A DNA stretch of 64,000 bases from Pelagerythrobacter marensis (lineage in GTDB: Bacteria > Pseudomonadota > Alphaproteobacteria > Sphingomonadales > Sphingomonadaceae). The stretch is from NCBI RefSeq assembly GCF_036700095.1, contig NZ_CP144918.1, positions 435,001 through 499,000 on the forward strand, given 5' to 3'. Below are positions 1 through 64,000 of the stretch, in pieces. The notes beneath the pieces were generated by a model. The model did no database searches. It saw nothing but the letters and a program-made list of their open reading frames with translations, and was not told the DNA's origin. The position numbers and the translations under genes are program-made. Position 1 is the stretch's first letter. Every line of letters starts with the position of its first letter.

Positions 1-2064
1 CAGGTCGGCCCCGGTGAAACGGTCGGTCTTGGCGGCAACCGCGGCCAGGTCCACGTCGTCCGCCAGTGGCATGTCGCCGGTATGGATGCCGAGAATCTGC
101 GCTCGCCCCTTCTGATCGGGCGTCCCGACATAGACCAGTTCGTCGAACCGGCCCGGGCGCAGCAGCGCGGGGTCGACCAGGGTCGGCCGATTGGTCGCTC
201 CGATCACCACAACCGACTGCAGTTCCTCAAGCCCGTCCATTTCCGCGAGAATGGTGTTGACCACGCGGCCGGTCACCTGCGGTTCGCCCTGCCCGCTGCC
301 GCGCGCGGGCACGAGGCTGTCGATCTCGTCGATGAAGACCACGCAGGGCGCGACGGCGCGGGCGCGCTGGAACATGCGGGCGATCTGCTGCTCGCTTTCC
401 CCGTACCATTTGGAAAGGAGGTCGGAACTCTTCATCGAGATGAAGTTCGCTTCCGCTTCCTTGGCGACGGCCTTGGCCAGCAGGGTCTTGCCGGTGCCCG
501 GCGGGCCGTAGAGCAGGAACCCCTTGGCCGGGCGGATGCCCAGCCGGCGGAAGGCGTCGGGGTTCTTCAGCGGCAGCTCTATGCCTTCGCGCAGCATCTC
601 GATCGCGTCGTCCACGCCGCCGATATCGCCCCAGCTCACGCGCGGGACCTGGACCATCACTTCGCGCATCGCGCTCGGCTGCACGCGCTTGAGCGCGGAC
701 AGGAAATCCTCGCGCGTCACCGACAGGTTATCGAGCACTTCGGGCGGGATCGTCCGCTCGTCGAGGTCGAGCTTGGGCATGATGCGCCGCACGGCGTCGA
801 TCGCCGCCTCGCGCGCAAGCGCCGCAATGTCGGCGCCGACGAACCCGTGGGTGACGCGCGCAAGCTCGTCCAGATCGACCCGATCGCCCAGCGGCATGCC
901 GCGCGTGTGAATCGCCAGGATCTCGCGCCGGCCCTTCTCGTCGGGAACGCCGATCACGATCTCGCGATCGAACCGGCCGGGCCTGCGCAGCGCTTCGTCG
1001 ACCGCGTCGGGCCGGTTGGTCGCGGCGATCACCACCAGGTTGGAACGCGCTTCCAGCCCGTCCATCAGAGTGAGGAGCTGCGCGACAAGGCGCTTTTCCG
1101 CCTCGCCCGTCACTTGCGCCCGCTTGGGCGCGATCGAATCGATCTCGTCGATGAAAACGATCGCCGGGGCATGTTTGGTTGCGTCTTCGAACACCTCGCG
1201 CAGGCGCTTCTCGCTCTCGCCGTAACCCGAACCCATGATCTCGGGGCCGTTGATGATGAAGAACTGCGCATCGCTTTCGTTCGCCACGGCTTGCGCCAGG
1301 CGCGTCTTGCCGGTGCCCGGCGGTCCGTGGAGCAGCACGCCCTTGGGCGGGTCGACGCCGAGCCGGGTGAACAGTTCGGGATAGCGCAGCGGCAGCTCGA
1401 CCATCTCGCGCAGCTGCTGGATCGTGTCGTCCATCCCGCCGACGTCGTCGTAGTTGACCACCGCGCGTCCGGTGGGCGATTCCTCGTATTCCGCGCGCAG
1501 TTCGACTTCGGTGTTCTCGTCGATATGGACGATGCCCTTCGGCGCGGTCGAGACCACGGTAAGGCGGATCTGCGTCAGCGCATAGGCGGGGGCGTTGAAC
1601 ATCCGCTGCACTTCGGGCGGCATGTTCTGCACCGGCTGCTGGCCGGTGGTGGCGACGAGATCTCCGGCCGTCAGCGGCTTGCGGAAGAAATTGCGCTTGA
1701 GCGCCTGCGTCGGGCCCTGCAGGCGCATTTCCCGACTGGCCGGGGCGAACACCACCCGAGTGGCCGGGCGCGACCGTGCGGCCGAGACGCGAACGTGTTC
1801 GCCCGATCCGCATTCCGCATTGTTGCGCTGCAACCCGTCGAGACGGACCACCTCGAGCGACTGGTCTTCGTCGTAAGCCGCCATCGCGATCGCCGCGGTC
1901 GTGCGCTTGCCGGTGATTTCGACAACGTCGCCTTCGGTGATTCCCAGCGCCTGGAACGTCGAACGCGGCAGGCGCGCCACGCCCCGGCCGCTTTCCTCCT
2001 GCCGGGCGGCCGCGACCTGGAGCCGGACCGCCTTGCCTTCTACTGTCGCGTCGACTTCGGCCAT
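1..2064 (-). CDS. CDC48/VAT-type AAA ATPase (3' end cut by window)
   Basis: Type II AAA+ ATPase expected to unfold or segregate proteins in the cytoplasm using two stacked ATPase rings. The first ~100 residues read as a CDC48 double-psi barrel N domain (RLPRSTFQALGI, GDVVEITG). The D1 Walker A GPPGTGKTRLAQA is near residue 246 with Walker B VFIDEIDS; the D2 Walker A GPPGTGKTLLAKA is near residue 520 with VFIDEIDSL and NRP motifs after each. The ATG at 2064 follows a GGGAGA ribosome site. About 688 residues are visible and the C-terminus lies beyond the left edge. Sphingomonads often carry this archaeal/eukaryal-like CDC48 as a stand-alone gene; its substrates are not shown by the context. Confidence 0.93.
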   Translation of the reverse strand, partial: MAEVDATVEGKAVRLQVAAARQEESGRGVARLPRSTFQALGITEGDVVEITGKRTTAAIAMAAYDEDQSLEVVRLDGLQRNNAECGSGEHVRVSAARSRPATRVVFAPASREMRLQGPTQALKRNFFRKPLTAGDLVATTGQQPVQNMPPEVQRMFNAPAYALTQIRLTVVSTAPKGIVHIDENTEVELRAEYEESPTGRAVVNYDDVGGMDDTIQQLREMVELPLRYPELFTRLGVDPPKGVLLHGPPGTGKTRLAQAVANESDAQFFIINGPEIMGSGYGESEKRLREVFEDATKHAPAIVFIDEIDSIAPKRAQVTGEAEKRLVAQLLTLMDGLEARSNLVVIAATNRPDAVDEALRRPGRFDREIVIGVPDEKGRREILAIHTRGMPLGDRVDLDELARVTHGFVGADIAALAREAAIDAVRRIMPKLDLDERTIPPEVLDNLSVTREDFLSALKRVQPSAMREVMVQVPRVSWGDIGGVDDAIEMLREGIELPLKNPDAFRRLGIRPAKGFLLYGPPGTGKTLLAKAVAKEAEANFISMKSSDLLSKWYGESEQQIARMFQRARAVAPCVVFIDEIDSLVPARGSGQGEPQVTGRVVNTILAEMDGLEELQSVVVIGATNRPTLVDPALLRPGRFDELVYVGTPDQKGRAQILGIHTGDMPLADDVDLAAVAAKTDRFTGADL

Positions 2065-2130
2065 CCGGTCGTATCTCCCTGCATCGTTGCGGTTCCGGGT
2101 CTGTATGGTTGGATTCCGGCGATCCTTCCT

Positions 2131-2158
2131 TAGCTAGGAACGGATTGCGTCGAGTCAA
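2131..2158 (-). promoter_or_regulatory. candidate sigma70-type promoter of the AAA ATPase gene
   Basis: On the minus strand a -35-like TTGACT (2158-2153) and a -10-like TAGCTA (2136-2131) are separated by 16 bp, about 65 bp upstream of the ATPase start codon. Read by eye from consensus only; no mapped start site. Confidence 0.4.
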
Positions 2159-2211
2159 ACGAACAAGCGATCCGCAGGTGCCCGAAGGCGCGATGTTCGC
2201 GCGCACCGGGC

Positions 2212-2244
2212 AAAGAAAAGGCCCGGTCACGAGGACCGGGCCTT
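2212..2244 (-). terminator. intrinsic terminator upstream of the AAA ATPase gene
   Basis: Perfect 11-bp inverted repeat (2218-2228 with 2234-2244, loop ACGAG on the plus strand). On the minus strand the stem is followed by TTCTTTG, so the outgoing RNA would run through a T-rich tract; the plus side has no T run. It therefore looks like a minus-strand terminator, although no protein gene lies upstream of it on that strand. It may end a short non-coding transcript started near 2285. Confidence 0.6.
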
Positions 2245-2283
2245 GAAAGTCTTGGGAGAGGATGCCTGAAAGGCCCGCCCTAT

Positions 2284-2425
2284 GTGCATCGCAGCACGAA
2301 TTTGTGCAAGTGCGAAAAGCGCATTCGATGTTGAGAAAAACGCAACACATGGCATTCGTCCGTTGTAAAGTATGACACTTTCGCGACGCCCTCCCGGTCG
2401 CGCTTCGCGCTTTGCTGCAATGCAC
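2284..2425. promoter_or_regulatory. pair of TGC-rich inverted sites in the 446-bp gap before scoA
   Basis: GTGCATCGCAGCA (2284-2296) and TGCTGCAATGCAC (2413-2425) are inverted copies of each other with one mismatch, 116 bp apart. TGC/GCA-rich sites of this kind resemble PhaR operators of polyhydroxyalkanoate and phasin genes in alphaproteobacteria (family knowledge); assignment here is inference. The rest of the 2065-2510 gap holds the ATPase promoter, the terminator at 2212-2244 and no convincing coding frame. Confidence 0.35.
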
Positions 2426-2510
2426 CATACGAAACCGGCGGGCGGGCGCGCGTCCGGGGGTGACAGCCTGACGCTTCATGCTTAGACGCTGGGGCCGTTT
2501 AGGAGGTTCG

Positions 2511-3233
2511 ATGCAGAAGCTATATCGCGATGCCGCCAGCGCCCTCGACGGGCTGCTCAGGGACGACATGCTTATCGCCGCCGGGGGCTTCGGCCTGTGC
2601 GGGATCCCCGAAAGGCTGCTCGATGCGATCCGCGACAGCGGCGTGAAGGGGCTCACGTTCTGCAGCAACAATGCCGGGATCGACAACGAAGGCATCGGCA
2701 AGCTGCTGCGCACGCGCCAGGTGAAAAAGATGATCTCGTCCTACGTCGGCGAGAACAAGGAATTCGAACGGCAGTTCCTTTCGGGCGAGCTGGAGGTCGA
2801 ATTCTGCCCCCAGGGCACGCTGGCCGAGCGCATGCGCGCCGGCGGCGCGGGCATTCCCGGCTTCTATACCAAGACCGGAGTCGGCACCCAGGTGGCCGAG
2901 GGCAAGGAAGTCAAGACCTTCGACGGGGAGGATTATATCCTCGAACGCGGCATCTTTGCCGATCTTTCGATCGTGAAGGCGTGGAAGGCCGACGAGACCG
3001 GCAATTTGATGTTCCGCAAGACTGCACGCAATTTCAACCTGCCGGCCGCCACCTGCGGCAAAGTCTGCGTCGTCGAGGTGGAGGAAGTCGTGCCCGCGGG
3101 CAGCCTCGATCCCGACTGCATCCATCTGCCCGGCGTCTATGTCCAGCGGATGATCGTGGGCGCGCCCTACGACAAGAAGATCGAGTTCCGCACGACCCGG
3201 GAGCGGACCGGGAAGAAGCACGAGGCTGCGTGA
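2511..3233 (+). CDS. scoA: 3-oxoacid CoA-transferase subunit A
   Basis: Alpha subunit (240 aa) of a family I CoA transferase that moves CoA from succinyl-CoA to acetoacetate or related 3-oxoacids. The glycine-rich GGFGLCGIPE signature is at residues 25-34, and length matches the family (230-240 aa). The ATG at 2511 follows AGGAGG by six bases, so the possible upstream start at 2478 is unlikely. The partner scoB is not adjacent as usual: a lipoprotein gene (3230-4018) overlaps the scoA stop by 4 nt and separates the two subunits. Together with the CaiB-type gene downstream this looks like one acyl-CoA/ketone-body operon. Confidence 0.93.
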   Translation: MQKLYRDAASALDGLLRDDMLIAAGGFGLCGIPERLLDAIRDSGVKGLTFCSNNAGIDNEGIGKLLRTRQVKKMISSYVGENKEFERQFLSGELEVEFCPQGTLAERMRAGGAGIPGFYTKTGVGTQVAEGKEVKTFDGEDYILERGIFADLSIVKAWKADETGNLMFRKTARNFNLPAATCGKVCVVEVEEVVPAGSLDPDCIHLPGVYVQRMIVGAPYDKKIEFRTTRERTGKKHEAA

Positions 3234-4018
3234 GCGCGCGGCGGCTCCATACCGCCTGCGCGGTATCGGCGCTTGCCTTGACGCTGGGCGGCTGCGTCGC
3301 CGCGGCAATCCCGGTCGTCGCCGGGGGCGCTATCCTGAGCGCGCACGAGCACCGGGCTCCGCGGGCGAATGCCGCGGCGGCCTCGACATCCGCGGCGGAA
3401 AGCCCGATGGCGCACGGCGCGACCGGAGGCACGGCGGCGGGCGATCCGTCCCGGGCGACCACGCCGTTCCAACCCTTCATCGACTACGCTCTCGCCGAAA
3501 CGGCGCGCCACCCGACCGACGACCGGCGCCGCTCCGCCATTCTTGCCGATCCCGGCACGCTTCAGCCCGTCACGACCGACTGTTCGATCCTCCCCCCGGC
3601 GGTGCTGATCGATCTCGACCCCGCCGGCGGCGCGCTCGACATCGCCGCACTGGCATCCGACACGGCGCTTGCCCAGGCGCTCGAAGACTTGCGCGCGCAG
3701 GATGTCGAGGTCTTCTGGATCAGCGCGACATCGGCCGGCGAGGCGGGCACGCTCCGCACCCGCCTGCGCGAGACCGGGCTCGATCCCGCCGGGCGCGATC
3801 CTCTTCTACTGATGCGCCGGCCCGGCGACCGCAAGCAGCTTCGCCGCAAGGAACTGTCCCGCACGCACTGCGTGGCGGCCATCGCGGGCGACGAGCGTGC
3901 CGATTTCGACGAACTTTACGCCTATCTGAAGGAACCGGCCGCGGCTTCGGCGCTCGAGGCGCTGATCGACCGGGGCTGGTTCCTCGTTCCGACACCTCCA
4001 GAGACCAAGGAAGACTGA
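3230..4018 (+). CDS. HAD-superfamily acid phosphatase-like lipoprotein
   Basis: Predicted 262-aa lipoprotein. A GTG start at 3230 overlaps the scoA stop (GTGA). Residues 1-22 form a lipoprotein signal with lipobox LGGC and acylated Cys22, followed by an Ala/Thr-rich linker. The HAD core shows motif I DLD (Asp128/Asp130), a motif II region around FWISATSAG, lysines in the GDRKQLRRK stretch, and a motif IV-like GDERADF (220-226). This layout resembles the class C/lipoprotein e(P4) acid phosphatases, which dephosphorylate nucleotides and phosphomonoesters outside the inner membrane. Its position between two cytoplasmic CoA-transferase subunits is odd. Substrate unknown. Confidence 0.72.
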   Translation: MSARRLHTACAVSALALTLGGCVAAAIPVVAGGAILSAHEHRAPRANAAAASTSAAESPMAHGATGGTAAGDPSRATTPFQPFIDYALAETARHPTDDRRRSAILADPGTLQPVTTDCSILPPAVLIDLDPAGGALDIAALASDTALAQALEDLRAQDVEVFWISATSAGEAGTLRTRLRETGLDPAGRDPLLLMRRPGDRKQLRRKELSRTHCVAAIAGDERADFDELYAYLKEPAAASALEALIDRGWFLVPTPPETKED

Positions 4019-4021
4019 TCG

Positions 4022-4657
4022 ATGCCCTGGGACCGCAACCAGATGGCCGCACGCGCGGCACAGGAACTGCAAGACGGATACTATGTGAACCTGGGGATCG
4101 GCATTCCCACCCTGGTCGCCAACCATATTCCCGAAGGGATGCATGTCACGCTGCAAAGCGAGAACGGCATGCTCGGCATCGGGCCGTTCCCTTACGAGGA
4201 CGAAGTGGATGCCGACCTGATCAACGCGGGCAAGCAGACGATCAGCGAGCTGCCGCACAGCGCCTATTTCGACAGCGCCGCCAGCTTCGCGATGATCCGC
4301 GGGGGCCATGTCGACCTGACCGTGCTGGGCGCCATGGAAGTGGCCGAGAACGGCGACATCGCCAACTGGATGATTCCCGGCAAGATGATCAAGGGCATGG
4401 GCGGGGCGATGGATCTCGTCGCCGGGGTGAAGAAGATCATCGTGGTGATGGAGCACACGGCGAAAGACGGCAGTCCCAAGTTCATTCCCCAATGCACCCT
4501 GCCGCTGACGGGCACGAATGTGGTCGACATGATCGTGACCGATCTTGCCGTGTTCCAGCGGCCCGATCACGACAGTCCGTTCCGCCTGATCGAACTGGCA
4601 CCCGGCGTCACGGCGGAAGAAGTCGCCGAGAAGACGACCGCGCACTACCTCGCCTGA
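4022..4657 (+). CDS. scoB: 3-oxoacid CoA-transferase subunit B
   Basis: Beta subunit (211 aa) of the ScoAB succinyl-CoA:3-oxoacid CoA transferase. The family I catalytic glutamate that forms the glutamyl-CoA thioester is Glu47 in the SENGMLG motif, and [14 protein letters not shown] is also typical. The ATG at 4022 lies three bases after the lipoprotein stop, so it is probably cotranscribed with scoA despite the intervening gene. Confidence 0.93.
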
Positions 4658-4661
4658 GCTT

Positions 4662-5804
4662 GTGAGCGAGCCTCGCGCCCCGCTTGCCGGCCTTCGGGTG
4701 GTCGAGCTGGCTCGTGTCCTGGCAGGGCCTTTTGCAGGCCAGATCCTCGCCGATCTGGGAGCCGACGTGATCAAGGTCGAAAGCCCCGAAGGCGACGGCA
4801 CGCGCCAGTGGGGCCCGCCGTGGATCGAGCGCGACGGCGAACGCGCGGCCGCCTATTACCACGCCTGCAACCGGGGAAAGCGCTCGGTCGTCGCCGATTT
4901 CGCCGACGCGCAAGACCGCGCGATGGTGACCGGCCTGTGCGCCGGCGCGGACGTGGTGATCGAAAACTTCAAGGCGGGCACGCTGGCCCGCTACGGCTTC
5001 GACTATGCCACTCTCTCGGCCGGCAATCCGCGCCTCGTCTATTGCTCGATCACCGGCTTCGGGCAAGACGGCCCGCGACGCGACGAACCGGGATACGACT
5101 TCGTGATCCAGGGCATGAGCGGCCTTATGGCATTGACCGGCGAACCCAACGACGAACCGATGAAGATGGGGGTTTCGATCTCCGACCTGGCCTGCGGCCT
5201 CTACGCGACGATCGCGATCCAGGCCGCGCTGCTGATGCGCGAGCGAACCGGCGCCGGCCAGCATATCGACATGGCGCTGCTCGACTGTTCGGTGGCGCTA
5301 CTCGCCAACCAGGCGATGAGCTTCTTCGCCAGCGGGGCCAACCCGCCGCGAATGGGCAATGCGCACGCGCAGGTCGTGCCTTACGGCGTGTACCGCACGA
5401 ACGATGGCGAGATCGTTCTGGCCCCTGCCAACGACCGGCTGTTCGGCGCGCTCATGCGCGCGCTCGGCCGGGCCGATCTGGCGGACGACCCGCGCCTTGT
5501 CGACAATGCCGGAAGGATCGCCCACCGGGGCTGGCTGGAGGCGGAAATCGCGCAGGAGATTGCCGGCTGGACCAGCGCCGACCTGCTCGCCGTCTGCCGC
5601 AAGAGCGGCGTCCCCGCCGGACCGATCAACGATTGCGCGGCGGTGTTTTCCGATCCGCAAGTCGCGGCGCGAGGGATGAAGATCGCGCCCGGGGGCATTC
5701 CCGGCGTGCGCAGCCCGATCCGCTTTTCCGATGCCCAACTGGCGCTCGACCGCCCCTCTCCCCGCCATGGAGAGCACGGCGCGGACATCGCCTGGCACGA
5801 TTAA
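4662..5804 (+). CDS. CaiB/BaiF-type (family III) CoA transferase
   Basis: 380-aa family III CoA transferase that would move CoA between a carboxylic acid and an acyl-CoA. Family features: N-terminal RVVELARVLAGPFAGQILADLGADVIKVE, the segment YDFVIQGMSGLMALTGE, and the likely catalytic Asp175 in GVSISDLACGLYA. It starts with GTG at 4662, four bases after scoB, as the last gene of the operon. Substrate cannot be read from sequence; the scoAB context suggests ketone-body, branched-chain or dicarboxylic acyl-CoA metabolism. Confidence 0.88.
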   Translation: MSEPRAPLAGLRVVELARVLAGPFAGQILADLGADVIKVESPEGDGTRQWGPPWIERDGERAAAYYHACNRGKRSVVADFADAQDRAMVTGLCAGADVVIENFKAGTLARYGFDYATLSAGNPRLVYCSITGFGQDGPRRDEPGYDFVIQGMSGLMALTGEPNDEPMKMGVSISDLACGLYATIAIQAALLMRERTGAGQHIDMALLDCSVALLANQAMSFFASGANPPRMGNAHAQVVPYGVYRTNDGEIVLAPANDRLFGALMRALGRADLADDPRLVDNAGRIAHRGWLEAEIAQEIAGWTSADLLAVCRKSGVPAGPINDCAAVFSDPQVAARGMKIAPGGIPGVRSPIRFSDAQLALDRPSPRHGEHGADIAWHD

Positions 5805-5844
5805 GTCGACTTCATTGAGACGGCACCGGCCACTTCAAAACGAC
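5805..5844. repeat. REP-like element, GACGGCACCGGCC family (copy 1)
   Basis: Sits between the convergent ends of the CaiB gene and metK. Core GAGACGGCACCGGCC is flanked by GTCG and AAAACGAC ends. Related copies are at 16478, 44140 and 51280, always just after a stop codon or in an intergenic gap. It may act as a bidirectional terminator or transcript-end hairpin. Confidence 0.5.
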
Positions 5845-5850
5845 TCCAGA

Positions 5851-7059
5851 TCAGGCCAGCGCGGCCTTCAGGTCGTCGACCAGATCGGTGCGCTCCCAGG
5901 GGAAGTAATCGCCTTCGGCCGCGCGCCCGAAATGCCCGTAGGCCGCGCTGCGGCGATAGATCGGCTTGTTGAGTTTTAGGTGCGTGCGAATGGCCCGCGG
6001 CGTCAGCCCGCCAAGCTTGTCGATGCTGCGGATCGCATCTTCGATACGCTCGTCGTCCACGTTCCCGGTGCCGTGCGTGTCGACATAGAGCGAAAGCGGC
6101 TCCGACACGCCGATGGCGTAGGAGAGCTGGATCGTGCAGCGCCGGGCGATCCCCGCCGCGACGATGTTCTTGGCCAGATAGCGGCTGATATAGGCAGCCG
6201 AGCGGTCAACTTTGGTCGGGTCCTTGCCGCTGAACGCTCCGCCGCCGTGGGGCGATGCGCCGCCGTAAGTGTCGACGATGATCTTGCGCCCGGTGAGCCC
6301 CGCGTCGCCATCGGGCCCGCCGATCACGAACGTGCCGGTGGGATTGATGTGCCAGCGCGTTTCGTCCGACAGGAAACCCTCCGGCAGGATTTCCGCGACG
6401 ACGCGCTTCACATAGTCCTTCAGCTCCGCTTCCTTCGCCCCTTCGTCGTAGCCCGGGGCATGCTGGGTCGATACGACGATCGCGGTCGCGGCGACCGGCT
6501 TGCCGTCGCGATAGCGCAGCGTGACCTGGCTCTTGGCGTCGGGTTCGAGGAACGGCGCCGCGCCGCTCTTGCGATCGGTGGCAAGCCGCTGGAGGATCTT
6601 GTGGCTGTAATCGATCGTGGCCGGCATCAGGTCGGGCGTTTCGTCGCAGGCGAACCCGAACATGATGCCCTGGTCGCCGGCGCCCTCATCCTTGTTGCCG
6701 CTGGCGTCGACCCCTTGCGCGATATGCGCGCTCTGCCCGTGGAGGTGGTTTTCGAAGGTCAGCGTTTCCCAGTGAAAACCGTCCTGCTGGTAGCCGATTT
6801 CGCGCACGGTGCGGCGCACCGTCTGCTCGATTTCCTCAAGCGCGCCATCGATCCACGCCCCGTTCTCATACACCCCCTTGCAGCGCAGCTCGCCGGCCAG
6901 CACCACGCGCTGCGTCGTGGTCAGCGTTTCGCAGGCCACGCGCGCTTCGGGGTCCTTCGACAGCAGAAGATCGACGATGGCATCGGAAATCTGGTCCGAA
7001 ACCTTGTCGGGATGCCCCTCGGAAACGCTTTCGGAGGTGAAGAGATACGTGCTGCGCAT
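5851..7059 (-). CDS. metK: S-adenosylmethionine synthase
   Basis: 402-aa methionine adenosyltransferase making SAM from methionine and ATP. Clear signatures: [12 protein letters not shown] near the N-terminus, [12 protein letters not shown], and the P-loop-like [19 protein letters not shown]. Full length for the family. The ATG at 7059 is 46 bp after the lnt stop on the same strand, and a palindromic operator-like site occupies that gap, so it probably has its own regulated promoter. Confidence 0.97.
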
Positions 7060-7071
7060 GCCTGATATTCC

Positions 7072-7092
7072 GATATAAAGATAGCTTTATGT
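7072..7092. promoter_or_regulatory. palindromic operator candidate upstream of metK (ArsR/SahR-like)
   Basis: GATATAAAGATAGCTTTATGTC-like site: ATAAAG (7075-7080) and CTTTAT (7085-7090) are a perfect inverted repeat with a 4-bp spacer, extended with one mismatch to GAT/GTC ends. It lies 13-33 bp upstream of the metK ATG in an AT-rich island. ArsR-family SahR regulators of methionine genes use AT-rich palindromes of this type (family knowledge). Assignment to SahR is inference. Confidence 0.5.
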
Positions 7093-7105
7093 CCAAACCG
7101 GCTTC

Positions 7106-8692
7106 CTAGCCGCGTCGCAACCGCGTGGCAACCAGCGATCCGGCGATCAGCAGCAAGGCCCAGCCCATGGCCAGCCAGTTGCCCCATCGGGCGAACCAGG
7201 TTTCGGGCGCGGGCGGCGGGACGAGGCCGTCGATCCGGCCGGGAACGCGCATGCCGATATGATCGCGCACGACCCCGCGCGCGTCGATCACGGCGCTGAT
7301 CCCGGTCGTGGTCGAGCGCAGGACCGGCAGCCCTTCCTCGATCGCCCGCATCCGCGCCTGGGCGAGGTGCTGGGGCGGGCCCCAGGCGCCGAACCAGCCG
7401 TCGTTGGACGGGTTGAAGATATAGTCCGGCCGCTCGGTGCGGTCGGTGACCTGGCCCGAAAACACGATCTCGTAACAGATCTGCGCCCCCGCCCGGCCCC
7501 AGGGGCCGAGGTCGAGCGTGCGCGGGCCGGGGCCGGGAATGAAATCGAGGGTGCCCGCGACCAGCCGCGTCAGGCCGAGCGGCGAAAGCCAGCTGCGCAG
7601 CGGCAGATATTCGCCGAACGGCACGAGATGGGCCTTGGCATAGCGCTCCCCCAGCGTCCCGTCGGCCATGATCGGCGTGATCGCGTTATAGGCACCGGTC
7701 GCCCGTTCGCGCCCGTCGACCGTTTCGATCTCGAGATCGACTGCGCCGGTAAGCAGCGCCGAACCTTCGCCGATGACCCGACCGATCCGCCAGCGGGCAT
7801 AGCCGGGATTTCCGGCGGCGGTCATCTGGTCGTAGTAACGCTGGGGATAGCCGTCGCGCAGATAGTCGGGCACGCCCGATTCGGGCCACAGCACCAGGCG
7901 CGGGCCGCCCGGCTCGCGCGGCACCGAAAGCCGGGCCAGCCGGGCGAACTGTTCTTCGAACTTGGCCGGGTTGTCGAGATCTTCCTGCCGGATATCGGGC
8001 TGGACCAGCGTGAAGCGCAGCGAACCCTCCTCGGGCGGCGGCGCCGGCCAGTACATGCCCGCCGTCAGCAAGGCGACAGCCAGGGCGAGAGGGATCCAGC
8101 GCCGTTCGCGCAGCAGCACGACGATGAGGAAGGCGATCAGGGCGGCCAGGCCCGACAGCGCGTAAGTTCCCGTCCACGGCAGGATTGCCGCCAGCCCCGG
8201 CCGGTCGAACATGCCGAGAAAGATCAGCCCGAACGGATCCCAGGCATAGCCGCTAAGGACCCAGCTGCGCAGCCATTCGGTTACCGCCCAGACCCCGCCG
8301 AACAGGCAGGCGGCTGCGCCTGGCCCCATCCGGCTGGCCAGAACGCGCAGAAGCAATGCAGCAAGGGCGGGATAGAGCGCGAGGTAGAGCGATACGAGCG
8401 GAACCGCGAACCAGCCCAGCCAGACCGGCATTTCGGCCTGATAGGTGAAGGCCGTGGCGATCCAGTTGTTGGCGAGCGTGAAGTGGGCCAGCCCGAACAG
8501 CCAGCCACGCAGGAAAGCGCTTCGCCGATCGGGCGCTTCGAACGCTATCCAGGCGAAGAAGCCCATCGCCAGCAGCGCGATCGGCCACAAGTTGAGCGGC
8601 GGAAATCCGGTGGCGGAAAGCGCGCCGCAAAGCAGCGCGGACAGTCTCGGTCGCGCGTGGAACCAGTTGGCGATCCGGCCGATCCGATCCAT
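7106..8692 (-). CDS. lnt: apolipoprotein N-acyltransferase
   Basis: 528-aa inner-membrane enzyme adding the third acyl chain to lipoprotein N-terminal cysteines. The N-terminal ~200 residues contain several hydrophobic segments, followed by a periplasmic nitrilase-like domain and a C-terminal membrane segment. The catalytic triad is visible: Glu (~270, LWPESGVPD), Lys (~353, KAHLVPFGEY) and Cys (~407, QICYEIVF). Length matches the family. It precedes metK on the same strand and follows the DUF4167 gene. Confidence 0.94.
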   Translation of the reverse strand: MDRIGRIANWFHARPRLSALLCGALSATGFPPLNLWPIALLAMGFFAWIAFEAPDRRSAFLRGWLFGLAHFTLANNWIATAFTYQAEMPVWLGWFAVPLVSLYLALYPALAALLLRVLASRMGPGAAACLFGGVWAVTEWLRSWVLSGYAWDPFGLIFLGMFDRPGLAAILPWTGTYALSGLAALIAFLIVVLLRERRWIPLALAVALLTAGMYWPAPPPEEGSLRFTLVQPDIRQEDLDNPAKFEEQFARLARLSVPREPGGPRLVLWPESGVPDYLRDGYPQRYYDQMTAAGNPGYARWRIGRVIGEGSALLTGAVDLEIETVDGRERATGAYNAITPIMADGTLGERYAKAHLVPFGEYLPLRSWLSPLGLTRLVAGTLDFIPGPGPRTLDLGPWGRAGAQICYEIVFSGQVTDRTERPDYIFNPSNDGWFGAWGPPQHLAQARMRAIEEGLPVLRSTTTGISAVIDARGVVRDHIGMRVPGRIDGLVPPPAPETWFARWGNWLAMGWALLLIAGSLVATRLRRG

Positions 8693-8734
8693 CCGCGCCT
8701 CGTTTCTCGCTGCCAGCCCGCGACCGGCGGCCGG

Positions 8735-9418
8735 TCAGCCGAGCGCCTGCACCGTTTCGCCGTCTTCGGCAGGTTCGGCCTTCTTGCGAGCGCGGGTCGC
8801 GCGCTTCTTCTTCGGCGGTTCGGCTTCGTCCGAGGCGCCGATGGACGGCGGCAAGACCGCGGCATCGATCTCGCCCGCATCGTCGGTCGGGGTCGCTTCG
8901 TCCTTGCGCTTGCGCGGCTTGCGCGGCGGGCGCCCTTCGCCCCGCGCCTGGCGGCCTTCGCCGCGCGGCGAGCGCTGGAACGGGTTTTCCGACGGTTCGT
9001 AATCCCCGTCGTCGCCGGCGCTTTCGCCGTCGTCGCGATCGCCGCCATCGTCGCGTCCGTTGGCGTCCTCGCGACGGCTGCGCGCGTTGCGCGGTTGCCG
9101 CCGGCGGTTGTTCTCGCCTTCGTCCTCGTCGCTATCGTCGTCGTCCTGGTCGCGCTCGTCCGAGCGCTTGCCGCGCTGTTCGTCCTGCCGCGCCTTGTTG
9201 TCGGCGATCACGCGGAAATAGTGGTCGGCAAACTGCAGGTAATATTCGGCCTGCACGCGATCGCCATTGTGCTGCGCGTCCTGCGCCAGCTTCTTGTATT
9301 TATCGAGCAGCTGGGGCGCATTGCCGCGCGCCCTGCTGTCGATCCGGTTTGACTGGTTGCCGCCGCCCTGCTGGCGATTGCCGCGTCCGCGACGGCGATT
9401 ACTACGATGATTGTTCAA
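8735..9418 (-). CDS. DUF4167 domain-containing basic protein
   Basis: 227 aa. The N-terminal ~75 residues match DUF4167 (NHRSNRRRGRGNRQQGG, then LLDKYKKLAQDAQHNGDRVQAEYYLQFADHYFRV); the remainder is low-complexity charged sequence with acidic and Lys/Arg-rich tracts. Conserved in alphaproteobacteria next to prmC/prfA; the Arg/Gly-rich start suggests RNA or ribosome contact, function not established. The apparent start is a TTG at 9418 with GAGGAAG upstream. An out-of-frame ATG just upstream would give only a six-codon ORF ending at the TTG. Confidence 0.8.
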   Translation of the reverse strand: MNNHRSNRRRGRGNRQQGGGNQSNRIDSRARGNAPQLLDKYKKLAQDAQHNGDRVQAEYYLQFADHYFRVIADNKARQDEQRGKRSDERDQDDDDSDEDEGENNRRRQPRNARSRREDANGRDDGGDRDDGESAGDDGDYEPSENPFQRSPRGEGRQARGEGRPPRKPRKRKDEATPTDDAGEIDAAVLPPSIGASDEAEPPKKKRATRARKKAEPAEDGETVQALG

Positions 9419-9652
9419 GGAATGATCTTCCTCATCCGTGACCGCCCCGTCGGCACCATTGCCCGTGCGGTCGCATGACCCCTCGCCGCGTCCGCTTCCC
9501 TGCGGCCCGCGGATGTTCCATCTGCACCTGTGCGCGGATCTTTCGCCCGGCCGGTTTGCAAATGTCGGAACCAGGCCTTTCCGGGAGGCGAACGCGTCGC
9601 GAACCGGGGGCCTGCATCAAGAGTTAGCTATCGCAGGGGTCTTTGCCAACCC

Positions 9653-10495
9653 CTAACGCAAAATCAGCGCGCGCGGCCGCCCTGCGAGATCGCGCCGCAG
9701 TGTCGCGGAAAACCCCGCCTCGCCGGCGATCCGGGCGACGGCACGGTCCTGCGCGGCACCGATCTCCAGCACTGCGGTGCCGCCGGGGGTCAGCAGGGCC
9801 GGCAACTGCGGAACGAGCGCGCGATAGTCGTCCAGCCCATCGGCGCCGGCGAACAGCGCCCCTGCCGGCTCGAACTCGCGGACCGAAGGCGGCAGCGCGG
9901 CATCGTCCTCGACATAGGGCGGGTTGGCGAGGATCCGGTCGAACCGGCCAAGCCCGGCCGCCCACCCCTCGCAGTGCCAATCGGCTTCCACCAGTTGCAC
10001 CCGCGCTGCGAGGCCAAGCCGCGCCGCATTTTCCCCGGCAATCTGCAGGGCACCGGCCGAGCGGTCGATCCCGACCCCGTGCCAGCCCCGCCGCTCGGCG
10101 AGGAAGCTGAGCAGCAAGGCGCCGGAGCCCACGCCGCAATCGAGCACGCGCCCCCCCTCGCCCGCATCCTCCAGTGCGCCGGCCAGCGTCGCCTCGCTGT
10201 CGTCGCGCGGGATCAGGACGTCGGGCGTGACCCGGAACGGGAGGCCGTGAAACTCCTGCTCCCCCACGATGTAGGCGACCGGTTCGCGCAGGGCGCGGCG
10301 ATCGACCAGGGCGGCGAAGCCCGGCGGCGCACCGCGCTGCATGTGCCGCAGCAGAAGATCGGAGCGCGACACGCCGAGCGCGTGTGCCATCAGCACTTCG
10401 GCATCGAGCCGCGCGGTGTCCGACACCTGCGAAAGCCGCTCCGCCGCCTGCCGCAGCGCCGCTGCAACGGTGGTTTCGGCGGCGCCGTCAGCCAT
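9653..10495 (-). CDS. prmC: release factor glutamine N5-methyltransferase
   Basis: 280-aa SAM-dependent methyltransferase that modifies the GGQ glutamine of RF1/RF2. Rossmann motif [18 protein letters not shown] and the diagnostic NPPY (about residues 190-193) are present. The ATG at 10495 overlaps the end of prfA by 8 nt, preferred over the upstream in-frame codon because it fits the overlapping prfA-prmC arrangement common in proteobacteria. Confidence 0.94.
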
Positions 10496-11558
10496 CCATT
10501 GCCGCGAGGCGCTTGGCTTCGTCCTCGGCGACCAGCGCATCGACCAGTTCGGCAAGGCCCGGCCCGGCCAGCACTTCGTCGAGCTTGTGCAGCGTCAGGC
10601 CGATCCGGTGGTCGGTAACACGGCCCTGCGGAAAGTTGTAGGTGCGGATGCGTTCGGACCGGTCGCCGCTGCCGACCATCGCCTTGCGCGCTTCCGCCTC
10701 GGCCCCCTGCGCCTCCGCGCGCTTGAGGTCGTAGAGGCGGGTGCGCAGGACCTGCATCGCCTTGGCGCGGTTCTTGTGCTGGCTGCGCTCGTCCTGCTGG
10801 ATCACCACCAGGCCGGTGGGCAGATGGGTCAGGCGCACCGCGCTGTCGGTCGTGTTGACATGCTGCCCGCCCGCCCCGCTGGCGCGGTAGATGTCGATCT
10901 TCAGATCCTTCTCGTCGACCTCGACGTCGACTTCGGTCGGCTCGGGCAGGACGGCGACCGTCGCCGCCGAGGTGTGAATGCGCCCGCCGCTTTCCGTGAC
11001 CGGCACGCGCTGAACCCGGTGGACGCCGCTTTCGAACTTCAGCTTGGCGAACACGCCGGTGCCGGAGACATTGGCGACGATTTCCTTGAAGCCGCCGATG
11101 TCGGAGGCGTTCACGCTGATCGTCTCGACCCGCCAGCCGTTTTCCGCGGCGTAGCGTTCGTACATGCGGAACAGGTCGGCGGCGAACAGCGCCGCCTCGT
11201 CACCGCCGGTGCCCGCGCGAATTTCGAGCATCGCGGGCCGCGCATCGGCGGCATCGCGCGGCAGCATGGCGACGGCGAGCTGGCGTTCGGCCTCGGGCAG
11301 CCGTTCGTGCAGGCTGGCAATTTCTTCCTCTGCCAGTGCTTTCATCTCGGGATCGGTGTCGTCAAGCTGTTCCAGCTCCGCCAGTTCGGCGCGCATCGTG
11401 CGCACCGCCTCCGCCGCGCGGGCAACCGGCTCCAGCTCGGCATAGTCGCGGCTCGCGGCGACGAACGCCTCGCCCTCGAGCGTGCCCGAGGCCAGGCGCG
11501 CCTCAAGCTCGGCGAAGCGATGCGCGATCTGGTCCAGACGTTCGGCAGGGATGGTCAA
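10488..11558 (-). CDS. prfA: peptide chain release factor 1
   Basis: 356-aa class I release factor terminating at UAA/UAG. The GGQ motif ([10 protein letters not shown]) is near residue 230 and the domain order is typical. The best start appears to be TTG at 11558; no ATG gives a full-length N-terminus and the Shine-Dalgarno is weak. Its product is the substrate of the overlapping downstream prmC. Confidence 0.95.
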
Positions 11559-11577
11559 CGCGCTACTCTCAATTCTT

Positions 11578-11665
11578 CGTCATCCCGGACCCGATCCGGG
11601 ATCCCGCTTCTGGTTCACCCGCCGCGAGAAAGAAAGCGGGACCCCGGATCAAGTCCGGGGTGACG
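11578..11665. repeat. palindromic REP-like element between hisS and prfA
   Basis: Inverted repeat with arms CGTCATCCCGGACCCGATCC and the complementary GGATCAAGTCCGGGGTGACG, plus inner arms CCCGCTT/AAGCGGG. CGTCATCCCGGA...TCCGGGGTGACG palindromes are common dispersed elements in sphingomonads. Here it fills the gap just downstream of the atypical 3' end of hisS. Confidence 0.75.
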
Positions 11666-11676
11666 TTGGCTAGAAG

Positions 11677-12987
11677 CTATCCTTCGCCAGAGAGGCTCTT
11701 GTAAGGCTCGGGAAGCCTTGCAAGTATGCTCCACAAGTCGGTCATAGCGTCATTTGGCCCCGCTTTCACATTTGTGAGGTGCAGGACGTCATTGGGGTTA
11801 TCGGCCTGTCGTACGAACAGAATGGCATCCACCCCATCTTTCTTCGCCTTCTCGGCCAGTTTTTTCCCGTGCCCTCGATAAGCTGTCCAAACGTGGAAGT
11901 CTTTCCGACTGTTCTGACGAAGATGGAACGCGATACGGTCGGCCTCTTCGCGCATTGCCGGTTGATCCGGCACGACGGCGTAAACGGGTGTGGGGTCAAA
12001 TACACCACCCACCAGCATCGCCAGCCGCTCGATCCCGGCCGCCCAGCCGACCGCAGGGGTCGGCGCGCCGCCCAGGCTTTCCATCAGCCCGTCGTAGCGC
12101 CCGCCGCCCAGCACGGTGCTCTGGCTGCCGAGCGCGTTCGCCGCGGCGGAGCCTTCGTCGGGGACGAATTCGAAGGCGGTGTGCCGGTAATAGTCCAGCC
12201 CGCGCACGAGGCTTTCGGCGCGACGCCATTTCACGCCCGCGGCATCGAGGCCGCCGGTGACGCTTTCGAAGAAGGCCAGTGCCTGATCCGACAGGAAGGC
12301 ATCGATCTTCGGCGCATCGGCCACGAACGTGCGGTCGCGCGGGTCCTTGCTGTCGAGGATGCGCAGCGGGTTCTTTTCCAGGCGGTCCTGCGAATCTTCG
12401 GACAGCTCACCTTTCACGGCGCGAAAGTGCTCGACGAGGGCAGCGCGCCAGGCCTCCCGGCTGTCGGCATCGCCCAGGGTGTTGAGCTGCAGTGTGACCC
12501 CTTCGATCCCCAGTTCGCGCAGCAACTGGTCGGCCATGGCCAGCAGTTCCACGTCGGCCTGCGGTTCGGCCGCGCCGATAACTTCGGCGTCGATCTGGTG
12601 GAACTGGCGGTAGCGGCCCTTCTGCGGCCGTTCGTAGCGGAACAGGGGCCCGTGCGTCGCGATCTTGAGCGGGGCGTGCTGCTGCCATCCATTGGTGAGC
12701 CAGGCGCGGGCGATCCCGGCGGTGAATTCCGGGCGCAGGGTCAGCGATTCCCCGCCGCGATCCTTGAACGAATACATTTCCTTCGACACGATATCGGTCG
12801 TCTCGCCGATCGAGCGGGCGAAAACCTCGGTCCGTTCGAACACCGGCATTTCGGCCCGGCGGAAGCGATAGAGCCGCCGCACCCGTTCGAACGTTTCGAC
12901 CACGTGCGCGAAGGCCTCCGCATCGGGGCCGAAAATGTCCTGCGTGCCGCGGATCGCCTGGGGGGTCTTGCCGGATGTCTTCGCCAT
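11677..12987 (-). CDS. hisS: histidyl-tRNA synthetase (mosaic 3' end)
   Basis: 436-aa class II synthetase charging tRNA-His. The catalytic domain is standard: [11 protein letters not shown] start, motif 2 region [18 protein letters not shown], the histidine loop [15 protein letters not shown], and motif 3 GGGRYDGL...GWAAGIERL. From about residue 326 the anticodon-binding domain is unusual. G+C by hand is about 55% over 11701-12000 against 72% over the next 60 bases, with codons such as ATA, AGG and AAA that are rare nearby. The switch falls at the domain boundary, suggesting replacement of the C-terminal domain by recombination. The ORF is intact, so the enzyme is probably functional. Confidence 0.95.
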
Positions 12988-13093
12988 GGCGCGCGCTTAG
13001 GCGAGAGCGTGGCTTGCCGCAATATCGCCGGCCCGCTAGAGGCCGCGGCGCGAAGTCCTTTGGGAGAGGGGCCGACCGCAACAGAGAGACAAT

Positions 13094-13621
13094 ATGCGCA
13101 TCGACAAGGTTCCCGTGGGCGACAGCCCGCCCGACAGCCTCAACGTCATCATCGAAGTGCCCACCGGCGGGGAGCCGGTGAAATACGAATTCGACAAGGA
13201 ATCGGGCGCCCTGTTCGTCGACCGCATCCTGCACACGCCGATGCGCTATCCGGCGAACTACGGCTTCGTGCCGCACACGCTCAGCCCCGACGGCGACCCG
13301 CTGGACGCGCTGGTGATTTCGCGCAGCCCGTTTATCGCCGGCTGCGTCGTGCGCGCGCGCCCGATCGGCGTGCTCAACCTGGAAGACGAGCACGGCGGCG
13401 ACGAGAAGCTCGTCTGCGTTCCGATCGACACCACGTTCCCCTATTACTCGGATGTCGCCGAGACCAAGGACCTGCCTTCGATCATCTTCCAGCAGATCGA
13501 GCACTTCTTCACCCACTACAAGGATCTGGAGAAGGAAAAGTGGGTCCGCATCGGCCAGTGGGGCGATGCGGCGGAAGCCAAGCGGATCGTGCTCGAATCG
13601 ATCGAGCGCGCGAAAGGCTGA
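13094..13621 (+). CDS. ppa: inorganic pyrophosphatase
   Basis: 175-aa family I soluble pyrophosphatase hydrolysing PPi to phosphate. Metal-binding signature DGDPLDALV and the KYEFDKESGALFVDR segment are present; length matches the bacterial hexameric form. The ATG at 13094 follows AGAGAGAC. Divergent from hisS with about 100 bp between them. Confidence 0.96.
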   Translation: MRIDKVPVGDSPPDSLNVIIEVPTGGEPVKYEFDKESGALFVDRILHTPMRYPANYGFVPHTLSPDGDPLDALVISRSPFIAGCVVRARPIGVLNLEDEHGGDEKLVCVPIDTTFPYYSDVAETKDLPSIIFQQIEHFFTHYKDLEKEKWVRIGQWGDAAEAKRIVLESIERAKG

Positions 13622-13722
13622 TCGCCGCAGCGTCTCGCGATGGCGGGGACCTTCAGCAACCGATGGACGACCGGGCAATGGACAGCCAGAGGGCCTGAGG
13701 TTCCGGCTTTCGCCGAAAACAG

Positions 13723-15099
13723 CTACTCGACCGGCCGTTCCGGGTCGAGCAGGTCCCTGCCGCCATCCTGCGCACGCTCCGCATCGACCATCTTTGCAAC
13801 CTCTTCCTGGGGTGCGACGTCGTGCGGCTTTTCCTCGCGCGCCCGTGGCGCGGATGCGGCAGGCGCTGCGGCTTCTCCGCCCGGCGCCTTCGCCGCTTGC
13901 GCCAGCGGGAACGGCGCGGAGCGGGGATCGAAGCGCAGGCGATAGATCGGCTCGGGCAGGGCGAAACCGCCCGCTTCCAGCGCCGCCTTGACCGCCGCGA
14001 TCGCGCGGCTGCGCGCCTTGAGCCAGTCGCTCTCGCGCTGATCGATCCAGCCGAAGAAGCGCAGCACGATGTTCGAATCGCCCACTTCGGCCACGGCGGC
14101 GTCGGGCGGCGGATCGGCGAGGACGAAGGGCAGAGCCGCCAGCGTCTCGCGCCCGAGCTGCCGGCCGGCGTCGGGATCGTCGTCGGCATCGATCCCCAGG
14201 TCGAACGTGAACCGGCGTTGCGGATTGCGCGTGTAGTTGAGAATCACCGCCTTGAAGACGGTCGAATTGGGAATGCGCAAGTGATTGCCGTCCAGCGTCA
14301 TCAGCACGGTCGCCCGGCTGGTAAGGCGGACGACGCGCCCCTCCTTGTCGTCGATCAGGACATGATCGTTGGCGCGGAACGGCTGGCGCAGGCTCAGCAT
14401 CAGCGAGGCGACGTAGTTTTCGATCGTATCGCGCATGGCGAAACCCAGCGCGATCCCGATAACCCCCGCACCGCCCAGAACCGCCCCCATCAACGCCCCC
14501 GCGCCGAGCAGGTCGAGCGCGATCACCAGGCCGGTCAGGATAAAGACGAAGCGGATCGCGCTCGCCACCAGATCGGCCAGGAAGACGTTCGGCAGGAGCC
14601 GCCGCCAGAGCGGGCGGAATCCGGCGACAAGGTGGCCGGCCAGGGCGATCCCGAGCGCCAGCGCGATCGCCACGCCGATCAGCGGAAGCATGGCGACGAA
14701 TGCGGCGACTCTGCCCGAAAGGCTTCCCAACGCGCCGAGATTGCGATCGAGCGATACGTCGCGAACGATCGCGTTCTCCACCGTGGCGACGCCTGCGACG
14801 CGGCTCGCAATCCGTTCCGCCCGCGCGCCATCGCCGCTGCCGGGCACCGTGCCCGACAGTCTGACGACGCCTTCGCGGACCGAGACCTCGACCTCGGACA
14901 ACGCCTCAATCTCGCCGAAGATCGCGCGGATGCGGCCCGCGATGCGGCTGTCGGCTCCGGCGTCCTGCCGGTCGGCGATCGCGGCTTCGGCAGGCGGCGG
15001 CGCCGCTGCCGTCTCTTCGGGAACGCCCGGCATGGCCAGCGCCGGCGTTGCCAGAAGCAGCATCGCCGCCGCGATGGCCCGGAGCCGGGGGGCGATCAT
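13723..15099 (-). CDS. MscS-family mechanosensitive channel with periplasmic BON domain
   Basis: 458 aa. A signal peptide (MLLLATPALA) is followed by a BON-type domain (about residues 50-115: EIEALSEVEVSVREGVVRLSG), three or four hydrophobic segments, then the MscS core with GFAMRDTIENYVASLMLSLRQPF and the beta-domain DHVLIDDKEGRVV. It probably releases solutes on hypo-osmotic shock. The C-terminal ~60 residues are Ala/Glu-rich and likely disordered. The ATG at 15099 overlaps the pmbA stop (ATGA), so the two genes are translationally coupled. Confidence 0.9.
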   Translation of the reverse strand: MIAPRLRAIAAAMLLLATPALAMPGVPEETAAAPPPAEAAIADRQDAGADSRIAGRIRAIFGEIEALSEVEVSVREGVVRLSGTVPGSGDGARAERIASRVAGVATVENAIVRDVSLDRNLGALGSLSGRVAAFVAMLPLIGVAIALALGIALAGHLVAGFRPLWRRLLPNVFLADLVASAIRFVFILTGLVIALDLLGAGALMGAVLGGAGVIGIALGFAMRDTIENYVASLMLSLRQPFRANDHVLIDDKEGRVVRLTSRATVLMTLDGNHLRIPNSTVFKAVILNYTRNPQRRFTFDLGIDADDDPDAGRQLGRETLAALPFVLADPPPDAAVAEVGDSNIVLRFFGWIDQRESDWLKARSRAIAAVKAALEAGGFALPEPIYRLRFDPRSAPFPLAQAAKAPGGEAAAPAASAPRAREEKPHDVAPQEEVAKMVDAERAQDGGRDLLDPERPVE

Positions 15100-16439
15100 G
15101 TTCCCGCCACCGTCATCCCCTCGACCCGCAATGTCGGCACGTTGACCGAACGGTGCATTTCGAGGTCGTCCGCGGCGCGAAGCGTTGCGAACATGGCAAG
15201 CAGGTTGCCGGCCACGGTGAACTCCGCAATCGGACCCGCGATCTCTCCGTCGACGACGCGAAAGCCGCTGGCGCCGCGGCTGTAATCGCCGGTCACCGCA
15301 TTGACCCCCTGCCCGGCCAGCTCGGTCACCAGCACGCCTTCGCGGATATCGCCGATCAGTTCGGCCCGGCTCGGCTCGCCTGCCGGAATATGAAGGTTGC
15401 TCGCCGAAACGCCCGGCGCCCCGGCTCCGCGCGACGCATGGCCGGTGGGGCGCAGGCCGAGCTTGTTCGCGCTCGCCACGTTCAGCAACCAGCCGCCCAG
15501 CACCCCGCGATCGATCAGCTTGCGCGGGGCGCAGCCGACTCCCTCCCCATCGAACGGGCGCGAACGCAGCCCGCGCGGGCGGTGCGGGTCTTCGATCAGG
15601 TCGATTGTCTCGGGGAAAATGGCGGTCCCCTCGCGGCCGAGCAGGAAACTCGACCGGCTGGCGATCGCCGGCCCGGCCATCGCGCCGATCAGATGCCCGA
15701 TCAGCGAGGCCCCGACGCGCGGATCGAACACCACCGGCATCCGGCCGCCGCGCGGAATCTGCGGATCGAGGCGCGCCACCGCGCGCTCGCCCGCAAGACG
15801 CCCGATCTCCTCGGGGGCCGGGAGATCCGCAAGGTGCCGCGCGCTGCGCTGGGCATAGTCGCGCTGCATTCCGGCCCCGCTGCCCCCGATGGCCGCCGCC
15901 CCGATCGCATGATGGGTGGCGCCATATGCGCGCGCGAAACCATGGCTTGTCGCAAGGGCGAAAAGCGAACGGCCGAACGAAGCGGAGGCCCCCTCGCTGT
16001 TGGTGACGCCGGTTGTCGCACGCGCCGCATCCTCGGCGGCTTCCGCGCGCCGGCGCAAGCAAGCGGGGTCGGGACCGACGGCATCCTCCAGGTCGAGTGC
16101 CGGCGCCGCGCCGCGATCGAGACATTCCTCCGCCGCCAGCCCGGCATAGGGATCTTCGGGCGCCGCGCGCGCCATGGCGACCGCGCGCTCGGCCAGATCG
16201 TCGAGAGCGGCCGGTGTATAGTCGCTCGTCTCGATCGAGGCCGAGCGCCGGCCGACGAAAACGCGCAGCGCGATGCCTTCGCTTTCCGAACGCGCGACAT
16301 CTTCGAGCTTGCCCAGGCGCACGCCGACGCTTTCGGACGACTGCGCCCGCGCAGCCGCGTCGGCCGCATCCGCGCCGTGGCGGCGGGCCGCTTCGATCAG
16401 GCGGGCGCAGCGATCGAGTGCCGTCGCCGCGTCGATCAT
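15096..16439 (-). CDS. pmbA: TldD/PmbA-family metalloprotease-related protein
   Basis: 447-aa PmbA (TldE) family protein. In E. coli the TldD/TldE complex matures microcin B17 and degrades CcdA; TldE itself lacks the metal site. Family features: an N-terminal domain with SESVGVRLGKLEDVARSES and a C-terminal domain with GVNAVTGDYSRGASGFRVVDGEI. No tldD lies beside it. ATG at 16439. Confidence 0.9.
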   Translation of the reverse strand: MIDAATALDRCARLIEAARRHGADAADAAARAQSSESVGVRLGKLEDVARSESEGIALRVFVGRRSASIETSDYTPAALDDLAERAVAMARAAPEDPYAGLAAEECLDRGAAPALDLEDAVGPDPACLRRRAEAAEDAARATTGVTNSEGASASFGRSLFALATSHGFARAYGATHHAIGAAAIGGSGAGMQRDYAQRSARHLADLPAPEEIGRLAGERAVARLDPQIPRGGRMPVVFDPRVGASLIGHLIGAMAGPAIASRSSFLLGREGTAIFPETIDLIEDPHRPRGLRSRPFDGEGVGCAPRKLIDRGVLGGWLLNVASANKLGLRPTGHASRGAGAPGVSASNLHIPAGEPSRAELIGDIREGVLVTELAGQGVNAVTGDYSRGASGFRVVDGEIAGPIAEFTVAGNLLAMFATLRAADDLEMHRSVNVPTLRVEGMTVAGT

Positions 16440-16477
16440 CGGGAAATTCGCAGAGCTGTCATATGCCGCCTGCCAGA

Positions 16478-16545
16478 GTCGCTTTCATCGAGACGGCACC
16501 GGCCCGCCACCCCGCGGGCGGGGGTGCGGGCCGGTGTCGCTTGAG
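16478..16545. repeat. REP-like element, GACGGCACCGGCC family (copy 2) with long hairpin
   Basis: GTCGCTTTCATCGAGACGGCACCGGCCCGCC followed by an inverted arm GGGTGCGGGCCGGTGTCGC, giving a strong GC hairpin (roughly 16491-16540) in the gap between the small membrane-protein gene and pmbA. Shares its left arm with the copies at 5805 and 51280; probably ends transcription of the small membrane-protein gene. Confidence 0.55.
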
Positions 16546-16585
16546 CCGCACTCTACGAGCGCGCGCGGTCGGTCGCAAGGCGCGC

Positions 16586-16978
16586 TCAGACAGCGGCGGC
16601 GATGCCCTTGAACAAACCGGTGAGTAGAAACGGCAGACCGATCGCCAGAAGCCAGAGCATTATCTGGTCGCGGTGGAAGGCGCCCCTGAGTGCGGGGTCG
16701 GCCGCTGCCTCGTCCGACAAATCGCGCCAGCGTTTCTCGAACCAGCGGCACGCCGGGATGATGCCCGCCACCAGGACCACCAGGGCGAGATAGGGAAGGA
16801 TCGACGCGCCCACTTCCTTGATCGCGTGGACGGTGACGAAAATCTGCAACGCGGTGTAGACGAGCAGGGCATAGGCGACATTGTCGCTCATCGCCTTGCG
16901 CCAGTCGCGTACACCCGACCGTCGCGGTGCGTGATCGCGGCCTTTGCGGTCGGCAGTGCGTTGAAGCGCCTTGGTCAT
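16586..16978 (-). CDS. small three-helix membrane protein, unknown function
   Basis: 130 aa from the ATG at 16978, chosen because GGAGGAGAG lies just upstream. A basic N-terminal tail (~35 residues) precedes three hydrophobic segments: NVAYALLVYTALQIFVTV, ILPYLALVVLVAGIIPA and MLWLLAIGLPFLLTGLF. I do not recognise the family. Divergent from lptB with ~165 bp between. A shorter product starting at MSDN (near 16889) is possible. Confidence 0.6.
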   Translation of the reverse strand: MTKALQRTADRKGRDHAPRRSGVRDWRKAMSDNVAYALLVYTALQIFVTVHAIKEVGASILPYLALVVLVAGIIPACRWFEKRWRDLSDEAAADPALRGAFHRDQIMLWLLAIGLPFLLTGLFKGIAAAV

Positions 16979-17144
16979 AGCGCCCTCTCCTCCGTAATCC
17001 CCCATCCGAATCGAAGTATTTCAGACGCAAGACATGAAGACAAGGGCGATAACCATCGCGCCGCCCGGCATGCCATGCACGAATCCTGCCAGATCGCCGC
17101 ATCGGGGGTTTCCTGCCGCCGCAGCGATGCTACATGATTGCGCG

Positions 17145-17930
17145 ATGGAAACCGCCGAACCCGTTGCCGAAAACGCCCAGAGCGTCGCAGCCACCGCCCC
17201 GATGCCCCATGGCGGGCTGGAAGTCGTGTCGATCGCCAAAAGCTACGACAAGCGCAGCGTGCTGACCGACATCTCGCTCACCGTCGACAAGGGCGAAGTG
17301 CTCGGACTGCTTGGCCCCAACGGTGCGGGCAAGACGACTTGCTTCTATTCGATCATGGGCCTGGTGAAGCCCGATGCCGGCCGCATCCTGATGGACGGGG
17401 AGGATGTCACCAATCTCCCGATGTATCGCCGCGCGATCCTGGGTCTCGGCTACCTGCCCCAGGAAACCAGCATCTTTCGCGGGATGACCGTCGAACAGAA
17501 CATCAATTGCGTGCTCGAAATGGTCGAGCCCGACGCCCAGACCCGCGCGGGCGAGCTGGAGCGCCTGCTCGACGAATTCGGCCTGACCCGGCTGCGCGAC
17601 AGCCCCGCCATGGCGCTTTCGGGCGGGGAGCGGCGCCGCTGCGAGATTGCCCGCGCGCTGGCTGCCAAGCCTTCGATCATGCTGCTCGACGAACCTTTCG
17701 CGGGCATCGACCCGCTGTCGATCAGCGACATCCGCGACCTCGTGATCGATTTGAAGCAGCGCGGGATCGGCGTGCTGATCACCGATCACAACGTCCGCGA
17801 AACGCTCGATATCGTCGACCGCGCCTGCATCATCTACGGCGGGCAGGTCCTGTTCGCGGGAACCCCGCAGGATCTGGTCGCGGACGAGAACGTGCGGCGG
17901 CTCTATCTCGGCGAAGGGTTCACGCTGTGA
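17145..17930 (+). CDS. lptB: LPS export ABC transporter ATP-binding protein
   Basis: 261-aa ATPase of the LptBFGC complex that pulls lipopolysaccharide from the inner membrane. Walker A GPNGAGKTT, signature LSGGERRRCEIARAL, Walker B IMLLDEPFAGIDP and the H-loop TDHNVRE are intact. The ATG at 17145 gives a ~30-residue N-terminal extension over E. coli LptB; an internal ATG at MPHGG (17202) is also possible. lptC and lptA, often upstream, are not here, but rpoN follows as is common in alphaproteobacteria. Confidence 0.93.
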   Translation: METAEPVAENAQSVAATAPMPHGGLEVVSIAKSYDKRSVLTDISLTVDKGEVLGLLGPNGAGKTTCFYSIMGLVKPDAGRILMDGEDVTNLPMYRRAILGLGYLPQETSIFRGMTVEQNINCVLEMVEPDAQTRAGELERLLDEFGLTRLRDSPAMALSGGERRRCEIARALAAKPSIMLLDEPFAGIDPLSISDIRDLVIDLKQRGIGVLITDHNVRETLDIVDRACIIYGGQVLFAGTPQDLVADENVRRLYLGEGFTL

Positions 17931-17997
17931 AATCCGGGGCCGCCCCGGCCATCCCCACTGTGGCACCGGCCCGGCACGCACGGGTTTAAGGGCGGGT

Positions 17998-19455
17998 ATG
18001 GCGCTGGCGCCTCGCCTCGATCTGCGGCAATCCCAGTCGCTGGTGATGACGCCGCAGCTGCAGCAGGCGATCAAGCTGCTGGCGCTGTCGAATCTCGAAA
18101 TCGAAACCTTCATCGGCGATGCTCTCGAAGCCAATCCCTTGCTCGAGGCGGGCGAAGTGCGACGCGAGGACGGCGAGCCCGCCGCCCCCTCCGCGCCCGA
18201 GCCGGCGGAGCCCACTGCCGACACCGCGACCGGCGATGAAAGCGCACTCGACATCGATCCCGGCGCGCTCGACCGCGACCGCGATACCGGCGATGGCGAA
18301 TGGGGCGCCACACACGCAAGCGGGCTCGCCGGCGATCTGCCGGGGATCGACGAACGCGGCGCCGAAGCGCCGACACTGGCCGAACATCTCGAGCTGCAGG
18401 TCGGCGCCGCGGCGGGCGATACGCGCGAGGCCTTCGTCGCCCGGCATCTGATCGGGCTGCTGGACGAGGCGGGCTATCTTGCCGCCGACCTGGACGAGGT
18501 TGCCGCCGAACTGGGCATTCCCCGGGCCGAGGCGGAGCGCGCGCTGGCAGTCGTGCAGTCGCTCGATCCCACCGGAGTCGGGGCGCGCAGCCTGAGCGAA
18601 TGCCTCGCGCTCCAGGCGAAGGAAGCCGACCGCTACGATCCGTGCATGGCGCGCCTGATCGACAACCTCGACCTCGTCGCGCGCGGCGAATTCGCCCGGC
18701 TGAAGCGCATGTGCGAAGTCGACGACGAAGACTTCGCGGACATGCTGGCCGAACTGCGCAGCTACGATCCCAAGCCCGGCTGCCGCTTCGGCGGCGCGGG
18801 CGAAAGCACGGTCGTGCCGGACGTCCTGGTGACCGCGGCGCGCGACGGCGGGTGGGACATCGCGTTGAACGAAGAGACGCTGCCGCGCCTCGTGGTCAAT
18901 CGCGCCTATTACCTGGAGCTGCGCCGCGGCTGCGCCGGCAAGGAAGCGCAATCGTGGCTGGGCGAGAAACTGGCCGACGCGAACTGGCTGATCCGCGCGC
19001 TCGACCAGCGGCAGAAGACCATCCTCAAGACCGCGGCCGAAATCGTCAGGAAGCAGGAAGGGTTCTTCCGGCGCGGCGTGTCCGGGCTGCGCCCCCTCAC
19101 CCTGCGCGAAGTGGCCGAGGCGATCGACATGCACGAAAGCACGATCAGCCGCGTGACCAGCAACAAGTACCTCCACTGCGAGCGCGGCACGTTCGAACTG
19201 AAGTATTTCTTCACCAGCGGGGTCGGCAGCGCCGATGGCGAAGGCGCGAGCTCGCAAGCGGTCAAGGCGCGGATCAAGGCGCTGATCGATGCCGAAGATG
19301 CGAAGAAAATCCTCTCCGACGACACGCTGGTTGCCATGCTCAAGGCCGAAGGGTTCGACATCGCCCGCCGCACCGTGGCCAAGTACCGCGAGGCGATGGG
19401 GATCGGCAGTTCGGTGCAGCGCCGCCGGCAGAAACGGCTGGCCGCCGGCGGGTAG
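17998..19455 (+). CDS. rpoN: RNA polymerase sigma-54 factor
   Basis: 485 aa. Region I is glutamine/leucine-rich (LRQSQSLVMTPQLQQAIKLLALSNLEIE), region II acidic (~60-115), then core-binding and DNA-binding parts ending in the RpoN box RRTVAKYRE. Drives transcription of enhancer-dependent genes (nitrogen, flagella, stress). Same direction as lptB, 67 bp downstream, and just upstream of ctrA. Confidence 0.96.
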   Translation: MALAPRLDLRQSQSLVMTPQLQQAIKLLALSNLEIETFIGDALEANPLLEAGEVRREDGEPAAPSAPEPAEPTADTATGDESALDIDPGALDRDRDTGDGEWGATHASGLAGDLPGIDERGAEAPTLAEHLELQVGAAAGDTREAFVARHLIGLLDEAGYLAADLDEVAAELGIPRAEAERALAVVQSLDPTGVGARSLSECLALQAKEADRYDPCMARLIDNLDLVARGEFARLKRMCEVDDEDFADMLAELRSYDPKPGCRFGGAGESTVVPDVLVTAARDGGWDIALNEETLPRLVVNRAYYLELRRGCAGKEAQSWLGEKLADANWLIRALDQRQKTILKTAAEIVRKQEGFFRRGVSGLRPLTLREVAEAIDMHESTISRVTSNKYLHCERGTFELKYFFTSGVGSADGEGASSQAVKARIKALIDAEDAKKILSDDTLVAMLKAEGFDIARRTVAKYREAMGIGSSVQRRRQKRLAAGG

Positions 19456-19468
19456 CGGCGCGCTTCGC

Positions 19469-19559
19469 GAATCGGGTTGTCATTTGCCACGCACGGCTCG
19501 CCGTCTTTCATGGCTTTAGGGATTGTTAACCTTTCCCGTTCATATCTTATGTGGTTAAC
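19469..19559 (+). promoter_or_regulatory. ctrA upstream region: GANTC site and two GTTAAC half-sites
   Basis: In the 180-bp gap between rpoN and ctrA there is GAATC (19469-19473, a CcrM GANTC methylation site) and two GTTAAC motifs (19525-19530, 19554-19559) spaced 29 bp. CtrA boxes are TTAA-N7-TTAA, and the Caulobacter ctrA promoter combines a GANTC site with CtrA autoregulation. Here only half-sites are seen, so autoregulation is plausible but not proved. Confidence 0.45.
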
Positions 19560-19635
19560 GTTGGGCTGGGTTTCGAAGTGGGGCAGCGCGGCCGCATTCG
19601 CGAGACCGGGCCGAAGGGGCAAAGGGGGGCTTCCC

Positions 19636-20331
19636 ATGCGCGTGTTGTTGATCGAGGACGAGCCGACCACGGCGAAGGCCATCGAACTCATGCTTACGAC
19701 CGAGGGTTTCAATGTCTATTCGACCGATCTGGGCGAAGAGGGCCTCGATCTCGGCAAGCTCTACGATTACGACATCATCCTTCTCGACCTGAACCTGCCC
19801 GACATGCACGGCTACGACGTGCTGAAGAAGCTGCGTGTCGCGAAAGTGCAAACCCCGGTTCTCATCCTTTCGGGCATTGCCGAAATGGACAGCAAGATTC
19901 GCAGCTTCGGCTTCGGCGCCGACGATTACGTGACCAAGCCGTTCCATCGCGAGGAACTGGTCGCGCGCATCCATGCCGTCGTGCGCCGTTCGAAAGGGCA
20001 CAGCCAGTCGATCATCCGCACCGGCAAGCTGGCGGTGAACCTCGACGCGAAGACCGTCGAGGTCGACGGGGCGCGGGTCCACCTGACCGGCAAGGAATAT
20101 GCGATGCTGGAGCTGCTTTCGCTGCGCAAGGGCACCACGCTGACCAAGGAAATGTTCCTCAACCACCTTTACGGCGGGATGGACGAGCCGGAACTGAAGA
20201 TCATCGACGTCTTCATCTGCAAGCTGCGCAAGAAGCTGAGCCATGCCTGCGGCGGCGAGAACTATATCGAGACCGTATGGGGTCGCGGCTACGTGCTGCG
20301 CGACCCGGAAAGCCAGGCCGAAGCGGCCTGA
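19636..20331 (+). CDS. ctrA: cell-cycle response regulator CtrA
   Basis: 231-aa OmpR-type response regulator. The receiver domain has acidic residues EDE near position 7 and the phospho-acceptor Asp51 ([15 protein letters not shown]), Lys in [18 protein letters not shown], and a C-terminal winged helix ([42 protein letters not shown]). The near-invariant alphaproteobacterial CtrA linker [13 protein letters not shown] is present. It controls motility, pili, and in some species division and GTA genes. ATG at 19636 after AAAGGGGGG. Confidence 0.96.
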
Positions 20332-20530
20332 TTGCTCGCTGCGCGAGGGCGACAAAAACGCGCGGCCGGGCGATCGCCGGTCGTGCGCGCGTTCATGCGC
20401 GGCCGCCAGGCGCCGGCACAGGTGCGGCCCGACGTTGCATTTCTATCACCGTGCGTAGGTTTTCGGCCATCGCCAGCCGGATCGATCGGGCCTAGCGCCT
20501 GCTCGGAAAGGCCGGGACGAAAAGCGCGCG

Positions 20531-21295
20531 ATGGACATTTTCGGATTCGATCTTGCGGGGATCGTCCCGTTCATCGCGATCGGTTTTGCCGCCCAGCTGG
20601 TCGATGGCGCGCTGGGAATGGCCTTCGGCGTCATCACCAATACCCTGCTCGTCGGCGTTCTTGGCCTGCCCCCTGCGCAGGCATCGCAGCGGGTCCATGT
20701 GGTGGAATGCTTCACCACCGCCACCAGCGGCATCAGCCACCTGCTCAGCGGCAATATCGATCGCAGGCTGTTCTTCCGCCTGCTGGTGCCGGGCATGATC
20801 GGCGGCGTGACGGGGGCCTATCTCCTTACGTCGATCGACGCTTCGGTCGTGAAACCGCTCGTGCTCGCCTATCTCGCGATCATGGGCCTCTACCTGCTCG
20901 CGCGCGGCCTGATCTACCCGCCGAAACTGCGCGAGGCGAAGCATGTCGCCCCGCTCGGGCTGATCGGCGGATTCCTCGACGCGGCGGGCGGCGGCGGCTG
21001 GGGGCCGGTGGTGACGTCGAACCTGCTGGTCCAGGGGGCGGAACCGCGCAAGGTGGTGGGCACGGTGAATTCGGTCGAATTCTTCCTCACCCTGACAATT
21101 TCGGCCACGTTCATCGTCCAGCTCGGGATCGCCGATCTCGCCGGCGCCACGCTCGGCCTGCTGATCGGCGGTATCGCCGCCGCGCCGCTGGGCGCGATCG
21201 CGGCCAAACGCTTCAGCCCCAAGCTGATGCTGATCCTCGTCGGCGCCGCGCTGACCGTGACCAGCACCTATGGCATCTGGACGGCGCTGGCCTGA
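20531..21295 (+). CDS. TauE/SafE (TSUP) family membrane transporter
   Basis: 254 aa with about eight hydrophobic segments. The duplicated TSUP pattern is visible: AAQLVDGALGMAFGV in the N-terminal half and GGFLDAAGGGGWGPVVTSNLL in the second. The family exports sulfite, sulfoacetate or related anions; substrate not predictable here. No sulfur genes adjoin it. ATG at 20531. Confidence 0.88.
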   Translation: MDIFGFDLAGIVPFIAIGFAAQLVDGALGMAFGVITNTLLVGVLGLPPAQASQRVHVVECFTTATSGISHLLSGNIDRRLFFRLLVPGMIGGVTGAYLLTSIDASVVKPLVLAYLAIMGLYLLARGLIYPPKLREAKHVAPLGLIGGFLDAAGGGGWGPVVTSNLLVQGAEPRKVVGTVNSVEFFLTLTISATFIVQLGIADLAGATLGLLIGGIAAAPLGAIAAKRFSPKLMLILVGAALTVTSTYGIWTALA

Positions 21296-21347
21296 TCCAC
21301 GCTGCGAGCGCTTGAGGCCGAAAGCGAATGATGTATTCGCCCCAAGC

Positions 21348-22049
21348 ATGACCGCGAACAAGCCCGGCGATCCGACGACTCTCAACCGGCTCTACGGCCG
21401 CAGCCAGGGCAAGCCCCTGCGCAAGGGCCAGGCCGAACTGATCGACAACCTCCTGCCGCAAATCGCCGTGCCCGCCGAGGGACCGGTAACGGCGCAGCGG
21501 CTGTTCGGCCACGACCGGCCCCTCCATTTCGAGATCGGGTTCGGCGGCGGCGAGCATCTCGCCTATCGTGCCGATCTGCTGCCCGATCACGGCTTCATCG
21601 GGGCCGAGCCGTTCGTCAACGGAGTGGCCCAGGCACTCGTGCACGTGCGCGACGGGGCGCTGGGCAACGTGCGGCTGCATCTGGGCGATGCGCTGGAGGT
21701 CCTCCGCCGCATTCCCGACGGGGCGCTGACGATGCTCTACCTGCTCCACCCGGACCCGTGGCCGAAGGCCCGCCATGCCAAGCGGCGGATGATGAACGAC
21801 GGCCCGGTGGAAATGTTCGCCGCCAAGCTGAAACCGGGCGGCGAGTTCCGCTTCGGCACCGATCATCCCGTTTACCTGCGCCATGCCCTGTCGGTCATGC
21901 GCCGCCATACCGACGCCTTCGAGTGGCAGGTCGACGGGCGCGCGAGCTGGGAGAACCGGCCCGGCGGCTGGTGCGAAACCCGCTACGAAGCCAAGGCGCG
22001 CGCGGTCTACGGGCACGAGGTCTGGTACTTCCGCTATCGGCGCCGTTGA
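21348..22049 (+). CDS. trmB: tRNA (guanine-N7-)-methyltransferase
   Basis: 233-aa SAM-dependent enzyme methylating G46 of tRNA. Family features: FEIGFGGGEHLAYRA, LYLLHPDPWPKARHAKRR and a C-terminal GTDHPVY. The ATG at 21348 (MTANKPGD) is preferred over 21270, whose extra 26 residues are unlike the family. Confidence 0.95.
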   Translation: MTANKPGDPTTLNRLYGRSQGKPLRKGQAELIDNLLPQIAVPAEGPVTAQRLFGHDRPLHFEIGFGGGEHLAYRADLLPDHGFIGAEPFVNGVAQALVHVRDGALGNVRLHLGDALEVLRRIPDGALTMLYLLHPDPWPKARHAKRRMMNDGPVEMFAAKLKPGGEFRFGTDHPVYLRHALSVMRRHTDAFEWQVDGRASWENRPGGWCETRYEAKARAVYGHEVWYFRYRRR

Positions 22050-22177
22050 TCGCCGCTCTTTCGCGGCAGAGCCATTGCACTTTTTTGTCCGGCGCCGGAT
22101 CGCGCGGTCTTCCCGGCGAGGCGCGCTGCCGCCAAGAGCAGCGCCGGGCCATAAATGGTTTGCCGGAGGTTACCGGT

Positions 22178-23410
22178 ATGCCTAACCGGAACCGCATGCT
22201 GAGCTTTCTGACCCGGAACGCACGCTGGCTTGCCGGCGGCCTGCTTCTGACGCTGTTCTCGTCTTTCGGGCAGACGTTCTTCATCGGGCTTTCCGGGCGG
22301 TACATTCTCGAAGAATTCGCGCTGACGGACGGCGAATTCGGCATGATCTACATGATCTGCACGCTGGCCAGCGCGGCCACGCTGCCCTGGCTGGGGCAGC
22401 TGGTCGACCGGCTGCGCGGCGCGCGCATGGTCCTGGCGGTCATGCCCGGGCTCGCGCTTGCCTGCGTCCTGATGGCGATCGCACCCGTCGTGCCGGTCCT
22501 GGCGCTCGCCATCTACCTTCTCCGGCTGCTGGGCCAGGGGATGATGACCCATATCGCGCTCACCGAAATCAGCCGATGGTTCGACGCCAACCGCGGCCGG
22601 GCCATCTCGCTCGTCGTTCCCGGTCATCAGCTGGGCGAGGCCGTTCTGCCGATCCTGTTCGCCGTCGTCGCGCTGGCGAGCGACTGGCGCTTTGCATGGC
22701 TGGTGTCGGCGGCGCTGATCCTGCTCGCCGCCTTGCCCGCGATCTACCTGCTCATCCGCGTCGACCGCGTGCCGGCGGAACACGATCCGGTCGGATACGC
22801 CCCCGCGCAGATCCAGCAGTGGACGCGGCCGGAGGTGCTGCGCGACCCGGTTTTCCACGTCATGCTCGCCGGCGTGCTCGCACCGGCCTTCATCGGGACG
22901 ACGATCTTCTTCCACCAGGCGCACCTCACCGAATTGCGCGGCTATCCCCCGCTGGCCTTCGCAGGGGCCTTCCCGCTCATGGCAGGAACGACGGTCGTAT
23001 GCGGCCTTGTCGCCGGGCAGCTGGTCGACAGGTTCGGGGCGATCCGGCTGCTGCCTTTCTTCCTCGTCCCGCTGACTTTCGCCACGCTGGCCGCGGCCAG
23101 CATCGAGGCGCCCTGGGGCGTCTATCTGTTCATGGTGATGTTCGGCGTCAGCTACGGCATGACTTCCACCATGATGGGCGCCCTCTGGCCAGAGGTTTAC
23201 GGGACGCGCCATCTCGGCTCGGTGCGCGCGGTCGTGGTCGCCGCGATGGTCTTCGCCACCGCATTGGGCCCGGGCCTGACAGGCGCGCTGATCGACCGCG
23301 GGATCGCGCTGCCCACGCAGCTTTACTGGATGGCGGGGTGGAGCGTCGCGGCCAGTTACGGCCTGTTTCTGGCGGCGCGCGCAGTGACCGATCGCCGGGG
23401 CTCTGCCTGA
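22178..23410 (+). CDS. major facilitator superfamily transporter
   Basis: 410 aa with about 12 hydrophobic segments and an MFS loop 2-3 like GQLVDRLRGARMV, repeated as GQLVDRFGAIRLL in the second half. The start MPNRNRM at 22178 follows GGAGG by seven bases. Substrate unknown; the profile resembles small metabolite/monocarboxylate-type MFS carriers. Stands alone between trmB and the convergent DksA-like gene. Confidence 0.88.
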   Translation: MPNRNRMLSFLTRNARWLAGGLLLTLFSSFGQTFFIGLSGRYILEEFALTDGEFGMIYMICTLASAATLPWLGQLVDRLRGARMVLAVMPGLALACVLMAIAPVVPVLALAIYLLRLLGQGMMTHIALTEISRWFDANRGRAISLVVPGHQLGEAVLPILFAVVALASDWRFAWLVSAALILLAALPAIYLLIRVDRVPAEHDPVGYAPAQIQQWTRPEVLRDPVFHVMLAGVLAPAFIGTTIFFHQAHLTELRGYPPLAFAGAFPLMAGTTVVCGLVAGQLVDRFGAIRLLPFFLVPLTFATLAAASIEAPWGVYLFMVMFGVSYGMTSTMMGALWPEVYGTRHLGSVRAVVVAAMVFATALGPGLTGALIDRGIALPTQLYWMAGWSVAASYGLFLAARAVTDRRGSA

Positions 23411-23497
23411 CGCCTTCGGCGCCTTTGCCGCGGCGGAAGATAGGGCCTGCCCCGCGCTCCCGCCTACCCGGAGGCCCCCGCGCGGTGCTTCGGAAAC

Positions 23498-23836
23498 TTA
23501 CGTCTCCTTCGCGCAGTCGATGCAGGTCGTGACGGTGGGGCTATGCTCCAGGCGGGCCGGGGCAATGTCCTCGCCGCACCTGATGCAATACCCGTATTCC
23601 CCCTCGTCGATGCGGCGCAAGGCAGCCTCGATCGCCGCATGCTCGACCCGGCGGCGCTGCTGCTGCGCCAGCGCCATCGCCTGGACCTGCATGGCATCGA
23701 TCCGCGAGAGCCGGCCAACGCTTTCCTGATCCAGGGTCACGGGCGCCCGGTCGGCTTCGCCTCTGCGGTCTTCGGCGCGAAGCTCCTCCCGCCGGGCAAG
23801 CAGAAGCTCCCGAAAACGATCGTGCTGCCGCGCCAT
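23498..23836 (-). CDS. TraR/DksA-family zinc-finger protein
   Basis: 112 aa. N-terminal helical part, then IDEGEYGYCIRCGEDI and TCIDCA, giving the complete C4 zinc finger of DksA/TraR proteins, which bind the RNA polymerase secondary channel. Shorter than the DksA at 43056 and, unlike it, has all four cysteines. It starts one base after the universal stress gene stop, so the pair is one operon. Confidence 0.88.
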   Translation of the reverse strand: MARQHDRFRELLLARREELRAEDRRGEADRAPVTLDQESVGRLSRIDAMQVQAMALAQQQRRRVEHAAIEAALRRIDEGEYGYCIRCGEDIAPARLEHSPTVTTCIDCAKET

Positions 23837-23837
23837 C

Positions 23838-24689
23838 TCACCGCACCAGCAGCACCGGCACGCGCACGGTGCGGATCATGGCCGTGGTGGTGCTTCCCAC
23901 GATCAGGGTGCGGATCGGCGAATGGCCGTATGCGCCCATCACCAGCACGGCGTCGGGCGTCTGTTCGACGATGCCGGCGATAACCGCCTCGGGCTTGCCC
24001 TTCTCGAGCGTCGTTAGCACCTCGCGCCCTTCGGACAAGCGGCCGGCCGCCTCGTCCAGCGCGCGACGATGGGCGGCATTGTCGGTGTCGGCCATGACGA
24101 GGTGGACCGGAAGCCTCGCATAAGTCGGCAGCGCGACCAGGCGCGCGAGCGCCCGCTCGGCAGCAGGGCTCGCGTCATATGCAAGAACCACGTTGCGCGG
24201 CTCGCGATACTGGCGCGACGCGACGAACACCGGGCGCGCGCTGGCCCGCACCACGCGTTCGATCTTGGACCCGATGTGTTCGGCCGCAAACTCGTGATCG
24301 GCACCGCGCTTGCCGACAATCACGACCTGGGCGTTCTCCTCGCGCTCCAGGATCGTTTCGACGACCCCGCCGTGGCGGTGGAGCGTCCGCACGTCGAAAG
24401 CACCGCCTTCGCGCAGGCGCTTCTCGCCGGCAGCGAGGAGGGCGCGCCCCCGCTCGACTTCGAGCCTCGTGGCACTCGCCTCCAGTTCGACCAGCTCCTC
24501 CATCAGGTTCGTCTTGACGCCCAGACCGATGGCGCCGGACAAGTCGCTGCGGGCGGACACCGCATCGGCGCGCTGCACGACGTGCAGCAGCTCCACCGGC
24601 AGCTGAAGACGTTGCGAGGCCCAGGCAGCATAGTCGCAGACGCTGTTCGCATAGCTCGAAGCGTCGATGCAGGCGAGAATATGTTTCAT
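23838..24689 (-). CDS. tandem universal stress protein
   Basis: 283 aa made of two Usp domains. The first begins KHILACIDASSYANSV and contains ATP-loop-like VVIVGKRGADHEFAAEHIGSKIERVVR; the second begins NVVLAYDASPAAERAL and ends with VLVMGAYGHSPIRTLIVGSTTTAMIRTVRVPVLLVR, whose G-2x-G-9x-GS(T) pattern suits ATP binding. ATG at 24689. It lies 13 bp downstream of a SulP transporter on the same strand, a common pairing with bicarbonate or sulfate carriers. Confidence 0.92.
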   Translation of the reverse strand: MKHILACIDASSYANSVCDYAAWASQRLQLPVELLHVVQRADAVSARSDLSGAIGLGVKTNLMEELVELEASATRLEVERGRALLAAGEKRLREGGAFDVRTLHRHGGVVETILEREENAQVVIVGKRGADHEFAAEHIGSKIERVVRASARPVFVASRQYREPRNVVLAYDASPAAERALARLVALPTYARLPVHLVMADTDNAAHRRALDEAAGRLSEGREVLTTLEKGKPEAVIAGIVEQTPDAVLVMGAYGHSPIRTLIVGSTTTAMIRTVRVPVLLVR

Positions 24690-24702
24690 GCCTTTCCCTC
24701 TC

Positions 24703-26187
24703 TCAATGCCCACCGAGCTGCTCCCCGGCGCCAGGCTTGTCGTGGGTGGCGAAGCGTTCCACCATCGAAGCGCTGGCTTCGTTGAGCCCGACCACCTCGA
24801 CCGCAGTGCCCTCGCGGCGGAACTTGAGGATCGCCTTGTCCAGGGTGCCGATCGCCGAGATGTCCCAGAAGTGCGCATCTGACACGTCGATCACGACGCG
24901 GTCCAGCACTTCCTTGTAATCGAAGGAGGAGACGAAGCTCTCCGACGAGGCGAAGAAAACCTGCCCCGATACGGCATAGAAACGGGTGAGGCCGTCGGAG
25001 GCCAGCTCCGACGTCACGGTGAAGAGGCGCTTGACCTTGCTGGCGAAGAACAGCCCGGAGAGGATCACGCCCGCGAGCACGCCCTGCGCCAGGTCGTGCG
25101 TCCACACGACGATGACGACCGTGACCACCATCACCACCGAAGACTGCCAGGGGTGATGGCGGATGTCGCGGATCGAACGCCAGGAGAACGTGCCGATCGA
25201 CACCATGATCATCACCGCGACGAGCGCGGCCATCGGGATGATCGCCACCAGGGGGCCCAGGACGACGATCAGGAACAGCAGGAAGACGCCGGAAACGAAA
25301 GTGGACAGGCGCGTCTCGCCGCCCGACTTCACGTTGATGACCGACTGACCGATCATCGCGCAGCCGCCCATGCCGCCCAGGAAGCCGGTGAAGAAATTGG
25401 CGATCCCCTGCCCCTTCATCTCCCGCTGCTTGTCCGAAGGCGTATCGGTCAGATCGTCGACGATCTGCGCGGTCATCATCGATTCCAGCAGGCCGACCGC
25501 GGCCATGGTGAGCGAGAAGGGGAAGATGATCCGCAGCGTCTCGAACGTGAACGGCACGTCGGGAACAAGGAACGCCGGCAGCGAGGACGGCAGGTCGCCC
25601 ATGTCGCCGACCGTGCGCACGTCCATTCCGGTGTAGAACACCGCCGCCGTAAGGATCGCGATCGATACCAGCGGCGAAGGGACCACTTTGGTCAGATAGG
25701 GAAACAGGTAGATGATCGCGAGCCCCGCCGCGACGAGCGGATAGGTGATCCAGGGGACCCCGATAAGCTCGGGCAGCTGGGCCATGAAGATCAGGATCGC
25801 CAGCGCGTTGACGAAGCCGGTGATGACCGAACGGGACACATATTGCATCAGCACGTTCAGCCGCAGCAATCCGGCAATCATCTGCAGCACGCCCATCAGG
25901 ATCGTGGCCGCGAACAGATAGTCCACGCCGTAGTCGCGGACAAGCGGTACGACGAGAACCGCGATGGCCGCAGTCGATGCCGAGATCATCCCCGGTCGTC
26001 CACCGACCAGCGAGATGATCACTGCGATCGAGAACGAGGCATAGAGCCCCACGCGCGGGTCCACCCCGGCGATGATCGAAAAGCCGATCGCTTCGGGAAT
26101 GAGCGCGAGGGCGACGACGGTGCCGGCGAGGATGTCGCCCCGCGGGTTCGACAGCCACTCTCTCTTCAGCGTTTGCAAGTTGGGCAT
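24703..26187 (-). CDS. SulP-family anion transporter with STAS domain
   Basis: 494 aa with about 10-12 hydrophobic segments (residues 15-390), SulP signatures [25 protein letters not shown] and [15 protein letters not shown], and a C-terminal STAS domain (~400-480, [23 protein letters not shown]). Probably carries sulfate or bicarbonate. Leads an operon with a Usp and a DksA-like protein, which suggests stress- or pH-linked use. Confidence 0.92.
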
Positions 26188-26248
26188 GATGGTCCTGAAC
26201 TTCGATGACGGCCGGGCAGTGGCCGGGTGAACGGTTGTACGGGGCGGT

Positions 26249-27538
26249 TTACGCTGCGGCGACAGCCCGGTCGTGATCGGTCATGTAATTGCGGGTAAGC
26301 GGCACCGTATCGACGCGCTTGGCGAGCTGTATCTGAAAATTCATGTGGCCCTGCGCGCGAAAGGCGGATTCGCTGCATGCGAGGTAGAACTCCCACATGC
26401 GGCAAAAGCGTTCGTCGTAAAGCCGCCGCGCCTCCTCCCGGCGTTCCATGAACCGTTCGAACCAGTGGCGCAGGGTCTCGGCATAGTGCAGGCGAAGAAT
26501 CTCGATGTCGGTCACCCACAGTCCGGCGCGCTCTATGGACGGGAGCACTTCCGACAGGGCGGGGATATAGCCGCCCGGGAAGATGTACTTTGCGATCCAC
26601 GGGTTGGTCAGACCCGGCCCGTCCTTGCGGCCGATGGAGTGCACCACGGCCACGCCGTCGTCGGAAAGCAGGCGGGCCACCGTGGCAAAGAAGGCGTCGT
26701 AGTGCGGCACGCCGACATGCTCGAACATGCCGACCGAAACGATCCGGTCGAACGTGCCGGAGACATCGCGATAGTCGGCCAGCGAGAAGCGCGCCCTGGT
26801 GCCGCGTCCGCGCTCGGAAGCGATCGCGAGCTGTTCTTTGGAGAGAGTCACGCCCAGGACATCGACATCGGCCGAACGGGCGATTTCCAGGGCCATTCCG
26901 CCCCACCCGCAGCCGATGTCGAGCACCGACTGGCCGTCCTCCAGCAGCAGCTTGCCGATCAGGTGCTGCTTCTTGGCATGTTGCGCCTGCTCGAGAGTGG
27001 CATCGGGACGGGCGAAGTACGCGCAGCTGTACTGGAGGTCCTCGTCGAGGAAGAGGCGATAGAGATCGGCCGACAAGTCGTAATGATGCGCGACGTTGCG
27101 GCGGGAGGTGGCGCGATCGTTCGCCTGGCGCAAGGCCCGCAGGAGGCGCAGCTTCAGCGGACCGGCGGTCGGGCGCGAAACTGCCGCCGCTTCCGGATTG
27201 CGGAAGATGACCGCGAACAACCCCCTGATGTCGCCTTCCACCACGCTCAGCGAACCGTCCATGTAAGCCTCGCCCAGAGCAAGGTCGGGGTTGGCCGCTA
27301 TGCGCGCGGCGCCCTGCGCCGTGACGCCCACGACCACGCCGGGGCCTGTGCCGTCGCCGAAGCGGAGCCGTTCGCCGGTGCGGCTGTCGACAAACGAAAG
27401 GTTCCCCTTCCTGATCGTGCGATCGATCAATGCCGCCAGAGGGCGCGGCGGATGGACGAAAGCCGGTCCCGCTTGGCTGGATCGTCCCGCGCCGGATGGC
27501 GAGCCGGTCGGTTCTTCGGGCACAAAGGTGCTTGTCAT
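26249..27538 (-). CDS. cyclopropane-fatty-acyl-phospholipid synthase family methyltransferase
   Basis: 429 aa. SAM site [16 protein letters not shown], then the CFA-family ELxEHVG-like VGMFEHVG and HSIGRKDG, and a C-terminal FRMWEFYL-like segment ([16 protein letters not shown]). The N-terminal ~150 residues form the lipid-binding part typical of CFA synthases. Methylates unsaturated acyl chains of membrane lipids. The ATG at 27538 after GGGGG is preferred; MGVSI at 27553 is an alternative. Confidence 0.88.
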
Positions 27539-27639
27539 GATCGATACCCCCATTTTGGCCGAGCACGACGATGGCAGCGCGGCGAGCAAAGCGGCGCTGC
27601 ATGAAGTGCTGCAGATGAAATGAAAGACGTGTCGAGCGA

Positions 27640-27655
27640 CGCGGTTCGAACCGCG
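27640..27655. promoter_or_regulatory. 16-bp perfect palindrome in the gap upstream of the CFA-like gene
   Basis: CGCGGTTCGAACCGCG is perfectly self-complementary, about 100 bp upstream of the CFA-like gene (minus) and 190 bp upstream of the divergent spermidine-synthase-like gene. It could be an operator for a dimeric regulator. The rest of the 306-bp gap 27539-27844 shows a 28-codon plus-strand ORF of no recognisable content and nothing else. Confidence 0.35.
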
Positions 27656-27844
27656 CTCCGCTCCGTCCGGTATATGGTTGTCCCGGGGATAGGCGCCGGG
27701 CCGAGCCACCCGGCACGGCCGGGTCCAGCGGATGCAAGTCGGCTATGAGCGAAATTCGGGAATAGCAACTGCATTTTTCGCAACTTCGTCCGCGGCATGC
27801 TCAATGGTCTCGCCCAGTATAAGCGATTGCACTAGGGTCGCGCG

Positions 27845-28576
27845 ATGGTGCCATTGTTCGAAGAAATTGCCTTCCGCCAGACTGCCATCGGCGAGCTGTC
27901 CCTGCGTCGCAGGCGCTTGACCGCGGACGGTGCCGACATCTGGGAAATCAAGCTGAACGACGGTTACCTGATGTCGAGCCGGTTCGTCGCAGGCGAAATT
28001 GCGCTGGCCGAGCTGGCATTGGCGCAAACCCGGGGCGATCGGCTGGATGTGGTCGTCGGCGGGCTGGGTCTCGGCTACACAGCCGCAGCGGCGCTGCGCG
28101 ATCCGCGGGTTGCCGAACTGACCGTGATCGAACTGATCCCGGAAGTGATCGAATGGCACCGCGACCGGCTCCTGCCCTTGGGAGAGGCGGTGGCCGGCGA
28201 TCCCCGCTGCCGGCTGCTGGACGGCGATTTTTTCGACATGGCGGTGAACGCCGCGGGTTTCGTACCGGCCGATCCCGCGCGACGGCACGATGCGATCCTC
28301 ATCGATATCGATCATTCGACAACCCATTTCATCGATTCGGGCAGCGCCGGTTTCTACCGTGCGGAAGCGATAGCCGCGCTCGCGCAGCGCCTCGTGCCCG
28401 GCGGCATATTCGCCTTGTGGTCGACGGACCCGGAGGATGCCGCCTTCGTCGATGCCATGCGGCACAGCCTTGAAAACGTGCACGTCGAGCGCGTCGAGTT
28501 CGAGACGCCTTATCGCGACGAGCCAGCCTTCAATCTCGTCTATCTCGGGCGCAAGGGTCGAACCGCGGCGCGCTGA
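27845..28576 (+). CDS. spermidine-synthase-like class I methyltransferase-fold protein
   Basis: 243 aa. A Rossmann core with VVVGGLGLGYTAAAAL, an acidic VIELIPEVIEWH and AILIDIDHST matches spermidine-synthase-like proteins. The polyamine-binding gatekeeper region is not clearly conserved, so aminopropyl transfer is doubtful. Related proteins are annotated as spermidine synthase or SAM methyltransferase. ATG at 27845; stands alone, convergent with malic enzyme. Confidence 0.7.
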   Translation: MVPLFEEIAFRQTAIGELSLRRRRLTADGADIWEIKLNDGYLMSSRFVAGEIALAELALAQTRGDRLDVVVGGLGLGYTAAAALRDPRVAELTVIELIPEVIEWHRDRLLPLGEAVAGDPRCRLLDGDFFDMAVNAAGFVPADPARRHDAILIDIDHSTTHFIDSGSAGFYRAEAIAALAQRLVPGGIFALWSTDPEDAAFVDAMRHSLENVHVERVEFETPYRDEPAFNLVYLGRKGRTAAR

Positions 28577-28656
28577 GCGATCTCCGGGCCCTCGGGAATC
28601 TCTCGGGGCCCAAACTCTTCCGACCGTGCGACGGCGCCCCCCGGCCGGCCCGGCGG

Positions 28657-30921
28657 TCAGCCCACCACGCCGGCCGCCGCGAGCACGGCCAGGGTCAGCA
28701 CGTCGGGCGCGATCGCGGTCATCGGGGCGATCTGAACCGGCTTTTCCATACCGATCAGCATCGGGCCGATCGTCGCATCGCCGGCGATTTCACGCAGGAG
28801 CTTGGCCGACAGGTTGGCCGATTGCAGGCCGGGCATGATCAGCACGTTGGCCGGCCCCGAAAGGCGGCTGAAAGGATAGAGTTCCATCACCTTGGGATTG
28901 AGCGCCGCGTCGGGCGCCATTTCGCCTTCGTATTCGAAGCCGGGCTTTTCCGCGTCGAGGATCGCGACCGCATCGCGGATATTGCCCAGCCATTGCCCCG
29001 GCGGGTTGCCGAACGTGGAATAGGACAGGAAGGCCACGCGCGGCTCGTGCCCCATGCGCCGGGCGACCGCCGCCGTCTCGCGCGCGATATGGGCCAGTTC
29101 CTCGGCCGTCGGCCGCTCGTTGATCGTCGTATCGGCCAGGAAGGTCGTGTGGTTCTTGCCGATCATCATGTGGATGCCGAAGGGCACCTGCCCCGGCTTG
29201 GGATCGAGCACGAGGTTCACCTCGCGCGCGGTTTGCGAGAAAGTCCGCGTCAGCCCCGAAATCATCGCGTCGCCGTGACCCAGCGCAACCAGCAGCGCGG
29301 CGAACACGTTGCGTTCCTGGTTGACCAGGCGGCGCACGTCGCGCTCCGTCCGCCCCTTGCGCTGCAGCCGCTGGTAGAGGAAATCGACCATCTGCGGGAC
29401 GAATTCGGAATCGGCGGAGTTCTGGATTTCCCATTCGTCGGGATCGTCCACTGCCAGCTCGACCAGCCGTTCACGCACTTTCTCGGTCCGGCCGACGAGC
29501 ACCGGCGTGCCGTAGCCGAAATCGCGGAACTGGATGGCCGCGCGCAGGACGACATCCTCTTCCGCTTCGGCGAAAACCACTCGCTTGGGGTTGTTGCGCG
29601 CCACCTCGTAAGTGTTGGTCAGGGCGGCCGTGGTCGGGTTGAGCCGCGCCTTCAGCGACAGGCGATAGGCGTCCATGTCGGCAATCGGCGCCAGCGCGAC
29701 GCCGGTGTCCATCGCCGCCTGCGCCACGGCGGAGGAGACCACTTCCATCAGCCGCGGATCGAACGGGGCGGGAATGATGTAGTCGGTGCCGAACGCGTGG
29801 CTCTTGCCATAGGCCGCGGCGACCTCGTCCGGCACGCGTTCGCGCGCCAGTTCGGCAATCGCGCGCGCGGCGGCGATCTTCATCTCCTCGTTGATCGCGG
29901 TCGCCTGCACGTCGAGCGCGCCGCGGAAGATGAAGGGGAAGCCGAGCACGTTGTTGACCTGGTTGGGAAAATCGCTGCGTCCGGTAGCGATGATCGCGTC
30001 GGGGCGCACGGCCTTCGCGTCGTCGGGCATGATCTCGGGCACCGGGTTCGCCATCGCGAAAATGATCGGCTGGTCCGCCATCTTCGCGACCCATTCGGGC
30101 TTGAGCGCACCGGCCGCGGAAAGGCCCAGGAAGATGTCGGCCCCTTCCAGCGCCTCCTCCAGGCTGCGCGCATCGGTGTCGATGGCATGTGCGCTTTTCC
30201 ACTGGTCCATCGAATCGGTCCGGCCGCGATAGATCGGGCCCGACCTGTCGCACACGGTCACCTGGTCGTGCGGCACGCCCATCGCCTTGATCAGCGCGGT
30301 GCAGGCCAGCGCGGAGGCGCCCGCGCCGTTCACCACCATGCGCACGTCTTTCAGCGTGCGGCCGGTCAGGTGGCAGGCGTTGATCAGCCCCGCCGCGGCG
30401 ATGATCGCGGTGCCGTGCTGATCGTCGTGCATGACCGGGATGTTCATCCGCTCGCGCAGGGCCTGCTCGATGATGAAGCATTCGGGCGCCTTGATATCCT
30501 CAAGGTTGATGCCGCCGAACGTCGGCTCCATCAGCGCGACCGCCTCGATGAACTTCTCCGGATCTTCGGTGTCGAGTTCGATGTCGATCGAATCGACGTC
30601 GGCGAAGCGCTTGAACAGCACCGCCTTGCCTTCCATGACCGGCTTGGAAGCGAGTGCGCCGAGATTGCCGAGGCCCAGGATCGCCGTGCCGTTGGAAATT
30701 ACGGCGACGAGGTTGGACCGCGCGGTGTAGCGCGCGGCATTGGCCGGGTCTTCGGCAATCGCCTCCACCGGCGCCGCGACCCCGGGCGAATAGGCCAGGC
30801 TGAGGTCGCGCTGAGTCGCCATAGGCTTGGAGGCGACGATCTCGATCTTACCGGGGCGAATCGTCTCGTGGTAGAACAGCGCCTCGCGCGCGGTGAAGCT
30901 CGCCTGTTTTTCCTCGGCCAA
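28657..30921 (-). CDS. maeB: NADP-dependent malic enzyme with phosphotransacetylase-like domain
   Basis: 754 aa. N-terminal malic enzyme and NAD(P)-binding domains (residues ~1-425: SLAYSPGVAAPV, VMHDDQHGTAII, MVVNGAGASALACTALI), followed by a PTA/PTB domain (~430-750: FAEAEEDVVLRAA, ALGHGDAMISGLTR). It decarboxylates malate to pyruvate with NADP; the second domain is regulatory in characterised homologues. The start codon is a TTG at 30921 behind AGGAGACGACAAC. Divergent from mutS. Confidence 0.94.
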   Translation of the reverse strand: MAEEKQASFTAREALFYHETIRPGKIEIVASKPMATQRDLSLAYSPGVAAPVEAIAEDPANAARYTARSNLVAVISNGTAILGLGNLGALASKPVMEGKAVLFKRFADVDSIDIELDTEDPEKFIEAVALMEPTFGGINLEDIKAPECFIIEQALRERMNIPVMHDDQHGTAIIAAAGLINACHLTGRTLKDVRMVVNGAGASALACTALIKAMGVPHDQVTVCDRSGPIYRGRTDSMDQWKSAHAIDTDARSLEEALEGADIFLGLSAAGALKPEWVAKMADQPIIFAMANPVPEIMPDDAKAVRPDAIIATGRSDFPNQVNNVLGFPFIFRGALDVQATAINEEMKIAAARAIAELARERVPDEVAAAYGKSHAFGTDYIIPAPFDPRLMEVVSSAVAQAAMDTGVALAPIADMDAYRLSLKARLNPTTAALTNTYEVARNNPKRVVFAEAEEDVVLRAAIQFRDFGYGTPVLVGRTEKVRERLVELAVDDPDEWEIQNSADSEFVPQMVDFLYQRLQRKGRTERDVRRLVNQERNVFAALLVALGHGDAMISGLTRTFSQTAREVNLVLDPKPGQVPFGIHMMIGKNHTTFLADTTINERPTAEELAHIARETAAVARRMGHEPRVAFLSYSTFGNPPGQWLGNIRDAVAILDAEKPGFEYEGEMAPDAALNPKVMELYPFSRLSGPANVLIMPGLQSANLSAKLLREIAGDATIGPMLIGMEKPVQIAPMTAIAPDVLTLAVLAAAGVVG

Positions 30922-31080
30922 GTTGTCGTCTCCTGATCTGCGGCTCGGTAGTGGGGCGCGGGAGGCCCGGGGTCGAAGCCCGATTTGCGGCCCTAAACCA
31001 CACTAGGCGCGCGAGCGGTAGGGGAAAGGCGCGGGGCCCGCTCTTTCCGAATCGCCATAGCGGGGGCTAGGCCCGAGACG

Positions 31081-33717
31081 ATGGCGGGCAAGAGCACCCC
31101 GATGATGGACCAGTACCACGCGCTGAAGCGCGAGGCGGGCGATTGCCTGCTGTTCTATCGCATGGGCGACTTCTTCGAGCTGTTTTTCGACGACGCGCGC
31201 ACCGCGGCCGGCGTGCTCGACATCGCGCTGACCACGCGCGGGGAGCATGGGGGGGAACCGGTGCCGATGTGCGGGGTGCCGGTCCATTCGGCGGAAAGCT
31301 ATCTCGCCCGCCTGATCCGCGCGGGATGCCGGGTCGCCATCGCCGAGCAGGTCGAAACCCCGGAAGAAGCGAAAGAGCGCGCCCGGCGCGAAGGCTCGCC
31401 CGTGTCGAAAGCGCTGGTGAAACGCGACATCGTGCGTTTCGTCACCGCCGGGACGCTGACCGAAGAGGCGCTGCTCGAACCGCGCCGCGCCAACGTGCTG
31501 GCGGCGGTCTGCGACCTGCGCGGGACGGCGGGCATTGCCGCGGTCGACATCTCGACCGGGCGCATGGCGCTGGAAGAATGCGCACCCGAACGGCTGGGCG
31601 CGGCGATCGCGCGCCTGGGGCCGAGCGAGATCGTGATCCCGGAGGACTGGCCCGCCGAATGGGGCGAACGCCCGGCCGAAGCGATCGAACGCGCGCGCGG
31701 CGATTTCGCCAGCGACGCAGGGCAGCAACGGCTGCAGACCATTCACGGCGTCGCCACGCTCGACGGGTTCGGCGCTTTCACCCGGCCTATGCTGGCCGCG
31801 GCGGGGGGGCTGATCGCCTATCTCGACCACGCCGGCCGGGGCAAACTGCCCCTGCTGCTCCCACCGGAGGTGCGCGCGGGCGAGGCCACCCTGGCGATGG
31901 ACGAGGCGACCCGGGCGAGCCTGGAAATCGTCCGCTCGCAGCAGGGCGGGCGCGAGGGCAGCCTGCTGGCGGCGGTCGATCGCTGCGCCACCGGCGCCGG
32001 CGCGCGGCAACTGGCGGAAGACCTGTCGGCGCCGCTCACCGACGGCCGCGCGATCGAGGCGCGGCTGGCGCTGGTCGGCTGGCTCCATGCCGATCCCCTG
32101 CTGCGCGCCGAGCTGCGCGAAGTGCTGCGCGCCCTGCCCGATATCGGGCGCGCGCTCGGGCGGATCGTCGCCGGGCGCGGCTCTCCGCGCGACCTGGGGC
32201 AAGTGCGCGACGGCCTGGCCGAGGCGCGGCGGATCCGCGAACACCTGCAGGCGCGGCCCGACCGCCCGGCCCTGCTCGACACACTGTTGCCGCAGCTGGG
32301 CGGACACGGCGCGCTGGTCGATCTGCTCCAGCGCGCGCTGGTCCCCGCACCGCCGACCGAGCGGCAGAATGGCGGCTTCATCGCCGAAGGCTACGACGCC
32401 GGGCTCGACGAATTGCGGCAGACCTCCGGCAATGCGCGCCGGGCCATTGCCGCGATGGAAAGCCGCTATCGCGAAGAGACCGGAATCGCCGCGCTCAAGA
32501 TCAGGCATAACGGCGTGCTCGGCTATTTCATCGAAGTGCCGAGCAAGCACGCCGACGCGCTGATGGCGCCCGACAGCGGCTTTACCCACCGCCAGACGAT
32601 GGCCGGCGCGGTGCGGTTCAATTCGCTGGGCCTGCACGAGGAAGCCGCGCGTATTGCCGAGGCGGGCGGCCACGCACTCGCCGCGGAAGAGGCGCATTTC
32701 GAGGAGCTGACCGGCGCGGTGGCGGAACGGCGCGAGGCGATTGCGCAGACCGCCGCGGCTCTGGCGCGGCTCGACGTCGCGGCCGGCAATGCCGAACGCG
32801 CGGCGGAAGGCGACTGGTGCCGGCCCGAGATCGTGGAGGATCGCTGCCTCGAAATCGCCGGCGGGCGCCATCCGGTGGTGGAGGCCGCGCTGGCGAAGGC
32901 GGATCAGCGGTTCGTCGCCAACGACTGCCGGCTCGACGACGACGACCGGCTGTGGCTGATCGGCGGCCCCAATATGGGCGGCAAGTCGACCTTCCTGCGG
33001 CAGAACGCGCTGATCGTGCTGCTGGCCCAGGCCGGCTGTTTCGTGCCCGCTGCAAGCGCGCGGATCGGCCTGGTGGACCGGCTGTTCAGCCGCGTGGGCG
33101 CATCGGACAACCTGGCACGCGGGCGGTCGACTTTCATGGTCGAGATGGTCGAAACCGCAGCAATCCTGGCGCAGGCGACCGAACGCAGTTTCGTGATCCT
33201 CGACGAAGTCGGGCGCGGGACCTCCACTTACGACGGCCTCGCCCTCGCCTGGGCGGTGGTGGAGGCGGTCCACGAGACGTTGCGCTGCCGGTGCCTGTTC
33301 GCCACCCATTATCACGAGCTGGCGCGCCTTGCCGAAACCTGCGAGGCGCTGAGCCTCCATCACGTCCGCGCGCGCGAGTGGAAGGGCGATCTCGTGCTGC
33401 TGCACGAACTGGCGCAAGGGCCCGCCGATCGCAGCTACGGCCTCGCGGTGGCGCGCCTCGCGGGGGTGCCGGACGGGGTGGTCGCCCGCGCGCGCTCGGT
33501 GCTGGAGCGGCTGGAGAAAGGCCGCGCCGAGACCGGCGGCCTTGCCGCGGGGCTGGGCGATCTGCCGTTGTTCGCAGCGGCGAGCGCGGTGGAGGAGGAG
33601 CGCCGCGACACGCTGCGCGAGCAGCTCCAGACGCTCGACATCGACGCGCTTTCCCCGCGCGAGGCGCTCGACACGCTCTATCGCCTCAAGCACGAGGCCG
33701 CATCCACCAAGCCTTAA
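31081..33717 (+). CDS. mutS: DNA mismatch repair protein MutS
   Basis: 878 aa. The N-terminal mismatch-recognition F-x-E region (MGDFFELFFDDA) is at about residues 29-40; ABC ATPase motifs GPNMGGKSTFLRQN (Walker A), the DEVGRGTSTYDGLALAWAV block and FATHYHEL are intact. Full length for bacterial MutS. ATG at 31081, divergent from the malic enzyme gene; mutL is not in the window. Confidence 0.97.
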   Translation: MAGKSTPMMDQYHALKREAGDCLLFYRMGDFFELFFDDARTAAGVLDIALTTRGEHGGEPVPMCGVPVHSAESYLARLIRAGCRVAIAEQVETPEEAKERARREGSPVSKALVKRDIVRFVTAGTLTEEALLEPRRANVLAAVCDLRGTAGIAAVDISTGRMALEECAPERLGAAIARLGPSEIVIPEDWPAEWGERPAEAIERARGDFASDAGQQRLQTIHGVATLDGFGAFTRPMLAAAGGLIAYLDHAGRGKLPLLLPPEVRAGEATLAMDEATRASLEIVRSQQGGREGSLLAAVDRCATGAGARQLAEDLSAPLTDGRAIEARLALVGWLHADPLLRAELREVLRALPDIGRALGRIVAGRGSPRDLGQVRDGLAEARRIREHLQARPDRPALLDTLLPQLGGHGALVDLLQRALVPAPPTERQNGGFIAEGYDAGLDELRQTSGNARRAIAAMESRYREETGIAALKIRHNGVLGYFIEVPSKHADALMAPDSGFTHRQTMAGAVRFNSLGLHEEAARIAEAGGHALAAEEAHFEELTGAVAERREAIAQTAAALARLDVAAGNAERAAEGDWCRPEIVEDRCLEIAGGRHPVVEAALAKADQRFVANDCRLDDDDRLWLIGGPNMGGKSTFLRQNALIVLLAQAGCFVPAASARIGLVDRLFSRVGASDNLARGRSTFMVEMVETAAILAQATERSFVILDEVGRGTSTYDGLALAWAVVEAVHETLRCRCLFATHYHELARLAETCEALSLHHVRAREWKGDLVLLHELAQGPADRSYGLAVARLAGVPDGVVARARSVLERLEKGRAETGGLAAGLGDLPLFAAASAVEEERRDTLREQLQTLDIDALSPREALDTLYRLKHEAASTKP

Positions 33718-33742
33718 GCTTTCGCGCCTAGTGTCGCGCATC

Positions 33743-34168
33743 ATGAACGCCAATCCGTTCACCAACAAGTGGGCAGCGATCGCGCTCGCCCTGCTCGTCA
33801 TCATCGCGGCGATCGCGCTTGTCGGCGACGAAGAGGGAGAGGGCGTGCTGAGCCGCCTGACCGAACGCGCCGCGGATCAGCGCGCACGAGCAGGCGACAG
33901 GCCAGTCCCCGCCGCCGAGCTGGCACCGCCGCCCGGCCTCGTTTCGCGCCCGCCCGCCGCGCCCGTGCCGAGCTTCGACGAAAACCCGGACAACGGCTTC
34001 GACGACGCGATCGAATTCTTCCCCGATGATGCGCTCGTCGACGATGCCGAAGGCTTCGATTCGCCCCCCATGATCGTCCACGAGCGGGAGCCGGACGGCG
34101 GGGCCGTGTTTGAAGCGGAAGGAGAAACGGCTATCGTCGTGCCGAATGACGGAGGAGAAGGACTCTAA
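33743..34168 (+). CDS. single-pass membrane protein with acidic tail, unknown function
   Basis: 141 aa. Starts MNANPFTNKW at 33743, 25 bp after mutS, with one membrane segment (WAAIALALLVIIAAIALV, ~10-28), then a Pro/Ala-rich stretch and an acidic C-terminal half. I do not recognise a family. It overlaps the DUF202 gene by about 23 nt, so the two are probably expressed together. Confidence 0.6.
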   Translation: MNANPFTNKWAAIALALLVIIAAIALVGDEEGEGVLSRLTERAADQRARAGDRPVPAAELAPPPGLVSRPPAAPVPSFDENPDNGFDDAIEFFPDDALVDDAEGFDSPPMIVHEREPDGGAVFEAEGETAIVVPNDGGEGL

Positions 34169-34547
34169 CGATCTTGCGGCCGAACGGACCCGCTTCGCCG
34201 AGGACCGCAATATCATGGCGACCGAGCGAACTTTCGCCGGGTGGATTCGCACGGCCTTCGCCGCGATCGGCATAGGCCTGGCGTTCCGCGTCCTGTTCGG
34301 GGAATTCGAACCGCCATGGCTCGCGAAAGCGATCGCGACGCTGTTCATCGCGGCCGGGGGCGTGCTGGCCCTTTCCGCCCAGCGCCGCGCCAGTCGAACG
34401 CTTGCGCGCCTCGATTCGCACGAGTTCGAGCGCGCCACCATCCCCGATTTCCGGTTGCTCGCCTATGCCGTCGTCCTGGGCGCGGCGATCCTGATCGCCG
34501 GGCTGTGGGTGCTCAACGACGGCAGTCTCGCGAAGACGGATGGCTGA
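34146..34547 (+). CDS. DUF202 (YidH-like) membrane protein
   Basis: 133 aa from the ATG at 34146. The DUF202 signature LAAERTRFAEDRNIMATERTFAGWIRTAFAAIGIG is followed by three membrane segments. Function of the family is unknown. It overlaps the end of the preceding acidic membrane protein; a TTG 36 bases further upstream is less likely. Confidence 0.83.
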   Translation: MTEEKDSNDLAAERTRFAEDRNIMATERTFAGWIRTAFAAIGIGLAFRVLFGEFEPPWLAKAIATLFIAAGGVLALSAQRRASRTLARLDSHEFERATIPDFRLLAYAVVLGAAILIAGLWVLNDGSLAKTDG

Positions 34548-34565
34548 GGGTCGCTTTCGTTGCGA

Positions 34566-34904
34566 TCAGGTTCCGTCGCCGCGAAGCCCATCGGGCTTGC
34601 GCGGCTTGCCGTACTTGTCGACGTTGTCGTCGTGATTGGGTTCGCCGCGATAGGCGCCCATATCGATCCGGCCCGAGCTTTCCATGTCGCGCATCCGGTC
34701 GACCACGTCCTGCGTCGAATCGTTCATCAGATCGCTGGAATTGTCGTCCTTTTCGCTCTCGGTCGGACTGACGCCGGCCGGCTCGCGCGCGTCCTCCGCG
34801 ATCTCCTGCGCCTGGGCGCGGTGATCGTCCTGCTCGTCGTTATGCATTTCGGGCGCCAGGTCGCGCTGGCGCTCTTCCTGGCTCTTCACCGGTTTGTCGG
34901 TCAT
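34566..34904 (-). CDS. small hydrophilic acidic protein, unknown function
   Basis: 112 aa, very rich in Asp, Glu, Asn and Gln with no hydrophobic segment (MTDKPVKSQEERQRDLAPEM..., DLMNDSTQDVVDRMRDMES). The ATG at 34904 follows GAAGGAGAATTCGC. Composition suggests an intrinsically disordered or stress-related protein; no family recognised. A longer frame reaching 35855 is an artefact across the HBDH gene. Confidence 0.6.
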   Translation of the reverse strand: MTDKPVKSQEERQRDLAPEMHNDEQDDHRAQAQEIAEDAREPAGVSPTESEKDDNSSDLMNDSTQDVVDRMRDMESSGRIDMGAYRGEPNHDDNVDKYGKPRKPDGLRGDGT

Positions 34905-34957
34905 GCGAATTCTCCTTCGCAGGGCCAACGGACGGCGGGCGGCGCGCGTTCCGCGGT

Positions 34958-35827
34958 TCAGCGCGTCGGGACCGGCTCCTCGCCCGAATAGTCGTAGAAC
35001 CCGCGCCCCGTCTTGCGGCCATACCAGCCCGCCTCGACATATTTCACCAGCAGGGGTGCCGGGCGATATCGGGGATCGCCGGTCGTGCCGTGGAGCACCT
35101 TGATGATTTCCAGGCAGGTATCCAGCCCGACGAAGTCGGCCAGCTGCAGCGGCCCCATCGGATGGTTCAGGCCAAGGCGGCACCCCTTTTCGATATCCGC
35201 GACATTCGCCGTGCCCTGGCCCAGGACGCAGATCGCCTCGTTGATCATCGGCAGCAGGATCCGGTTGACGACGAAGCCGGGCTCGTCCTGGCTCAGCACG
35301 ACTTCCTTGCCCAGACTTTCGGCAAAGGCGCGCATACGCGCGGTCGTCTCGTCCGATGTGGCGAGGCCGGGGATGACCTCGATCAGGCCCATCACCGGCA
35401 CCGGGTTGAAGAAATGCAGCCCGATGAAGCGCGCCGGATCGGGCGCCCAGTTGGCCATGCGGGTGATCGGGATGGAGCTGGTGTTGCTGGCGAGGATGGC
35501 TTCGCTGCCCAGCACTTCGCCCGCGGCTTCGAAGATCGAGCGCTTGATGTCTTCGCGTTCGGTCGCAGCCTCGATAATCAGGTCGGCGTCGGCCATCGCG
35601 TCGTAGCCGGCGACCGGGGCGATCCGCGCCAGCGCGGCCTCGGCATCGGCGGCCTCGACCTTGCCCTTGTCGACCAGCCGGGCCAGCGCGCGCCCGATCC
35701 CCGCTTTCGCCTTTTCCGCAAGGCTCAGCTCCACGTCGGCGAGCAGGACATCGATCCCGTGCCCGGCCACGGTCTGCGCGATTCCCGAGCCCATCTGGCC
35801 CGCCCCGACGATCGCCACCTTTTGCAT
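34958..35827 (-). CDS. 3-hydroxybutyryl-CoA dehydrogenase
   Basis: 289 aa. N-terminal NAD-binding [15 protein letters not shown], then the HCDH signature around [19 protein letters not shown] and [11 protein letters not shown], and the C-terminal DFVGLDT segment. Oxidises 3-hydroxybutyryl-CoA to acetoacetyl-CoA, feeding or reversing butyrate/PHB-type metabolism. ATG at 35827 with AAGGA nine bases upstream is preferred over GTG at 35833. Confidence 0.94.
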
Positions 35828-35921
35828 TTGCACACGTCCTTCGCAGTTGCAGCACGGGCGCCTCGTAACCTCTGGCGTCAGCCCTGGCTAGAGCCGCCCG
35901 CCCGGCCCGGCACCGCGAAGG

Positions 35922-36491
35922 TCAGCGATTGGCGCCGGGGGCCCATTTCACGTCGCGCGCGCCGTTGTCGTTGAGCACGCGCGCGAGCACGAAGAGATGG
36001 TCCGACAGGCGGTTGATATAGGCCAGCGCAGCCGGATTGACCGGCTCGCTTTTGGCCAGGGCGGTCATCGCCCGCTCCGCCTCGCGCACCGCCGCGCGCG
36101 CGACATGGACGCGCGCCGCCGCCTCGCCGCCGCCCGGCAGGACGAAGCTCCTGAGCGGCTCGAGCGTCTCGTTGTGCCGGTCGATCTCGCGCTCGAGCCA
36201 CTCGACCTGTGCCGGCACGACGCGCAGCACCATGTCCGACGGTTCGAAATCCTCGCCCGGCGTGGCGAGATCGGCGCCGAGATCGAACAGGTCGTTCTGG
36301 ATGCGATAGATCGCTTCGGCATGGGGCCCGCCGGCGAGCGCCGCGGCAGCCAGGCCGAGCGCGCTGTTGGCCGCGTCCACCCGGCCGATCGCGGCGATGC
36401 GCGGCGAATGCTTGGCCGTGCGCGAACCGTCGACGAGGCCGGTCGTGCCGTCGTCGCCGGTGCGGGTATAGATCCTGTTGAGCTTGACCAT
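35922..36491 (-). CDS. cob(I)yrinic acid a,c-diamide adenosyltransferase (PduO type)
   Basis: 189-aa ATP:cob(I)alamin adenosyltransferase. Signature YTRTGDDGTTGLVDGSR at the N-terminus and the C-terminal AALAYINRLSDHLFVLAR helix are conserved. Makes adenosylcobalamin. Start MVKLNRIYT at 36491. Downstream of a HIG1 gene on the same strand. Confidence 0.93.
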   Translation of the reverse strand: MVKLNRIYTRTGDDGTTGLVDGSRTAKHSPRIAAIGRVDAANSALGLAAAALAGGPHAEAIYRIQNDLFDLGADLATPGEDFEPSDMVLRVVPAQVEWLEREIDRHNETLEPLRSFVLPGGGEAAARVHVARAAVREAERAMTALAKSEPVNPAALAYINRLSDHLFVLARVLNDNGARDVKWAPGANR

Positions 36492-36510
36492 AAGCGCGAA
36501 GGCCCGCGCG

Positions 36511-36741
36511 TCAGTTGGCGATCGCGAGCAGGACCGCCACGACCACGACCGCAAGCGCCTGATACTTGATGCGGGCGAACATCATCTTGTTCTGCATCAG
36601 CTGCATCTCGCTGGCGGTGCCGGTATCCTCGCGCTCCAGGTCCATCTTGGTGCTTTTCAGGAACGCAATGATCCCCCGCACGAGCGAGAACACCACCAGG
36701 GCGACGAGGATCAGGAGGACGATGACGAGAAAAGTGGTCAT
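36511..36741 (-). CDS. HIG1/twin transmembrane protein
   Basis: 76 aa with two membrane segments (TTFLVIVLLILVALVVFSLVRGI and IKYQALAVVVVAVLLAIA) joined by a charged loop containing NKMMFARIKYQ, the HIG1 hallmark. Family members associate with respiratory oxidases. 20 bp upstream of the adenosyltransferase. Confidence 0.87.
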   Translation of the reverse strand: MTTFLVIVLLILVALVVFSLVRGIIAFLKSTKMDLEREDTGTASEMQLMQNKMMFARIKYQALAVVVVAVLLAIAN

Positions 36742-36757
36742 GGCCACGATGTAGGCG

Positions 36758-37657
36758 CTAGCCGAGCGAAATGCCAGCGGGGAAGCGCTGGCGGCGCAAG
36801 GCCGCCGCGATCGCCGCGCCGTCCTCGCCCGCCCGGCGCCGGTCCGCCAGCGAGGGGGAGTGGCGCCGCTTGGCGAGCTTGGTGCCGGTCGCGTCTTCGA
36901 TCAGGAGCGGATGGTGGTGCCACGTCGGCACCGGCAGATCGAGCAATGCCTGGAGCAGGCGGTGCACATGGGTCGCCGCGAACAGGTCGCGCCCGCGGGT
37001 GACCAGCGTCACCCCGTCCGCCGCATCGTCGAGCGTCGCGGCGAGGTGATAGCTGGCCGGCTCGTTCTTACGCACCAGCACGACATCGCCCAGCCGCGCC
37101 GGGTCGACCGCCTGCCGGCCCGCCAGCGCATCGACCCATTCGAGCGGCCCGGTGCGTTCGAGCGCGGCGGCAACGTCCAGCCTCCAGGCGACCGGTGCGC
37201 CCTCGCCCCCCGCGACATCGCGAACCGGCCGGCCCTTGCACGTTCCGGGATAGACCGGCCCTTCCGGCCCCGCGCGCGTCGCGCTGGCGGCAATTTCCGC
37301 CCGGGTGCAGGTGCAGGGATAGAGCAGCCCCTCCGCCCGCAGCCGCGCGGCCGCCGCGGCATAGCTGTCGAGCCGGGCCGACTGGGGCGCGACTTCGCGC
37401 CATTCGAGGCCGAGCCAGGCGAGATCGGCGCGGAATTCCTCCGCCAGCTCCGGCCGGCTGCGCGCGCCGTCGATATCCTCGATCCGCAGCAGGAACCGCC
37501 CCTGCGCCGCCTGTGCGAGGTCGTGCGCGGTAACGGCCGAGAAAGCATGGCCGAGGTGGAGCGAACCGTTCGGACTGGGGGCAAAGCGGGTAGTGACCAG
37601 GGGGCACCTTTGTGACTCGAAAGCCGCGACTCGCGCAAAAAGCTTGTGGATTCGCAT
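36758..37657 (-). CDS. gluQ: glutamyl-Q tRNA(Asp) synthetase
   Basis: 299 aa. A truncated GluRS-like protein that glutamylates queuosine in tRNA-Asp. HIGH-type motif RFAPSPNGSLHLGHAFSA, a zinc site with YPCTCTRAEI and YPGTCKGR, and the KMSKS variant KLAKRRHS are visible. No anticodon-binding domain, as expected. The ATG at 37657 adds ~22 residues before RFAPSPNG; no better start is present. Confidence 0.93.
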   Translation of the reverse strand: MRIHKLFARVAAFESQRCPLVTTRFAPSPNGSLHLGHAFSAVTAHDLAQAAQGRFLLRIEDIDGARSRPELAEEFRADLAWLGLEWREVAPQSARLDSYAAAAARLRAEGLLYPCTCTRAEIAASATRAGPEGPVYPGTCKGRPVRDVAGGEGAPVAWRLDVAAALERTGPLEWVDALAGRQAVDPARLGDVVLVRKNEPASYHLAATLDDAADGVTLVTRGRDLFAATHVHRLLQALLDLPVPTWHHHPLLIEDATGTKLAKRRHSPSLADRRRAGEDGAAIAAALRRQRFPAGISLG

Positions 37658-37736
37658 TGTGTAACAGGCTTGACGCTTTTTGCCGCAAGTGCTCCCATCA
37701 CGGCATAAGGGAGGACACGCGAACGTGTCATGACCA

Positions 37737-38342
37737 ATGTTCAGGGCTGAACTGATCGAGCGCGCGGCGCGGTTCAGGAGCGCCGATGAAGACCCGACAC
37801 GCAACCTGTCGGCCTGCCCGTCGCTTGTCCTGAACGCCGATTATACGCCGCTGTCCTATTATCCGTTGAGCCTGTGGCCGTGGCAGACCGCGATCAAGGC
37901 GATCTTCCTCGACCGGGTGGACGTGGTCGCGACATACGAGCGCGAAGTGCACTCGCCCTCGCTCGACATGAAGATCCCCAGCGTGATCGCGCTGCGGCAA
38001 TATGTGAAGCAATCCGAATTTCCGGCCTTCACCCGCTTCAACGTGTTCCTGCGCGACCGCTTCACCTGCCAGTATTGCGGCTGCCCCGACCACCTGACGT
38101 TCGACCACGTCGTGCCCCGCCGCCAGGGGGGCAAGACGACGTGGGAAAACATCATCACCGCCTGCGCGCCGTGCAACATGAAGAAGGGCGGCCGCACGCC
38201 CCGCGAGGCGCATATGCCCGCGGTCAGCCCGATCCGCCCGACCAGCTGGCAATTGCAGGAACGCGGCAAGGCCTTCCCGCCGAACTACCTCCACGAAACC
38301 TGGCGCGACTGGCTCTACTGGGACATCGAGCTGGAGGAGTGA
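37737..38342 (+). CDS. HNH endonuclease domain protein
   Basis: 201 aa. HNH core with two zinc CxxC pairs: CQYCGCPDHLTFDHVVPRRQGG and ACAPCNMKKGGRTP. The N-terminal SLVLNADYTPLSYYPLSLWPWQTAIKAI matches the widespread single-copy HNH proteins of alphaproteobacteria; physiological role unknown. A six-codon ATG ORF (37730-37750) overlaps the start and may affect initiation. Confidence 0.9.
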   Translation: MFRAELIERAARFRSADEDPTRNLSACPSLVLNADYTPLSYYPLSLWPWQTAIKAIFLDRVDVVATYEREVHSPSLDMKIPSVIALRQYVKQSEFPAFTRFNVFLRDRFTCQYCGCPDHLTFDHVVPRRQGGKTTWENIITACAPCNMKKGGRTPREAHMPAVSPIRPTSWQLQERGKAFPPNYLHETWRDWLYWDIELEE

Positions 38343-38368
38343 GAGCAGGTTGCGACCCTTCTCATACT

Positions 38369-38485
38369 CTCTCCCCTTCGGGGGAGAGATACGCAGGCTT
38401 GGCGCGAAGCGCCTAGCCGGAGTTGAGAGGGGGCGGTTGCGCGACTCCCCCTCTCCCAACCCTCTCCCCTGAAGGGGAGAGGGCT
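38369..38485. repeat. intergenic palindromes of the CTCTCCCC family
   Basis: Two hairpins in the HNH-kynU gap: CTCTCCCC/GGGGAGAG (38369-38388) and CCCTCTCCCC/GGGGAGAGGG (38460-38483). The segment 38443-38485 recurs almost exactly (one mismatch) at 51323-51364. Located between convergent genes, so it may serve as a transcript end. Confidence 0.7.
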
Positions 38486-38496
38486 TGTTCCAACGC

Positions 38497-39729
38497 TCAC
38501 GTCACCGCCGCCCTCTCGCGGAACTCGTCGCGCTGCCATTCGCCGGTCTCGAGCACTTCGGCCAGATGCCGCGCCGCCTCGGCGACATCCTCGAACGCGA
38601 CGTAGGCCGGGGCGAAGCCGAAGCGCAGGATGTCGGGGTCGCGGAAATCGCCGATGACGCCGCGGGCGATCAGCGCCTGGCAGATCGCATAGGCTTCCGG
38701 GTGGCGGAAGGAGAGCTGGCTGCCGCGCTGCATGGGGTCGGTCGGACTGACGAGGTCGAGTTCGATGCCGAGGCGGTCGAGGCCGATGCGGAAGAATTCG
38801 GACAGCGCACGCGACTTGGCGGCGAGGCGCTCGATGCCGATCTCCGCGATCAGCTCGACGCCGGCCTCCAGCGCAGCAAGGCCGAGGATCGGCGGAGTGC
38901 CGGCGAGCAAGCGCTCCACGCCCGGCGCCGGCGCATAATCGTCGGAGAAGGCGAAAGGCGCGGCGTGGCCCATCCAGCCGGTCAGCGGCTGCTCCAGCGC
39001 CGCGTGGTGGCGCCGCGCGGCATAGGCGAAGGCGGGCGCGCCGGGGCCGCCGTTGAGATACTTGTAGCCGCAGCCGACCGCGAAATCCGCCCCCTCCCCA
39101 TCGGGCACACAGCCGTTCAGGTCGACGGGAACCGCGCCGGCGCTGTGCGACAGGTCCCACAGGACCAGCGCCCCGGCCGCGTGCGCGGCACGGGTGAGCG
39201 CGGCCATGTCGAACACTTCGCCCGTCTTGTAGTGCACGTGGGTCAGCAGGAGCAGCGCGACGTCGCCGTCCAGCGCCTCGGCCAGCCGGTCGCGCGGGGC
39301 GAGGCGGCGTTCGGCAAGGCCCTGCGCCTCCAGCCCGGCGATCATGTAGAGGTCGGTCGGGAAATTGCCCGGCTCGGACAGGATCGCCTTGCGCCCCGGC
39401 CGCATACGGAGCGCGGCGGCGATCAGCTTGAACAGGTTCACCGACGTGCTGTCGCAGGCGATCGTTTCGTCCGGCGCCGCGCCGATCAGCGGGGCGATCT
39501 TGCCGCCGACGCGCCGGGGAAGGTCGATCCAGCCGGCGCTGTTCCAGCTGCGGATCAGCCCTTCGCCCCATTCGCCGCGGATCGCTTGCGCCATCCGCTC
39601 GGCAGTGGCCGTCGGCAGCGCGCCGAGCGAGTTGCCGTCGAGATAGATCACCCCGTCGGGCAGGGCGAAGCGGGCGCGATATTCGCGCAGGGGATCGGCG
39701 GCGTCGCGCGCGCGGGCGTCGTCCAGCAT
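38497..39729 (-). CDS. kynU: kynureninase
   Basis: 410-aa PLP enzyme cleaving kynurenine to anthranilate and alanine. YLDGNSLGALP near the N-terminus, DLSHSAGAVPVDL and the PLP-lysine context CGYKYLNGGPGAPAF are diagnostic. The start overlaps the kynA stop by one base (TGATG), so the pair is coupled. Confidence 0.95.
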   Translation of the reverse strand: MLDDARARDAADPLREYRARFALPDGVIYLDGNSLGALPTATAERMAQAIRGEWGEGLIRSWNSAGWIDLPRRVGGKIAPLIGAAPDETIACDSTSVNLFKLIAAALRMRPGRKAILSEPGNFPTDLYMIAGLEAQGLAERRLAPRDRLAEALDGDVALLLLTHVHYKTGEVFDMAALTRAAHAAGALVLWDLSHSAGAVPVDLNGCVPDGEGADFAVGCGYKYLNGGPGAPAFAYAARRHHAALEQPLTGWMGHAAPFAFSDDYAPAPGVERLLAGTPPILGLAALEAGVELIAEIGIERLAAKSRALSEFFRIGLDRLGIELDLVSPTDPMQRGSQLSFRHPEAYAICQALIARGVIGDFRDPDILRFGFAPAYVAFEDVAEAARHLAEVLETGEWQRDEFRERAAVT

Positions 39730-40520
39730 CAGATCGCCGTCCTGACGCTGAGGAGTTCGGGGAAGAACGCCTGCTTCAGCACGCCTTCGAGATAGGGCAC
39801 GCCCGGCGTGCCGCCGGTCCCCTTCTTGAACCCGATGATCCGCTCCACCGTCTTGAGATGGCCGAAGCGCCAGCGCTGGAAATGGTATTCGAGGTCGACC
39901 AGCTTCTCGGCCAGCTCGTAGAGGTCCCAGTGCGCCGAGGGTTCGCGGTAGATTTCGGCCCAGGCCGCCTCGACATCGGCCGAATGTTCCCACGGCAGGC
40001 GATGGTCGCGCTCCAGCACCGCGTCGGGGATTGCGAAACCGCGCCGCGCAAGCAGGCGCATCGTTTCGGCATAGATGCTGGGCCGGTCCAGCTCCGCGCG
40101 CAGCGCCGCGGCCACGTCGGGCGTCGCCTCGTGCATCGTCACCATGTCGGGATTGCGCCCGCCGAGGAGGAATTCCATCATCCGGTACTGGGCCGACTGG
40201 AACCCGCTCGAATTGCCGAGATGCGGACGCACGGTGGAATAGTCGTGCGGCGTCATCGTGGAGAGGACGTCCCAGCTCTGGATCAACTGCCCCTGCGCGC
40301 GGGCCACCCGGGCGAGCATCTTGAACGCCGGGCGCAGGCGATCCTCGCCGATGCAGTCGCGCGCCGCCTCCAGCTCGTGCAGGCAGAGCTTGAGCCACAG
40401 CTCGCTCGCCTGGTGGACGATGATGAACAGCATCTCGTCGTGCGCGCCCGAGACCGGGTGCTGCGCCGCCAGGATGCGGTCGAGATCGAGATAGGAGGAA
40501 TAGGTGACGTCGCGGGCCAT
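39729..40520 (-). CDS. kynA: tryptophan 2,3-dioxygenase
   Basis: 263-aa haem enzyme opening the indole ring of tryptophan to N-formylkynurenine. Motifs YSSYLDLDRIL, FIIVHQASELWLKL and LGNSSGFQSAQYR are conserved. The next gene is kynU; no formamidase (kynB) is present, so that step is encoded elsewhere or by another hydrolase. Confidence 0.95.
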   Translation of the reverse strand: MARDVTYSSYLDLDRILAAQHPVSGAHDEMLFIIVHQASELWLKLCLHELEAARDCIGEDRLRPAFKMLARVARAQGQLIQSWDVLSTMTPHDYSTVRPHLGNSSGFQSAQYRMMEFLLGGRNPDMVTMHEATPDVAAALRAELDRPSIYAETMRLLARRGFAIPDAVLERDHRLPWEHSADVEAAWAEIYREPSAHWDLYELAEKLVDLEYHFQRWRFGHLKTVERIIGFKKGTGGTPGVPYLEGVLKQAFFPELLSVRTAI

Positions 40521-40555
40521 GCCGCGGCCATAACGCGAACCGATTGCGAGCGAAA

Positions 40556-40963
40556 CTACCCCTCGACCACGCGCGTCGCCGGGTGATGCTTGTCGAGATG
40601 CTTGCGCACGATCTTCAGGTTGCGCGTGTTGGACCGGAACACGAGGTCGAACGCGTCGCCGGCAAGGGGGATGGCGCCGATCGCGGTGTCGAAGGCGATA
40701 TTGCCGGCCATGCGCCACAGCTTCCACTTGGGCAGCCCCAGATTGCGCGCTTCCCACACGATGTAGGCGCCCATCGCCGCAGCGATCACGTCGCCGACGA
40801 CCGGAACCAGCCCGACGATCGAATCGAGGCCGACCGGATAGTTGATCCCGGGGATGCGGAAACTGCGCTCCAGCAAATGCTCCATCGTCTCGATCCGGCG
40901 GCGGATCGATTGGGGATCGGTTCCAGTGGGCAGTTCGATAGCCATCGGGCGGGGCCGGTTCAT
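40556..40963 (-). CDS. DUF4112 membrane protein
   Basis: 135 aa. ETMEHLLERSFRIPGINYPVGLDSIVGLVPVVGDVIAAAMGAYIVWEA followed by GNIAFDTAIGAIPLAGDAFDLVFR is the DUF4112 pattern with two amphipathic or membrane segments. ATG at 40963 after AAGGAGAATGCG. Function unknown. Confidence 0.87.
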   Translation of the reverse strand: MNRPRPMAIELPTGTDPQSIRRRIETMEHLLERSFRIPGINYPVGLDSIVGLVPVVGDVIAAAMGAYIVWEARNLGLPKWKLWRMAGNIAFDTAIGAIPLAGDAFDLVFRSNTRNLKIVRKHLDKHHPATRVVEG

Positions 40964-40980
40964 CGCATTCTCCTTGCCCG

Positions 40981-42456
40981 CTAGATGGGACGCATGGCGA
41001 GCGGGAGCAAGGGATGGATACTCCAGCGGTTTTCCTGGAAGCCCTGGACGCCGCCGCGCACCAGCGACCAGCGAATCGGCGCGCCGATCGGGATATAGAC
41101 ATTGCTCGCGGCCAGTTCCGCCTCCGCCTCGGCATAGAGCGCGGCGCGCACGATGGCGTTCTGGGCCGAAAGCGCCTCTTCCACGCGGGCGTCGGCCTCC
41201 GGCGAACAGAGCCCGCCGCGCAGCGGACAGGCGAACTGGTTGAGGAACCATCGCGCCGCGCCGTAGCGCGCGACGCGGTCGACCAGAACGAGATCGGCCT
41301 GCTCCGGGTCGTCGACGCGGTCGAGCGCGACCCCGATCGCGGCGAAATCGTCCGCCAGCCGGGCGAACAGCAGGTCCGACCCGGGGCCGGGCGGCAGAGC
41401 CAGGGTGACGCGCGCGATGCGCCCCTCCCCCTCGCCCAGCCAGCCCGCGATACGGCGCGCGGCAAGCGCGCGGCGCTCCTCCAGCGAAAGGTCGCTCCAG
41501 CGCTCGTCGATCGTTCCGATGTCGTCGGGCAGGCCCGGCGCGACGATCCGCGTGGTCGGGACCCAGCCGCCGATGTTGAACGGCTGCAACAATTGCGGGC
41601 GATCGATCGCCATGGCCAGCGCCTCGCGCCGGGCGGCATCGGCCAGCAGCCCTTCGTCCGAACGCACGCGCAGGCCGAACAGGCCGAGCGCGGCATCGAG
41701 CCGGACGGTCCCGCGCGAGAGCGCACCGACATCGGCAAGCGGCAGATTGGCCAGCGTGCCGTTGAGCACGAGATCGGCCTGCCCCGCATCGAAGGCGGCG
41801 ACCGCCTCTCGCGCCGGGAGGACGCGCACGAACACCTGGCGGATACGCTCGTCCCAGTCGGGATCTTCGGGCAGCCCGCGGGTTTCGGGCGGGCGCGGCT
41901 CGAGCAACCAGCCGTCCTCGGTGCGGCTGGCGGCCATCGGCCCCATCCCCGCCCCGCCGCGGCGCAGCCCCAGTTCGGGCTGGGCGAGGATTTGCAGGAG
42001 GTCGGGCAGCGGGCTGGTCAGGCGGATTTCGACCACTCGCCCGGTCATCGCCCGGACTTCGCTGATCTTGGCGAGATCGCGCCCGAGCGAGGTGCCCTGC
42101 AGCCGGCGGAGCACCGTCCGCAGCTCGTCGCGCACCTCCTCCGCCTCGATCTGCTCGCCGTCGTCCCATGCCGAATTGCGCAGGCGGAAGATGTAGCTCA
42201 GGCCGTCGTCGGTGACGACCCACCGCTCCGCCACCGCCGGGACGACCCCGCCCGAAGCGTCGAGAGCGACCAGTCCTTCGGCCGTGGCTGCGCGCAAGTG
42301 CTGGCCGGCGGGGGAAAGCCGCAGGCCGCTCTCCTCCAGTTCGCCGGGTTCGCCGATAAAGACCACGCGGACCAGGTCGTCGCCCCCGCCGCTGCACCCG
42401 GCAAGCACGAGCGCGAGAGCGGCGCAAAGGAGAGCGATCGGATTGGAGAGACGCAT
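40981..42456 (-). CDS. family 5 extracellular solute-binding lipoprotein (orphan)
   Basis: 491 aa. Lipoprotein signal with lipobox LAGC near residue 21, then the SBP_bac_5 fold of peptide/opine/nickel-binding proteins: GLVALDASGGVVPAVAERWVVTDDGLSYIFRLR, AIDRPQLLQ and a conserved-looking C-terminal part. No permease or ATPase gene is nearby, so it is an orphan binding protein or has another role. The start ATG at 42456 lies beside an inverted repeat (GCCTGC-CTA-GCAGGC, 42461-42475) that may fold over the leader. Confidence 0.82.
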   Translation of the reverse strand: MRLSNPIALLCAALALVLAGCSGGGDDLVRVVFIGEPGELEESGLRLSPAGQHLRAATAEGLVALDASGGVVPAVAERWVVTDDGLSYIFRLRNSAWDDGEQIEAEEVRDELRTVLRRLQGTSLGRDLAKISEVRAMTGRVVEIRLTSPLPDLLQILAQPELGLRRGGAGMGPMAASRTEDGWLLEPRPPETRGLPEDPDWDERIRQVFVRVLPAREAVAAFDAGQADLVLNGTLANLPLADVGALSRGTVRLDAALGLFGLRVRSDEGLLADAARREALAMAIDRPQLLQPFNIGGWVPTTRIVAPGLPDDIGTIDERWSDLSLEERRALAARRIAGWLGEGEGRIARVTLALPPGPGSDLLFARLADDFAAIGVALDRVDDPEQADLVLVDRVARYGAARWFLNQFACPLRGGLCSPEADARVEEALSAQNAIVRAALYAEAEAELAASNVYIPIGAPIRWSLVRGGVQGFQENRWSIHPLLPLAMRPI

Positions 42457-42536
42457 CGCCGCCTGCCTAGCAGGCAAGAGGCGTCAGGTCAGCGCAGAAG
42501 AACGGCACTGCCGGCAATCGCATGCGGTCGTCAGGC

Positions 42537-42914
42537 CTAGAGCTTGCGCAAGCGTGTCAGGTCGACCGCCGCGTGGCCGGGCAGGATTGAGGACGGGCGC
42601 GTGAATCGCGGGGACGAAGTGTCGCCCTGGGCGACCGGCTCGCGCACCGCACGGGCATCGATTTCTTCCGAGAAGGCAATGCCGAAGCGCTTGTCCTGGA
42701 CCCACGCCACGGCCCCTTCGACCCAGCCGACATTGCGCAGATCGACCGCCAGCCGCGTGCCGCGTTCGACCGACACGTCGCCTTCGGCCATCATCCCGCC
42801 GGCGGAAAGGTTGCGCACTTTGACCCGGTGCTCCGCCGAATCGCCGGCGATGCGCACCGTGGCCAGAAGAAACAGGCTGTCCCTGGCAATGTGTCGCGTA
42901 TCGACGCCGGACAT
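42537..42914 (-). CDS. PilZ domain protein
   Basis: 125 aa. The PilZ pattern RHIARDSLFLLATVRI... KVRNLSAGGMMAEG and GAVAWVQDKRFGIAF fits a c-di-GMP-binding or PilZ-like domain; the usual RxxxR motif is only partly present. ATG at 42914 with GGAAGAG upstream; a TTG at 42941 is less likely. Target unknown. Confidence 0.78.
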   Translation of the reverse strand: MSGVDTRHIARDSLFLLATVRIAGDSAEHRVKVRNLSAGGMMAEGDVSVERGTRLAVDLRNVGWVEGAVAWVQDKRFGIAFSEEIDARAVREPVAQGDTSSPRFTRPSSILPGHAAVDLTRLRKL

Positions 42915-43055
42915 GGGCTCTTCCGTCCTTTCCTCGGTCAACGATTCGACCTCGCAGGCCTCTGCAAGAGTCGGGAGTCCAATAGCCCGCGACAGGCTAA
43001 CGAAGCTTTAAGCCTGTCCGGGGGGCCTGCGCCGTTCGGGCGCGTGCATCCCCGT

Positions 43056-43514
43056 TCAATCGTCGCGCGAGATCTTCTCGCGGCGTTCGTGCGCTTCCTG
43101 CGCCTCGACCGTCATCGTCGCCACCGGGCGCGCGATCAGGCGGCGCAGGCCGATGGGATCGCCGGTCACCTCGCAATAGCCGTATTCGCCATCGTCGATC
43201 CGGCGCAGCGCGGCATCGATCTTGGCGATCAGCTTGCGCTGCCGGTCGCGCGTGCGCAACTCGATGCTCCAGTCGGTTTCGCTGGATGCGCGATCGTTGA
43301 GATCCGGCTCGCGAATCGGCCCGTCCTGCAACGACTGCAGCGTGGCCGAAGACGCATTCAGGATCGACCGCTTCCATTCGAGCAGCAGCATACGAAAGAA
43401 ATTCGTCTGCCGCTCGTTCATGTAAGGCTCGTCGTCGCTCGGTTCGTAATCCGGCGCGATCGACTGCCTGGCCTGTTCGAGAACTTCGATGTCGGTGGAC
43501 GTGGCCGACGCCAT
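43056..43514 (-). CDS. dksA: RNA polymerase-binding transcription factor DksA
   Basis: 152 aa. MNERQTNFFRMLLLEWK, the coiled-coil region and RRIDDGEYGYC are typical of DksA, which mediates stringent control with ppGpp. The zinc finger is degenerate: of the four cysteines only the first (YCEVTG) remains, followed by ARPVATMTVEAQEAHERREK. This single-Cys form is normal for alphaproteobacterial DksA. Confidence 0.92.
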   Translation of the reverse strand: MASATSTDIEVLEQARQSIAPDYEPSDDEPYMNERQTNFFRMLLLEWKRSILNASSATLQSLQDGPIREPDLNDRASSETDWSIELRTRDRQRKLIAKIDAALRRIDDGEYGYCEVTGDPIGLRRLIARPVATMTVEAQEAHERREKISRDD

Positions 43515-43724
43515 ACTTGCCTCTCAACCCCTGCCGGCCGCAGCCGGCGCTTTCCAGTCCGGTCCGCCGGCGTGTCCGACGGTCCGGGCCCCGCATGGGG
43601 CGGGCCTATAAGCGGGGGGTCGGGCACGCACAAGCGGCAAATGGGGGCTGCCGGGCGAATTCGTTTCGCGGCCGCCCCGGCCCCCGCTCCGCCTCCCGCT
43701 CCGCGCCTCTGTCGCCCCGACGAA

Positions 43725-43740
43725 TTAACCTTTTGTTGAC
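43725..43740 (+). promoter_or_regulatory. CtrA-type box upstream of the Sel1-like gene
   Basis: TTAACCTTTTGTTGAC: TTAA (43725-43728), seven bases, TTGA (43736-43739), one base off the CtrA consensus TTAA-N7-TTAA. It overlaps a -35-like TTGACC (43736-43741), the arrangement of CtrA-activated promoters. It lies 69 bp before the start codon at 43809. The rest of the 43515-43808 gap is G+C-rich with no coding signal. Confidence 0.55.
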
Positions 43741-43808
43741 CATGTTCGGCGCAAGTCATGCATCGGGCGCCGTTGGGGAGCGCCGGAAAAATGACGGGGG
43801 GCAGACAA

Positions 43809-44138
43809 ATGGAGCTCACTCCAATCGATGGCGGGATGGCAGTTCCCGCGGATACGACGATCGCGGACAAGCTGGTCGCGCGCTGCCTGGCCGCTGCCGC
43901 CCGGGGCGAAGCGGCCGCCTTCTTCGACCTCGGCGTGGCGTTTTCCACCGGCAGCCACGACGTCGGCTGCGACCTGGTGGAAGCGCACAAGTGGTTCAAC
44001 CTCGCGGCCGTCTACGGGCACGAGGACGCGGCCCGCTGCCGCGCCGAAATTTCCGACGAAATGACGGCGCGCGAAATCGCCGAGGCCCAGCGCCGCGCGC
44101 GCGAATGGCTCAATGCCGATGCCCGCCGCGCCGCCTAG
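43809..44138 (+). CDS. Sel1-like repeat protein, small
   Basis: 109 aa. One Sel1-like repeat motif is visible (FDLGVAFSTGSHDVGCDLVEAHKWFNLAAVYGHEDAARCRAEI), flanked by charged helices. Sel1 proteins act as scaffolds. ATG at 43809 with GGGGGG nine bases upstream; an upstream ATG at 43791 is possible. Likely under CtrA control through the box at 43725. Confidence 0.75.
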   Translation: MELTPIDGGMAVPADTTIADKLVARCLAAAARGEAAAFFDLGVAFSTGSHDVGCDLVEAHKWFNLAAVYGHEDAARCRAEISDEMTAREIAEAQRRAREWLNADARRAA

Positions 44139-44139
44139 A

Positions 44140-44185
44140 GACGTTTTCGGCAAGGCTGAAGCGGCACCAGCCCGATCAAAACGAC
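44140..44185. repeat. REP-like element, GGCACC family (copy 3)
   Basis: GACGTTTT...AAAACGAC ends enclosing GAAGCGGCACCAGCCCG, in the gap between the convergent Sel1-like and GNAT-type genes. Related to copies at 5805, 16478 and 51280; probably a bidirectional transcript end. Confidence 0.5.
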
Positions 44186-44186
44186 G

Positions 44187-45326
44187 CTAGCCGTTCTTGA
44201 ACGGCGTGTGCCCGGCCATGGCCGATCGGTCGTGCGCGACGGCCTCGCGCTCGTGCCGCAGGAATTCGCCGACCGCCTCGCGCAGGCCGGGATCGGCGAT
44301 CCAGTGGGCGGACCATGTTTCGACCGGCTCGTAACCGCGCATCAGCTTGTGCCCGCCCTGGGCCCCGGCCTCGACCCGGGCCAGGCCGCGTTCGATCGCC
44401 GCGTCGATCGCCTGGTAATAGCACAGCTCGAAATGGAGGAACCGGCGCTGCTGCGTGCAGCCCCAGTACCGGCCGAACAGCGTGGTGCCGCCGATGAAGT
44501 TCAGCGCGCCGGCAATCGCCTCTCCGCCATCGTAGGCGAGGACCAGCAGGATGCGATCCGCCATCCGCTCGCCCAGCAGCGCGAAGGCCTCGCGCGTGAG
44601 ATAGGGCCGCCCCCATTTGCGCGCGCCGGTGTCCTGATAGAATTCCCAGAAGGCGTCCCAGTGCTCGGCCCGGATGTCGGCGCCGCTCAGGTGGCGGATC
44701 GCCAGCCCCTCCTGCGCCGCGGCGCGTTCCTTGCGGATCGCCTTGCGCTTGCGCGAACTGAGCGCGGCGAGGAAGCCGTCGAAGCTGTCGTATCCGCGGT
44801 TTTCCCAGTGGAACTGGATATCGCTGCGCATCAGCCAGCCGCCATCGGCGAACACTGCGCGCTGCTCGGGCGCGAGGAACGTGGCGTGGGCGGACGACAG
44901 GCCGAACCGGGTGCAGACCGCCTCCGCCGCGCGCAGCAGCAGCGCCGCGTCGGCATCGCTTGCCGCGAGCAGCCGCGGCCCGGTCGCGGGGGTGAACGGC
45001 GCCGCGATCTGGAGCTTGGGGTAATAGCTTCCGCCGGCGCGCTCGTAGGCATCGGCCCAGGCGTGATCGAACACGTATTCGCCCTGGCTGTGCGACTTGG
45101 CATAGGCCGGCATGGCCGCCGCCAGCGACCGGTCCGCGCCGCGCTCGACCACGATCGGCAGCGGCTGCCAGCCGGTGCCGGGGCCGACGCTGCCCGAATC
45201 CTCCAGCGCGGTCAGGAAATCCCACGCGACGAAGGGATTGTCGCGCCCGGCCAGCCGATCCCAGGCGTCGCGCGGCAGCGAGCCGACCGCATCGGCCACG
45301 CGAATCCGCTCGTCCCCCGCACTCAC
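44187..45326 (-). CDS. FemAB/GNAT-type acyltransferase (DUF482)
   Basis: 379 aa. AWDFLTALEDSGSVGPGTGWQP, YVFDHAWADAYERAGG, FGRYWGCTQQRRFLHFELCYYQAIDAAIERGLARVEAGAQGGHK and the C-terminal YEPVETWSAHWI match the DUF482/peptidoglycan-biosynthesis (FemAB-like) GNAT family. GTG start at 45326 overlaps the stop of the phosphodiesterase gene (GTGA). Substrate not known. Confidence 0.85.
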   Translation of the reverse strand: MSAGDERIRVADAVGSLPRDAWDRLAGRDNPFVAWDFLTALEDSGSVGPGTGWQPLPIVVERGADRSLAAAMPAYAKSHSQGEYVFDHAWADAYERAGGSYYPKLQIAAPFTPATGPRLLAASDADAALLLRAAEAVCTRFGLSSAHATFLAPEQRAVFADGGWLMRSDIQFHWENRGYDSFDGFLAALSSRKRKAIRKERAAAQEGLAIRHLSGADIRAEHWDAFWEFYQDTGARKWGRPYLTREAFALLGERMADRILLVLAYDGGEAIAGALNFIGGTTLFGRYWGCTQQRRFLHFELCYYQAIDAAIERGLARVEAGAQGGHKLMRGYEPVETWSAHWIADPGLREAVGEFLRHEREAVAHDRSAMAGHTPFKNG

Positions 45327-46087
45327 GCCAGCCCTTCCCCTTCGGCGATCGGCGCATCGGCACTGGCGGCGGCGCGTGCGCGCTGTTCCGCATCGCGCAC
45401 GGTCCAGGTCAGAACCGGCAGCCCGCGGCGGCGCTGGGCCGCCGCAAAGCCGCTGGGCAGATCGCGAATGTCGTAAGCGAGGAAATCGGGTCGCGCGTGC
45501 CACAGCGCGGCGTGGCGGCGCCAGCTTCCGAGGAGGCCGCGCTCGTTCTCCTCGGTCACCACCAGTCCGCGCACGGTGCGCGGCGAATGGATCGCGAACC
45601 AGCGCGATACGCGCGGATCGAAGCTCATCACCGCATGGCGGCCCTGGTATCCGTCGAGCGCGCGGTGCACGGCGAGGCACAGCGGCGCGACCCGGCGTTC
45701 GCGCTTCGACTTGAGTTCGATCAGCAGCGGCACCCGCCCGCCGACCTGGACCAGCGCCCGCTCCAGCGAGGGAATGCGGTCGCTGCTGCCCGCCAGCGCG
45801 ATCCGCTCGATCGCCGACAGCGGGCGGCGCAGCAGGGGGCCGCGTTCGTCGGTCAGCCGGTCCAGCTCCCAGTCGTGAAACACCGCAGCATGCCCGTCGC
45901 CGGTGCGTTGCACGTCGCATTCGATGCCGAAGCCGCGCGCCATCGCCTCGGCAAAGGCGGACGGCGAATTCTCGGGCACGCCGGGCGAATGCAGCCCGCG
46001 ATGGGCATAGGTCGATTGCCCGAGCCATTCGACGCGCCGGGGATCGGGCGCCGGCGCGCGCCAGGCGTCGAGCAGGCGCAGAATCAC
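45323..46087 (-). CDS. glycerophosphodiester phosphodiesterase
   Basis: 254 aa. Catalytic signature AHRGLHSPGVPENSPSAF...GIECDVQRTGDGHAAVFHD, with His, Glu and Asp of GDPD enzymes, and a later LLIELKSK. Hydrolyses glycerophosphodiesters to glycerol-3-phosphate. No signal peptide is obvious. GTG start at 46087 overlaps the RidA stop. Confidence 0.92.
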   Translation of the reverse strand: MILRLLDAWRAPAPDPRRVEWLGQSTYAHRGLHSPGVPENSPSAFAEAMARGFGIECDVQRTGDGHAAVFHDWELDRLTDERGPLLRRPLSAIERIALAGSSDRIPSLERALVQVGGRVPLLIELKSKRERRVAPLCLAVHRALDGYQGRHAVMSFDPRVSRWFAIHSPRTVRGLVVTEENERGLLGSWRRHAALWHARPDFLAYDIRDLPSGFAAAQRRRGLPVLTWTVRDAEQRARAAASADAPIAEGEGLA

Positions 46088-46542
46088 GGCCGCACGGCGA
46101 CGATCGCATCCACTTCGACCGCCACGCCCAGGGGGAGGACCGGCACGCCCACCGCGCTGCGCGAATGGCGCCCGGCCTCGCCGAAAACCTCGAACATCAG
46201 GTCGGATGCGCCATTGGCGACTTTGGGCTGATCGGTGAAGTCGGCCGTGGAACTGACGAAGGCGCCGAGCTTGACCACGCGCTCCACCCGGTCGAGCGAG
46301 TCCAGCGCGGCCTTGAGCTGCGCGAGGATCATCAGCCCGCAGGCGCGCGCCGCCGCCGCGCCCTCTTCCAGCGAGACATCCTCGCCCAGCCGGCCCTTGA
46401 CCAGATCGCCGTCGACGAAAGGCAACTGGCCGGAGACATGGGCGAACCCGCCGTGGACGACGACGGGCTGATAGCTGGCGACCGGCGCCGCGGCCTGCGG
46501 CAGTGCGATTCCCAGTTCGGCGAGTTTGGCGTCGATGCTCAT
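46084..46542 (-). CDS. RidA family protein
   Basis: 152 aa, YjgF/Rid family deaminase of reactive enamines/imines. Patterns VVVHGGFAHVSGQLPF, ACGLMILAQLKAALDSLDRVERVVKLGAFVSST and GVPVLPLGVAVEVDAIVAV are present. Coupled by 4-nt overlaps to the genes on both sides. Confidence 0.92.
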   Translation of the reverse strand: MSIDAKLAELGIALPQAAAPVASYQPVVVHGGFAHVSGQLPFVDGDLVKGRLGEDVSLEEGAAAARACGLMILAQLKAALDSLDRVERVVKLGAFVSSTADFTDQPKVANGASDLMFEVFGEAGRHSRSAVGVPVLPLGVAVEVDAIVAVRP

Positions 46543-47183
46543 GCGTTTTCCCGGTTCTGTGTTTCACTGGCAAGCTGGTCGAGGAGCCACGGCAGCGCCT
46601 CTGCCCAGCGGTCGATCCGCGCATGTGCATGGCCCGCGCGGTGGGCGCAATCGATATGCGGCGCCAGCAGCGGCTCTCCGCACAAATGCAGGCGGCGGAC
46701 CTCGGGCGCGATTTCGGCGACCGAGTGATGATGCTGCGGCAGATCGTCGATGAAGACCGCGCGGCTGGGCGCATATTCGTCGAGGATCGCCCGCAGCGCC
46801 GGCCCCTTGGGCCCCTGGTTGGTGAAGACCCGCGCGTCGATCCCGTGCTCGGTCAGCTGGCGCGCCCGGCGCTCGCGCCGTTCGTCGTTGAGGTTGGTCA
46901 GGATGACCACGTCGGCGTGCTCGGCCAGCGCGGCGATGCTTTCGACCGCCCCTTCGATCGGATGCTGGCGATCCATTTCGGTATCGAAGAAGCGCCCGAG
47001 CAGGCGCCAGATGTCGCGCTCCGCCACCGCCTCGCCGCTCTCGCGCCAGCGCATGGCCCGGGCGAAATTGCTGCTGCCGATGGTGAAATCGACGCCCTCG
47101 CTTTCGCCCAGCCAGTCGCGGAAATGGGCGACCATGTGCAGCAGCACTTCGTCGCAGTCGGATATGATCAGCGGTCGGTTCAT
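46539..47183 (-). CDS. HAD-family hydrolase
   Basis: 214 aa. Motif I IISDCDEVLL (DxD), motif II ILTNLNDERR, a motif III lysine in NQGPKGPAL and motif IV VFIDDLPQHH give a complete HAD catalytic set. Substrate unknown. Start ATG at 47183 overlaps the DUF3572 stop by 4 nt. Confidence 0.86.
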   Translation of the reverse strand: MNRPLIISDCDEVLLHMVAHFRDWLGESEGVDFTIGSSNFARAMRWRESGEAVAERDIWRLLGRFFDTEMDRQHPIEGAVESIAALAEHADVVILTNLNDERRERRARQLTEHGIDARVFTNQGPKGPALRAILDEYAPSRAVFIDDLPQHHHSVAEIAPEVRRLHLCGEPLLAPHIDCAHRAGHAHARIDRWAEALPWLLDQLASETQNRENA

Positions 47184-47512
47184 TGCGAAGGGCTCCGGTC
47201 GGGCGCCAGCGCCCGGTGCGCGGCGATCAGCGTTTCGGGCGCGACATTGAGCGCATCGGCCGCCAGGACCAGATCCGGCTCGTGATTGGCGAGGAATTCG
47301 AGCACCGCGCCGAGCACTGCGCGATCGGTCAGCCGCTCGCGCAGGATATCGGGCGTCAGCCCGGTCAGGGCGAGCAGGCGCTGCGCCCGATCCTCGTCCT
47401 GCAGGACCCAGCCGAGCGCGCCGAGCGCCAGCGATTCGGGATCGCCGGGCACATGGTCGGGGGATGGGGTCCGGTGAATAATTGTCAGCGTCCTTGTCCG
47501 CTCATAAAGCAT
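47180..47512 (-). CDS. DUF3572 family protein
   Basis: 110 aa. The pattern DPESLALGALGWVLQDEDRAQRLLALTGLTPDILRERL matches DUF3572, a small alphaproteobacterial family of unknown function. ATG at 47512, divergent from divK with only about 30 bp between start codons. First gene of the five-gene overlapping chain. Confidence 0.85.
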   Translation of the reverse strand: MLYERTRTLTIIHRTPSPDHVPGDPESLALGALGWVLQDEDRAQRLLALTGLTPDILRERLTDRAVLGAVLEFLANHEPDLVLAADALNVAPETLIAAHRALAPDRSPSQ

Positions 47513-47541
47513 GCGGGCGGCAGAATGGGAGCGCGCCGGCG

Positions 47542-47931
47542 GTGAGCGAGGCTGTGGCAAAGAGAATACTGGTTGTCGAGGACAACGACCTCAACCGGAA
47601 ATTGTTCTGCGACGTTCTGCGCGCGAACGGGTTTACGGTGGAGCCGGTGGCCGACGGCGAACTCGTGCTCGACGCAGCGCGCCGCTTCGCGCCCCACCTG
47701 GTGCTGATGGACATCCAGCTGCCCAATGTCTCGGGCCTCGACCTGATCGCCGCGCTCAAGCGCGAACGCGCGCTGGCGCACGTGCCGGTGCTGGCCGTGA
47801 CCGCCTATGCCGGCAAGGGCGACGAGGAGCGGATTCGCGCGGCGGGGGCGGCCGACTATCTCGCCAAGCCGGTTTCGATCGGCCCTTTCATGACCGCGGT
47901 GCGCCGCCTGGTCCCCGACGAACCTGCATAA
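47542..47931 (+). CDS. divK: single-domain response regulator DivK
   Basis: 129 aa, receiver domain only. Acidic pair EDN, phospho-acceptor Asp in LVLMDIQLPNVSGLDLI, Thr in VTAYAGKGDEERIRAAGAADYLAKPVS with the conserved Lys. Closely matches alphaproteobacterial DivK, which signals through DivJ/PleC/DivL to CtrA. GTG start at 47542; a later GTG at 47554 is also possible. Confidence 0.93.
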   Translation: MSEAVAKRILVVEDNDLNRKLFCDVLRANGFTVEPVADGELVLDAARRFAPHLVLMDIQLPNVSGLDLIAALKRERALAHVPVLAVTAYAGKGDEERIRAAGAADYLAKPVSIGPFMTAVRRLVPDEPA

Positions 47932-47953
47932 GCCGGGAATCGGGTGCCACAGA

Positions 47954-48092
47954 TCCTCCCCATCGCCTTGCGATGGGGAGGGGGACCGCGAGACGCGAAG
48001 CGGCTCGTGGTGGAGGGGCCTTTCCCGGCACAGCCCCTCCGACCGACGCCTGCGGCGTCGCCCACCTCCCCATCGCAAGACGATGGGGAGGA
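47954..48092 (-). repeat. 139-bp hairpin-ended repeat, copy 1
   Basis: Reverse-orientation copy of the TCCTCCCCATCG...CGATGGGGAGGA element. Each end is itself a hairpin (CCTCCCCATCG/CGATGGGGAGG), with an inner GACGCC/GGCGTC hairpin and a GGAGGGGC...GCCCCTCC arm pair. Full-length copies of the same size lie at 52072, 55808, 58010 and 61294. A GTCCCAGC/GCTGGGAC hairpin of another common family follows near 48110. The remainder of the divK-acp gap shows nothing else. Confidence 0.9.
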
Positions 48093-48268
48093 TTGAAACG
48101 AATGCGAGTCCCAGCGCAGGCTGGGACCTCGGGCAGGCTTCGCGATTCGCGCAAAGGCGCAGGCCTCACCCCCGCGACGCTTGACAAGCAGGGGGTCCAG
48201 CCGCTTTTCCGCCGCATTCGCATGGCAGGCGCAGCGCCCGCCGCACACGAGATTGGAAACCGCCCCCT

Positions 48269-48514
48269 ATGGACCGCGCCGAAACCGACCAGACCATCCG
48301 CCGCCTGATCGAGCCGTTCGACAAGAAGGGCGTCGAGATCACCGATGCCACCACTTTCGCCGGCGATCTGGAATTCGACAGCCTGACGGTGATGGATTTC
48401 GTCGCCGCGATCGAGGACGAGTTCGACGTCATCATCTCGATGAACCAGCAGGCCGAGATCGAGACTTACGGCCAGCTGGTCGACGCGGTCCACGAAATGC
48501 AGGCCGACCGATGA
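48269..48514 (+). CDS. acyl carrier protein of the sphingolipid pathway
   Basis: 81 aa. Phosphopantetheine site DLEFDSLTVMDF with the conserved Ser, flanked by typical ACP helices. It overlaps the serine palmitoyltransferase start by 4 nt, as in Caulobacter and other sphingolipid-making alphaproteobacteria where a dedicated ACP supplies the acyl chain. Confidence 0.9.
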   Translation: MDRAETDQTIRRLIEPFDKKGVEITDATTFAGDLEFDSLTVMDFVAAIEDEFDVIISMNQQAEIETYGQLVDAVHEMQADR

Positions 48515-49761
48515 GCGAAGGGATCCGACAGCCCGACCGGCCGCAGACGCTGGAGAGCGAATCGCGCGACCTGTTCAGCAAGTTCGACGATCTGATCGCG
48601 ATGCGCGAAGGGCTGCTCGCCAGCGGGCAGGAAGATCCGTTCAGCCTGGTGATGGAGGAAGTCCTCTCCCCCACCCGCGCGATCTGCAACGGGCGCGACA
48701 CGATCCTGCTCGGCACCTACAACTACATGGGCATGACCTTCGACCCCGACGTGGTCGCGGCGGGCAAGCAGGCGCTCGACGATTTCGGCAGCGGCACGAC
48801 CGGCAGCCGCGTGCTCAACGGGACGTATCAGGGGCACAAGGCGTGCGAGGACGCGCTGCGCGAATTCTACGCCATGGATCATGCCATGGTGTTCTCGACC
48901 GGCTATCAGGCCAACCTCGGCATCATCTCGACCATCGCCGGCAAGGGCGACTACATCGTCCTCGACATCGACAGCCACGCGAGCATCTGGGACGGGTGCG
49001 CGATGGGCAAGGCGGAAGTCGTGCCGTTCAAGCACAACGATGTCGAGGCGATGGAAAAGCGCCTGCGCCGCATTCCCGAAGGGGCGGGCAAGCTGGTCGT
49101 GCTGGAGGGCGTCTACTCGATGCTCGGCGACGTGGCCCCGCTGGCCGAGATGGTCGCGGTCGCCAAGAAACACGGCGCGATGGTGCTGGTCGACGAAGCG
49201 CACTCGATGGGCTTCATCGGCGAGCACGGGCGCGGCGTGTGCGAGCAGGCGGGCGTGATCGACGACGTCGATTTCATCGTCGGCACCTTTTCCAAGAGCG
49301 TCGGCACGGTCGGCGGCTTCTGCGTTTCCAACCATCCGAAGTTCGAGATCATGCGGCTCGTCTGCCGCCCCTACGTCTTCACCGCCAGCCTGCCGCCCAG
49401 CGTGGTCGCAACCGCGACGACCAGCATCCGCAAGCTGATGCAGGGATCGAACAAGCGCGCGCACTTGTGGGAGAATTCCAGGCGGCTGCACGGCGGGCTC
49501 AGGGACCTCGGCTTCCAGCTCGGGACCGAGGAACCGCAAAGCGCGATCGTCGCCGTCATCATGCCCGATCTGGAGCGCGGGGCCGCGATGTGGGAGGCGC
49601 TGCTCAAGGAAGGCCTCTACGTCAACCTCGCCCGCCCGCCGGCCACCCCGGCCAATATGACCCTGCTCCGCTGCTCGCTCTGCGCCGAACATTCGGCCGA
49701 GGAAGTCGAAACGATCCTCGGCATGTTCGAACGCGCGGGAAAAGCGGTGGGGATTATTTAA
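48511..49761 (+). CDS. spt: serine palmitoyltransferase
   Basis: 416-aa alpha-oxoamine synthase condensing serine with an acyl thioester to give 3-ketosphinganine, the first step of sphingolipid synthesis. Motifs NYNYMGMT-like (TYNYMGMTF), GSRVLNGTYQGHKACEDAL, LVDEAHSMGFIG and the PLP-lysine GTFSKSVGTVGGF are intact. ATG at 48511 overlaps the ACP stop (ATGA). Confidence 0.94.
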   Translation: MSEGIRQPDRPQTLESESRDLFSKFDDLIAMREGLLASGQEDPFSLVMEEVLSPTRAICNGRDTILLGTYNYMGMTFDPDVVAAGKQALDDFGSGTTGSRVLNGTYQGHKACEDALREFYAMDHAMVFSTGYQANLGIISTIAGKGDYIVLDIDSHASIWDGCAMGKAEVVPFKHNDVEAMEKRLRRIPEGAGKLVVLEGVYSMLGDVAPLAEMVAVAKKHGAMVLVDEAHSMGFIGEHGRGVCEQAGVIDDVDFIVGTFSKSVGTVGGFCVSNHPKFEIMRLVCRPYVFTASLPPSVVATATTSIRKLMQGSNKRAHLWENSRRLHGGLRDLGFQLGTEEPQSAIVAVIMPDLERGAAMWEALLKEGLYVNLARPPATPANMTLLRCSLCAEHSAEEVETILGMFERAGKAVGII

Positions 49762-49778
49762 ATATCTGTAATTACAAT

Positions 49779-49822
49779 ATTTATCCCACGATTTCGGGAA
49801 TCGTGGAAAATGTGGGATAAAT
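49779..49822 (+). promoter_or_regulatory. nested hairpins covering the start of the nucleotidyltransferase-fold gene
   Basis: Outer arms ATTTATCCCAC (49779-49789) and GTGGGATAAAT (49812-49822) are perfectly complementary, and the right arm contains the GGGA ribosome-site candidate and the A and T of the ATG at 49821. An inner hairpin CCACGATT/AATCGTGG (49786-49793 with 49799-49806) shares four bases with the left arm. The two full-length stems cannot form together, giving a possible translational switch. The surrounding 60 bp is strongly AT-rich. Confidence 0.5.
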
Positions 49823-50807
49823 GCCGTCTATGGCGCTGACGGACTACACCGACGAGCAGGCGCGGGCGCTGGTCAATCTGCGCCAGCGCTATGACGCATG
49901 GCGCGATGCGGAGCGGGCCTTCCGCGCCTTGCCTTACGACCTGCGCCGCAAGCGGGTGGGGCCGTACGCGTATCTCTACGAGATCCGCGACCGTTCGGGC
50001 AACGGCACCAGCCTAGGCCGTTGGGACGAGGAGGCGGAGCGGCGCCTGACCGGGTTCAAGGCGGAGAAGGCGGCCGCAAAGGACCGCCTTGCGAAAGCGC
50101 GGGCGCGGCTCGAGGAAGGCGGGCGGCTGGTGCGCGCGCTGCGGGTGCCGATGCTCGCCGCCGCGCCGGGGCCGATTCTGCGCGAGGCGGATTGCCGCGG
50201 ACTGCTCGACGGCGACCTGCTCGTCGTCGGCACGAACTGCCTCGTCGCCTATCAGCAGGAAGCGGTCGCGCGGTTCGACGTGGCCGACGAGACCGAGGAT
50301 TTCGATCTCGCCTGGGCCGGCGAGGAGCGGCCCGATGGCGCGCCGGTGTGGGATCTGCTCAAGGCGGTCGACCCGACTTTCTCGGTCAATACCGAGCGGG
50401 GGTTCCAGGCGCGCAATGCCGATGCCTACGAAGTCGAGCTGCTCGTCGCCCCCTCGCGCGCGGCTGCCCTCGCCCGGCGCGACCGGCCGCGCCCGATCCC
50501 GCTGCCCGAGCAGGAATGGCTGCTGCTCGGCACCCCGGTCGACCAGGTCGTGGTATGCCGCGACGGGAGCGCGGCGCGGATCGTCGCCCCCGACCCGCGC
50601 TGGTTCGCGCTGCACAAGCTGTGGCTCGCCGATCAGGCGAAGCGCGATCCGCTCAAGCGGCGCAAGGATCGTGCGCAAGGCCGTGCGGTGCTCGACGCGG
50701 TGGCGCAGGCCATGCCGCACTATCCGCTCGACGCCGCGTTCGCGCGATCGGTCCCCGGCGAACTCGCATCGTACTGGCGGGACTGGCGCGAAGGCGCGGA
50801 ACGCTAG
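49821..50807 (+). CDS. nucleotidyltransferase-fold protein (GSU2403-like)
   Basis: 328 aa. The middle part LLVVGTNCLVAYQQEAVARFDVADETEDFDLAWAG resembles the G-T-x-A...Y...D-x-D core of NTP_transf_8/GSU2403 proteins, followed by LLKAVDPTFSVN and FALHKLWLADQAKRDPLKRRKDRAQ. N-terminal ~115 residues are helical and charged. Function unproven, possibly RNA or small-molecule nucleotidyl transfer. Start ATG at 49821 lies within a hairpin arm. Confidence 0.68.
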   Translation: MPSMALTDYTDEQARALVNLRQRYDAWRDAERAFRALPYDLRRKRVGPYAYLYEIRDRSGNGTSLGRWDEEAERRLTGFKAEKAAAKDRLAKARARLEEGGRLVRALRVPMLAAAPGPILREADCRGLLDGDLLVVGTNCLVAYQQEAVARFDVADETEDFDLAWAGEERPDGAPVWDLLKAVDPTFSVNTERGFQARNADAYEVELLVAPSRAAALARRDRPRPIPLPEQEWLLLGTPVDQVVVCRDGSAARIVAPDPRWFALHKLWLADQAKRDPLKRRKDRAQGRAVLDAVAQAMPHYPLDAAFARSVPGELASYWRDWREGAER

Positions 50808-50845
50808 CGGCGATCATCCGTCTGTGAGGTGAAGGAGACCACACG

Positions 50846-51277
50846 ATGAAAACCACCAATACCGCCAGCGCGCGTTACGAAGGGCTGGGCAAGGACGGCA
50901 GGGGCAGCGTTTCGACCGGATCGGGCGCGCTCGACGGCCAGCCTTACGGCTTCACCACCCGGTTCGAAGGCGCGCCGGGGACCAATCCCGAGGAACTGAT
51001 CGCCGCCGCCCATGCGAGCTGTTTTACCATGGCGCTGAGCTTCGCGCTGGCGAAAGCCGGATACGAGCAGGGCACGCTCGACACCGAAGCCAAAGTGACG
51101 CTGGAGAAGGACGGCGATGGCTTCACCGTGACCCGGTCCGACCTGACGCTGACCGGCCGGGTCGACGGCATAGAGCGCGCGGCATTCGAGAAGGTCGCGG
51201 CCGAGGCGAAAACGAACTGCCCGATCTCCAAGCTGCTCAAGGCGGAGATTTCGCTGGAGACGACGTTCGAGGGTTAG
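50846..51277 (+). CDS. OsmC family peroxiredoxin
   Basis: 143 aa. The two redox cysteines are in HASCFTMALSF and TNCPISKLLKAEISLE; GTNPEELIAAAHASC is the family motif. Reduces organic hydroperoxides. ATG at 50846 with GAAGGAGACC upstream. Confidence 0.94.
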   Translation: MKTTNTASARYEGLGKDGRGSVSTGSGALDGQPYGFTTRFEGAPGTNPEELIAAAHASCFTMALSFALAKAGYEQGTLDTEAKVTLEKDGDGFTVTRSDLTLTGRVDGIERAAFEKVAAEAKTNCPISKLLKAEISLETTFEG

Positions 51278-51279
51278 AG

Positions 51280-51364
51280 GTCGTTTTCATCGAGACGGCA
51301 CCGGCCCGCACCCCCGGCCCGGGACTCCCCCTCTCCCAACCCTCTCCCCTGAAGGGCAGAGGGC
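51280..51364. repeat. REP-like element (copy 4) joined to a CTCTCCC repeat
   Basis: GTCGTTTTCATCGAGACGGCACCGGCCCG (51280-51309), nearly identical to 16478 and sharing its core with 5805, runs into a 42-bp segment (51323-51364) that matches 38443-38485 with one mismatch. It fills the gap between the convergent OsmC and YqaA-type genes. Confidence 0.65.
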
Positions 51365-52002
51365 TAGTGCGTCGCTTCGATCGCGGCGGCGGCGCAGGGG
51401 TCTTGCCCCGTCTCGTCGCCGCCCGAGAGCCAGGACAGCGCGACGAAGCCGCCGACCACCAGCACCGCGAAGACTGTCGTGACAGTGGCCAGATATTCGT
51501 CGATCACCCGCTTGATCGGCGCGCCGAACAGGCGGAACAGCACGCCGACGGTCAGGAAGATCAGCGCCCGGCCCGCGATGCTGGCGAGGATGAACGGCAC
51601 CAGCGCCATTTCGATAAAGCCGGCGGTGATCGTCAGCAGCTTGAACGGCACCGGCGTGCTGCCGGCGAGGAAGATCACTTCCCAGTCGCGCTCGCGCAAA
51701 TGGCAGGCGGCGACGGGGAATTCCTCGACTAGGCCGATTGCGGACAGCATCGCCACGCCCAAAGTGTCGTAGAGGAAATACCCGATCGCATAGCCCAGCA
51801 GCCCGCCGAGAACCGAGGCGACCGTGCAGATCAGCGCGAAGCGAATCGCCTTCTTCGGTTCGGCCAGGCACATCAGGCCGAGCAGCGGGTGCGGCGGGAT
51901 CGGGAAGAAGCTGGATTCGATGAAGCTAATCAGCGCCAGCCACCCCTCGGCATGGGGGTGCGACGCCTTTTCCATCGTCCAGTCGTAAAGTCTGCGCAGC
52001 AT
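51364..52002 (-). CDS. YqaA/DedA-type (SNARE-associated) membrane protein
   Basis: 212 aa with about five hydrophobic segments. SFIESSFFPIPPHPLLGLM, LGGLLGYAIGYFLYDTLG and FLAGSTPVPFKLLTITAGFIEM match the YqaA/VTT-domain pattern; DedA-family proteins affect lipid flipping and membrane integrity. ATG at 52002. Confidence 0.88.
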   Translation of the reverse strand: MLRRLYDWTMEKASHPHAEGWLALISFIESSFFPIPPHPLLGLMCLAEPKKAIRFALICTVASVLGGLLGYAIGYFLYDTLGVAMLSAIGLVEEFPVAACHLRERDWEVIFLAGSTPVPFKLLTITAGFIEMALVPFILASIAGRALIFLTVGVLFRLFGAPIKRVIDEYLATVTTVFAVLVVGGFVALSWLSGGDETGQDPCAAAAIEATH

Positions 52003-52071
52003 CGCCGCGCCCTATGCCAGCGCCCCCGGCGGCGCAAGCGAGTCGCGCAGCGCCGGGCCCTCCTAACGTAG

Positions 52072-52210
52072 TCCTCCCCATCGTCTTGCGATGGGGAGGT
52101 GGGCGACGCCGCAGGCGTCGGTCGGAGGGGCGATGTCGCACAAGGCCCCTCCACCACGAGCCGCTTTGCGTCTCGCGGTCCCCCTCCCCATCGCAAGGCG
52201 ATGGGGAGGA
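52072..52210 (+). repeat. 139-bp hairpin-ended repeat, copy 2
   Basis: Same element and length as the copy at 47954, here in forward orientation, directly upstream of the GTA promoter region. Followed by ATTGAAACGA and a GCGAGTCCCC hairpin remnant (near 52221), which also follows copy 1. Confidence 0.9.
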
Positions 52211-52297
52211 TTGAAACGAGCGCGAGTCCCCGCGCAGGGGATCGGTGAGAGGGTCGGTCGGAGTCCTCTTAAAAATAACCTATTTGGAATTTTCTCC

Positions 52298-52326
52298 TTG
52301 ACATCGTGACGCTGTTTGGTTAGGAA
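52298..52326 (+). promoter_or_regulatory. candidate promoter of the GTA cluster
   Basis: TTGACA (52298-52303), exactly 17 bp, then TAGGAA (52321-52326), within an AT-rich patch (52270-52300) and about 90 bp before the first GTA gene. A CcrM-type GATTC site lies at 52348-52352. In Caulobacter, GTA transcription needs GafY/GafZ activators; whether this promoter does is unknown. Confidence 0.5.
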
Positions 52327-52414
52327 TACGGAACATCGCGATAGTGCGATTCGGCGAAAACCGCATCGCACCCGATCCACCCCTCCTCCCCCTTTTTCCC
52401 GAATGGAACCGATC

Positions 52415-52912
52415 ATGACCAAGGCGAACGCTTCGCCCGCTGGCGGCCGTGCGGCTGCGGGCAGGGCCTGGCGCAAGACATTCCTGGCGGAGCTTGCCCG
52501 CACGTCCAACGTATCGGCCGCCGCGCGCGAGGCGCAGGTCGACGTCAGCACCGTCTACCGCATCCGCCGCGCCGAGCCCGCCTTCGCGCGCCAGTGGTTC
52601 GAGGCGCTGTGCGAAGGTTACGACAATCTCGAGCTGGACCTGCTGTGCCGCCTGCGCGAAGGCGAGCTGGCGGGCACCACGACCCCCGCGGGCAAGGCGC
52701 GGCGCAAATTCGACAATGCGACCGCGTTCCGCCTGCTCGCCGCGCACCGGGCGAGCGTCCAGCGCGAGCGCGGCCGCAACGATTATGCCCACGAGGACGA
52801 GCTGCTCGCCTCGATCGACGCCAAGCTGGAGAAGATGCGCCAGCGGCGGATCGCCATGCGCGAAGCCGCCCGCGAGAACGCCCCGACCGAGGTTCCGGGC
52901 GATGGAGGATGA
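52415..52912 (+). CDS. GTA small terminase-like protein (g1 position)
   Basis: 165 aa. A helix-turn-helix-like segment (TSNVSAAAREAQVDVSTVYRIRRAEPAF) precedes charged helical sequence with TPAGKARRKFDNATAF. In Rhodobacter GTAs the first gene encodes the small terminase that initiates headful packaging. Start ATG at 52415 chosen over 52316; its stop overlaps the TerL start by 11 nt. Confidence 0.75.
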   Translation: MTKANASPAGGRAAAGRAWRKTFLAELARTSNVSAAAREAQVDVSTVYRIRRAEPAFARQWFEALCEGYDNLELDLLCRLREGELAGTTTPAGKARRKFDNATAFRLLAAHRASVQRERGRNDYAHEDELLASIDAKLEKMRQRRIAMREAARENAPTEVPGDGG

Positions 52913-54254
52913 ACCGCTCGACCCCAAGTTCGCGGAGCTGCTCGATCTCCCGGAAGACGAACGGCAGAAGGAACTCGCCAGGCTCACCGACGAGGAACGC
53001 AAGGAGCTGCGCCATCACTGGACCCTCTGGGCCCGGCGCGACCAGTTGCCGCCCGCCGGCGACTGGTCGGCCTGGCTGATCTGCGCCGGGCGCGGCTTCG
53101 GCAAGACCCGCGCGGGCGCCGAATGGGTGCGCGAAGTGGCCAAGCGCGAACCGGAAGCGCGGATCGCGCTGGTCGGCGCGAGCCTGGCCGAAGCGCGCGC
53201 GGTGATGGTCGAGGGCGAGAGCGGCATTCTCGCCTGCTCGCCGCCGCACCGCTGCCCGCTCTACGAACCCTCGTTGCGGCGGCTCACCTGGGCCAACGGG
53301 GCGCAGGCGACGCTCTATTCGGCGGCCGAGCCCGAGAGCCTGCGCGGGCCGCAGCACAGCCATGCCTGGTGCGACGAGATCGCCAAGTGGGACATGGCGG
53401 GCGAACGGGCGACGCGGGCGTGGGACAACCTCCTGCTCGGCCTCAGGCTGGGCGACCTGCCGCGCGTGCTGGCGACCACGACGCCGCGCCCGGTGCCGCT
53501 GGTCCACCGCCTGTTCGAAAGCGAGGCGAAGGGCGAAATCGCGGTGACGCGCGGCACGACCCACGCCAACCGGCCGAACCTGCCCGAACGGTTCGTCGAG
53601 GATATCGGCCGGCGCTTCGCCGGCACCAGCTTCGCCCGGCAGGAACTGGGCGGCGAGCTGCTGACCGACATCGACGGCGCGCTGTGGAGCCGGGCGCTCC
53701 TCGAACAATGCCGCGCCGAGGGGCCGGACGGCGATCCGGCGGCGCAGCCGGCACGCGTCGTGGTCGGGGTCGATCCCCCGGCCGGCGCGCGGGGCGATGC
53801 CTGCGGGATCGTGGTCGCCGGGCTTTGTCCGGCGGGCAAGGCGCTGGTGCTGGCCGACGCCTCGGTCGAAGGGGCCAGCCCCGAACGCTGGGCCCGCGCC
53901 GTGGCCGAGGCGGCGCGCGCATGGCAGGCCGACCGCGTGGTGGCCGAGGCGAACCAGGGCGGCGCGATGGTCGCCAGCGTGCTGCGCGCGGCGGAACTGA
54001 CCCTGCCGGTCCGGCTGGTCCACGCCAGCCGCGGCAAGGCGGCCCGCGCCGAACCGGTCGCCGCGCTCTACGAAGCGGGCCGCGTCCGCCACGCCGGCCT
54101 GTTCGCGCAGCTGGAGGACCAGATGTGCGGGCTGATGGCCGCGGGCCGCTACGAAGGCCCCGGCCGCAGCCCCGACCGCGCCGACGCCCTCGTCTGGGCG
54201 CTGACCGAACTGATGCTGGGCCGGCGGGCGCGGCCGCGGATCTCGCTGATTTGA
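52902..54254 (+). CDS. GTA large terminase (TerL, g2)
   Basis: 450-aa DNA-packaging ATPase/nuclease. Walker A GRGFGKTRAG is near residue 65, Walker B HAWCDEIAKW near 155, and nuclease acidic motifs VVGVDPPAG (~290), VVAEANQGGAM (~347) and SPDRADALVWAL (~422). In GTAs it packs pieces of host chromosome. Start ATG at 52902 overlaps g1. Full-length, catalytic residues intact. Confidence 0.95.
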   Translation: MEDEPLDPKFAELLDLPEDERQKELARLTDEERKELRHHWTLWARRDQLPPAGDWSAWLICAGRGFGKTRAGAEWVREVAKREPEARIALVGASLAEARAVMVEGESGILACSPPHRCPLYEPSLRRLTWANGAQATLYSAAEPESLRGPQHSHAWCDEIAKWDMAGERATRAWDNLLLGLRLGDLPRVLATTTPRPVPLVHRLFESEAKGEIAVTRGTTHANRPNLPERFVEDIGRRFAGTSFARQELGGELLTDIDGALWSRALLEQCRAEGPDGDPAAQPARVVVGVDPPAGARGDACGIVVAGLCPAGKALVLADASVEGASPERWARAVAEAARAWQADRVVAEANQGGAMVASVLRAAELTLPVRLVHASRGKAARAEPVAALYEAGRVRHAGLFAQLEDQMCGLMAAGRYEGPGRSPDRADALVWALTELMLGRRARPRISLI

Positions 54255-54266
54255 AATGTCGGGCGA

Positions 54267-54634
54267 GTCCCCGCGCAGGCGGGGACCTCAGGCCGCCGGC
54301 ACTCCGCCCGACAGCCTGAGGCCCCAGCCTTCGCTGGGGCTCGCCCTTCTCGATCCTCCCCATCGGCTCGCGATGGGGAGGGGGACCGCGAGACGCGCAA
54401 GCGGCTCGTGGTGGAGGGGCTGTGACGCTCCGCCCGACAGCCTGAGGCCCCGGCCTTCGCCGGGGCTCGCACTCCTTCTCGATCCTCCCCATCGTCTCGC
54501 GATGGGGAGGGGGACCGCGAGACGCGAAGCGGCTCGTGGTGGAGGGGCTGTGACGCTCCGCCCGACAGCCTGAGGCCCCGGCCTTCGCTGTGGCTCGCTC
54601 TTCTTCTCGATCCTCCCCACCGCGATGGGGAGGA
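54267..54634. repeat. tandem array (~127-bp units) between TerL and portal genes
   Basis: Begins with a GTCCCC/GGGGAC hairpin (54267-54286). Three unit starts (CTCCGCCCGACAGCC) lie at 54302, 54428 and 54556, so spacing is 126 and 128 bp; the third unit is truncated near 54634. Each unit combines an inverted GGCCCC...GGGGCTC hairpin with about 70 bp of one end of the 139-bp element in reverse orientation. No gene in the 405-bp gap. Confidence 0.85.
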
Positions 54635-54659
54635 TTTTCGCACTACGAAAGGTAACCTC

Positions 54660-55796
54660 ATGTCCTTCCTCTCCACCATCGCTTCCGCCTTCAAGGGCGG
54701 GGGCGGGGCTCGCGTGCCGCTGGCGCGCGGGTTCGTTTCGCCCTGGGCGCTCACTGCCGAAAGCGCCGGCGCGCCGCCTTACGAATATACGCGCAGCGTG
54801 CGGCGGGCCTATCTCGACAATCCGGTGGCGCAGCGCAGCGTGCGGCTGGTCGCCGAAGGGGTCGGCAGCGCGCCGATCCAGCCGGCCGACCCGGCGCTCG
54901 AGGCGCTTGTCGGCGCGACCAGTGCCGGGCAGGCGCTGGTCGAGACGGTCGCGGCGCACCTGCTGCTGCACGGCAATGCCTATGTCCAGGTGATGAAGGA
55001 CGCCGCCGGACAGCCGGTCGAGCTGTTCGCGCTCCGGCCCGAGCGGGTTTCGGTCGTGGCGGGGGAGGACGGCTGGCCCGCCGCCTATGCCTACAAGCTG
55101 GCCGAGCGGACGCTGACCATCCCGGTGGAGGACGAGGCGGGCTGGCCCAACCTGATCCACTTGCGCGGCTTCCACCCCGGCGACGATCACTACGGCGCCG
55201 GGGCGCTGGCGGCGGCCGAGCAGGCCGTGGCGATCCACAACGCCGCCTCCGCCTGGAACCGCGCGCTGCTGGAGAACGCGGCGCGGCCTTCGGGCGCGCT
55301 GGTGTTCGAAGGGGGCGACGGCGCCCCGCTGACAGGCGAGCAGTTCGACCGGCTGAAGGACGAGCTGGCCGCCGGGTTCCAGGGCCAGGTCAACGCCGGG
55401 CGGCCGATGCTGCTCGAAGGCGGGCTGAAGTGGCAGGCGATGGCCCATTCGCCGGCGGACATGGACTTCGCCGCGCTCAAGGCCGCCGCCGCGCGCGACA
55501 TCGCGCTCGCTTTCGGGGTTCCGCCGATGCTGCTCGGCCTGCCGGGCGACAACACTTATGCCAATTACCGCGAGGCGAACCGCGCGCTCTGGCGGCTGAC
55601 GCTGCTGCCGTTGGCGGGCAAGATCCTCGCCGGGCTGGCCGAAGGGCTGGCGCCGTGGTTTCCGAACGCCGCGCTGGCGGTCGATCTCGACCGGGTGCCC
55701 GCGCTGGCGGAGGATCGCGAGAAGCTGTGGGCGCAAGTGAGCGCCGCCGAGTTCCTCTCGGCCGAAGAGAAGCGCGCCCTGCTGGGCCTGGAATAA
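54660..55796 (+). CDS. GTA portal protein (HK97 family, g3)
   Basis: 378-aa portal vertex protein. SFLSTIASAFKGGG start, YDNPVAQRSV-like (LDNPVAQRSVRLVAEGV), ETVAAHLLLHGNAYVQ, and PPMLLGLPGDNTYANYREANRALWRLTLLPL are typical of HK97-type portals. Forms the DNA entry ring in the capsid. ATG at 54660 after AAAGGTAACCTC. Confidence 0.95.
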   Translation: MSFLSTIASAFKGGGGARVPLARGFVSPWALTAESAGAPPYEYTRSVRRAYLDNPVAQRSVRLVAEGVGSAPIQPADPALEALVGATSAGQALVETVAAHLLLHGNAYVQVMKDAAGQPVELFALRPERVSVVAGEDGWPAAYAYKLAERTLTIPVEDEAGWPNLIHLRGFHPGDDHYGAGALAAAEQAVAIHNAASAWNRALLENAARPSGALVFEGGDGAPLTGEQFDRLKDELAAGFQGQVNAGRPMLLEGGLKWQAMAHSPADMDFAALKAAAARDIALAFGVPPMLLGLPGDNTYANYREANRALWRLTLLPLAGKILAGLAEGLAPWFPNAALAVDLDRVPALAEDREKLWAQVSAAEFLSAEEKRALLGLE

Positions 55797-55807
55797 TACG
55801 AGAAAGA

Positions 55808-55946
55808 TCCTCCCCATCGTCTTGCGATGGGGAGGTGGCGCCCGCCGCAGGCGGGTGACGGAGGGGCGATGTTGCACAGGGCCCCTCCACCACGAGCCGC
55901 TTCGCGTCTCGCGGTCCCCCTCCCCATCGCAAGGCGATGGGGAGGA
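55808..55946 (+). repeat. 139-bp hairpin-ended repeat, copy 3
   Basis: Forward copy in the short gap between portal and the DUF6127-like gene; inner hairpin here is CCCGCC/GGCGGG rather than the GACGCC/GGCGTC of copies 1 and 2. Ends 23 bp before the next start codon. Confidence 0.9.
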
Positions 55947-55969
55947 CTGAAGAGAAGGACACCGATCCC

Positions 55970-56278
55970 ATGGACAGAACCGACATGATCGCCCGGCTGA
56001 TGGCCGAGGCGAAGGATCGCGGCTGCGAGCTGGTGACGCTGCGCGCGATCGTCGAGGAAGCGACCGACCTCGGCGCCGACCGCGCGCTCCAGCGCACCGG
56101 CCTCGCCGATCCCGATGCGCGCGAGGATCTCGCCGAGCTGCGCGAGCTGCTCCAGGCCTGGCGCGATGCCAAGGCGAGCGCCTGGCGCGCGGCAATCGCC
56201 TGGCTGGTGCGCGGGGCGCTGGCGCTGCTGCTGATCGGCATTGCCGTGCGGCTGGGCCTCGCCGGGGCGCTGCGGTGA
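55970..56278 (+). CDS. DUF6127-like GTA cluster protein (g3.5 position)
   Basis: 102 aa. Helical, charged N-terminal part (DRTDMIARLMAEAKDRGCELVTLRAIVEEATDLGADRALQRTGL) and one C-terminal membrane segment (LVRGALALLLIGIAVRLGLAGAL). Occurs between portal and protease in sphingomonad GTA clusters; role unknown. Stop overlaps the next start (GTGA). Confidence 0.75.
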   Translation: MDRTDMIARLMAEAKDRGCELVTLRAIVEEATDLGADRALQRTGLADPDAREDLAELRELLQAWRDAKASAWRAAIAWLVRGALALLLIGIAVRLGLAGALR

Positions 56279-56679
56279 TGCGCCTCGCCGGATATGCCGC
56301 GCTGTTCGGCCGGGCCGACGCGGCGCGCGACACGATCCGCCCCGGCGCTTTCGCCCGCACGCTGGCCGAGCGCCAGGCCGCGTCGCTCGGCCCGCTGCCG
56401 CTTTTCTGGCAGCACCGGCCCGGCCAGCGGATCGGCTGGATCGAACGGATCGCGGAGGACGCGCGCGGCCTGCGCGTGATCGCCGCGCTCGACAACCCCG
56501 CCGGGCGCGCGGCCGCCCTCCTCCGCCGCCGCGCGGTCAGCGGCCTCAGCTTCGGCTACCGCGCCCGCCGGTTCCGCCGCACCCCCGAAGGCCGCGTGCT
56601 GGAGGATGTGGAGCTGTTCGAGGTGAGCCTCGTGACGCATCCGCTCCAGCACGGCGCGCGGGTGTTTTTGGTTGTTTAG
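56275..56679 (+). CDS. GTA prohead protease (HK97 family, g4)
   Basis: 134 aa. RLAGYAALFGRADAARDTIRPGAFARTLAE, LFWQHRPGQRIG (catalytic His), and AVSGLSFGYRARR with the catalytic Ser context, then VELFEVSLVTHPLQHGA. Short for the family but contains the catalytic core. Start GTG at 56275 or ATG at 56278. Confidence 0.92.
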   Translation: MMRLAGYAALFGRADAARDTIRPGAFARTLAERQAASLGPLPLFWQHRPGQRIGWIERIAEDARGLRVIAALDNPAGRAAALLRRRAVSGLSFGYRARRFRRTPEGRVLEDVELFEVSLVTHPLQHGARVFLVV

Positions 56680-56812
56680 CCTCAAGCGCCGGCGGCCGCA
56701 TCCGCGGCCTTGGCTATCCCGCCCATAATTTCGTGAGTCCCAGCGAAGGCTGGGACTTCGTGCCACCGGCGCTTCGCCAGTGTCTCCTGAAGCCCCTGCC
56801 TCCGCAGGGGCT
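56679..56812. repeat. mixed repeats between protease and capsid genes
   Basis: Three pieces: an inverted fragment (56679-56718) of the 80-bp repeat found at 58203 and 61525, beginning at the protease stop codon; a GTCCCAGC/GCTGGGAC hairpin (56737-56756); and an AGCCCCTGC/GCAGGGGCT hairpin (56791-56812). No gene in the gap. Confidence 0.7.
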
Positions 56813-56854
56813 CATACAAATTTACCACCACCCCCCAAAGAAAGGTGAATACCC

Positions 56855-57997
56855 ATGGATACCGCTACCCCCACCACCCCCGCCGATCTGCTGGAGGAAA
56901 GCTTCGACCTCCTCGCCCGGCAGGAGAAGACCGAGACCGAAGTCGCCGCGCTGCGCAGCGATGTCGACGAAGTGAAGGCGCGCGTCGACCGGATCGGCAA
57001 GGCCGCCGCGCGGCCCGCGCTCGCGCCGGCCGGCGACAGCCCCGAAGTGAAAGGCTTCGTCGAAGGCTATCTGCGGCGCGGCTCGACGGCGGAGGTCAAG
57101 TCGCTCTCCACCGGCGTGCCGGCCGACGGCGGCTATGCCGTCCCGCGCGAGATCGACGCCGCGATCGCCCGCGAACTGACCGCGATCAGCCCGATCCGCG
57201 GCATCGCGCAAGTCGTGCAGACCGGCAGCAGCGGCTATCGCAAGCTCGTCAGCACCGGCGGCACCGCCTCGGGCTGGGTCAGCGAGACGACCGCGCGGCC
57301 CGAAACCGACACCCCGCAATTTGCCGAGATCGCCCCGCCGACCGGCGAGCTTTACGCCAACCCGGCGGCGAGCCAGGCGATGCTCGACGATACCGCGTTC
57401 GATGTCGAAGCCTGGCTGGCGAGCGAGATCGGGCAGGAATTCGCCCGCGCCGAAGGGGCCGCCTTCGTCAACGGCAGCGGCGCCGACCAGCCGCGAGGTT
57501 TCCTCGCCGGGCCGAACACCGCCGCCAACGACGGCGCGCGCGCGTTCGGCACGCTGCAATATATCGGCAGCGGCGATGCCGCGGGGCTGGGCAGCGAGCC
57601 CGACCTGACGCTGATCGTCCTCGTCCACACGCTGAAGGCCGGATACCGCCAGGGCGCGAGCTTCGTGATGAACTCGTCCACGCTGGCCGAAGTGCGCAAG
57701 CTCAAGACCGCCGACGGCGCGTTCCTGTGGCAGCCGGGGCTGGTCGAGGGGCAGCCGGACCGGCTGCTCGGCTATCCGGTGGTCGAGGCGCAGGACATGC
57801 CCGATATCGGCGCGGGTGCCTGCCCGATCGCCTTCGGCAACTTCCGCGCCGGATACCTGATCGCGGAACGCAGCGCCACGCAGATCCTGCGCGATCCCTT
57901 CACCAACAAGCCCTTCGTCCACTTCTACGCGACCAAGCGCGTGGGCGGGCAAGTGCTCGATTCGAACGCGATCAAGCTGCTGAAGGTCGAAGCGTAG
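56855..57997 (+). CDS. GTA major capsid protein (HK97 family, g5)
   Basis: 380 aa. N-terminal helical delta domain (~15-50, coiled-coil-like), then a likely cleavage region (~60-75) and the HK97 fold with STGVPADGGYAVPREIDAAIARELTAISPIR, NGSGADQPRGFLAG and the C-terminal RDPFTNKPFVHFYATKRVGGQVLDSNAIKLLKV. The neighbouring protease would remove the delta domain. Confidence 0.96.
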   Translation: MDTATPTTPADLLEESFDLLARQEKTETEVAALRSDVDEVKARVDRIGKAAARPALAPAGDSPEVKGFVEGYLRRGSTAEVKSLSTGVPADGGYAVPREIDAAIARELTAISPIRGIAQVVQTGSSGYRKLVSTGGTASGWVSETTARPETDTPQFAEIAPPTGELYANPAASQAMLDDTAFDVEAWLASEIGQEFARAEGAAFVNGSGADQPRGFLAGPNTAANDGARAFGTLQYIGSGDAAGLGSEPDLTLIVLVHTLKAGYRQGASFVMNSSTLAEVRKLKTADGAFLWQPGLVEGQPDRLLGYPVVEAQDMPDIGAGACPIAFGNFRAGYLIAERSATQILRDPFTNKPFVHFYATKRVGGQVLDSNAIKLLKVEA

Positions 57998-58009
57998 CGG
58001 GGGCGCATT

Positions 58010-58148
58010 TCCTCCCCATCGTCTCGCGATGGGGAGGTGGCGCCCGCCGCAGGCGGGTGACGGAGGGGCTGTGCCGGGAAAGGCCCCTCCACCACGAGCC
58101 GCTTCGCGTCTCGCGGTCCCCCTCCCCATCGCAAGGCGATGGGGAGGA
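58010..58148 (+). repeat. 139-bp hairpin-ended repeat, copy 4
   Basis: Forward copy beginning 13 bp after the capsid stop codon. Inner hairpin CCCGCC/GGCGGG and central TGTGCCGGGAAAGG match the copy at 61294 most closely. Confidence 0.9.
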
Positions 58149-58202
58149 TTGGATCGAAACTCTCGACAGTGGCCGGGAAAGGTCCGGTCCGCGACCAGCG
58201 GA

Positions 58203-58282
58203 CCGCAAGCGCGACCGCGCGCCCGGAGCGCTCTGCGCGGAGGACAGCCAAGGCCGCGGACGCGGCCGCCGGCGCCTGAGGC
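58203..58282 (+). repeat. 80-bp repeat, copy A
   Basis: Starts CCGCAAGCGCGACCGCGCGC and ends CGCCTGAGGC; near-identical and of equal length to 61525-61604. Each lies about 55-90 bp after a 139-bp element and 23-25 bp before the next GTA start codon, so the whole block (139-bp element plus 80-bp repeat) is duplicated. A partial inverted copy is at 56679. Confidence 0.85.
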
Positions 58283-58306
58283 AAACAGGAAAGAAAGGAA
58301 CCCCGC

Positions 58307-58858
58307 ATGAAGCGGACCATATTGACGCCGCCGGACTTTACCGGCGGCGCGCTGGCCGATGTCAAGCAATGGCTGGCAATCGCCACCCCCGCGCACGACG
58401 ATGCGCTGGCCGGGTTGATCGGCGCCGCGGCAGAGGCTTGCGAGGCCTTTACCGGCACGCTGCCGCTGGAGGCGACGTGCGAGGACGTGTTGCCCGCCAG
58501 CCGCGAATGGCAGGTGCTCGACGCGCGGCCGGTCAACGCGATCCTGGCGGTCGAGGGCATTCCGGCCGAAGGGCCGCGCTTCGCCCTGCCCGCGCAGGAT
58601 TACGCACTCGCGCTGGACCCCGACGGATCGGGCCGCGTGCGGGTGATGCGCCCGGGCGCCGCGGGCCGGATCGCGGTGCGCTATCTCGCCGGCTATGCCC
58701 CCGAATGGGCCGCGCTGCCCGACACCCTGCGCCACGGGATCGTGCGCCTCGCGGCCGAGCTGTTCCGCGCGCAGGACGGCGGCGGGGAGAGGGCGCGCAT
58801 CCTGCCCGCCGCCGTCGCCGCGCTGTGGCATCCCTGGCGCCGGACCCGGCTGATATGA
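58307..58858 (+). CDS. GTA head-tail connector (g6)
   Basis: 183 aa. VKQWLAIATPAHDDALAGLIGAAAEACEAFTG at the N-terminus and LRHGIVRLAAELFRAQDGGG toward the C-terminus match the phage head-tail connector (gp6/phiE125 gp8-like) family that binds beneath the portal. ATG at 58307 after AAAGAAAGGAA. Confidence 0.88.
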   Translation: MKRTILTPPDFTGGALADVKQWLAIATPAHDDALAGLIGAAAEACEAFTGTLPLEATCEDVLPASREWQVLDARPVNAILAVEGIPAEGPRFALPAQDYALALDPDGSGRVRVMRPGAAGRIAVRYLAGYAPEWAALPDTLRHGIVRLAAELFRAQDGGGERARILPAAVAALWHPWRRTRLI

Positions 58859-59025
58859 TCGCCGCCCGCACCCGCCGCTCGCACGCTGCATTCGCCGCCG
58901 CCCTCGCACGCAAGGCCGCCCGCCTTGCCCGGGCGCGGGCGGAAGCGGCGCTGCGCGCGCGCAAGGACGACCCCGGCCGCTGGCGCGATCCGCGCCTGCT
59001 CTGGCCCCTGTTCACGAAGGATTGA
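58855..59025 (+). CDS. small basic ORF in the stopper (g7) position
   Basis: 56 aa, overlapping the connector stop (ATGA) and ending 3 bp before the tail-terminator start. Sequence is Arg/Ala-rich (RRSHAAFAAALARKAARLARARAEAALRARK) and ends WRDPRLLWPLF. In Rhodobacter GTA a ~110-aa head-closure protein sits here; this ORF shows no similarity I can see. Tight coupling argues that it is translated. Confidence 0.55.
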   Translation: MIAARTRRSHAAFAAALARKAARLARARAEAALRARKDDPGRWRDPRLLWPLFTKD

Positions 59026-59028
59026 GCG

Positions 59029-59421
59029 ATGGAACATGCCCTGCGCGCCGCGCTGATCGACTGGCTGCGCGCCGCCCCCGCCCCGCTGAACGCGCTGAAC
59101 GCCGTGGAGGAGGAAACGCCCTTGCGCACCGCCCCGCCCTGGCTCGGCATCGCCGCCAGCGCGAGCGCCGACTGGAGCACCAAGGATCGCAAGGGCCGCG
59201 AGATCCGCCTGGCGCTGGAACTGCACACGCGCGGCGACGATCCGGCTGCCGACGGCGCGCTGGTCGCCGCGATCGACCGGCGAGTGGAGGACCTGCCGCC
59301 CCGGCAGCCGGCGTTCGCGATCGCCTCGACCCGGTTCCTGCGCGCCCGCGCAGAGCGCCGCGCGAACAACCGCCGCAGCATGTTGCTGGAATACCGGTTC
59401 CGCTGCCTCGCGAACGCCTGA
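59029..59421 (+). CDS. GTA tail terminator, DUF3168 family (g8)
   Basis: 130 aa. EHALRAALIDWLRAAPAPLNALNAV, TPPWLGI-like, WSTKDRKGREIRLALELHTRGDD and MLLEYRFRCL match DUF3168, the tail-completion/terminator family. ATG at 59029. Confidence 0.9.
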   Translation: MEHALRAALIDWLRAAPAPLNALNAVEEETPLRTAPPWLGIAASASADWSTKDRKGREIRLALELHTRGDDPAADGALVAAIDRRVEDLPPRQPAFAIASTRFLRARAERRANNRRSMLLEYRFRCLANA

Positions 59422-59430
59422 CCTACCCGA

Positions 59431-59503
59431 GCCCCTGCGCAGGCAGGGGCCTCCCACCATCTCGCGTCGCGCCAGCGGCACGAGACCCCTGCCTACGCAG
59501 GGG
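59431..59503. repeat. two CCCCTGC hairpins between g8 and g9
   Basis: GCCCCTGC/GCAGGGGC (59431-59450) and CCCCTGC/GCAGGGG (59486-59503), of the same family as the hairpin at 56791. They occupy the 103-bp gap before the tail protein gene. Confidence 0.7.
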
Positions 59504-59524
59504 ATCAGCTCTGGAGTAATCTTC

Positions 59525-59932
59525 ATGACCGCCCAGAAAGGCTCCGCCTTCCTTCTCAAGATCGGCGATGGCGGACAGCCGCCCGCCTACACCACCGTCG
59601 CCGGCCTGCGCACGACGCAGATGTCGGTCAACGGCGATACCGTCGTCGTCACGCACAAGCAGAGCGGCGGCTGGCGCGAGTTGCTGTCGGGCGCAGGAAC
59701 GCGTTCGGTCTCGGTCTCGGCCAGCGGCATCTTCCTCGCCAGCGAGGCCGAGGCCGCGATCCGCACGCACGCGCTGGCCGGAACGATCGACGATTACGAA
59801 CTGTCGTTCGAAGGCGGCGAGCGGCTGCGCGGCCGCTTCCTGGTCCAGCGGCTCGACTATGCCGGCGATTTCAACGGCGAGCGGACATATACGCTGCAGC
59901 TCGAAAGCTCGGGCGCGGTGGTGCCGGCATGA
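59525..59932 (+). CDS. GTA major tail protein (TP901-1 family, g9)
   Basis: 135 aa. QKGSAFLLKIGDGG, RTTQMSVNGDTVVVTHKQSGGWRELLSGAGTRSVSVSASGIF and DFNGERTYTLQLESSG match the TP901-1 tail tube family. Builds the tail tube. Stop overlaps the g10 start (ATGA). Confidence 0.92.
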   Translation: MTAQKGSAFLLKIGDGGQPPAYTTVAGLRTTQMSVNGDTVVVTHKQSGGWRELLSGAGTRSVSVSASGIFLASEAEAAIRTHALAGTIDDYELSFEGGERLRGRFLVQRLDYAGDFNGERTYTLQLESSGAVVPA

Positions 59933-60258
59933 GCGGGCGCGCGACGGAGGCCCCCGCCAACCCGCACAGGGGCGAAGCGAGTCTGGTCGTCGCCGGCCAG
60001 CCGCGCGTCCTTCGGCCGAGCTTTTCCGCCCTGGTCGCGGCCGAGGAAGACCTCGGCCCGCTGTTCGCGCTGGTCGAGCGCGCGGGCGAAGGGCGGCTGG
60101 CGCTGTCGGAGATGGCCGCGCTGTTCTGGCACTGCCTCGCCGATCGCGGCGAGGTGACGCGCGAGCAGGTCGGCGACGCGGTCATGGCGCACGGCCTCGC
60201 CGCCTGCGCCCGGCCGCTGCGCGTGCTGCTCGGCCAGATCCTCCAGGGATCGGGTTAG
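59929..60258 (+). CDS. GTA family protein (g10)
   Basis: 109 aa. NPHRGEASLVVAGQPRVLRPSFSALVAAEEDLGPLFALVERAGEGRLALSEMAALFWHCL is the GTA g10-family pattern, related to tail-assembly proteins. Translationally coupled to g9. Confidence 0.88.
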   Translation: MSGRATEAPANPHRGEASLVVAGQPRVLRPSFSALVAAEEDLGPLFALVERAGEGRLALSEMAALFWHCLADRGEVTREQVGDAVMAHGLAACARPLRVLLGQILQGSG

Positions 60259-60663
60259 ATGGGCACGACCCACCCCTCCCCCCTGCGGGAGGGGCGCGAG
60301 ACCTGGCGGCGCGCGGCGACGCCCGGTCGCAGCGGGGTGGGCTTCTGCGAGGCGGGGCAGAGCATCGGGCCCACCCCCGACCCCTCCCGCAAGCGGGAGG
60401 GGGGATTGTCGTTCGGCCCCTCCTCCCGCCACGCGCCTTCGCGAGCACATGGGGTGGGGGGGCTGTCGTTCGGCGCCGCCGCTCTCTCGCTCGCCGCGCT
60501 CGCCGCGCGGGCGCTCGGGTGGCGGCCCGACGAATTCTGGCGCGCCACTCCGGCGGAGCTGGCTGCCTGCCTCGCCGACCCCGCCGGCCCGCCCACACCC
60601 GCCGCGCCTTCCCGGGCCGAAATCGAACGCATGATGGAGCGCGAGAACGATGGACGAGATTGA
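60259..60663 (+). CDS. GTA tail assembly chaperone (g10.1) with a repeat-derived N-terminal extension
   Basis: 134 aa as an open frame from the ATG at 60259, immediately after the g10 stop. Only the last ~70 residues (LSFGAAALSLAALAARALGWRPDEFWRATPAEL...) match the rcc01693/tail-chaperone family, which is normally about this size. The first ~65 residues are encoded by palindromic repeat DNA (60273-60402) in frame. Translation might instead begin at GTG 60454. Stop overlaps the tape-measure start by 14 nt. Confidence 0.75.
   Translation: MGTTHPSPLREGRETWRRAATPGRSGVGFCEAGQSIGPTPDPSRKREGGLSFGPSSRHAPSRAHGVGGLSFGAAALSLAALAARALGWRPDEFWRATPAELAACLADPAGPPTPAAPSRAEIERMMERENDGRD
60273..60402. repeat. 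CCCCTCCC palindromes within the tail chaperone gene
   Basis: Hairpins CCCCTCC/GGAGGGG (60273-60296) and CCCCTCCCGC/GCGGGAGGGG (60381-60402). An 11-bp direct repeat TGTCGTTCGGC follows at 60407-60417 and again at 60464-60474, in the same frame, so the inserted stretch keeps the reading frame open. Confidence 0.75.
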
Positions 60664-61210
60664 CGAACTTCTGATCGAGGTGCGCGCGGGCACGCAAGGC
60701 TTCGCGCAGGATATCGCGCAGATGCGCGGGACGTTCGACGCCACGCTGGTCGAAGGGTTTCGCGATGCCGGATCGGTCCTCGAACGCGGGCTGCTTTCGG
60801 CGATCCGCCGGGGCAGCCTGGGGTTCGACGACCTCAAGCGCGTGGCGCTGGGCGCGATCGACCAGATCGCCGCCCATTCGCTGAAACTCGGGTTCGACGA
60901 ACTGTTCGGCGGCCTTGGCGGCGGAAGCGGCGGGCTGCTGGGCGGCCTCGTCGGCGCGCTGTTCGGCCTGCCCGGCCGCGCGACCGGCGGCCCCGTCTCG
61001 CCCGGACGCGGCTACCTCGTCGGCGAGCGCGGGCCGGAACTGTTCGTGCCGACCAGCGCCGGGCGGGTCGAACCTTCGCTCGCCCCCGCACCCGCGCGCG
61101 AGGTGCGCGTTTCGATCGCCCTCGCCGCCCCGCGCGGCACCGACGCGCCGGTCGCGCTGCAACGCTCGAGCCGCCAGGTCGCGAGCGCGGTGCGGCGGGC
61201 GTTGCTGTAG
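60650..61210 (+). CDS. GTA short tape measure protein (g11)
   Basis: 186 aa. Helical start with FAQDIAQMRGTFDATL, Gly-rich centre, and the diagnostic C-terminal ATGGPVSPGRGYLVGERGPELFVP of tail tape-measure proteins. GTA tape measures are short, matching a short tail. ATG at 60650 overlaps the previous gene. Confidence 0.9.
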   Translation: MDEIDELLIEVRAGTQGFAQDIAQMRGTFDATLVEGFRDAGSVLERGLLSAIRRGSLGFDDLKRVALGAIDQIAAHSLKLGFDELFGGLGGGSGGLLGGLVGALFGLPGRATGGPVSPGRGYLVGERGPELFVPTSAGRVEPSLAPAPAREVRVSIALAAPRGTDAPVALQRSSRQVASAVRRALL

Positions 61211-61247
61211 CCCCCCGTGACCACCCGCGAAGCGCCAGCGGCCTGAG

Positions 61248-61267
61248 GCCCCCGCCTTCGCGGGGGC
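61248..61267. repeat. GCCCCCG/CGGGGGC hairpin
   Basis: 20-bp hairpin of the family also seen at 54320-54350 and 54450-54470, between the tape-measure gene and the 139-bp element. Confidence 0.65.
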
Positions 61268-61293
61268 TCGCGCTCTTTTCGAACCCTGCTCGA

Positions 61294-61432
61294 TCCTCCC
61301 CATCGCAAGGCGATGGGGAGGTGGCGCCCGCCGCAGGCGGGTGACGGAGGGGCTGTGCCGGGAAAGGCCCCTCCACCACGAGCCGCTTCGCGTCTCGCGG
61401 TCCCCCTCCCCATCGCAAGGCGATGGGGAGGA
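61294..61432 (+). repeat. 139-bp hairpin-ended repeat, copy 5
   Basis: Forward copy in the 417-bp gap between g11 and g12; both its end hairpins read CCTCCCCATCGCAAGGCGATGGGGAGG. Followed after ~92 bp by copy B of the 80-bp repeat. Confidence 0.9.
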
Positions 61433-61524
61433 TTGGAAAGCGTTGGACCGTCCCCAGCGTTTGAGGGTTCGGACAAGCCGGTTCCGGTCCGCGCCCCGGT
61501 CCGCGCAGCGGGCCGCGCGGCGGG

Positions 61525-61604
61525 CCGCAAGCGCGACCGCGCGCCCGGAGCGCTCTGCGCGAAGGATAGCCAAGGGGCCGGATGGCCCCGCCGGCGCTTG
61601 AGGC
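61525..61604 (+). repeat. 80-bp repeat, copy B
   Basis: Matches 58203-58282 from CCGCAAGCGCGACCGCGCGC to the GAGGC end, differing mainly in the inner hairpin (GGGGCCGG/CCCCGCC here). Ends 23 bp before the g12 start codon. Confidence 0.85.
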
Positions 61605-61627
61605 CAAACAAAAAAGGATACAAAACA

Positions 61628-63952
61628 ATGCCCTACTGGCTTGCCCGCGAATGGCGCGGGCAGGACCGCGACTGGATCCAGCGGTTCGATCCGCGGTTCT
61701 GGACGGTCGATTTCCCCCGCCCGATGATGGCCTGCATCGTCGCCACCGCGCCCGATGCGCTGCGGGTCGATTGCGAGTTTCTCTACCGGGGCCAGCTCGC
61801 CGGGCTGATCTGGGCGAGCGAGGACCGGCTCGACCATCCGCTGCTCGCCTATGAAACCCGGCGCGACTATTCGCATACCGTCCTGCGCTTCCGCTGGCGG
61901 TCGAGCGGGATCGTCGCGCTCGACCGGGCCAATGGGCCGACCCTGACGATCGAGGGGCGCGACGCGGCAGGCGAGGCGCGCAGCTGGTATGTCCGGCTGT
62001 GGAACTACGCCCGCGGCAGCCCCACCGACGCGCATGTCGAACTGCCCTTCTCCGCGCTCGAAAGCGGGTGGTCGCTGCCCGGCGAGCCGGTCCACCCGGC
62101 CGATATCGACCGCATGTTCGTCTCGCTGGTGCCCGAAGGCTATGTCCCGGGCAGCGACGCGACGCTGCCGGCACGGGCGGAAGGCCATGCCGAGCTGAGC
62201 GAAATCGCCTGCCACGGCGACCACGCGACGCTGGCGATCGGCGATGTCATGCTGCCCCCGCACGGGGAGCGGATCGCGACCGCCTACGACGATGCCTACA
62301 ACCAGGAACCGACCCGGCTGCTGCGCAATATCCGCGGGCTCGGCTATCGCGACCGGGTCCTGCACTATCTGGGGATGAGCCACTTCCCCCGGTTGCGGGC
62401 GGAAGGCGGAGCGATGCCGGTCGCGCGGCCGGCGGCGATCTGCACGCCCGCGCGCCGCTGGCACGAATGCTTCTACGCTGCGGCGCAGGCGGCGGGCTAT
62501 GCGGTTATCAACTCGCTTTCCTACGAGCTGCTGGCCGACCATTGCCCCGCCGAGTGGCAGCAACGCGCGCACGACGGCAGCGCGGCGCGCACCGGGTGGG
62601 ACCCGCCCTCCGCGCTGCTTTCGCCGGCCAATGGCAAGGCGATGGCCTGGCTGCAATCGGCGGCGGTGCAGTTCACCGCGATGCAGCAGGCGGCCGGGCT
62701 GCCGGTGCTGTTCCAGGTGGGCGAGCCGTGGTGGTGGGTCGTGCCCCACAGCGGCGCGCCCTGCCTTTACGACGCTGCCGCATCGGCGGCCTTCGGCGGA
62801 TCGCCGCCGGTCATCGCCGACATGCGCGCGCCGCTCGACAGCGCGCAGACCGCGCTGCTCGACGAGGCAGGCGCGCTGCTGGCGCAATCGACCGCGGCGC
62901 TGGGGCAGGCGGTGCGGGATGCGGCGGGGGGCGCGGCGGAGATTCTGCTGCTCGCCTTCACCCCGACGATCCTCGATCCCGCCATGCCCGAATTGAAACG
63001 CGCGAACCTGCCGACAGGCTGGGCCTGGCCGGCCTTCGACCGGCTCCAGCTCGAAGACTACGACTGGCTAACCGCGGGCTTCGACGCGCGCTGCCGGGCG
63101 GCGATCGCCGAAGTCGACGCGCGGCTCGGCTATCCGGTCGAGCGGCAGGACTACCTGTCGGGCTTCGTGCTCGACCCCGCCGATGCCGAAGCGTTCTGGG
63201 CGCGGATCGACGCCGCGCTCGACCGGGCCGCGGCGCGCGGGGTCGGCCAGCGATATGTCTGGGCGCTGCCGCAGGTGGCGCGCGACGGATACACGCGGCT
63301 CGCGCCGCCGAAGGAGGACGACGTGCAGGCTTTCGACGACGTGCAATATCCGCTCGCGCCGGGGCGCGACGCGGCGGTCAGCCCCGAATTCTCGACCGCG
63401 ATCGCGGTCACCGCCTCGGGGCACGAGCGGCGCAACACGCTCTGGTCCGACGCGCGGCTGCGGTTCGATGTCGGGCCGGGGATCCGGTCCGAAGAGGAGC
63501 TGGGCACGCTGATCGCCTTCTTCCGCGCGCGGCGCGGGGCGGCGCGCGGGTTTCGCCTGTGCGATCCGTTCGACTTCAGCTCGAACGGCATGACCGGCCC
63601 GCCCGGCCCGCTCGACCAGCCGCTCGGCACCGGCGACGGTGCGCGCGACAGCTTCGCGCTGGTCAAGGCCTATGGCGACGGGGCCGAGCCGCAGTTGCGC
63701 CCGATCACCCGCCCGCGCGAGGGCACCGTGCGCGTCTCGGTCGGCGGGGCGGAGACTTTCGCCTGGACGCTGGCCCCCGGCGGGCGCATCCGGTTCGTCG
63801 AGGCGCCGCCCGCGGGGGCGGAGATCCGCGCCGGGTTCCTGTTCGACGTGCCGGTGCGCTTCGCGCAGGACCGGCTCGACGTGACCGGCGCGAACTTCGC
63901 CGCCGGCGAGGCGCCCTCGGTGCCGCTGATCGAAATCCGCGAGGCGACATGA
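61628..63952 (+). CDS. GTA distal tail protein: ~560-aa N-terminal region fused to DUF2460 (g12)
   Basis: 774 aa. Residues ~565-774 (ASGHERRNTLWSDARLRFDVGPGIRSEEEL, FRARRGAARGFRLCDPFDF, ending LIEIREAT) are a complete DUF2460/GTA g12 domain, which alone is about 210 aa in Rhodobacter GTA. The N-terminal ~560 residues (MPYWLAREWRGQDRDWIQRFDPRFWTVDFPRP..., LFQVGEPWWWVVPHSG) have a barrel- or glycosidase-like look but no family I can name; a host-surface or tail-sheath role is possible. ATG at 61628. Confidence 0.82.
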   Translation: MPYWLAREWRGQDRDWIQRFDPRFWTVDFPRPMMACIVATAPDALRVDCEFLYRGQLAGLIWASEDRLDHPLLAYETRRDYSHTVLRFRWRSSGIVALDRANGPTLTIEGRDAAGEARSWYVRLWNYARGSPTDAHVELPFSALESGWSLPGEPVHPADIDRMFVSLVPEGYVPGSDATLPARAEGHAELSEIACHGDHATLAIGDVMLPPHGERIATAYDDAYNQEPTRLLRNIRGLGYRDRVLHYLGMSHFPRLRAEGGAMPVARPAAICTPARRWHECFYAAAQAAGYAVINSLSYELLADHCPAEWQQRAHDGSAARTGWDPPSALLSPANGKAMAWLQSAAVQFTAMQQAAGLPVLFQVGEPWWWVVPHSGAPCLYDAAASAAFGGSPPVIADMRAPLDSAQTALLDEAGALLAQSTAALGQAVRDAAGGAAEILLLAFTPTILDPAMPELKRANLPTGWAWPAFDRLQLEDYDWLTAGFDARCRAAIAEVDARLGYPVERQDYLSGFVLDPADAEAFWARIDAALDRAAARGVGQRYVWALPQVARDGYTRLAPPKEDDVQAFDDVQYPLAPGRDAAVSPEFSTAIAVTASGHERRNTLWSDARLRFDVGPGIRSEEELGTLIAFFRARRGAARGFRLCDPFDFSSNGMTGPPGPLDQPLGTGDGARDSFALVKAYGDGAEPQLRPITRPREGTVRVSVGGAETFAWTLAPGGRIRFVEAPPAGAEIRAGFLFDVPVRFAQDRLDVTGANFAAGEAPSVPLIEIREAT

Positions 63953-64000
63953 GCCGGGCGTTCCTTGCGCGCGAGCTGGACACGGTCGCGACCTTCTGGC
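63949..64000 (+). CDS. GTA baseplate-hub gene, DUF2163-like (g13), start only
   Basis: Only 17 codons are visible (MSRAFLARELDTVATFW), beginning at an ATG overlapping the g12 stop (ATGA). The LARELDTVAT start and position after DUF2460 match DUF2163/g13. The gene continues beyond the window. Confidence 0.6.
   Translation, partial: MSRAFLARELDTVATFW

Follow-up and report, generated by a model that had tools for sequence, protein, structure and literature searches.

The window analysed here, a 64,000-nt stretch of the Pelagerythrobacter marensis genome, contains near its right-hand end a gene transfer agent (GTA) cluster of the RcGTA type, which runs from terS to the start of g13. GTAs are domesticated viruses that carry host DNA from cell to cell. 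An earlier note, made from the letters alone, had proposed a gene order from TerS to DUF2163, and matches to Pfam and PHROG profiles bear this out:

52415-52912, forward strand: terS (g1), matched by PHROG 4044 only
52902-54254, forward strand: TerL (g2), Terminase_6N/6C
54660-55796, forward strand: portal (g3), family match
55937-56278, forward strand: DUF6127 protein (g3.5), start codon as called, overlapping the end of a REPIN-like element by a few nucleotides
56275-56679, forward strand: prohead protease (g4), Peptidase_S78
56855-57997, forward strand: major capsid protein (g5), Phage_capsid
58307-58858, forward strand: head-tail connector (g6), Pfam score just below the cut-off, PHROG head-tail adaptor
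58855-59025, forward strand: g7-like ORF of 56 aa, with positional relatives in part of the loci and no family match in Pfam or PHROG
59029-59421, forward strand: tail terminator (g8), Tail_completion_gp17, PF11367
59525-59932, forward strand: major tail protein (g9), Phage_tail_2
59929-60258, forward strand: g10, GTA-gp10
60406-60663, forward strand: tail assembly chaperone (g10.1), family match, start codon uncertain
60650-61210, forward strand: short tape measure protein (g11), 186 aa, PHROG match only
61628-63952, forward strand: g12, 774 aa, NCTSP_N, TIM barrel and DUF2460
63949-64000, forward strand: first 52 nt of g13, which runs on to window-equivalent position 64764

Past 64 kb, where the earlier note had suggested looking for g13-g15, all three are present and open: the rest of g13 is followed by g14 (NlpC/P60), g15 (Rcc01698-like) and a DUF2793 gene, and then by OmpA and Cu/Zn SOD. 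Window and adjoining sequence together give a complete head-tail set, g1-g15, in order. GTAs have their lysis and head-spike genes at other places in the genome.

The suggestion that the cluster is functional rather than decayed is supported by these open later genes and by dN/dS values of 0.07-0.41 in every comparison (15 genes against P. rhizovicinus, 13 against the congener G002 and nine against P. marinus), although particle production would be a prediction from sequence. The locus shares its upstream chromosomal neighbour with most others, 71 of 77 loci in all having it. Neither an integrase nor a phage regulator, either of which beyond the right edge would have told against a GTA, was found in the ten flanking ORFs scanned (out of 22 called), nor was there a tRNA in the window or in flanking sequences L009 and L010. 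From the open frames, the dN/dS values and the shared neighbour, it is very probable that the cluster is a maintained RcGTA-type GTA rather than a prophage. Decay does occur in the genus, P. marinus being without the genes from capsid through tape measure, but a decaying prophage remnant is a most improbable description of a locus in which all frames are open and under purifying selection, the chromosomal position is shared and the promoter is conserved; with the scanned flanks free of integrase, it was rejected.

The larger result, to our minds, concerns the promoter. The TTGACA-17-TAGGAA sequence that had been proposed to precede the cluster was located exactly, and it proves to be part of a 56-nt module conserved across 73 aligned loci:

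52276-52290, forward strand: conserved TAACC-N5-GGT element 5' of the -35, recognised from column information, its right half degenerate here
52298-52326, forward strand: GTA promoter, with TTGACA (-35), a 17-nt conserved spacer and TAGGAA (-10), recognised from sequence and conservation
52330-52353, forward strand: conserved GGAACATCGCGATAGTGCGATTCG at and after the presumed start (placed from the -10), with a GANTC (CcrM) site at 52348-52352

Mean information over the 56 columns is 1.25 bits, against 0.24 directly downstream, in the 73 loci, and this conservation shows that the match is not due to chance. The motif was present in 37 of 79 genomes of the family, the reversed pattern giving no matches, and all 29 of the non-own promoter sites that were fetched (out of 37) adjoin GTA genes; the core has two further copies in the P. 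marensis genome (0 and 1 mismatch), neither of them at GTA genes. A ready-made sigma-70 scan of 52001-64000 called no promoter, because it requires a final T, which TAGGAA does not have. The element at 52298 is almost certainly the promoter of the GTA cluster, with the transcription start of the operon presumably at the place indicated by the -10.

The promoter may also be a target of mobile DNA. In six relatives, an IS1595-type transposon ends in the -10 region of the GTA promoter; four of these six insertions are complete, with 8-bp duplications, and in four of five readable cases the transposase lies directly behind the promoter. Some promoters seemed to form a class of their own, in which the upstream half was exchanged, but transposon insertion accounts for them. 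Plasmid relatives of the transposase comprised 37 records, one at 60-80% identity and 36 below 60%. Should the targeting be borne out, a mobile element has come to recognise GTA promoters, which would be a new link between GTAs and transposons.

How might such a promoter be controlled? A search of the genome for GafA, GafY and GafZ homologues had been suggested. A homologue of GafZ (DUF6456, the C-terminal domain of GafA) is encoded at C1:2360423-2360806 beside a LexA-like gene, whereas no fused GafA was detected in the genome and no GafY (DnaA domain IV-like) was found by the one Pfam model used, PF08299, which matches only dnaA in this genome and has two or more matches in 19 of 143 genomes of the class. 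DUF6456 occurs in all 37 motif-bearing genomes versus 32 of the 42 others (Fisher 0.0013, or 0.043 if fragmentary genes are scored as absent). The LexA-like gene, whose model matches LexA, adjoins DUF6456 in 31 of 31 loci examined, and the model of the GafZ-like protein gives a weak fold match (best E 1.0) to sigma region 4, as of a sigma-like HTH. Within the module, distances in the spacer and in the first-transcribed sequence (ITS) correlate, with a partial r of 0.75 given TerL distance (n=72, 0/2000 permutations); eight divergent promoters account for much of this, the correlation being 0.47 within the 64 main-class loci (0/1000 permutations). A partial r of 0.37 links the spacer to the upstream element as well. 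We lean towards the idea that GafZ acts at the spacer and ITS.

A different reading puts the promoter chiefly under cell-cycle regulators, with TAACC-N5-GGT as a CtrA-type site and the GANTC as a GcrA/CcrM site, and gives GafZ a minor part. The upstream element does resemble what we take to be a CtrA site. In 58 of the 73 loci GANTC stands at a single offset, the background being 0.0012 per base, and the site fits YGAKTCR in 55 of 73, so that a conserved motif of the YGAKTCK type lies near the promoter; PMC7987155 gives YGAKTCK as the GcrA motif and describes a prophage-like 26-gene operon of Brevundimonas that depends on GcrA. A reader of GANTC alone would, however, leave unexplained the conservation and co-variation of the spacer and of the sequence that leads up to GANTC, and 15 of the 73 loci have no GANTC at that offset, so we regard control mainly by the cell cycle as rather unlikely. 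According to PMC9836097, whether the GTA cluster is tied to CtrA and to methylation by CcrM had, to its authors' knowledge, not been investigated.

The gaps between the GTA genes are packed with hairpin-forming repeats, on which the earlier note is silent (no strand is assigned to these):

52073-52209: REPIN-like element of two inverted 27-nt REP palindromes, just 5' of the GTA promoter
54255-54659: terL-portal gap, three direct repeats of about 127 nt with REP palindromes (dG -244 kcal/mol, z -6.7), the last hairpin followed by ATTTTC
55809-55945: REPIN-like element, portal-g3.5 gap
56680-56854: protease-capsid gap, other palindromic repeats (z -5.7)
58011-58147: REPIN-like element, capsid-g6 gap; after it comes an 88-nt repeat also present in the tape measure-g12 gap
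59422-59524: g8-g9 gap, palindromic repeats (z -5.8)
60259-60453: g10-g10.1 gap, a second repeat family, also represented at other places in the genome (z -2.0)
61295-61431: REPIN-like element, tape measure-g12 gap

Of the genome's 20 REP palindromes, ten are found within the cluster or immediately ahead of it (0.11 expected). A RAYT behind the repeats was set aside, as the genome has no match to Y1_Tnp (PF01797). The notion that REPs avoid codirectional gaps elsewhere, and so must be polar, was likewise unsupported: by crude gene calls, 42 palindrome elements in six genomes (a set including three of the five sites of G001, none of the four of G006 and part of the 22 in G005) comprised 23 codirectional, 11 convergent and three divergent ones and five inside called ORFs, so the palindromes are not barred from possible operons outside the cluster.

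Are these repeats stops, or only passengers? Insertions of REP type could be spread from gap to gap by gene conversion and be tolerated because the operon is rarely transcribed, or because polymerase ignores the hairpins. One composite repeat occupies two gaps here and, with its REPIN part in the opposite orientation, the same two in P. rhizovicinus, a pattern suggestive of concerted evolution; the terL-portal gap of relatives also receives unrelated cargo genes; and canonical terminators are few. Nearly all the palindromes are without T-tails, and a scan of 52001-64000 gave six terminator sites against 4.9 in shuffles, with a single REP, on the minus strand, among them, so that canonical intrinsic terminators at REPs are unsupported. 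Against neutrality, z was -5 or lower in six of the seven cluster gaps and in four of 31 control codirectional gaps elsewhere in the genome, strong structure being commoner in the cluster though not confined to it. In Pelagerythrobacter, structured palindromes occupy mostly the same gaps in four clusters (those of this genome, P. rhizovicinus, G002 and G006). The palindromes that congeners carry in most of these gaps differ in orientation or family; G002, intact to g13 over the extent fetched, has no perfect REP and other palindromes in most gaps. That the same gaps are structured while family and orientation change looks like retention of structure. On balance, neutral passengers come close to an even chance, and a role for the gap repeats as terminators is a tentative suggestion.

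We would give a probability of about 0.6 to the explanation as a whole, that of a maintained GTA read from 52298, with GafZ loaded at the promoter and passing structured stops. The operon would be transcribed from the promoter at 52298, which, having a consensus -35, should fire without a recruiter of the GafY type; conserved spacer and ITS would load the GafZ homologue onto RNA polymerase, and GafZ would carry the polymerase past structured stops. In some relatives the stop may be a leader terminator: 16 of 79 leaders have one, against a shuffle mean of 3.65 from counts that do not extend to stricter energies. The window's own leader, with 63 of the 79, has none by the same test, and in Pelagerythrobacter the stops would be the hairpin-forming repeats between genes. 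The adjoining LexA-like gene may keep gafZ off, and GANTC suggests an added CcrM/GcrA input from the cell cycle. There is a precedent in C. crescentus, where three repeats of 150 bp lie behind the first GTA gene and GafZ reads through them (PMC11150451). Antitermination by GafZ in the manner of lambda Q is, for the present cluster, an unproven reading, against which stand the T-tail-less palindromes and the terminator-free leader of the window. It is conceivable, if doubtful, that the GTAs of the family embody a stripped-down lambda-Q logic, in which a sigma-70 promoter that fires constantly and bears a CcrM mark dispenses with GafY, GafZ is loaded there as sole antiterminator, the hairpin stops are replaceable and the promoter is a dedicated IS1595 landing site.

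Since GTAs kill the producing cell, control is the core question of their biology, and to our knowledge few species have been studied in detail in this respect. With its co-varying parts and its partner gene, a promoter module characteristic of GTA clusters offers a direct test of GafZ loading and of cell-cycle input in another order, and the gap repeats, at constant positions, supply a naturally occurring set of candidate stops. In a literature search confined to titles and the openings of abstracts, we found no publication combining GTA with REPIN, and the promoter module and its transposons are apparently undescribed.

Like REPINs, the elements in the gaps pair inverted REP palindromes, whose starts are 110 nt apart, and are dispersed in intergenic gaps, but they differ in being concentrated in one cluster of a genome in which no RAYT was found. 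With RcGTA of Rhodobacter capsulatus the cluster has in common gene order and families from g1 to g15 and a homologue of the GafA C-terminal domain, without a detectable fused GafA; we take the N-terminal NCTSP/TIM-barrel region of g12 and the DUF6127 and DUF2793 genes to be further differences from RcGTA. The control of CcGTA in Caulobacter crescentus (GafY, GafZ, IHF, RogA and terGTA) is likened here by its published description. Both have a GafZ homologue and a conserved element between -10 and -35; the LexA-like gene resembles the published description of RogA, and the GC-rich direct repeats of about 127 nt, with inverted repeats, inside the cluster recall those described for terGTA. In P. 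marensis, however, the -35 is a consensus TTGACA instead of a degenerate one, GafY is undetected by PF08299, the LexA-like gene adjoins gafZ, and the repeats lie after terL and in later gaps, whereas those of C. crescentus follow the first gene.

The gene content of the cluster is that of an ordinary GTA; its control region is unusual and testable. The RcGTA-type gene order claimed in the earlier note was confirmed by Pfam and PHROGs, and the later genes sought beyond the window edge, g13, g14 and g15, were found together with a DUF2793 gene. The cluster starts within the window (G000:C1:435001-499000, in a genome of 2.91 Mb), has its 3' end at the equivalent of window 67856, and is followed by genes for OmpA and a Cu/Zn SOD. 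Upstream, on the opposite strand, is a gene for a VTT-domain (DedA-like) protein, a neighbour common to 71 of 77 eligible loci (own locus counted); of the six loci lacking it, five have a transposon in the promoter, and the sixth is L090. All comparisons of GTA genes gave dN/dS of 0.07-0.41 (15 genes against P. rhizovicinus, 13 of these against the congener G002, whose g14 and g15 were outside the fetched part, and nine against P. marinus). In P. marinus (L013/L107) the cluster is without the capsid-to-tape-measure stretch, protease and g12 being joined by repeat-rich sequence, and the promoter is retained. Elsewhere in the window, Rfam matches to suhB (mmgR; 2205-2281) and sul1 (27676-27729) lie on the minus strand.

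The promoter was compared between the own locus and the best 80 of 398 loci by TerL similarity. TTG is present at -35 in 74 of the 81 loci with TerL, the seven others being six transposon insertions and L034. Over the 73 loci alignable in this region (L032 was dropped, having too little upstream sequence), mean information is 0.69 bits in 32 upstream columns, 1.25 in a 56-nt module and 0.24 directly downstream. In order, the conserved parts are an upstream TAACC-N5-GGT, the -35 TTGACA, a spacer of 17 nt that contains CGTSACGCT, a -10 resembling TANANA, GGAACATCGCGATA and GANTC, the last at a constant offset in 58 of 73 loci. A 26-nt core (three or fewer mismatches) occurs at 40 places in 37 of 79 family genomes (three in the own genome, two in G067 and one in each of the others), and the reversed pattern at none in the same 79. 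All 29 non-own sites that were fetched are directly upstream of GTA genes (27 of terS, two of cluster remnants, as at L124 and L136, where a remnant and not terS follows the module); eight more non-own places lie outside this fetched set. The two extra copies in the own genome, C1:2274452 (L103:4452) and C1:1641059 (L104:5059), with 0 and 1 core mismatch, both have GANTC and are away from any GTA gene: one is antisense to a Mur-ligase-like gene, and one is between NasS-like and porin-like genes in a nitrate-assimilation-like locus (all named by eye).

Four complete transposons, of 2865-3841 nt, are inserted in the GTA promoter of relatives.

Complete IS1595-family transposons in the GTA promoter
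L030:5620-9460, complete IS1595-family transposon
L039:6515-9379, complete IS1595-family transposon
L068:4979-8490, complete IS1595-family transposon
L085:6062-9377, complete IS1595-family transposon

The four complete elements carry identical 8-bp duplications, which lie over the -10 region and start 23-24 nt past the first T of TTGACA. L047 and L059 have one transposon end each; L059 has a transposase in the other orientation, and none was found on the short contig of L047. Pfam recognized DDE_Tnp_IS1595 in all four transposases tested, and the four are mutually 69-84% identical. Among the loci fetched by that stage (GTA-centred loci and a few others), the transposase was restricted to the four complete-element loci and L059. 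In four of the five cases that could be read, it runs codirectionally with the GTA promoter, its start being some 66 nt in from the left end. Among the passenger genes are those for SLFN_AlbA_2, DUF3800 and, with a match at the cut-off, NYN proteins.

A hairpin with a T-run at -9 kcal/mol or below was present in 16 of 79 leaders, compared with a mean of 3.65 and a maximum of 6 over 20 shuffle rounds; 15 leaders were at -17.8 or below, the shuffle counts referring to the -9 kcal/mol level, and the start of the L085 leader is misplaced owing to its transposon. A stricter terminator scan gave 5 against 0.18. The window's own leader has no such hairpin with a T-run.

Of 18 genome copies of the palindrome CCTCCCCATCG-N-CGATGGGGAGG, 10 are within or directly before the GTA cluster; two more are 4 kb upstream, with a REPIN-like element (two inverted REPs) at window 47955-48091. 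A looser pattern places 10 of 20 copies of the own genome in or at the cluster, and in P. rhizovicinus it does so for 10 of 34 copies (0.11 and 0.18 expected if placed randomly); counted by element the figure is 5 of 13 (P 6e-9), such P-values being too small because repeats are copied locally. Among 16 aligned copies, 10 of 52 pairs had changed on both sides. All five own sites are occupied in P. rhizovicinus, three in opposite orientation (two elements judged by eye). In the own cluster, six of seven gaps longer than 60 nt reach z -5, compared with four of 31 codirectional control gaps delimited with crude gene calls. Four of six gaps in G002 and three of five in a second congener, G006, have z of -5 or lower, mostly with palindromes that, judged by eye, belong to different families; a portal-g3.5 gap is missing from G006, and its pre-g12 gap is just 48 nt. 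The terL-portal gap in relatives (L022, L031, L041, L060, L070, L079, L081 and others) houses cargo ORFs that frequently lie on the other strand, including toxin-antitoxin-like and membrane-protein ORFs (named by eye).

As for regulators, the GafA/GafZ homologue that the earlier note proposed to seek is represented by a single match to DUF6456, the annotation of GafA homologues in PMC9638019 and PMC9765227. DUF6456 was found in 69 of 79 family genomes, including all 37 with the motif (Fisher 0.0013, or 0.043 with the fragmentary cases, G037, G066 and G081, scored absent). A LexA-like gene adjoins it in 31 of 31 loci (own and the 30 best-scoring), 29 of them scored by script as divergent; the own locus and L156 have the same arrangement, with overlapping ends. 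The modelled LexA-like product (pLDDT 91) matches LexA with a best E of 1.4e-5, at a TM of only 0.42. The GafZ-like model (pLDDT 76) weakly resembles sigma region-4 domains (best E 1.0), and a sequence search of this protein against solved structures gave no match. When GafY was sought in the own genome by PF08299, dnaA was the sole match; PF08299 gives two or more matches in 19 of 143 class genomes, and one match also in two other same-family genomes of that set.

The spacer varies with the first-transcribed sequence (partial r 0.75 given TerL distance; 72 loci; 0 of 2000 permutations), and it correlates less strongly (0.37) with the upstream element. Among the 64 main-class loci only, the spacer/first-transcribed correlation is 0.47 (0 of 1000 permutations). 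A single protein reading both would be the simple explanation. In C. crescentus, according to PMC11150451, a putative GafZ element is located in the same -35/-10 spacer, and the LexA-like gene agrees, by description, with RogA as presented in PMC9632790.
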